Shown here: in pieces, positions 1 to 27,788 of the stretch
Layout of the letters: every line of letters begins with the position of its first letter
Numbering within the stretch: the first letter of the stretch is position 1
DNA from: a virus
DNA length: 27,788 bases
Direction: 5' to 3' (one strand)
Virus record (IMG/VR): IMGVR_UViG_3300020183_000370
Location: 1-27,788 of that record
Made by a program: the position numbers and the translations under genes
The notes under the pieces: generated by a model
Told to the model about the DNA's origin: nothing
Databases searched by the model: none
The model's input: only the letters and a program-made list of their open reading frames with translations

Positions 1-1723
1 CTTGATTGTTTATAATAATATTATTTGGTTGATTGGCGTTTTGAGTAATAGTGCGCGATCTATCATCTACAGGTTCAGCAGGCTGCGGTCTTTCCATAAA
101 AGACATCTCAGCATCCATGCTACGTCCTATTGCCGCACCCGTTCTATCTTGAGGTGAAAATCTTTGTATAATTTCCGGACTCACGGGGACTAGTCCTTGT
201 CGAGTTCTAATACTAATAGGTACATTGTCACTGTTTAGAGTAGCTCCTAGAACATTAAATCTAGGGATATTCATTGCCGCACCTACTTCGTCAATTCTAT
301 CTTTCAACTCGCCTTGAACCCTACCTGGTCCTTGCATATCTACATTTCTGGTAGCTGATCGCGCAGCTGCTGCCTCATTTGCTGCAGCCCGTTCTTCAGT
401 AGACTGTTGAGTACGCATGAAGTTCATTTCTTCATCCATACTCTGACCTATAGCGCGTTGAGCTCCAGCAGCTCGCTCGGTCTCACGTGCGCGCCTCTGT
501 TCTAGATAATCAGCGACTTCTTGTGGTACTCTAGGATTTCCAGCATTAGAAGTAGCAGCTTCTCTAGTAGCTGCATCAAATAACGCATTTGCTCTTTCGC
601 GTGCTGCTTTCTGCTCATCTGACTCACCAGACTCTGGCGCCTCTAGTAAATCTCTAGCGCTTTCTATTTGCTCAGTATTCATTTCATAACTGCCAGCTAG
701 ACCTCTAGCCGCGGCTTGACCTGGTGATCCACCAGGAGTAACACCCATATTCTCCCTTCCAGCTTGAGCTTGATTCAGCGCTTGCTGTTGTAACCTATCT
801 CTTTCTTCAGGCGTCATATTAATAGCTCTTATGATCGCAGCACCAATTGCACCTAAAGCGCCAGCACCTATAATTGCAGCAAGAGCTGGTCCACTAAACA
901 GCAACCTAGCACCTGTTAATAACGCTCTACCAGCTAGACCGGTAGGATTAAAAAGAGAAGAAATAGTACTAACAAGAGTTCTACCTAACAATGAACTGAG
1001 ATTACCCACAGTTGTAAGTAAACCTTCAATTCCAGTTCTTAATGTTGCAAATACTCCTAATAAAGCACTACCAGCTGCGACTAGAGATTCAAAAATACTT
1101 GAATCTTTTTTTCCATCTTTCTTTTCCTCTTTAGCGGTTTTTTCATCACCATATGGTAGTAACTTTTCAATTCTAAGAACTGTATCTTTTACAATACCAA
1201 TATCGCGTGATACGCGCATATTAGTATCTTTAACGTTGGATATATCTTTACTCATAGTAGATATATCTGCTTCTACTTTAGTATTAGTAGCTCTTCCGCG
1301 AAATAAGCCACCGCCAGCCCTTATAGTACCTGTCTGTTCTTCTTCGGGTACTAATGTATTATAGACTTGTCTTCTGGGAGCGTATCTAGCTGCATCAGCG
1401 TATATACCACTATTATAACCAAAAGCAGCACCTACAATGTTTCTCGCAGCAAAATTACCTAGAGCACGCGTACGCGACATAGTAGGAGTTTGTACTGTTT
1501 TATAACCAGTAGTAACAGCGCTTTGTGAAGTATCTTGACTTACCTCGGTTTCTTGAGGAGTAAACTCAGGTTCAAGTTTATCAACAACAGCCCCTATAAT
1601 AGAATCAGGCATATACCTACCACCAACAGGTTTACCGTTTTTATCGTACAATCCGGTCTTACCAGGAAAGGTAGGTCTTTCTTTAGGTAGAGGAATCTTT
1701 ATAGGGGAAGTTGTACTAGACAT
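1..1723 (-). CDS. Probable tail tape-measure / baseplate hub protein, partial (C-terminus beyond window)
   Basis: An open frame runs from the ATG at 1723-1721 to the left edge (about 574 codons, no stop), so only the N-terminal part is seen. It begins MSSTTSPIKIPLPKERPT. A helical stretch with heptad-like spacing follows (about residues 150-195, including VKDTNMRVSRDIGIVKDTVL). Next comes a Gly/Ala-rich hydrophobic segment at about residues 270-300 (ALAAIIGAGALGAIGAAII), then a long Ala/Glu/Arg/Gln-rich helical region. A 14-residue motif occurs twice (AIGQSMDEEMNFM and AIGRSMDAEMSFM). Hydrophobic patches inside a long helical protein, and the position directly after a tail-chaperone-like pair (gp26 plus the 54-residue ORF), suggest the tape-measure role that gp29 plays in T4. 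I see no clear sequence match to gp29, so the call rests on context and composition. The start overlaps the preceding stop as TAATG, implying coupled translation. A generic virion structural protein is the alternative. Confidence 0.55.
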   Translation of the reverse strand, partial: MSSTTSPIKIPLPKERPTFPGKTGLYDKNGKPVGGRYMPDSIIGAVVDKLEPEFTPQETEVSQDTSQSAVTTGYKTVQTPTMSRTRALGNFAARNIVGAAFGYNSGIYADAARYAPRRQVYNTLVPEEEQTGTIRAGGGLFRGRATNTKVEADISTMSKDISNVKDTNMRVSRDIGIVKDTVLRIEKLLPYGDEKTAKEEKKDGKKDSSIFESLVAAGSALLGVFATLRTGIEGLLTTVGNLSSLLGRTLVSTISSLFNPTGLAGRALLTGARLLFSGPALAAIIGAGALGAIGAAIIRAINMTPEERDRLQQQALNQAQAGRENMGVTPGGSPGQAAARGLAGSYEMNTEQIESARDLLEAPESGESDEQKAARERANALFDAATREAATSNAGNPRVPQEVADYLEQRRARETERAAGAQRAIGQSMDEEMNFMRTQQSTEERAAANEAAAARSATRNVDMQGPGRVQGELKDRIDEVGAAMNIPRFNVLGATLNSDNVPISIRTRQGLVPVSPEIIQRFSPQDRTGAAIGRSMDAEMSFMERPQPAEPVDDRSRTITQNANQPNNIIINNQ

Positions 1724-1887
1724 TATTGAGCTTCTTTTTTACTTTCCAAATAATTTAAAAGCATACCCATATAAATGTCACGTTCAAAAATAATAAGATC
1801 TTCTATTTCACTTATCGAATATTTATGATGCTGAGCCAAGGCAAAGATATTAGCATAATAATACTGTAATTCAGTATGACTCAGCAT
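1723..1887 (-). CDS. 54-residue tail-chaperone extension ORF (T-like), likely reached by -1 frameshift from gp26
   Basis: ATG at 1887-1885, TAA at 1725-1723, 54 codons. The protein starts MLSHTELQYYYANIFALAQ and ends LLNYLESKKEAQ. It is helical and acidic, with an ISEIEDLIIFERDIYMGML core. The core recalls, only loosely, the short second chaperone ORFs (lambda T, P2 E'), which often carry an L..L..WR/FE pattern. Its ATG lies 5 bases after the gp26 stop and is in the -1 frame relative to gp26. A run of eight T on the coding strand at the end of gp26 forms a T_TTT_TTT slippery heptamer that leads straight into this frame (junction ...EDFF-LI-MLSH). No good Shine-Dalgarno precedes the ATG, which favours frameshifting or coupling over independent initiation. 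The ORF sits immediately before the tape-measure gene, as lambda T sits before H. It is clearly open; its function is inferred. Confidence 0.7.
   Translation of the reverse strand: MLSHTELQYYYANIFALAQHHKYSISEIEDLIIFERDIYMGMLLNYLESKKEAQ
1820..1827 (-). promoter_or_regulatory. Possible T4-type late promoter (CATAAATA) upstream of the tape-measure gene
   Basis: The minus strand reads CATAAATA, one mismatch from the T4 late consensus TATAAATA. It lies inside the 54-residue ORF, about 97 bases before the tape-measure ATG at 1723. Initiation just downstream would give a leader for the tape-measure gene. One octamer in AT-rich DNA can be chance. Confidence 0.35.
1861..1877 (-). other. Short inverted repeat downstream of the slippery site
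   Basis: On the coding strand ATACTG-AATTA-CAGTAT is a perfect 6-bp stem with a 5-base loop. It begins 15 bases after the slippery heptamer. It is AT-rich and farther away than the usual 5-9 base spacing, so it is at best a weak stimulator of frameshifting and could be chance. Confidence 0.3.
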
Positions 1888-1889
1888 AA

Positions 1890-2594
1890 TTAAAAAAAAT
1901 CTTCTAACCGCGTCAATTCAATATTGACGTCCTCTTCCTTAGAGTTTTTATATGATGTAGTATACCTCATCGTAGGTAGAGCTTTAAAATAATCTTCTAA
2001 TTTTTTAAAACTCTCGATTGATAGATCCTCAATAAACTCTTCTATTTCATTACTGGTATAGTCACTCGCTTTATATACTTGTTCATTATCAAAGATATAC
2101 TCTATACTCTTAGATACTAGCTCGACGCCCACCTCTGCATTATCCATAGAATCAAGTTTAAGATCTTGCATCATACTTAAAGTAGGTATCTTCATCATGA
2201 GACCCATCGAATCTGAAAGCATAATTTTTGTATTAAAGTTATCAGGCACTGTAATCTTAATCTTATCAACATCTATAGTAACATCATGAGTTATTTTTCT
2301 GTCATACGTATCATAATATTTTAAATTAATCTCACTACTAATCGACTTTGCTCTTAGCATAACGAAAATATATTCAAACTCTACTAATGGTATTTCGAAA
2401 ATATCAATCTTACTATCAATAATACAATTACTAATAACAGCAGCAAGATTATTAATTATATCGGGCAACTCTTTACTCTCTTTTGCAATAAGAAGCATTT
2501 TCTCCTCACGCACTAGCATAGGCCTGCACTTAATAGTTTTTTTAGACAGAGGAAGAAAGATAGTAAATATAGGTTGTTGTATCTTAGGTAGCAT
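1890..2594 (-). CDS. gp26: Baseplate hub assembly protein gp26 (tail-assembly chaperone)
   Basis: This 234-residue protein belongs to the T4 gp26 baseplate hub assembly family (T4_baseplate; T4 gp26 is about 208 residues). Recognisable features are the N-terminus MLPKIQQPIFTIFLPLSKK followed by a basic RPMLVREEK element. A central part contains VEFEYIFVMLRAKSI and an acidic KYYDTYDRKI strand. The C-terminal domain has SIEYIFDNEQVYKASD, EFIEDLS, FKALPTM and the ending LTRLEDFF. It acts in the host cytoplasm during hub assembly and is not expected in the finished virion. The ATG at 2594 has a good AAAGGTGA ribosome site (2609-2602). A second strong site, GAGGAG, precedes an in-frame internal ATG at codon 33. 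The gene ends in a T8 run that can shift ribosomes into the following 54-residue ORF. Family assignment is firm; the chaperone-for-tape-measure role is inferred from gene order. Confidence 0.9.
   Translation of the reverse strand: MLPKIQQPIFTIFLPLSKKTIKCRPMLVREEKMLLIAKESKELPDIINNLAAVISNCIIDSKIDIFEIPLVEFEYIFVMLRAKSISSEINLKYYDTYDRKITHDVTIDVDKIKITVPDNFNTKIMLSDSMGLMMKIPTLSMMQDLKLDSMDNAEVGVELVSKSIEYIFDNEQVYKASDYTSNEIEEFIEDLSIESFKKLEDYFKALPTMRYTTSYKNSKEEDVNIELTRLEDFF
1893..1899 (-). promoter_or_regulatory. Putative programmed -1 frameshift site T_TTT_TTT in gp26
   Basis: On the coding strand the end of gp26 reads GAT TTT TTT TAA TTATG. The last T of GAT plus the two Phe codons make a homopolymeric slippery heptamer directly before the TAA stop at 1892-1890. 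A one-base backward slip continues TTA ATT ATG CTG, exactly in the frame of the 54-residue ORF. The fusion would be 234 + 2 + 54 = 290 residues. Transcriptional slippage adding one T to the T8 run would give the same product. Confidence 0.65.
2496..2507 (-). promoter_or_regulatory. Strong internal Shine-Dalgarno and ATG inside gp26 (codon 33)
   Basis: The coding strand reads GAGGAGAAAATG. GAGGAG (2507-2502) lies three bases before an in-frame ATG (2498-2496), which would start a 202-residue short form, MLLIAKESKELPD. The spacing is tight but workable. From memory, T4 gene 26 has been reported to make a shorter product from an internal start, so a conserved short isoform is possible. Confidence 0.4.
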
Positions 2595-2621
2595 ACTAAT
2601 TTCACCTTTAAATATTAATGT

Positions 2622-3602
2622 TTATCCAGTGATATATCTCACCACCGAAGATGAGGTACGTACCGTATTTAATATATCAGCAATACCGGTAGGACGTCTC
2701 AATAAACTACTTAGTGTAGTGGCAGATGTACCGAATAATATAAGTGCATTTCCTAGAGATAGATTTCTGAGCGAGTTTCTATCAATAGTTGCAGGAGTTA
2801 GGTAATTTGAAGTCCATGATTTGTACGTAAAAGTAACGTCTAATATCGCGAGATCTGAACCTGCGCCCCATTTAAGATTTACATTGCCAATATTAGTTGG
2901 AAACGCTTCGTGTAATTTAACGTGAAGTACTCTAGCCGCGGCCGCGTCAAATACGTAGATATCTACTATAGTAGCGTATTCTTCCATATATGATACTTCA
3001 CCATAAAATGCACCCTCCGATGTTTTTGGGCCGGTAGCATCAGGATCAAAATTTACAATTTTTTGAAACCACTTAGTAAAAAAATTGAGCGCTACACTTG
3101 TATTATCCATGTAAAAATTCATTACGACATCGTCAAACTTGGCACGAATAGGTCTTGACTGTGTTACACCATAACCAAAATGTGGTACTGATGCAGTGGA
3201 AATTCCCATTCCCGGTAATTGAGTACCCGAGCATAAGAAGGGTAATACTTTACCAAAATCACTTACAAACTTTAAATTATTATTATTACTTCTACTATTT
3301 CTAAGCCACTTAGGAGGAGTAACATAGACCATAAAATGAGAAGGATTAACAAAACCTGATAATTTCGAAGCTACTGAAATAAAATTATTAATATTAAATC
3401 CTTCAGTTGAGCGTGGATTAGTTCCATTAAAACTGTTAATAACACCACCAAGTTGCGTAATTAACGCGCCTGCGACAGCGGCTTTATTTCTATTATTAGT
3501 AGTACTGTTAAGAGTAGCTTGCGCGGCGCTAAAAATGCCCGCAACCGTTCCGGCACGTGTTAAGTTCTGCGCGGATAAAATATCAGAAATAGTTTGACCC
3601 AT
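2622..3602 (-). CDS. gp54: Baseplate tail-tube initiator gp54
   Basis: At 326 residues it is close to T4 gp54 (about 320). In T4, gp54 is a tail-tube-fold protein that sits on gp48 at the top of the hub and nucleates tube polymerisation. The tube-like core runs from about residue 80 to 270: NPSHFMVYVTPPKWL, an LPFLCSGTQLPGMGISTASV strand pair, the MNFYMDNTSVALNFFTKWF segment (compare the Phe-x-Met-Asp...Trp segment of gp54/gp19), and a closing SDLAILDVTFTYKSWTSNY strand. Both ends are Asn/Ser/Thr-rich and probably flexible. The ATG at 3602 is preceded by GAGAAG and by a perfect late-promoter octamer at 3634-3627, giving it a likely independent start of transcription. The neighbour gp26 lies 27 bases downstream. 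A plain tail-tube gp19 paralogue is the alternative, less likely because of the length and the hub-gene context. Confidence 0.82.
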   Translation of the reverse strand: MGQTISDILSAQNLTRAGTVAGIFSAAQATLNSTTNNRNKAAVAGALITQLGGVINSFNGTNPRSTEGFNINNFISVASKLSGFVNPSHFMVYVTPPKWLRNSRSNNNNLKFVSDFGKVLPFLCSGTQLPGMGISTASVPHFGYGVTQSRPIRAKFDDVVMNFYMDNTSVALNFFTKWFQKIVNFDPDATGPKTSEGAFYGEVSYMEEYATIVDIYVFDAAAARVLHVKLHEAFPTNIGNVNLKWGAGSDLAILDVTFTYKSWTSNYLTPATIDRNSLRNLSLGNALILFGTSATTLSSLLRRPTGIADILNTVRTSSSVVRYITG

Positions 3603-3626
3603 GGACTTCTCTAACTTATAATAAAT

Positions 3627-3634
3627 TATTTATA
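3627..3634 (-). promoter_or_regulatory. T4-type late promoter TATAAATA (minus strand) before gp54
   Basis: The minus strand reads TATAAATA, a perfect match to the T4 late core. It directly abuts the TAG stop of gp4 (3637-3635) and lies 24 bases before the gp54 ATG at 3602. It would drive gp54, gp26, the 54-residue ORF and the tape-measure gene late in infection. Confidence 0.7.
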
Positions 3635-4081
3635 CTAGAACTTAATACCTAGTTCCTTTTCTGTAAGTATTAAAAATTTCCATTTCCTATCAAGGCAGTA
3701 ATCATAAGCTGCTTTCCATTTAGCCTCATTTATAGAGTATGTTAATACTTCCGAAATAAATTGCTTTTTCTTTTTATTACCTTGAACTGGCACGTTTGTT
3801 TGATTGCTGGGTTTTATCTCAATCATCAATACCTCTACCACCCCTTCACTATTCTGCTTCTTTACAACAAAGTCTGGAAAGTAGCGATGTATTCTTTTAT
3901 CAACCGGGCTAACGTAATTAACTGATATCTCTTCACTTGCCCAGCTTATAACATCTTTATGCTCATCTAAATATCTCATAAATTTAAACTCCCAAAGTGA
4001 CCTATAAATAATGTTATTACTATCACCAAGATATTTTTGGGGATTTTTAGGTCTAAAAACGCCTTTATAAGAAGATGCCAT
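3635..4081 (-). CDS. gp4: Head completion protein gp4 (TnsA-like nuclease fold)
   Basis: With the ATG at 4081 the product is 148 residues, MASSYKGVFRPKNPQKYLGD..., close to T4 gp4 (150). The family carries the TnsA N-terminal / restriction-endonuclease-like fold. Visible conserved parts are YKGVFRPKNPQKYLGD, the IYRSLWEFKFMRYLDEH helix with its Glu, WASEEISVNYVSPVDKR, HRYFPDFVV and the IEIKP strand. The Glu...FPDF...E-x-K arrangement is the PD-(D/E)XK-type active-site pattern. In T4, gp4 (with gp50) acts on DNA-filled heads before tail joining. An upstream in-frame TTG at 4096 would add MVILR, but the ATG gives the family N-terminus. The start overlaps the divergent gp48 start in a shared CATG. 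No late promoter for this gene is visible in the first bases of gp48. Confidence 0.9.
   Translation of the reverse strand: MASSYKGVFRPKNPQKYLGDSNNIIYRSLWEFKFMRYLDEHKDVISWASEEISVNYVSPVDKRIHRYFPDFVVKKQNSEGVVEVLMIEIKPSNQTNVPVQGNKKKKQFISEVLTYSINEAKWKAAYDYCLDRKWKFLILTEKELGIKF
4003..4010 (+). promoter_or_regulatory. T4-type late promoter TATAAATA (plus strand) driving gp48 and followers
   Basis: A perfect TATAAATA lies 70 bases before the gp48 ATG, inside the opposite-strand gp4 coding region. Initiation shortly after it would give a leader of roughly 60 bases that is antisense to the first codons of gp4. It is the only good late octamer upstream of the whole rightward arm. Confidence 0.7.
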
Positions 4082-5156
4082 GCGTAATATTACCAATGCT
4101 AGAACTTTAATGGATAGGGCTAGATCAACTTCCGGTCGCTCACTTAATATTTTAAAGTTTCCTCAAGATATAGAAGCTGTTCCACATAAGATGTTGATTA
4201 ACGTAAGAAGCCGAAACCGTGCCGGTGCAGGTGAACTTACCACTACAGTAGGTAGCTCTATTCGTAGCGCTATAGCCCTACCAGTACCAGGAAAAATTAT
4301 TGAGAAGTATAATGCTAACTATGATAATGTTGATTTAGGTGTTATTGGTAATGCAGTTGCAGATGCAATGTCAAATGTTAATCTTGGTGAAGGGCTAGGA
4401 TCTGCAATCGGCAGTTTAGGCGCTGCAGCAGGAGCAGGTATTCGAAGCCTTACAGGTATTGAAAATGAAGAAGGAATAAGTGCTTTTACGACTGGCGCTA
4501 GAAACGTAGTAGGAGCTCTTGCGTACGGTGCAGCTATTAATATTACAAATAGAGTTGCGGGTTACTTGGGACAGAATACAAATGCCGCTCAAGCAATCGC
4601 TGCTGGTACAGGTATGATTTTTAACCCTCATCAAACAGCAGTATTCAAAGGTGTTAACTTAAGAACTATGACATACACCTGGACTCTTGCCCCTAAAACT
4701 GAGCAAGAGAGCTTAAATGTTGAGAAAATTGTTGATACACTACGATACGCAATGCTACCCTCCATTGCTAGGAATAGATTATTTTTAAACTTTCCCGATG
4801 AGGTAGAATATAAAATTTTAGGTTCACTACCTCAGTATGATATGCCAACTACCCCTTGCGTTATTACTGATATAGCGCTAGACAGGTCACCACAAGGTCC
4901 GTCGTTTTTTGCAAAAACTGGGGCACCTGTTCTATATGGCTTGACAATTACTCTTATGGAAATTAAGTCACTACTTAAGGAAGATTTTACTGACAGAAGG
5001 GGATCTTATGAAAATCCCACGCCTGTTGTAGATCTAGCAGCTGCAGTTAATGCAGCGGAGGCAGCTAATGAACCAGTCGTACCTGCCCCTAGCCCGGCCG
5101 CAGCTTTTCCAGGAGCAATAGATCCCACATCATTTGGACTATCAGGACCACCTTAA
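4080..5156 (+). CDS. gp48: Baseplate tail-tube cap gp48
   Basis: At 358 residues it is similar to T4 gp48 (364). gp48 sits on the gp27/gp29 hub and, with gp54, bridges the hub to the tail tube. The N-terminus, RSTSGRSLNILKFPQDIE, fits the family pattern of a short basic leader followed by a LxFPxD-type strand. The middle (residues 85-170) is Ala/Gly-rich (GLGSAIGSLGAAAGAGIRSL). The tube-like part runs from about 175 to 310: NPHQTAVFKGVNLRTMTYTW, KTEQESLNVEKIVDTLRYAM, LFLNFPDEVEYKIL, and CVITDIALDRSPQGPSFF. The C-terminal 50 residues are Pro/Ala-rich. The ATG at 4080 has an AAGAAG ribosome site; an ATG at codon 11 is an alternative. Transcription probably starts at the late promoter 4003-4010. 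The stop overlaps the gp53 start (TAATG). Confidence 0.85.
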   Translation: MRNITNARTLMDRARSTSGRSLNILKFPQDIEAVPHKMLINVRSRNRAGAGELTTTVGSSIRSAIALPVPGKIIEKYNANYDNVDLGVIGNAVADAMSNVNLGEGLGSAIGSLGAAAGAGIRSLTGIENEEGISAFTTGARNVVGALAYGAAINITNRVAGYLGQNTNAAQAIAAGTGMIFNPHQTAVFKGVNLRTMTYTWTLAPKTEQESLNVEKIVDTLRYAMLPSIARNRLFLNFPDEVEYKILGSLPQYDMPTTPCVITDIALDRSPQGPSFFAKTGAPVLYGLTITLMEIKSLLKEDFTDRRGSYENPTPVVDLAAAVNAAEAANEPVVPAPSPAAAFPGAIDPTSFGLSGPP

Positions 5157-5680
5157 TGGCTGTAGAATATTTTAATAACTTCCCCACAATTCAATATAAA
5201 AATAAAGAAGCGAAAAATATACTATTAAGGGTAGGAGTTAGAAACTCGACTCTTAAACCTAGTATAATTTTTATGCCCTTGACAGTGCAAGAGTATGAAA
5301 GACCTGATATTATTGCTAATGAGCTTTATGAGCAGAGTACATACGATTGGACAATAAGATTAATTAATAAGCAGATAGATCCGTATCACCACTGGTATCT
5401 TCCTACCGAACAACTAGAAAAAAACATAATTAAAAAATACGGAAGTCTGCCTATCGCTCAAAATACTATAATTCATTATAGAAATAATACTAACACAGAC
5501 GTGTTTATTACTAACGACACATACAATCTTATGTCAGCTGGTGATAAAGCAAACTATACAGCTATATCTGCTTATGATTTTGAAGTTGAAGTGAATGATA
5601 GAAAAAAGAATATTCTTGTCGTCTCACCAAATAATGTGGATGAAATGGATAGGCTTTTAGAAGAAAAGTTAAATGAGTAG
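5156..5680 (+). CDS. gp53: Baseplate wedge protein gp53
   Basis: This 174-residue protein belongs to the T4 gp53 family (196 residues in T4), which joins neighbouring wedges and the hub during baseplate assembly. The family region is obvious: VEYFNNFPTIQYKNKEAKNI, then LTVQEYERPDIIANELYEQ, STYDWTIRLINKQIDPYHHW and LPTEQLEKNIIKKYG. The last 70 residues are more variable, and the protein ends in an acidic helix. It is coupled to gp48 by TAATG and overlaps the next gene by 8 bases, so co-translation is expected. No oddity seen. Confidence 0.92.
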   Translation: MAVEYFNNFPTIQYKNKEAKNILLRVGVRNSTLKPSIIFMPLTVQEYERPDIIANELYEQSTYDWTIRLINKQIDPYHHWYLPTEQLEKNIIKKYGSLPIAQNTIIHYRNNTNTDVFITNDTYNLMSAGDKANYTAISAYDFEVEVNDRKKNILVVSPNNVDEMDRLLEEKLNE

Positions 5681-7040
5681 TACATTAAACGTAACGCTTA
5701 ATAACCCCAAAGCAGTTACAATAGACAAAATAGAGCTAGAGAAATTTGACAGCTCTAAAAAAATAGAAGTAAAACTACTAACTGCTTCTTTAATGTTAAG
5801 CAGTAGCATCCATTTTCCTACTATTTTCGGTAGAATGGTTATAGGTGATACCAATAATCTATTAGATAACGAAACATTCTCTTTTACTGGTGAAGAGTTT
5901 GTTAATATTACTATTAAGCAACCCGCGCAAAGTAATACTATAGCGCTGTCAGATTTTTCTTATAAATTTGTTGTTAATAAAGTAGATACAGAATTACAAT
6001 CAGAAGATGCATCCGGTTCAGTATATAGAATCGAACTAGTTTCAGTCGATTTTTTTATTAATTCTGGTGCTATGAAGAGTAAAGGCTATTCTAATACTAA
6101 TACTAATATTGTAAAAAATATATTAGAAAATGAGTTAAAGACTGAAATACCACTAGTTAACTTTGAAGAGACAGTAGGGCCCACACAATATGCTTTTGTA
6201 GAATCAAAACCATTTGAAAAAATCAATATGGTAACAAATCAAACTTTTTCTACTAGAGACTCAATTACTTCAACCTTTCTCTTTTATGAAAATTTTAAAG
6301 GTTATAATTTTGAATCATATGAAAATATAATTCAACGTAACTTAGAATCTAAAACTACACCTCGTAAATTCAGTTATAAAATGACCGTTAGTAATGATAG
6401 AGAAGCATATAACTCTATATTAAGTTATCTTAAACCCTATAGATTTAATATGCATTCTAGACTTGCCCATGGCTTTTACTCTACAAAAGTAATATCCTAT
6501 AATCTGTTTGAAAAAAGAGCTGACGAACGTACTATTACTTTACCAAACGAAATAAAAGAAAATAGAAATAAATTAAATCCCAATCAAGACAGTAGAAGTA
6601 CTAACGCGTTTGTTGATAAAGTGAAAGAATTAGGCAGCCTAACTTATCTAATACCCTACTCTCCTCCTAGTGCATATAGAGGTCCTGAGAGAGTAGATAA
6701 CACTAACAGTGCTCTACTATACTCAAGTCCTTTTTCTATTTTACTAGATGAAAATACCATAGCAGTGCGCGTTAACGGTATATTAGATCAAAACGTAGGT
6801 GATTTAATAGAGCTTGAATTTCCAGATAGTTTAGCTACCACAAACGTACTAAAAAATATTGATAGAGATATATCGGGTAGATATATTATTAGCGAATTAA
6901 CACATGAAATACAAAACACAGGTGGTGCGTTTGAAATTGAATCAAACGTTACATGTATTAAGGAAAGTACTTTACGTAAAACTACATACTATAATTCTCA
7001 ATCAACTATCAATACTATAAAGATAAAAGCTTTAGAATGA
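5673..7040 (+). CDS. gp27: Baseplate hub protein, gp27-like
   Basis: This 455-residue protein (T4 gp27 is 391) is placed directly before the gp5 equivalent, as expected for the hub trimer that holds the spike and has the tube-like ring fold. Supporting sequence: an N-terminal half with repeated beta strands (FPTIFGRMVIGDTNNLLDN, then a FTGEEFVNITIKQP strand, YKFVVNKVDTELQSED, YRIELVSVDFFI), a helix GYSNTNTNIVKNILENELK, and the hub motif KPFEKINMVTNQTFS, followed by STFLFYENFKGYNFES. The C-terminal part has NGILDQNVGDLIELEFP and RYIISELTHEIQN, typical of the gpD/gp27 OB-like region. The start overlaps the gp53 end by 8 bases, and the stop overlaps the next start as ATGA. Sequence identity to T4 gp27 is low; the call uses motif order and position. 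Confidence 0.82.
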   Translation: MSSTLNVTLNNPKAVTIDKIELEKFDSSKKIEVKLLTASLMLSSSIHFPTIFGRMVIGDTNNLLDNETFSFTGEEFVNITIKQPAQSNTIALSDFSYKFVVNKVDTELQSEDASGSVYRIELVSVDFFINSGAMKSKGYSNTNTNIVKNILENELKTEIPLVNFEETVGPTQYAFVESKPFEKINMVTNQTFSTRDSITSTFLFYENFKGYNFESYENIIQRNLESKTTPRKFSYKMTVSNDREAYNSILSYLKPYRFNMHSRLAHGFYSTKVISYNLFEKRADERTITLPNEIKENRNKLNPNQDSRSTNAFVDKVKELGSLTYLIPYSPPSAYRGPERVDNTNSALLYSSPFSILLDENTIAVRVNGILDQNVGDLIELEFPDSLATTNVLKNIDRDISGRYIISELTHEIQNTGGAFEIESNVTCIKESTLRKTTYYNSQSTINTIKIKALE

Positions 7041-7960
7041 TAACGAAATTTATGGGCACTCAGGGATTTACCTGGTTTGTAGGAAGAGTAGAAGATAATA
7101 ACGACCCCGACAAATTAGGAAGGGTAAAAGTGAGATGCTATGGCTACCATACTTCTGATATGAGTGACTTACCCACTCAAATTTTACCTTGGGCTACAGT
7201 ACTACAACCTACTAATAGCGCCGGCACAAGAGGGGGAGGTGTCGCCCCTGTCGGTATTCAAATTGGTACAGAGGTAGTAGGTTTTTTTGCTGACAACTCA
7301 ACCGCGCAATACCCTATAATATTTGGGGTATTAGGTGGAGTAAATAATACAGGTCCACAAGGCACATTAACTGATTCTGTATTAAGAGAAAGACTAAGTA
7401 ATCCAGATCCTGGTGAGGTAGCTGCTACTTCAGTAACACCTGGCCAGCTTGGATTACTCACACCATCTCAATTTCAAGAATTAAAATCTACTCTCGGAAA
7501 AAGAGAATCAAATAGTAATTACTCAGCTGAAAATACTCTGGGGTATATTGGTAAATACCAGTTTGGTATTCCTGCATTGTATGAAGGTGGTTATGTTAAT
7601 ATTAGATCAGCGCCGGGAGGAAAGCAAAAAGAATACCTAAACAACCCCTCAAATTGGACTGGTAAGAACGGTATTAGTAATAAACAAGCTTGGTTTAATA
7701 ACGGATCTGAGCAAGAGAGAGCATGTGACGAGTTTACTCAAAGAACATACTCACGGCTCATAAGAAATGGCACGTTGAATCCATCATCGCCGCCTAGAGT
7801 TGTTTCTGGTTATCTTGCCGTGGCTCACTTATTAGGTCCAACTGGAGCACTTAGATATAAGACAACAGGCTCTGGCGCTGATGCATATGGCGCTTCAGGT
7901 AATCAATACTTTAGAATTGGTTATAATTGTATAACAGATGATCAACCCAAGGTAACGTAA
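7037..7960 (+). CDS. gp5: Baseplate spike protein, gp5 N-terminal part: OB fold plus lysozyme-like domain
   Basis: 307 residues. Residues 1-105 form the gp5/VgrG OB-fold domain: FTWFVGRVEDNNDPDKLGRV, VRCYGYHTSD, LPWATVLQP, IGTEVVGFFADN and YPIIFGVLGG. After a linker, residues 145-300 form a peptidoglycan-hydrolase domain of the lysozyme / lytic transglycosylase type. It has LGKRESNSNY with candidate catalytic Glu157, then LGYIGKYQFGIPAL and a WTGKNGIS element. The fold is common in phage tail proteins but is not the T4 gp5 lysozyme sequence. It would open the cell wall during injection. The protein stops before any beta-helix spike, which is encoded by the next gene through a TAATG junction. 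T4 makes the same two pieces by cutting one gp5 chain. Family is clear; the bond cleaved is inferred. Confidence 0.85.
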   Translation: MITKFMGTQGFTWFVGRVEDNNDPDKLGRVKVRCYGYHTSDMSDLPTQILPWATVLQPTNSAGTRGGGVAPVGIQIGTEVVGFFADNSTAQYPIIFGVLGGVNNTGPQGTLTDSVLRERLSNPDPGEVAATSVTPGQLGLLTPSQFQELKSTLGKRESNSNYSAENTLGYIGKYQFGIPALYEGGYVNIRSAPGGKQKEYLNNPSNWTGKNGISNKQAWFNNGSEQERACDEFTQRTYSRLIRNGTLNPSSPPRVVSGYLAVAHLLGPTGALRYKTTGSGADAYGASGNQYFRIGYNCITDDQPKVT

Positions 7961-9690
7961 TGGCCATAAATACCAGAGATCAAACAGCTCAAGAACTACC
8001 CGCTTCTTCTTTAAGCATTGGGATTACTGACGTTGAAGGTACAGCAGCGCAGAATCTCTATAACTATGAACAAGATACAAATAGATTAGCTCGGGGAGTA
8101 GCTGCTGGTACTGTTGTGGATGTAAAAGACTCCACAAGACTCAAAAACATACCTGTTGCTTCATCAATAGATACATGGGATGAGCCTTTATCACCATTCG
8201 GTGCTTCATATCCCCATAATAATGTATATCAAACTCCAAATGGATTAATACAAGAATTTGACGATACTCCAAATAATGAAAGATATCACCGTTATCATCC
8301 TTCAGGTTCTTATACTGAGACGGACGTAAACGGTACTGAAGTTCGTAAAATTGTAGGTGATAATTTCTATATTATAGAAAATAACGGATATATTTTTATA
8401 GGCGGCGAAGCAAATATTACTATTTCTGGTAAATGTAATATTATGGTTATGAATGATTGTAATCTTCAAGTCGATGGCAAACTAGACGCCGTTATTAAGA
8501 ACGATATTAATCTAACCTCATCGGGTAGTTTTAATTTAAACGTCAAAGAGACTTTTAAAGTAAAAGCTGATAGTATGATTGTTGAGACTACTAAGTACAA
8601 TCACAAAAATATCGGTGCAGCAGTTATTGAAACCGATACATTGGATACTAAAGTTGTGGGAGCACATACCGCAAAAGCTTCAACATATGGTTTAAAAACA
8701 GACGGGATCACTACTTTTAATGCAGGTAGTGAATTTCAAGTTACATCAAGTAAGTTAGCTGTACAGACAGATTTACATGTTAAGAATAGTGTTTTTGTCG
8801 AATCTGAAGTACATAGTCCTCTTTTCAAAGGAGTAGCTCGCTATGCTCAATATGCTGTAACCGCTGGTAGCGCACCGGAAGGCTCTGCAGTAGCTACAAA
8901 CCCAAATAGAACTGCACCTACTATTAATAATGTAGTAGTTGCCGACCCTACCGCTGTATTGAGCACAGGGTTTATTATACCTGCGAATAGAGCAAATCCG
9001 GATCGTACCGGTAATCCTCCTATCGGTCAAAATACTAATAGAATTATTCGTGCTGGTGTTGAGAATGACGGCGGTACAAGATCTTCAACTCAACTGTATC
9101 CTGGCTACAATTCAAGCACACCTTATGTACCTCAGAGTAGTTTACAAGCACCACAAGGTATAGCGAGAGTTGCTCCCGACAATGTAACAAGTACATTCAC
9201 CGACCAAACTAATTTTACTGGCGAAGAGCAACTTTCAAAATACGCTAAACTAAAAGATTTATCTACAAATGCGATTTTTGGACATAGAGTACGGGCTCAA
9301 GGCGGATTAACTGAGAGTCAAATTGTGGTCAACCTACAAAACGTTGCTGTTAATGTAATCGATAGATTAGCAGAAAAATACGGAAGAGGTTCTTTTATAA
9401 TTACCTCAGGATTTAGACCAGAAGCTCAAGCAAGAGGCGGGCGGGGACTTAGTCAACACGGTTTAGGTCAAGCAGTCGATATTCAATTTCCTACACTCGC
9501 TACTAGCGAGTATGCAGCCAGAGCTCAAGAGCTATTAAGTGTAGTATCCTTTGATCAATTACTTCTAGAATACCAATCAACAGGTTCAGGTAGGCCTTGG
9601 ATTCATATTTCATTTACCACTCAGGGAAATAGGCGTCAGTATTTTACCATGTTTAATCATCAACGAACAACACCGATACAGACAGCATAA
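7960..9690 (+). CDS. Spike beta-helix protein (gp5 C-terminal part) with C-terminal peptidase M15 domain
   Basis: 576 residues. Residues 84-225 match the gp5C needle: YPHNNVYQTPNGLIQEFDDT, RYHRYHPSGSYTETDVNG, KIVGDNFYII, then short regular strands (ANITISGKCNIMVMNDCNLQ) of a triple-stranded beta helix. Residues 290-420 are a Pro/Asn/Thr-rich linker. Residues 425-570 form a D-Ala-D-Ala carboxypeptidase/endopeptidase domain of the peptidase M15_3 type. It has ITSGFRPEAQ, SQHGLGQAVDIQF (His500 and Asp507), FDQLLLEY (Glu537) and WIHISF (His549), so the zinc ligands and catalytic acid are all present. The protein would form the membrane-facing spike and cut the peptide part of peptidoglycan. A CATAAATA octamer lies just after the start codon (7965-7972), probably by chance. 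The start overlaps the preceding stop by one base. Confidence 0.87.
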   Translation: MAINTRDQTAQELPASSLSIGITDVEGTAAQNLYNYEQDTNRLARGVAAGTVVDVKDSTRLKNIPVASSIDTWDEPLSPFGASYPHNNVYQTPNGLIQEFDDTPNNERYHRYHPSGSYTETDVNGTEVRKIVGDNFYIIENNGYIFIGGEANITISGKCNIMVMNDCNLQVDGKLDAVIKNDINLTSSGSFNLNVKETFKVKADSMIVETTKYNHKNIGAAVIETDTLDTKVVGAHTAKASTYGLKTDGITTFNAGSEFQVTSSKLAVQTDLHVKNSVFVESEVHSPLFKGVARYAQYAVTAGSAPEGSAVATNPNRTAPTINNVVVADPTAVLSTGFIIPANRANPDRTGNPPIGQNTNRIIRAGVENDGGTRSSTQLYPGYNSSTPYVPQSSLQAPQGIARVAPDNVTSTFTDQTNFTGEEQLSKYAKLKDLSTNAIFGHRVRAQGGLTESQIVVNLQNVAVNVIDRLAEKYGRGSFIITSGFRPEAQARGGRGLSQHGLGQAVDIQFPTLATSEYAARAQELLSVVSFDQLLLEYQSTGSGRPWIHISFTTQGNRRQYFTMFNHQRTTPIQTA

Positions 9691-10554
9691 ATGTTAGTAG
9701 ATATGTCAGGCGCGCAAGAGCGCGAACGTAGAATGGGAGAGCTTTTAAACCGACTAGGTTCTCTCGATGACAATAAAATTAAACAATTAGAAAAAATGGT
9801 TAACGCCCAGCAGTTGATTAATAATGCTAGCGATCCAACTAACTCACCTCTAGGTGCTCCTAACGACTCTTTACAAAAAGAGCTGTCTGCATCCCTGGCT
9901 GGTCGATCTGAAACGCTAAGACTTAATATGACTCAGATACTCGGTTTTACACCAACAGATAATGACGTCAAAGAAATATCCAGTATTCAAAGTTCTTTCG
10001 GTGGAAGTTTGTCAACCGCTGCATCTGTAGTAGCAAAAAATATTAATTCAATTGAAGGTGGAGTAAGTAGTTTTCTCCAAGCAGTAGATACCGGTATTAC
10101 AGGAGGTATTGTTGCTGCTACTAATGCTGCAGGAGAACTTATAAGCAAAGCACAAAATGGAATTATTGCTGCTACTAAAGATCTACTTCCAGATACAAGT
10201 AGTATATTTCCTACAGGTACATTAAATCAATTAAAAGATGTTATTAATGACGCTAATAGTCTCACTGAAAGAGTGTCAAATATGATCTCCTCGCAGATTG
10301 AATCTACCATGAAAGAAGTGGACGGCATATTTAATAGTATTTCAGATGAAATAGCAGCTGCTACCAAGAGTATAGCTAACTCCAATATTATTAGCGATCA
10401 AGCAAAATCTTTTAAAAATGCTGTTAACAGCTTAGTAAACTCACCACCGACAAGTTCTATTTTACCTAACGCAGATAATCAACAGCCACCCATAGTCGTA
10501 CTATTACCACCAACTGATGTAAGTAGCGCTCCCATAACGTTACCGAGACAGTAA
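9691..10554 (+). CDS. Unassigned helical virion-associated protein between spike and gp25
   Basis: 287 residues from the first ATG, 283 if the ATG at 9703 (MSGAQERERRMG) is used. I do not recognise the family. It is almost wholly helical by composition: a charged N-terminal coiled-coil candidate (RMGELLNRLGSLDDNKIKQL), a Gly/Ala/Ser-rich middle with repeated IAATK/VAATN elements (GIVAATNAAGELISKAQNG), another helical stretch near 195-250 (EIAAATKSIANS), and a Pro-rich tail ending in APITLPRQ. There is no signal peptide and no clear transmembrane helix. Its place between the spike and gp25 makes a baseplate role likely. A CATAAATG sequence overlaps the preceding stop; if it is a promoter, the second ATG would be the real start. 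A small hub assembly factor or hub-lumen protein are possibilities I cannot separate. Confidence 0.6.
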   Translation: MLVDMSGAQERERRMGELLNRLGSLDDNKIKQLEKMVNAQQLINNASDPTNSPLGAPNDSLQKELSASLAGRSETLRLNMTQILGFTPTDNDVKEISSIQSSFGGSLSTAASVVAKNINSIEGGVSSFLQAVDTGITGGIVAATNAAGELISKAQNGIIAATKDLLPDTSSIFPTGTLNQLKDVINDANSLTERVSNMISSQIESTMKEVDGIFNSISDEIAAATKSIANSNIISDQAKSFKNAVNSLVNSPPTSSILPNADNQQPPIVVLLPPTDVSSAPITLPRQ

Positions 10555-10560
10555 TAAATA
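10553..10560 (+). promoter_or_regulatory. Likely late promoter AATAAATA before gp25
   Basis: AATAAATA differs from the T4 late core at the first base only. Its first two bases are the last two bases of the preceding TAA stop (10552-10554), and it lies 22 bases before the gp25 ATG. A ribosome site (TAGGT) follows. It would start a gp25-gp6-wedge transcript. Confidence 0.5.
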
Positions 10561-10581
10561 TTAGATAACCTAGGTAAAACA

Positions 10582-10983
10582 ATGTCTGGTACCTTTCAAT
10601 CACAAGTATATTATTCAGATATAGATACTAATCTAACTATTAATCCTATTTCTGAAGACGTAGGTAGAATAACGAATGAAAATGCCATTCGTAGATCTAT
10701 CAGAAATTTGATTCTTACAGATTATTATGAGAGGCCTTTTAAGCCCGATATCGGGTCAAATATTCGTAAATTATTGTTTGAATTAATAACGCCAATTACT
10801 ATCGAGTTGTTACAAAAAGGTATTAGTGACGTTATTAATAATTATGAGCCTCGTGCTAATTTAATAGATGTAATATGTACTCCTTACGAAGACAGTAATG
10901 CTATTGATGTAACTATTGTATTTTCTATAATAAATAGAGAAGACCCTATTACTATGCAGCTTTCCTTAGATCGGATTAGGTAA
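10582..10983 (+). CDS. gp25: Baseplate wedge protein gp25
   Basis: At 133 residues this is the size of T4 gp25 (132), a lysozyme-like-fold wedge protein that anchors the sheath and wedge core and is conserved in contractile injection systems (GPW/gp25 family). Family signatures are clear: YYSDIDTNLTINPISEDVG, NENAIRRSIRNLILTDYYER with the conserved ...N.LLT..GER-like turn (here TDYYERPFKPDIG), LLFELITPITIELLQ and IDVICTPYED. It has its own likely late promoter (10553) and is coupled to gp6 by TAATG. No oddity. Confidence 0.95.
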   Translation: MSGTFQSQVYYSDIDTNLTINPISEDVGRITNENAIRRSIRNLILTDYYERPFKPDIGSNIRKLLFELITPITIELLQKGISDVINNYEPRANLIDVICTPYEDSNAIDVTIVFSIINREDPITMQLSLDRIR

Positions 10984-12770
10984 TGTCAGATTTTTTACCG
11001 GTAAGTCAACTTGACTTTACCTCACTTAGAACTAGTTTAAAAGCCTACCTTCAAGGTCAAGATAGATTCAAAGACTATGACTTCGAAGGTTCAAACCTAT
11101 CCGTATTGCTTGATATCTTAGCGTTTAATACCTATCAGAATGCATTCTACCTTAATATGATAGGTAATGAAATGTTTCTAGACTCCGCTACTTTGAGAGA
11201 TTCTGTAGTCTCGCATGCTAAAGAGCTTAACTATTTGCCACGATCGTTTACATCGTCCGCAGCAACAGTTCGCGTTAATGTAGCAGTTACCAATAATGCA
11301 GTATATAATATAACCGTACCTCAAGGTTATAAATTTACTACAGCTACAGCTAATAAAAATTTTACATTCTCTACTCCCTCCCCTACAGTAATTACAAGAA
11401 ATTCTAATAATGAATTTATAAAGGATATTATTGTATATGAAGGGTTTTTAATTTCAGAGAAGTACGTGGTCAATACTAGTATTGAAAATCAACGCTTTGT
11501 ACTCTCAAATCCTAAAGTAGATACCGATAGTGTTGAAGTGTTCGTAAGTCCTGATGCTAATACTTCTACGAATACTGAATATACTTTTACTACTAGTATA
11601 TTTGGGTTAAATGCAAATTCAACTGTATATTTTATTCAAGCTGCTGAAAGTGAAAAATACGAGGTAAAATTTGGTGATGGTATCATTAGTAAAAAGCCTA
11701 CTAATGGTAACCTTATAAGAGTTGATTATCGTATTAGTTCTGGCTCAGACGCTAATGGGCTTAACTCCTTTACGCCTCAAGGAACTATAAGTGGTTACAG
11801 TGTAGCCGCTAGTACTATATCAGCCGCATCAGGGGGTGCAAATAACGAAAGTCTTCAATCTATCAAAGATAATGCAACAAGATTTTTTCAAACTCAAGAT
11901 AGATTAGTTACTAAAGAAGATTACAGAGCATTAATAATTGCTAACTTTCCAGAAGTTAAAGCAATTAGTGTATACGGTGGTGAAGATATACCAGTAACAC
12001 CTCAATACGGTAAAGTTGCTATTTCATGTGCTACTCAATCTGGAGACTTACTAACAATAACTTCAAAAGATAGAATTCTTGATTTTGTCAAGACAAGGTC
12101 GCCCCTATCCATTAATCCTATAATTATTGATCCAGAATTTCTTGATCTGGTAATTACCACCAATGTAAATTATAATGTTAACCAAACTACCCTAACCACA
12201 AATCAAATTTCTGATCTTACGGCAAATGCTATTTCCTCGTATAATAATAGCAGTTTAACAGATTTTAATAAGACGTTTAGATTTTCCAAGCTTGTTAGTA
12301 ACATTAACTCATCTCATCCTAGTATTGTAGGTAATGAGACGAGCGTTAATATGATCAAGACAATCGTACCGCTTCTTAATGAGAACTTTACTTTTACTAT
12401 CGATTTCGGAAACGAGATTCTTAGAGATGACTTAAATATTTCTAGACCCTTAACAAACGAGTTCACAGTATACTCAAGTGAAATTACTTTTAATTCAAGA
12501 AAAGCATTTTTTGGTGAAGATGGTGCGGGTAATATCTTTATTTACGAAAGTAGCGGTACGAGTAGAAATGTACTAAAACTTAGAGCCGGTACAGTAGATT
12601 ATAAAAATGGTACTGTTACGGTAAGTGACGTTATTCTTAATGATTATTCTGGAGCAGGTATCTCGTTCTATGCTATACCTACTAAACAGGATATCACCGC
12701 TAAAAGAAATACTATTATAAGAATAAACAATCAGTTAAATAATATTTCTGTTACTGCAGTTAAAGAATAA
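10983..12770 (+). CDS. gp6: Baseplate wedge protein gp6 (baseplate J-like)
   Basis: At 595 residues it is slightly shorter than T4 gp6 (660). In T4, gp6 forms the (gp6)2-gp7 heterotrimer core that circularises the wedges. N-terminal family features: DFTSLRTSLKAYLQGQDRFK, DYDFEGSNLSVLLDILAFNT and MFLDSATLRDSVVSHAKELN. The baseplate J-like region includes FGDGIISKKPTNGNLI, the RVDYRISSGSDANG strand, the helix SLQSIKDNATRFFQTQDRLV, and TKEDYRALIIANFPEVKAI. The C-terminal part is variable and ends in an Asn-rich helix. Its start overlaps gp25 and its stop overlaps the next gene, both as TAATG, consistent with stoichiometric co-translation of wedge parts. Confidence 0.93.
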   Translation: MSDFLPVSQLDFTSLRTSLKAYLQGQDRFKDYDFEGSNLSVLLDILAFNTYQNAFYLNMIGNEMFLDSATLRDSVVSHAKELNYLPRSFTSSAATVRVNVAVTNNAVYNITVPQGYKFTTATANKNFTFSTPSPTVITRNSNNEFIKDIIVYEGFLISEKYVVNTSIENQRFVLSNPKVDTDSVEVFVSPDANTSTNTEYTFTTSIFGLNANSTVYFIQAAESEKYEVKFGDGIISKKPTNGNLIRVDYRISSGSDANGLNSFTPQGTISGYSVAASTISAASGGANNESLQSIKDNATRFFQTQDRLVTKEDYRALIIANFPEVKAISVYGGEDIPVTPQYGKVAISCATQSGDLLTITSKDRILDFVKTRSPLSINPIIIDPEFLDLVITTNVNYNVNQTTLTTNQISDLTANAISSYNNSSLTDFNKTFRFSKLVSNINSSHPSIVGNETSVNMIKTIVPLLNENFTFTIDFGNEILRDDLNISRPLTNEFTVYSSEITFNSRKAFFGEDGAGNIFIYESSGTSRNVLKLRAGTVDYKNGTVTVSDVILNDYSGAGISFYAIPTKQDITAKRNTIIRINNQLNNISVTAVKE

Positions 12771-15049
12771 TGAAATCTATTGAAAAAAATATATCTCAAT
12801 TTATAGAAGCACAGTTCCCTGCCCTTTATAGGGAAGAGGGTCCAATTCTCATTGATTTTATAAAAGCGTATTTTGAGTGGCTAGAAGATACAAATAATGT
12901 AACTTATAAAGCAAGACGTCTATTTGATTATAGAGATATTGACTCTACATTAGATGAATATGTTGTATATTTTAAAAACAAATATGCAAAAGATATTCCT
13001 TTAGAGATTAAAGCTAATAAAAAGCTCTTTATTAAAAACATTCAAGATCTTTACAAGTCAAAGGGTTCAGAAAGAAGCTTCGAAATATTTTTCAGAACAT
13101 TATATAATAAAGACGTAAAGATTTATTACCCCGGTGATGATATTCTACGAGTATCTGATGGTGATTGGTTCGAAGGTAAGTATATTGAAATTACAAGCTT
13201 TGTACCTAATATTCAAGATTATATCGGTAGAAAAATTATTGGTGTTAATAGTGGTGCGGAGGCAGCTGTTGAGAATTATTTTCAAAGGATTGCTAATAGA
13301 AAGGTAGTAGACGTACTTCAGATTACCAACCTTAACGGTATTTTTGATTATAAAGAGCCTATTAAATTATCTACAGCAAATACAATTGTAGGAGTTTCTT
13401 TACCATCTACAGTAGGTTCATTATCAGCCGTTGGTTTAATTGACGGCGGGGCTAATTTTGATGTAGGTGATATTCTTGATATTGATGGTAAAGGTGATAA
13501 AGGTAAAGCTAAAGTTACTGCGGTAACTCAGCTATTAGGTAAAGTAAATTTTAATCTAATACAAGGTGGTTCGGGTTACTCTTTGAACGCTCTTTCAACG
13601 GTATTCCCACAAGTTCAATTAGAATATGCATCAAATACGGGTAACTTACAGGTAGATCAATTAATATACACTACTAATACTTCAGGTAGTATGATAGCTA
13701 ATGGTATTATTACCGCAGTTAATTCTTCAGTAGTTACATTAAAGCAATTTACTTCAGGTTTTGCAACAGGTAATAATTTTTATACAGCGTTAAAAGTCAT
13801 TGTCGAGCCATCAAGCGGATCTTTTACAAACGGTGAATTTGTCTTTCAAGCCAACAGTACATCCAATGTAGCGGTAGGTGTAATCGTAGGTATAGTTCCT
13901 AACATTGGAAATACAGCATATTTTATAGGAAATGTCACAGGCTCGTTTGTTCAGTCTGTTTATGCAAATACTGGTAATACATTTGTACTTACAGGTAATA
14001 GCTCATCAGCGCAGGGGTTTATTTACGAAATAGGTGGTGGTAGTAATACAGGATCAGCTAGTGTTGCAAACGTTGTAGGTGGTGGGTCAGATGCTACATT
14101 TAGAGTAGGTGATATTTTAGATAAAGAAATATTAACTATTAATACTGATAATATTAGAGATAATCTAAAAACAAAACTAATACTATTTAATGAATCTAGT
14201 AACGCTATAGGAACTGTTTCTGTTACTAGTGGCGCTAATACAGTTATAGGTGTAGGTACAGCTTTTACGACAACTTTTGTTGTGGGGGATTATATACAGG
14301 TTAGTAACACAACCGCCAAACACATTAAAGAAATAACTTTAATATCTAATAATACTCAACTTCAGGTCTCTAATAATTTTGCTAACACTCAAGCTACAGT
14401 ACCATATTATGCCGATATATCAAATTATAGTTTTGAAAAGCAAGTATCAGCTGGTGGGGAGAGGATTGGTACTATCTTAGCTAATGCGTTAACGTATGTG
14501 GAACTGGAGGTGGGTACTATTGCTTATCTAGCAGGTATTAACCCTGGCACTGGATACTCATTAGATCCATACGCTAGTGTTACTGAATCTATAGTAGCAG
14601 CATTAGAAGAACCAGGAGTAGGTGGACGATATAAAGGGGCAGATGCTATTGTATTAGCGGATGCAGGTATTGCTAATGGAATAGCTATAGGCGTCGGTAT
14701 AATAGATAGTGGTATTGGTTATGAGCCTGGAGAGCGAGTTTCTTTAACTAAACCAGACTCACCCTTTCAAATAACAGGTACAGCTATTGTTAAAACATCA
14801 GGTATACAAGAAGGCTACTGGCGTTCTACCAGAGGATTTTTAGATTCAGATAAGTTTATTCAAGATAGTAAGTATTATCAAGAATATTCATACGAAGTTC
14901 AAACCCCAGTTAACTTCGAAGATTATAAAGATGTTGTGAAGAGTCTGATACATACTGCTGGCACAGAGCTGTTCGGTAAATTTTCTATCATAGACGATAG
15001 CATCCCCACACCGGTAGAATTCGGCGAAAGTCGTATCGTACAAGCATAA
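12770..15049 (+). CDS. Large baseplate wedge structural protein at the gp7 position
   Basis: 759 residues. The N-terminal 140 residues are strongly patterned as in marine T4-like phages: SIEKNISQFIEAQFPALYRE, ILIDFIKAYFEWLEDTNNV, LFDYRDIDSTLDEYVVYF, NKKLFIKNIQDLYKSKGSER and YYPGDDILRVSDGDW. The middle (180-560) consists of beta-rich Asn/Ser/Thr/Gly modules. One, at about residues 484-554, contains VGDYIQVSN and SNNTQLQVSN and is shared with the next gene. The C-terminus (GYWRSTRGFLDSDKFIQDS, KYYQEYSYEV, HTAGTELFGKF) is again a conserved block. By position after gp6 it probably does the job of T4 gp7, holding gp6 and binding the gp8-like protein. Direct similarity to T4 gp7 is not visible to me, so the name is withheld. 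It ends at a CATAAATA late-type promoter. Confidence 0.75.
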   Translation: MKSIEKNISQFIEAQFPALYREEGPILIDFIKAYFEWLEDTNNVTYKARRLFDYRDIDSTLDEYVVYFKNKYAKDIPLEIKANKKLFIKNIQDLYKSKGSERSFEIFFRTLYNKDVKIYYPGDDILRVSDGDWFEGKYIEITSFVPNIQDYIGRKIIGVNSGAEAAVENYFQRIANRKVVDVLQITNLNGIFDYKEPIKLSTANTIVGVSLPSTVGSLSAVGLIDGGANFDVGDILDIDGKGDKGKAKVTAVTQLLGKVNFNLIQGGSGYSLNALSTVFPQVQLEYASNTGNLQVDQLIYTTNTSGSMIANGIITAVNSSVVTLKQFTSGFATGNNFYTALKVIVEPSSGSFTNGEFVFQANSTSNVAVGVIVGIVPNIGNTAYFIGNVTGSFVQSVYANTGNTFVLTGNSSSAQGFIYEIGGGSNTGSASVANVVGGGSDATFRVGDILDKEILTINTDNIRDNLKTKLILFNESSNAIGTVSVTSGANTVIGVGTAFTTTFVVGDYIQVSNTTAKHIKEITLISNNTQLQVSNNFANTQATVPYYADISNYSFEKQVSAGGERIGTILANALTYVELEVGTIAYLAGINPGTGYSLDPYASVTESIVAALEEPGVGGRYKGADAIVLADAGIANGIAIGVGIIDSGIGYEPGERVSLTKPDSPFQITGTAIVKTSGIQEGYWRSTRGFLDSDKFIQDSKYYQEYSYEVQTPVNFEDYKDVVKSLIHTAGTELFGKFSIIDDSIPTPVEFGESRIVQA

Positions 15050-15052
15050 ATA
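15045..15052 (+). promoter_or_regulatory. Likely late promoter CATAAATA before the gp8-like gene
   Basis: CATAAATA overlaps the TAA stop of the preceding gene (15047-15049) and lies 25 bases before the next ATG. It differs from the T4 late core only at the first base. A TTAGGA ribosome site follows at about 15064. Confidence 0.5.
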
Positions 15053-15076
15053 TTCTAGATTTTCTTAGGAAAAAAG

Positions 15077-18000
15077 ATGACAGGTGTTCTAACTAAAAAA
15101 TTAGATGTAGATGTTGCAAATCGTTTTATTGATGATGTAAAATCAACAAATAATAATTTTTATGTTTTTGTAGGGCGCTCAACTCCTTGGGCTAATGATA
15201 GCGCTCCACCTGCAGCTAACCTAGCTGTTACTTTTTATGATCATGAAGTATATGATAATATTTTATACGGTAAGAAAGTAACCAATACAGATATTATTCC
15301 AGCCATAAGACGTGTAGACTGGACGAATAATGCTCTTTATTACGAATACGATAAAGATTCCGCTAACTTATATTCAAATAATTATAATTTCTTCGTATAT
15401 AATACTAGTGCATCCGTACAAGCAGTTTTCAAAGTCATAGAAGCAGGTTCAGGTAATTCAGTAGTAGCACCTTCTATTATTTCCACATCACCTTTTAAAA
15501 CTTCAGACGGATATATCTGGAAGTATATGTATTCTGTCTCCAATACCGACCTAAACAAGTTTGGCTCAAATAATTATTTACCACTTACTCCAAATAGTAC
15601 CATTGTAAATTCAGCTGTTGCAGGTGGTATAGATGCCATTAAAGTAACTACTGGGGGTTCAGGTTGGATAACTTTTAATACTGGTATCTTACAGAGTGTA
15701 ATAAATGCGTCTGCAGTAGTACTATCTAGTAATGCGTCTTCAAATAATGATTTCTATGTGAATTCAGCAATTTACTTTAAAAGCGGGTTAGGTTCAGGTC
15801 AAATAAGAAGAGTAACTGATTATGACGGGGTATCAAGGGTCTTATTCGTTGATGAAGCACTAGATATTAAAACGAACCTTACCCTTGCTAACGTTACAGG
15901 CTCTTTTGTAATAAACGATACTCTTACTCAAAATTTAGTAGCGCTATCTATCACTTCACAATCAGGTTATATTCAACCAGGCGACACTATTACTCAAAGT
16001 AATACCGGTGCTACTGCTACTATAGTAACTGCAAACACTACTTATTTAAGAGTTAAACCGCTATCATCAACTGAGTTTAATAATAATCTTGCAATTGATG
16101 CTGGGCGAGGCACTACAATTGGTAACAGTACAGTTACTACAAGTAATACTACAAATACTGTGACTGCAGCAGCTAACGCTCTATTTACTACATTTTATAC
16201 AACAGGTGACTATATAAAAGTAGGATCTTTCTTCCACCGCGTAACTGCTGTAGCTAACAATACACAACTAACAGTTGCGGGACCTTTCGGAGCCACATAC
16301 GTTGCAAACGCACATTATAAAGTAAACTCAGCCGCTACAGTTGAAAGTATTACTAATATATCAGCTTCAGGTAATGTTGTTTTTTCTGATACTAATAGCT
16401 CTATAATTGCTATAGGTAACGTAGTAGGTAGTTATCTTCTTGGAGAAATTTTAACACAAAGTAGCTCATCAACTAACGGGGTTATTTCGTTTGCAAATAG
16501 TAGTACTCTTATTCTTTCAAGTATTACCGGTTCAGGATTTGTTTCTAACGCAAATGTTGTAGGCGTCACATCTAACACGTCAGCTAATGCCGTTTCAGTA
16601 GCAAGCAATCCTACAGTAACGCTCTCTAATACCTCTGGTAATTTTATATACGGCGCTGAAATTACTAGTACGTCTGGTGGTACAGCCAAAGTCACATCTC
16701 TCTCTCTTCTACCTAACGAACAAACAGAGTATATTGTATCTCCTAAAGTAACTATTACAGGTGACGGAATAAATGCAGCTGCATATAGTCTAGTAAATAC
16801 TACTACTACGGCTATAAGTTCAATCGTAGTATTTGATCAGGGAAGTAACTATACATCAGCTAATGCAACTATAAGTGCTAATCCCTCTTATGGTGCAAAT
16901 GCTACCCTCAGGCCATTAATAAGTCCTGTACTAGGTCATGGTAGTAACGCAGCTTTTGAATTAGGAGCGTCTTTTGTTAGTATTGCAGTTACTTTTGCAA
17001 ACAGTACTAATGAAAGTTATAACTTACCAGGTTACGGTGAATTTAGAACAGTAGGTTTAATTAAAGATCCTTTGTTCGATAATGTATTTTTAACATTAAG
17101 TGATTACGATAGAGTAAAAATATCACTTACTGGGGCAAATACCTTTACTGTTGGTAATGTACTTCAGCAAGCTAACCTTGCTACCGGTATTGTTGTATAT
17201 TCTAATACTAGTCATGTGGAATTAAGTAGCGTTAATGGTACATTTGATAAAAACAGTGCCAATTTAACTATTCAAGATATTATTACTGAAATGACATCAA
17301 CTATAGCAAATGTTGTAACAAGTGAATTTACTGCACCAGGTATAGCCTATCAACAAACAACCGGTGCTGTAGGTAACATAGTATCAGCCAACACAACAAC
17401 GCTTAGGTTGTCCAATGTTCAAGGTACTTTTGTAAGTGGTATTACTTTATATCAAACAACATCTAATGCTTATGCGAATGTGACCGCTATTAAGACTGCT
17501 AACAATATAAAAACTCTCACTTTTGATTATTTTAATCAATTAACAAGAGCGTCGCTTTCTGATGTAACTGGTAATTTTACAGTAGATGAAGCAATCGAAG
17601 TACGTACACCAATTGGCACTGTTATTTCATCAGCAACCGTTTATGATACTAGTAGCGATATAGATTTAAATATATCAGGAAATACAATAGCTTTTACTTT
17701 ATTTGAACGTATTGACTACGGATCTTCAGCTAACGGCGTACTAATAGGTGCAAACAGCTCCTACTTAAAATTAACTAACGTAAAAGGTAGTTTTTTAAGC
17801 GGAACAACAGTTACTGGTAGTACATCGAGTGCTAACGCAACAGTTAATAGTATTAAAAAGGTTCTTGTATTAGCCAACCCTGACGGTGTTTTGTCCGAGA
17901 GTACTAATAATGTTATAATAGGTCTAACATCAAACGCTCAAGGATACTCTAGTAATCCCAATACTATAGTTAAACCAATGCTAGTTCGTGATACGGGATC

Positions 18001-18082
18001 TGTACTATATATAGAGAATATATCCCCTGTTACTCGCAGTGATACGAGTAGAGAATCTGTTAATCTTGTAATAAAGTTCTAG
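15077..18082 (+). CDS. gp8: Baseplate wedge protein, gp8-like N-terminus with long repeat extension
   Basis: 1001 residues, three times T4 gp8 (334). Residues 1-180 are gp8-like: NNNFYVFVGRSTPWANDSAP, YDNILYGKKVTNTDIIPAIR, RVDWTNNALYYEYD, NNYNFFVYNT, SPFKTSDGYIWKYMYSVSN and NNYLPLTPN. The remainder is built from beta-rich modules of about 45-60 residues with the pattern V-T-G-S-F-V...G...L-T-Q...A-T-A...V, for example VTGSFVINDTLTQ, VVGSYLLGEILTQ, VQGTFVSGITLYQ and VKGSFLSGTTVTG. One module at about 348-419 (TGDYIKVGS, ANNTQLTVAG) matches a module of the preceding gene. It would sit on the outside of the wedge near the gp7 equivalent; the repeats may extend outward as a binding or spacer surface. 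It is preceded by a late-type promoter and an AGGAAAAAAG ribosome site. Confidence 0.8.
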   Translation: MTGVLTKKLDVDVANRFIDDVKSTNNNFYVFVGRSTPWANDSAPPAANLAVTFYDHEVYDNILYGKKVTNTDIIPAIRRVDWTNNALYYEYDKDSANLYSNNYNFFVYNTSASVQAVFKVIEAGSGNSVVAPSIISTSPFKTSDGYIWKYMYSVSNTDLNKFGSNNYLPLTPNSTIVNSAVAGGIDAIKVTTGGSGWITFNTGILQSVINASAVVLSSNASSNNDFYVNSAIYFKSGLGSGQIRRVTDYDGVSRVLFVDEALDIKTNLTLANVTGSFVINDTLTQNLVALSITSQSGYIQPGDTITQSNTGATATIVTANTTYLRVKPLSSTEFNNNLAIDAGRGTTIGNSTVTTSNTTNTVTAAANALFTTFYTTGDYIKVGSFFHRVTAVANNTQLTVAGPFGATYVANAHYKVNSAATVESITNISASGNVVFSDTNSSIIAIGNVVGSYLLGEILTQSSSSTNGVISFANSSTLILSSITGSGFVSNANVVGVTSNTSANAVSVASNPTVTLSNTSGNFIYGAEITSTSGGTAKVTSLSLLPNEQTEYIVSPKVTITGDGINAAAYSLVNTTTTAISSIVVFDQGSNYTSANATISANPSYGANATLRPLISPVLGHGSNAAFELGASFVSIAVTFANSTNESYNLPGYGEFRTVGLIKDPLFDNVFLTLSDYDRVKISLTGANTFTVGNVLQQANLATGIVVYSNTSHVELSSVNGTFDKNSANLTIQDIITEMTSTIANVVTSEFTAPGIAYQQTTGAVGNIVSANTTTLRLSNVQGTFVSGITLYQTTSNAYANVTAIKTANNIKTLTFDYFNQLTRASLSDVTGNFTVDEAIEVRTPIGTVISSATVYDTSSDIDLNISGNTIAFTLFERIDYGSSANGVLIGANSSYLKLTNVKGSFLSGTTVTGSTSSANATVNSIKKVLVLANPDGVLSESTNNVIIGLTSNAQGYSSNPNTIVKPMLVRDTGSVLYIENISPVTRSDTSRESVNLVIKF

Positions 18083-18098
18083 ACCTTAGAGGGTACTG

Positions 18099-21000
18099 AT
18101 GCCTTTAGAAACTAATCTCAACACACCTCCTTATTATGACGACTTTGATGCAAATAATAATTTTTATAGGGTGTTGTTTAGACCTTCAACTGCTGTACAG
18201 GCGCGCGAACTAACTCAACTTCAAACTATCTTACAAGATCAGGTAGAGAAGTTTGGTAGACATATCTTCATTGAAGGATCTATCATCGAAGGATGCGCTA
18301 TTAGATTCGATGATTCATTAGATTATATCAAGATACAAGATAATTATAGTAATGGTGTTGCTATTACTAACATTACCGACTTCTTAGGTAAAACAGTACG
18401 TTCCTCTAATACTACTCTAGAAGCTATCATTACTAACGTAGTAACAGGGTTTGAGGCTTCCGCACCTGATCTTAACACCTTATACATTAAGTATTTAAAT
18501 TCCGGTACATACGCTAACGGCACTACACAGAAGAAGTTTGATGCAACTCAAGCTGTCGAAATTCGTACTATAGCAAATACTTTATTTGGTAACGTGACAA
18601 TTGCAAACAGCTCTGTCAATGCAGTAGGTGTAGGTTATTCAGTAGGTGTTTCTGACGGCGTTGTATTTCAAAAAGGATTCTTTATTAGGGTAGTATCACA
18701 AGATGTTATCGTTACAAAGTATAATAATCAGCCAAATGGTGTCTCGGTTGGATTTAAAACTACTGAATCAATTATAACAGCCGATGAAGACGGAGATCTT
18801 CTTGATAATGCATTAGGCGCGCCCAACTATAATGCACCTGGTGCAAATAGATTAAAACTAACAGCAAATCTTGTTGTTAGAGCTACCGACAATACTAGCG
18901 TCAACTCATCTACTTCTAATACTACCAGCTTCTTTTCTATTGTAGATTTTGAAGCAGGGTTACCAGCTATTGTTCGTACCGATCCTCAATATGCTTCACT
19001 TGGCAGGCAGCTAGCTAAGCGTACATACGAAGAGAGTGGTAATTATATCATTGATCCGTTTGAATTATCCGTAGAAGCAAATACTTCCAATTATACTCAC
19101 CATAACTTAACCATCGATAAAGGTTTAGGTTACGTTCAAGGATATAGAGTAGAGCTTACTAATAAGAGAAACCTACCAATAAAGAAGGGTACTGATACTG
19201 AACTAGCAGATGACCAAGTAGTAGGAGCCGGATATGGCAATTACGTGCTTGTTAATGAATACGTAGGCGTTTTTGACACGGAAAGTCTAGTAAAGGTCAA
19301 TCTCTGTAATGCAACTGCTACCGCTATTACAAGTGGTACATATTCAAGTACAACTCTTCCTGCTAATACATTAGGTACAGCATATATTCGTTCTATCATA
19401 TATGATTCAGGCACACCAGGTCTTGCTACTGCTCAATATAAGATGTACCTCTACAATATTAATATGGCGAATAACTATAACTTCAAAGACGTAAGAAGTG
19501 TTGTAGTTCAGCATGCCTCTGCAAATGGATTAGCTGATGTTGTACTATCAGGAGGTAATGCCACTCTTGTTGATAATAATCTAGAAGCGCTAGTATTCCC
19601 TACAGGTAGTGCTGCATTAGTAAACACATCGAATAGAACATATACGGCCAGACAATCCAAGCAAGTAACTTTTACTAATGGAGTAGCAAGCTTCGGTCCA
19701 GACGGTACTAATACTGTATTTACAGATACAGGTAGTCCTATTTCCACCGCTCAAGAAGATAATTTCATTATCATTCCTGTATCAAATACTAGTGCACCCG
19801 GTATTAGTAAAGGTAGACCAATTAGTCTAAAAACCAGTACCGCTAATGGTATCGTAACTGCTGCTACTGCTAACATTAATATCGGTTTCGCTAATACATT
19901 CAATGCCGAGGTATTTTATAATGTAACTAGACAGAACTCAGCCCCATCCTCTAAGTTGGTAAGTAAAAATATTCTAGTAGGTATCAGAGCCAACACGCAC
20001 TATGCTACTACTACAGGCCCCTGGTCACTAGGAGTTCCAGACGTTTATAAGTTACGTGCAGTTTATCAAGGCACTACATTATCAAATACTAATACTAATA
20101 ATGCAAGTAAGTTTATTCTTGATAGCGGACAGCGTGATGCTTTCTACGGGCATTCCTACCTTAAAATTAAACCTGGCAGCGGTCATACTGTAGGCACTGA
20201 CGATTACCTATTAGTTGAATTTGACTGCTTTAGAGCAGATACTTCTACTGGTAATGGTTACTTTACAGTTGATTCTTATTCTATTGATGACGCAAATACT
20301 GCTAACTCTACAGCCGTTACCACAGCAGATATTCCTGTTTATACGTTCCTAAATGGTAATAAAATTAATTTAAGAGATGCTATTGATTATAGACCACAGC
20401 TCTCAAATACAGCCAATGCAATTGCTACTTCTAACACAACAGCTACTATAAATCCTGCCAATTCAGACACCTTCAGTGCTTCTATAATTACAGTACCTAC
20501 ACCTGATTCTACTATTCAGTTAGATTTAAATTTTTATCTTGGACGTGTAGACAAGGTAGTTATTTCACCAGAGGGTAAAGCTACCATTATAAATGGTATT
20601 CCAAGTCTATCACCAAAAGCGCCTAAGGATCAAGATGGTGCTATGACTTTAGGTATTGTAAATATACCCCCTTTTCCTTCTCTTACACAAGGGCAGTCAA
20701 AGACTTATAATAGATTCGATTATCTAATTACAACATCACTACTTCAGCAACGTAGATATACTATGCGTGATGTTGGGGTATTAGAGCAGAGAATTATGAA
20801 TCTAGAATACTACACGTTACTATCTGCTTTAGAGGTAGACACGCAGAATCTTTTAATCACTGACACAGCTGGTAACAATAGATTTAAAAATGGTATTTTT
20901 GTTGACTCGTTCAATGATTTCAAGATTAGTGAAACAACGAGTCCAGAATTTAAAGCGTCACTTGATACTCAAAGAGGTATTTTAAGACCTAAGTTTGAAT

Positions 21001-23744
21001 CTAATTATATACCATTAAATGAAAAGACCCTAACTAACGTTACCAGGTACGGTAAGAATATTACCTTAACCCATACTAGCACTCCGTTTATTACTCAGCC
21101 TTTCGCAGCTAAGTCAAGAAATTGCGCTGAGTCCCTAGTATATGTTTGGAAAGGTAATATCTCTCTCACACCAGATGGCGATAATATTCCTGATACTAAG
21201 CAAGGCCCAGATATTAATCTTGATGTAGATCTAGCTGCACCTATTCTAGCATTAGCTAATGCCGGGTACTTTGGTACTATCTTCGGTAACTGGAATACTG
21301 TTAATACAAGTACATCCAATACTACTACTAGTTCTTTCGCGCAAGGTTTTGTTACTACAACTGCTACTACAACAGTTAGTACCAATCAGGTAAGAGAAGT
21401 AATCAACAGCTCTTTTAATACTTCGAGGCAAACATTTAGTTATGGTCAAGTAGTTCAAGATGTTTCCGTTCAGCCATTTTTAAGGCAGCGTAGAGTAACA
21501 TTTACTGCTATCGGTCTCAAGCCAAGTACTATTTTTTATCCATTCTTTGATGATACAAATATTTCAAACCACTGCAAAACTTCTAACTCATCTTTACAAG
21601 ATGTAGGAGAACTAGGCAGTACTCTTACATCTGATAGCGTAGGCACTCTATACGGTGTTTTTTATATTCCCGCCAATACATTTAAGGCAGGTGATAGAGT
21701 ATTTAAGTTAGTAGATATTGATAATTTAATAACCGGCTCAGATACTATCTCATCTTTTGCTACCACTACGTATACAGGTAGTAATATATCAATTACAAAA
21801 GCCAATATCGGCGCTAATATAACTAATCCTATCATTACTCAGACGAGAAGTGAACAACAACAAACACTAACAGCCGTCTCGACTCAAACTAGCGTTGATT
21901 GGATTCCTATCGAGAATGATGGCGGGCGCGATGACCCTATCGCGCAGACCTTCCTTGTTGATGAGGGTAATAATATAGCAGGTATCTTTATATCTGCGAT
22001 TGACTTATATTTTCAGCAGAAGCATTCATCGCTTGGAATAACAGTAGAACTCCGCGAAGTGGATGAAGCTACCGGATTTCCAACTCCTAGAATATTACCA
22101 TATGGCACCAAGTCACTAGCTGTAGGAAGCATTAACACAAGCTCTGATGCTTCTTTAGCAACTACTGTTACTTTCGATACCCCCGTATTTGTAGAGAACA
22201 ATAAGCAATATTGCTTTGTAGTAAAACCAGATGGCAATAACACAGATACAAAGATCTGGGTTTCAATTATTGGTGGTACAGACATTACAACAAACGCCCC
22301 AATCTATAAAAATCATGGGATGGGCGATCTTTTAATATCTTCCACAGATAGACTCTGGACTCCGTTTACCAAAGAAGATATAAAGTGTGTTATCTATAGA
22401 GCACAATTCAGCTCTTCGACAGGTTCAATCGCTTATAAATCTGCTAATACAGAATTCTTGTCAGCAAATAACTTCAAGAGTACTTTCTTGGATGGCGAGA
22501 CAGTATTTGTTTCTAATGCTGTAGTTACAGTTACTTCAGGGGCCACTGTTAACGCTTCACTATCAAATTCAATTATAGTAAGTACTGTTAATGCACAATC
22601 AGCATTTAGTGTCGGTGAAACGATTTACATTTCTTCAAACACGCAAACCATAACTGATACCGCTACAATTACCGCCTTACCAAACACCACTAATATTAGA
22701 GTAAGTGCAAATATCTCTTTTGTTGATAATAATGGTACTATTGGTAAGCTAGCAGGTAATGGTGCGTTTACTGGCCTTGTAGAGTACGTAAATACAGATA
22801 CAAACGATTTGTATATAACAAATTCTACAGCTAACTCTACAGTTAATTTTAATACCGGTAACACACAAACTCTTATTATTGGTAAATCAAGTAGAGCGCG
22901 TGCTAACTTAGTCAGCGTAGATAATGTTACGTACAGTGTTGTAGTGCCGCAATTCTCTATTTCAAGACCCCCTGGTACTTTTGTTGAGTTTACTTTAAAT
23001 GGTACTCCTTTAAATAGCTTTACTAGAGAGTCATTAGATACACCTGTGCAAAATGATATTGAACTTGAATTAGTTGATTTTGAACGCAGAGTACTCTCGA
23101 GATCTAATGAGATAACTAGTGCATCTGGTAATAACTCTGTAGAATTAGTAGCAAGTATTGTTACTCTTGATAATAGAATTTCTCCAGTGTTTGGTGATCT
23201 TAAGAAAAATCTTCTAGTAATTAAGAATGATATTTCAACTGGTAATACTCTTATTGCTAATAACGAAACATTCCCTGGTGGTAACACACACGTCACAAGT
23301 AAGTATATTAGTAGAAAAGTAGTACTGGCAGAAGGTCAAGACGCAGAAGATCTTGAAGTATATCTTACAGCTAGTAAGCCTGCAAATACAGAAATTTACG
23401 TATATGCTAAGGTATTAGGTGCTGAAGATTCAGAATCTTTCGATGACAAGTATTGGTCATTGATGGAGCAAGTTACCGATTCAAGTACTGTAACTAGTAA
23501 GGTATCTACTAATGAAAATACTGAGTTTAGATATAGACTACCCGCCAACACAGCAGCTAATATCGCTAATGTGAAGACTGCCAGTAGAAACTCTAATAAC
23601 TCTAATATTATTAGATACCATACATTAGCGGGTGCACCAGTTGATAACTTCAAAAACTTTGCTATCAAGATCGTAATGACTTCGGATGGCACTCATTTAA
23701 TTCCGCGCATCTCAGATATGCGTGCTATTGCATTGCAGATTTAA
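18099..23744 (+). CDS. Very large virion structural protein with DUF4815-type N-terminus (baseplate/tail fibre attachment)
   Basis: 1881 residues, the longest gene here. The N-terminus PPYYDDFDANNNFYRVLFRP, followed by STAVQARELTQLQTILQDQV and GRHIFIEGSIIEG, is the DUF4815 pattern of marine T4-like phages. A second conserved block at about 870-1000 has LQQRRYTMRDVGVLEQRI, MNLEYYTLLSALEVDTQNLL and NRFKNGIFVDSFNDF. Residues 1300-1430 form a jelly-roll-like domain (ISAIDLYFQQK, TVELREVDEATGFPTPRILP, YCFVVKPDG). Residues 1450-1560 hold VGETIYIS-type modules resembling those in the two upstream wedge genes. The far C-terminus (LVPR-like HLIPRISDMRAIALQI) is regular beta. It probably forms the outer baseplate, in the role of T4 gp10/gp9/gp11, linking wedges to fibres. 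A GAGGG ribosome site precedes the ATG. There is no own promoter, so it shares the gp8-like transcript. Confidence 0.75.
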   Translation: MPLETNLNTPPYYDDFDANNNFYRVLFRPSTAVQARELTQLQTILQDQVEKFGRHIFIEGSIIEGCAIRFDDSLDYIKIQDNYSNGVAITNITDFLGKTVRSSNTTLEAIITNVVTGFEASAPDLNTLYIKYLNSGTYANGTTQKKFDATQAVEIRTIANTLFGNVTIANSSVNAVGVGYSVGVSDGVVFQKGFFIRVVSQDVIVTKYNNQPNGVSVGFKTTESIITADEDGDLLDNALGAPNYNAPGANRLKLTANLVVRATDNTSVNSSTSNTTSFFSIVDFEAGLPAIVRTDPQYASLGRQLAKRTYEESGNYIIDPFELSVEANTSNYTHHNLTIDKGLGYVQGYRVELTNKRNLPIKKGTDTELADDQVVGAGYGNYVLVNEYVGVFDTESLVKVNLCNATATAITSGTYSSTTLPANTLGTAYIRSIIYDSGTPGLATAQYKMYLYNINMANNYNFKDVRSVVVQHASANGLADVVLSGGNATLVDNNLEALVFPTGSAALVNTSNRTYTARQSKQVTFTNGVASFGPDGTNTVFTDTGSPISTAQEDNFIIIPVSNTSAPGISKGRPISLKTSTANGIVTAATANINIGFANTFNAEVFYNVTRQNSAPSSKLVSKNILVGIRANTHYATTTGPWSLGVPDVYKLRAVYQGTTLSNTNTNNASKFILDSGQRDAFYGHSYLKIKPGSGHTVGTDDYLLVEFDCFRADTSTGNGYFTVDSYSIDDANTANSTAVTTADIPVYTFLNGNKINLRDAIDYRPQLSNTANAIATSNTTATINPANSDTFSASIITVPTPDSTIQLDLNFYLGRVDKVVISPEGKATIINGIPSLSPKAPKDQDGAMTLGIVNIPPFPSLTQGQSKTYNRFDYLITTSLLQQRRYTMRDVGVLEQRIMNLEYYTLLSALEVDTQNLLITDTAGNNRFKNGIFVDSFNDFKISETTSPEFKASLDTQRGILRPKFESNYIPLNEKTLTNVTRYGKNITLTHTSTPFITQPFAAKSRNCAESLVYVWKGNISLTPDGDNIPDTKQGPDINLDVDLAAPILALANAGYFGTIFGNWNTVNTSTSNTTTSSFAQGFVTTTATTTVSTNQVREVINSSFNTSRQTFSYGQVVQDVSVQPFLRQRRVTFTAIGLKPSTIFYPFFDDTNISNHCKTSNSSLQDVGELGSTLTSDSVGTLYGVFYIPANTFKAGDRVFKLVDIDNLITGSDTISSFATTTYTGSNISITKANIGANITNPIITQTRSEQQQTLTAVSTQTSVDWIPIENDGGRDDPIAQTFLVDEGNNIAGIFISAIDLYFQQKHSSLGITVELREVDEATGFPTPRILPYGTKSLAVGSINTSSDASLATTVTFDTPVFVENNKQYCFVVKPDGNNTDTKIWVSIIGGTDITTNAPIYKNHGMGDLLISSTDRLWTPFTKEDIKCVIYRAQFSSSTGSIAYKSANTEFLSANNFKSTFLDGETVFVSNAVVTVTSGATVNASLSNSIIVSTVNAQSAFSVGETIYISSNTQTITDTATITALPNTTNIRVSANISFVDNNGTIGKLAGNGAFTGLVEYVNTDTNDLYITNSTANSTVNFNTGNTQTLIIGKSSRARANLVSVDNVTYSVVVPQFSISRPPGTFVEFTLNGTPLNSFTRESLDTPVQNDIELELVDFERRVLSRSNEITSASGNNSVELVASIVTLDNRISPVFGDLKKNLLVIKNDISTGNTLIANNETFPGGNTHVTSKYISRKVVLAEGQDAEDLEVYLTASKPANTEIYVYAKVLGAEDSESFDDKYWSLMEQVTDSSTVTSKVSTNENTEFRYRLPANTAANIANVKTASRNSNNSNIIRYHTLAGAPVDNFKNFAIKIVMTSDGTHLIPRISDMRAIALQI

Positions 23745-23745
23745 A

Positions 23746-23955
23746 ATGTATATAAAAGTTCAAGACCGTAGAGACGTTGTTCGCGATAGTACGTCAAAAG
23801 CTGTACTAAATATCGATAATGACGGGCTTGTTGCGTATAAAGCTCGTAGAGATAGAGAACGTACTTTGGATAATATGATAGCTGAAGTAAACGATCTTAG
23901 AAACGATGTTAGTGAAATTAAGCAATTACTTAGAAAGTTTCTAGAGAGCAAATAA
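23746..23955 (+). CDS. Small coiled-coil protein between DUF4815 protein and tail fibre
   Basis: 69 residues from the ATG at 23746, two bases after the preceding stop; a longer reading from 23722 would start inside the upstream gene and is less likely. N-terminus MYIKVQDRRDVVRDSTSKAV is followed by a basic AYKARRDRERTLDN and a heptad-patterned helix with regularly spaced Ile/Val/Leu (IAEVNDLRNDVSEIKQLLRK). Similar small proteins with an N-terminal VRDS..KAVLN-like element and a C-terminal coiled coil are frequent in the structural clusters of T4-like cyanophages. Its role is unknown; an adaptor or assembly factor for the next gene's fibre is a guess. It is coupled to the fibre gene by TAATG. 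Codon use is as in its neighbours. Confidence 0.75.
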   Translation: MYIKVQDRRDVVRDSTSKAVLNIDNDGLVAYKARRDRERTLDNMIAEVNDLRNDVSEIKQLLRKFLESK

Positions 23956-26900
23956 TGACAATACCTGTAGCTAACTTAGACATTACTTCTGATACCTTTG
24001 GTACATGGGTAGCTAAGACTAATTCTCTTGCACATATAACAACTAATCATGCTGTAACGGTAGATGGTACTGCAACTGGTAATAGCTCCACTGGTAACGG
24101 TACAGTTATAGGTAGATTTGGCGCTAATACTTTGTTTGCTACAACGGAGATAAGAGGCGGTAACGTAGCTACCTCTGATACGCTTACTATCTCATCTAAC
24201 CTATCTGTAACCAATACAGCAACTATTTCCGGTGCTACCGTTTTATCAAATACGCTAACAACAACGGGTTTGACTACTCTTAACGGTGGTATGAACACAA
24301 CAACGGCTAACTCCACTACAGCTGTTAATGTTGGTGCTAATGTAAGTATTAATACTGCCGCATTTAAGGTAGGCAATAGCACGGTTAACACCGTTATTAG
24401 TTCTTCAAGCATCGATACTGATGGTAGTCTAGCTGTTCTTAACACTGTTTCATTTGCAAACACTTTAACCGTTACCGGTCTTACAGCACTTAATGGTGGT
24501 ATTAATACTACCACTGCTAATGCTTCAGTTGCACTAAATGTAGGGGCTGATTTAATAGCTAATACCACTGCGTTTTTTGTCGGTAATAGTACAGTTAATT
24601 CAGTAATTACTTCTGCTGGAATAACTTTAAGTAATTCCATTACAACTTCTGGTTTAGCTAACCTTAACGGTGGTATGAACACTACTACAGCTAATGCGAC
24701 ATTAGTTAATGTTGGTGCTAATTTATCGATTAATACTACTGCTATCTCTATTACTAATGCTACGAGCGGTGTAACGGCTAACCTATCCGCCAATGCTATT
24801 ATGATTGGTAACACCTACTCAAACGCTACACATATCCGTGCCGATAACGGTTATATTTCAGGTAGTTTAACAGTAGACGGTACTTTTACAATATCAGCAC
24901 AGCTTGACGCAGCTGGTAGTATCGTACCCACAGTATCAAACACATACGCGTTAGGTAATACAACTAGTAAATTTAATAATGTATATTCGTTCGAATTAAT
25001 TACTAACAAAGTTACCACAAGTAATACCATTACTGTTGGTAGTAACGTAACTATTAATACGGGTTTTCTATCTATTGGTAATAGTACTGTAAATACAACA
25101 GTTAATTCTTCTGTATTTTCAGGCACTAGTAATAATGCTTCTTATCTCGGTGGTCAGCTACCATCTTATTACGTAGACGCCACTAATTTAACCGGCACTA
25201 TTGACACTGCCAGATTGCCCGCTACTGCTACTATTACAACAGCTCTTAACGTAGGTAGTAATGTTAGTGTTAATACTACTTCGTTCAAAGTAGGCAATAG
25301 TACGGTTAATACCACTATTAGCGCTACTAGCATAGATACAGATGGTTCCTTAGCCGTGCTCAATACTGTATCATTCTCTAATACATTTGGGGTTAGCGGC
25401 TTATCTACTTTAAGTGGTGGAATGAATACCACTACTGCTAATGCTTCCGTAGCTATAAATGTAGGTGCAAATGTAAGTATATCTCCAAGTAGCATTTCAG
25501 TAGGAAACTCAACCCAAAACTCTTCTATTTCTGCCACTGGCGTTGGTATAACTGGTTTAGCTAACCTTAACGGTGGTATGAATACCACTACCGCGAATGC
25601 TACAAGTATTAATGTGGGAGCCAATGTTACCCTAACTACAGCTCAAATAAAGGTGGGCAATACAGCCGCTAATGTAACTATTTCTAATAATGAAATAAAC
25701 GTTAACGGAGCAACTATCAATAGTACTTCTTATTCTGGTAGAGCAAATACTGCTAATACTTTAACGACTAGTAGAACATTCTCTATTACAGGTACGGACG
25801 TTACTGCTACTGGTATTTCTTTTAACGGCTCTGGCGATGTAGCTCTTTCAGCTTTATTATCTAGCACTGGTGTTAGTGCAGGTCAATATACGAAAGTAAC
25901 TGTCGACACTAAAGGTCGTGTAACTGGTGGAGCCTTTATTTCTAGCGGTGATGTAACATCCGCTCTGGGCTATACTCCTGCTAGTATTACTGGTGATAAT
26001 ATTACTGGTACGTTTAACTTTGGCACTTCTACCGATAATACTGCTATTAATTCTACTAGTATCGGTATAGGTAATAGTACGGTTAGATCTACTGTTAACT
26101 CCACTGTATTTACAGGAACTAGTAATAATGCTTCTTACCTCGGTGGACAGCTGCCTGCTTATTATACAAATGCAACCAATCTAGCTACCGGTACTGTTCC
26201 TACCGCAAGATTAGGCTCTGGTACAGCTAGCTCAACTACTTTTTTACGTGGTGATCAGAGCTTTCAAACAGCCGTTACATCCGTAACAGGGGGTAGTGGT
26301 CTAACCGGTACAGTAACTACTTCTGGCTCACTATCAGTACTAGCCAACTCTGGTATTGTTGCTAACGCAACCGGGGTACATGTAAACACTGCCTTTATTG
26401 CTGGAGTAACAGTAACAAATGCAACTAATGCCACGAATGCAACTAATGCTACTAATCTTAATGGACAGGCAGCTAGCTTTTACCGAAACGCCGATAACAT
26501 AAACGCTGGTACTTTTAGTGCGTCTAGAATGAGTGTACAGAACGTTGACGTATTTGTAGGATTTAATCATGGTACTGGGTCTACTCTGACTAATACGCAT
26601 ATTCAAACTAGCGGCGCTACGTTACAACTAGTTAGGACCTATCAATATGGACCCCCGCCACAGGGATGCTTCACTCCTGATGCTCTCGTTACCATGTGGG
26701 ATGGTAGCTTCAAGCGTATAGATGAAATTCTTGTAGGTGACAGAGTACTGGGCGGGTTTGGCCATATTAATACAGTACTCGGTTACCACAAGGTAGCTAT
26801 GGGTAGTAATCCAATAATGGCGGTTATTAATGGTAAACATTATACATCTCTAGGTCACAAGCACTGGACAACTAATGGATGGGCTGCTATTGATATTGAC

Positions 26901-27203
26901 TCTGCAGATACTCCTGGCTACGTTGAAATCGTCATCGATAATAATAACAATACAGGTGTAAAATATAATACTAAGTTCATAAACGGTACCATTACTACTA
27001 AGCTTGCACTAGGTATGACTATCGTTACTCAGAATGGATACGAAGAAGTCACGTCTATCGATATTAATGATACGTTCAAATCAGATGATCTAGTTTACTC
27101 CCTAGTAACTGATGGCTCTCACTCACACTTCTGTAATGACTTCTTAGTAAGTGCTTGGGCTACTGACAAAGACTTTGATTATACTACGTGGACTAAAAAA
27201 TAA
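23955..27203 (+). CDS. Repetitive tail fibre protein with C-terminal Hint (intein/hedgehog-like) domain
   Basis: 1082 residues. The N-terminus VANLDITSDTFGTWVAKTN is the attachment motif common in marine phage fibres. Residues 90-570 contain five copies of GG(M/I)NTTTAN...NVGA and five of GNST(V/Q)N with related spacers. Fibre shaft motifs follow: NASYLGGQLPSYY and NASYLGGQLPAYY, QYTKVTVDTKGRVTGG and ALGYTP (about 640-680), an Asn-Ala-Thr run and LNGQAASFYRNADNINAG. After a GPPPQG hinge, Cys905 opens a Hint domain: CFTPDALVTMWDGSFKRIDE (block A), TSLGHKHWTTNGW (block B, His968) and SHSHFCNDFLVSAW (block F-like, ending near 1068). The usual C-terminal His-Asn is replaced by Ser-Ala, so full splicing is not expected; N-terminal cleavage or transfer is possible. 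Receptor-binding function is inferred from architecture. Confidence 0.82.
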   Translation: MTIPVANLDITSDTFGTWVAKTNSLAHITTNHAVTVDGTATGNSSTGNGTVIGRFGANTLFATTEIRGGNVATSDTLTISSNLSVTNTATISGATVLSNTLTTTGLTTLNGGMNTTTANSTTAVNVGANVSINTAAFKVGNSTVNTVISSSSIDTDGSLAVLNTVSFANTLTVTGLTALNGGINTTTANASVALNVGADLIANTTAFFVGNSTVNSVITSAGITLSNSITTSGLANLNGGMNTTTANATLVNVGANLSINTTAISITNATSGVTANLSANAIMIGNTYSNATHIRADNGYISGSLTVDGTFTISAQLDAAGSIVPTVSNTYALGNTTSKFNNVYSFELITNKVTTSNTITVGSNVTINTGFLSIGNSTVNTTVNSSVFSGTSNNASYLGGQLPSYYVDATNLTGTIDTARLPATATITTALNVGSNVSVNTTSFKVGNSTVNTTISATSIDTDGSLAVLNTVSFSNTFGVSGLSTLSGGMNTTTANASVAINVGANVSISPSSISVGNSTQNSSISATGVGITGLANLNGGMNTTTANATSINVGANVTLTTAQIKVGNTAANVTISNNEINVNGATINSTSYSGRANTANTLTTSRTFSITGTDVTATGISFNGSGDVALSALLSSTGVSAGQYTKVTVDTKGRVTGGAFISSGDVTSALGYTPASITGDNITGTFNFGTSTDNTAINSTSIGIGNSTVRSTVNSTVFTGTSNNASYLGGQLPAYYTNATNLATGTVPTARLGSGTASSTTFLRGDQSFQTAVTSVTGGSGLTGTVTTSGSLSVLANSGIVANATGVHVNTAFIAGVTVTNATNATNATNATNLNGQAASFYRNADNINAGTFSASRMSVQNVDVFVGFNHGTGSTLTNTHIQTSGATLQLVRTYQYGPPPQGCFTPDALVTMWDGSFKRIDEILVGDRVLGGFGHINTVLGYHKVAMGSNPIMAVINGKHYTSLGHKHWTTNGWAAIDIDSADTPGYVEIVIDNNNNTGVKYNTKFINGTITTKLALGMTIVTQNGYEEVTSIDINDTFKSDDLVYSLVTDGSHSHFCNDFLVSAWATDKDFDYTTWTKK
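24283..25625 (+). repeat. Tail-fibre internal repeats (five GGxNTTTAN-NVGA units)
   Basis: Five copies of GG(M/I)NTTTAN followed by NVGA(N/D) are spread over about residues 110-557, mostly each followed by GNSTVN or a variant. Three copies have a first-part spacer of about 75 residues (SIDTDGSLAVLNTVSF occurs twice). Units differ in DNA sequence at many third positions, so they are old or diversified, not a recent duplication. Confidence 0.75.
26418..26456 (+). repeat. Asn-Ala-Thr triplet repeat in the tail fibre
   Basis: Four consecutive Asn-Ala-Thr triplets plus a final Asn (VTNATNATNATNATNLNGQ). The codons vary (GCA/GCC/GCT, ACT/ACG), so it is not a pure DNA microsatellite. It lies just before the LNGQAASFY shaft motif. 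Confidence 0.7.
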
Positions 27204-27223
27204 ATCACATTTGAGATATAGCT

Positions 27224-27788
27224 ATGATTGTTAGAATGCCTGATTTTTTATCTCCTTCTCAGTGTAGAGAAATAGTAGGTATAGCAAATACTAAAGGTTT
27301 TAAAAGAGCTGGTGTGCGTAGCGATTCCGGCTCTACGTACTATGAACCTGCGCATAGGGGAGGTGCGGTATGCTTTTTAAAGCAGGCAGATATACCGAAT
27401 GATCTATATAATCATATAAAAAATAATATAGATACATTAAATAATGATAATTTTCAAGCTAATATTGAATCTTTCGATATTCAAGTAGCCAGGTATAAAG
27501 CTGGTGAACAAGGGTTCGGATGGCATTCAGATGACCCATTATATCCTGATGGAAATACTATATGGAGTGGTAGAAAGTTAACACTCACCATTGAACTATC
27601 AGAATCGCAGTACTATGAAGGAGGGTTGCTTGAAATAGATCCTACCTTAAAACGTAGCGAACATATTGCACCAGTAATGCTCAGTAATCCTATTGAGGAA
27701 GATGAAAATACGCTAGTTATTCACGTTCCGTATATGATACCTGGGGCTTCCGTTGAAGAACTTATAGAGTTATCAAAATCACATCAAT
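27224..27788 (+). CDS. 2OG-Fe(II) oxygenase-like protein, partial (runs off right edge)
   Basis: ATG at 27224 with 188 codons and no stop before the window end. Prolyl-hydroxylase-like features are visible: MIVRMPDFLSPSQCREIVGI at the N-terminus, then FDIQVARYKAGEQGFGWHSD with the metal-binding His101-x-Asp103 pair, and RKLTLTIELSES followed by YYEGGLLEID. This matches the 2OG-Fe(II) oxygenases often found beside tail-fibre genes in marine T4-like phages, which hydroxylate unknown targets using 2-oxoglutarate and iron. Oddly, the stretch where the distal FPS...H motif would be expected reads TLVIHVPYMIPGAS, with no clear His-x-Val-x-Pro, so the second metal ligand is uncertain. It begins 20 bases after the fibre gene, with a weak TGAGA ribosome site. 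It may use a fold variant or be inactive. Confidence 0.72.
   Translation, partial: MIVRMPDFLSPSQCREIVGIANTKGFKRAGVRSDSGSTYYEPAHRGGAVCFLKQADIPNDLYNHIKNNIDTLNNDNFQANIESFDIQVARYKAGEQGFGWHSDDPLYPDGNTIWSGRKLTLTIELSESQYYEGGLLEIDPTLKRSEHIAPVMLSNPIEEDENTLVIHVPYMIPGASVEELIELSKSHQ

Follow-up and report, generated by a model that had tools for sequence, protein, structure and literature searches.

Frameshifted tail assembly chaperones are known from phages lambda (G/GT) and P2 (E/E') (Xu, Hendrix and Duda 2004). The roles of the short and long chaperones of lambda are described in a review that considers the G-T frameshift conserved "except T4" (PMC5009743). For T4-like phages, Vladimirov, Gautam and Davidson 2022 (Virology 566:9-15) is credited in the papers that cite it with short and fused-long chaperones, with a two-gene solution and with poly-T slippery sites in TAC-N genes (PMC10274946, PMC12846349). 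The passages of PMC12846349 consulted here describe a conserved -1 frameshift in Vandenendeviridae and Andersonviridae, in which the short chaperone gene ends in a poly-T signal; these are other families with another site (GTTTTT), and the same passages report no RNA structure. Neither the frameshift principle nor its occurrence in T4-like phages is new, the latter being known to us through these citing papers, and the statement of the first-pass annotation of our locus that T4-like phages are not usually described in this way did not hold. As far as the citing papers convey the content of Vladimirov et al. 2022, what is new here is the scale of conservation, the missing start codons and a covarying stem.

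The DNA examined, hereafter the window, is a virus record 27,788 bases long that carries T4-like tail genes. The locus lies on its minus strand in the order tail tube gene, gp26, 54-codon ORF and large gene (Table 1). In profile searches gp26 matched PF12322 T4_baseplate (E 4e-46, 157.9 bits for a curated cut-off of 24.5, residues 11-234) and phrog_150 baseplate hub (E 9.5e-48), and the 54-codon ORF matched phrog_634, the baseplate hub assembly catalyst gp51 (E 8.9e-19). The tail tube gene additionally matched PF06841 gp19 with an E-value of 3.6e-5, under that family's cut-off. A full-length T4-type gp51 (about 249 residues, with its own gene) is absent from the locus, which holds only the 54-codon ORF; the N-terminal part of gp51 would come from gp26 through a slip.

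Table 1. Features of the gp26 locus, ordered from upstream to downstream on the minus strand.
Feature	Position	Strand	Basis or remark
Tail tube gene, directly upstream of gp26	2622..3602	-	phrog_45 tail tube, E 2e-31
gp26 (234 aa, zero frame), short tail assembly chaperone of the G-like kind	1890..2594	-	PF12322, phrog_150
Slippery heptamer T_TTT_TTT	1893..1899	-	read directly; inside a run of eight T, 1892-1899
gp26 stop codon TAA	1890-1892	-	
Predicted -1 extension past the slip: L-I, then 54-codon gp51 domain (T-like C-terminal domain)	1723..1893	-	
54-codon ORF	1723-1887	-	phrog_634
ATG of the 54-codon ORF	1885..1887	-	GCG in close relative L004
Conserved 9-bp stem, 5' arm	1877..1885 (extendable to 11 bp, 1877-1887)	-	fold, RNAalifold, covariation
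6-bp hairpin ATACTG-aatta-CAGTAT	1861..1877 (1872-1877 with 1861-1866)	-	inside the loop of the conserved stem
Conserved 9-bp stem, 3' arm	1830..1838 (extendable to 1828-1838)	-	fold, RNAalifold, covariation
Stop codon TAA of the -1 extension	1723-1725	-	
Large gene, directly downstream, cut by the window end	1..1723	-	TAATG overlap with the 54-codon ORF

The end of gp26 (1901-1890) reads GAT (1901-1899), TTT (1898-1896), TTT (1895-1893) and TAA (1892-1890), giving T_TTT_TTT. The -1 frame runs on through TTA ATT ATG CTG AGT CAT (FF-LI-MLSH), stop-free down to 1723, and the predicted fusion has 234 + 2 + 54 = 290 residues. The slippery end, the open -1 path and the fusion length had all been read in this way by the first-pass annotation and are confirmed. 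Its remark that the 54-residue ORF has no good ribosome site also stands, none of AGGA, GGAG or GAGG being found ahead of the ATG, where the sequence is GGTTAGAAGATTTTTTTTAATT.

We propose, with a probability of about 0.93, that gp26 and the 54-codon ORF are a single gene read through a programmed -1 ribosomal frameshift. Sequence comparison establishes the slippery site, the reading frame, the conservation of the domain, the lack of start codons in most relatives and the covariation of the stem; the slip, its efficiency and the roles in assembly are inferred. Most ribosomes would terminate at the TAA and produce the 234-residue gp26. A minority would slip back one base on T_TTT_TTT, with two Phe tRNAs re-pairing on TTT TTT, and would bypass the stop to yield the 290-residue gp26-gp51 fusion. 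Both tRNAs, one in the P site and one in the A site, would shift at once, with the ribosome held in place by the stem; in this phage the TAA directly follows the heptamer, and the same protein would result if the P-site tRNA slipped while TAA occupied the A site.

The AlphaFold model of gp26 (pLDDT 94) matched gp26-family proteins in a viral structure library, with E-values down to 3e-18. Its top match in the PDB was the HK97 chaperone gp13 (2ob9), which was not significant (E 0.87, probability 0.38), and a sequence search of the PDB gave no credible match. The -1 domain was modelled as a three-helix hairpin (pLDDT 87); its resemblances, all with weak E-values, were to small proteins and to portions of T4-like baseplate proteins.

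The TAATG overlap between the 54-codon ORF and the large gene is as first annotated, and the tape-measure identity given to that gene found no counterpart in the searches: tblastn against 50,697 phage records returned no match, profile searches gave no significant family match, and no homology to the tape measures of HTVC008M and S-RSM4 was detected. A tape measure is suggested by where the gene lies, by its length and by the TAATG overlap only, and the gene is an orphan at that position. Elsewhere in the window, a gp5-like hub lysozyme is apparently split into two overlapping genes, 7037-7960, which matches the N-terminal OB part of phrog_430, and 7960-9690, which matches phrog_430 positions 293-652 and an endolysin family.

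Slippery site and -1 frame across relatives

The first-pass annotation had suggested looking for the slippery run and a -1 ORF in related phages, and had named relatives without either as a refutation; the outcome was the opposite. Relatives were picked by gp26 similarity alone and not by the presence of a slippery site: three close ones, 80 fetched with A1, 80 with A2 and seven with the gp26 of Aeromonas phage 65.2, together with named phages. Removal of near-identical relatives left 154 non-redundant ones, and all of these keep both elements. The heptamer on the terminal Phe-Phe codons of gp26 is T_TTT_TTY in 154 of 154 (T_TTT_TTT in 56, T_TTT_TTC in 98), whereas 35 of the 419 Phe-Phe pairs elsewhere in these loci fit this pattern; the 154 loci are related by descent and their counts are not independent draws, but the contrast with the control is still very large. 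In these gp26 genes, TTT accounts for 74% of Phe codons, and 79% of NNY codons end in T. The last base of the heptamer is free between T and C, which fits the X_XXY_YYZ prediction.

As in frameshifted G/GT-type chaperones, the -1 ORF is open from the slip site, both here and in the 154 relatives. The gp51 domain lies in the -1 frame behind the heptamer in every one of them (it is cut by the contig end in L148), and in untruncated loci the frame is open for 56-71 codons, with the same domain in all. This conservation spans Kyanoviridae-like phages, several Straboviridae genera, and Sinorhizobium and Stenotrophomonas phages. In 11 relatives (L111, L113, L116, L125, L126, L128, L131, L137, L150, L166 and L084) the zero-frame stop lies 24 nt, or eight codons, beyond the heptamer, so that the T run goes with the change of frame and not with termination. 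The extra gp26 codons of this subgroup (e.g. FFVSPSATTA) run over the -1 gp51 frame. The I, V or L at position two of the extension was discarded as evidence, since in most relatives the zero-frame stop leaves no other choice (the codon is NTA or NTG).

Variant sites were observed in two phages: T_TTT_TTA in Rhizobium phage RHph_I1_18 (L014:3180-3230), about eight codons ahead of where gp26 stops, and T_TTT_TTG in RHph_N34 (L019:3170-3190). The -1 products of both still align with the family. In Ackermannviridae (L193-L211, L016, L018, L232) gp26 ends with GAR ATT TTC ATY TAA, in Bue1 with CAG ATT TTC ATT TAA, and in Vibrio phage D531 (L012) with TCA CTT TTC AAG TAA. Ackermannviridae and D531 have a gp51-like -1 domain, mostly without ATG, and no canonical slippery heptamer; the -1 codon overlapping the gp26 stop in Ackermannviridae is ATT, ATA or ATG. 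A one-tRNA slip on T_TTC, or re-initiation on an AUN codon, is possible in that family.

RNA structure downstream of the heptamer

A perfect 6-bp stem 15 bases downstream had been singled out by the first-pass annotation. The hairpin exists, its stem separated from the heptamer by exactly 15 bases, and is found in this phage, L002 and L003. As the conserved stimulator it was rejected: it does not belong to the consensus structure computed by RNAalifold for 33 relatives, which features a 9-bp stem instead (Table 1).

The best fold in this phage is a 10-11 bp stem enclosing the 6-bp hairpin (z -3.34), and RNAalifold on 33 gap-free relatives of this phage's type placed the 9-bp stem at the same position. 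The stem begins 5-7 nt past the heptamer and closes a loop of about 38 bases with variable inner hairpins. When it was tested as 11 pairs in the 33 relatives, 89.5% of cells were paired and five of the 11 pairs had changes on both sides. None of 500 shuffles reached any of the five measures used, and pairing fell to 22-41% when the partner arm was slid by 1 to 3 columns. The 60 bases past the heptamer fold more stably than shuffled sequences, with an excess above that of five control windows. With the -1 protein fixed and synonymous codons shuffled, the excess stability was limited to codons 1-18 (z -2.88 for this phage), the mean z being -1.72 at codons 3-14 and about 0 to -0.4 further on.

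The relatives with TTTTTTC favour a different, shorter hairpin than this phage's type, and RNAalifold found no single consensus hairpin among them. Pairing of +9..15 with +27..33 nevertheless exceeds that of arm shuffles (z 7.6; matched by 0 of 500 shuffles in paired cells and likewise in covariation score). Its register seems variable, a slide by -2 columns scoring nearly as well.

The conserved 9- to 11-bp stem probably stalls the ribosome on the slippery site, and offers a concrete element for mutation. Literature searches, in which Vladimirov et al. 2022 was represented by the papers citing it, returned no mention of a downstream RNA stem.

Start codons and other routes to gp51

No ATG, GTG or TTG is present within the first six -1 codons in 99 of the 154 relatives, so gp51 cannot start there by itself at the usual codons. 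A usable start at the conserved gp51 N-terminus is absent in S-RSM4, ACG-2014e, Melnitz, HTVC008M and Aeromonas 65.2. Where this phage has ATG, most relatives encode A, S, G or C, and this ATG is probably an internal Met codon and not a start. A Shine-Dalgarno 4-mer (AGGA, GGAG or GAGG) precedes the gp51 ATG in 0 of 47 ATG-bearing relatives, compared with 95 of 149 gp26 starts. Public records (NC_013085, NC_026928, MZ577097, NC_020484, KY290955) either annotate gp51 from an internal codon past the conserved first segment or omit it, apparently because there is no start codon. On the frameshift reading, many phage genomes carry a wrong gp51 annotation or none. Judged by sequence, gp51 is not an independent gene in the relatives.

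These data bear on termination-reinitiation, in which ribosomes would stop at the gp26 TAA and resume translation from the ATG that follows two bases later (TAATTATG) to make a separate 54-residue gp51. The ATG of this phage makes this formally possible, at a stop-to-start distance that suits translational coupling, and databases list gp51 as a separate gene for many phages. However, most relatives have no start near the beginning of the domain, close relative L004 having GCG, annotators were forced to internal starts or omission, and no ATG-bearing relative has a Shine-Dalgarno motif. Such a route also requires neither T_TTT_TTY nor a spacing-dependent stem, and we consider it improbable.

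Transcriptional slippage would have RNA polymerase add or drop bases on the T8 run, joining the two frames in a fraction of the mRNA with no slip of the ribosome. Runs of eight T are within the range of polymerase slippage, and such a run occurs here and in the close relatives L002-L004. The 98 relatives with only six T followed by C have a poor polymerase site but a standard ribosomal one, and a conserved stem at ribosome spacing would play no role, which leaves slippage by the polymerase a still slimmer chance than re-initiation; it could add to the ribosomal slip in T8 members. The notion that an AT-rich genome merely happens to place a T-rich gene end next to a small ORF of no relation, to which further T_TTT_TTN sites in genes of the window might lend some credit, is refuted by the conserved domain and the invariant heptamer across Kyanoviridae-like phages, several Straboviridae genera, and Sinorhizobium and Stenotrophomonas phages, and its probability is negligible.

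Comparison with T4, lambda and P2

A frameshifted gp26 can be set beside the genes of T4 itself. T4 gp26 is of the same family as the gp26 described here (PF12322, phrog_150), and the 54-codon -1 ORF corresponds to the C-terminal domain of T4 gp51 (phrog_634). In T4 gp51, PF12322 matches residues 1-201 and phrog_634 residues 147-246 (E 1.2e-23); from this domain content, the protein is a permanent gp26-gp51-type fusion. T4 encodes gp26 (208 aa) on one strand and the fused gp51 (249 aa), as a gene of its own, on the other, with no frameshift at this point: T4 gp26 is the short form and ends with GAG TTC TTT GAG TTA CTA TAA, without a slippery run. Phage 44RR has the same two-gene gp26/gp51 layout. 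Both T_TTT_TTC and the -1 ORF are retained in other Straboviridae, namely Vibrio phi-ST2, Aeromonas phiAS5 and Aeromonas 65.2. On the simplest reading, the frameshift would be ancestral, and duplication and fusion would have replaced it in the T4 line. We see about even odds for the wider proposal that this clade uses an undescribed long-range-stem stimulator and that T4 gp26 and gp51 arose by duplication of a frameshifted ancestor, the slip giving way to a permanent fusion.

The exception made for T4 in the review (PMC5009743) fits T4 itself, not T4-like phages in general. Sullivan et al. 2010 (PMC3037559) reported that cyanophage and marine vibriophage gp51 lacks the first 200 residues, for which the frameshift supplies an explanation.

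The order tail tube-gp26-gp51-large gene would parallel V-G-GT-H in lambda if the large gene is a tape measure, and fits the earlier suggestion that gp26 is a G-equivalent. The accompanying suggestion, that this phage keeps the frameshift, is strongly supported by the relatives. The slippery sequence of lambda is GGGAAAG, whereas the heptamer here is T_TTT_TTY. If the system works as lambda G/GT does, gp26 would form a coat on the tape measure protein, a few copies of the fusion would recruit the tail tube protein, and both forms would leave before the tail is completed. Judged by sequence comparison, the gp26 and gp51 "hub assembly" proteins of abundant marine myoviruses behave as a single frameshifted tail chaperone gene, which gives a simple account of the two-gene layout of T4 and aligns the T4 supergroup with lambda and P2.
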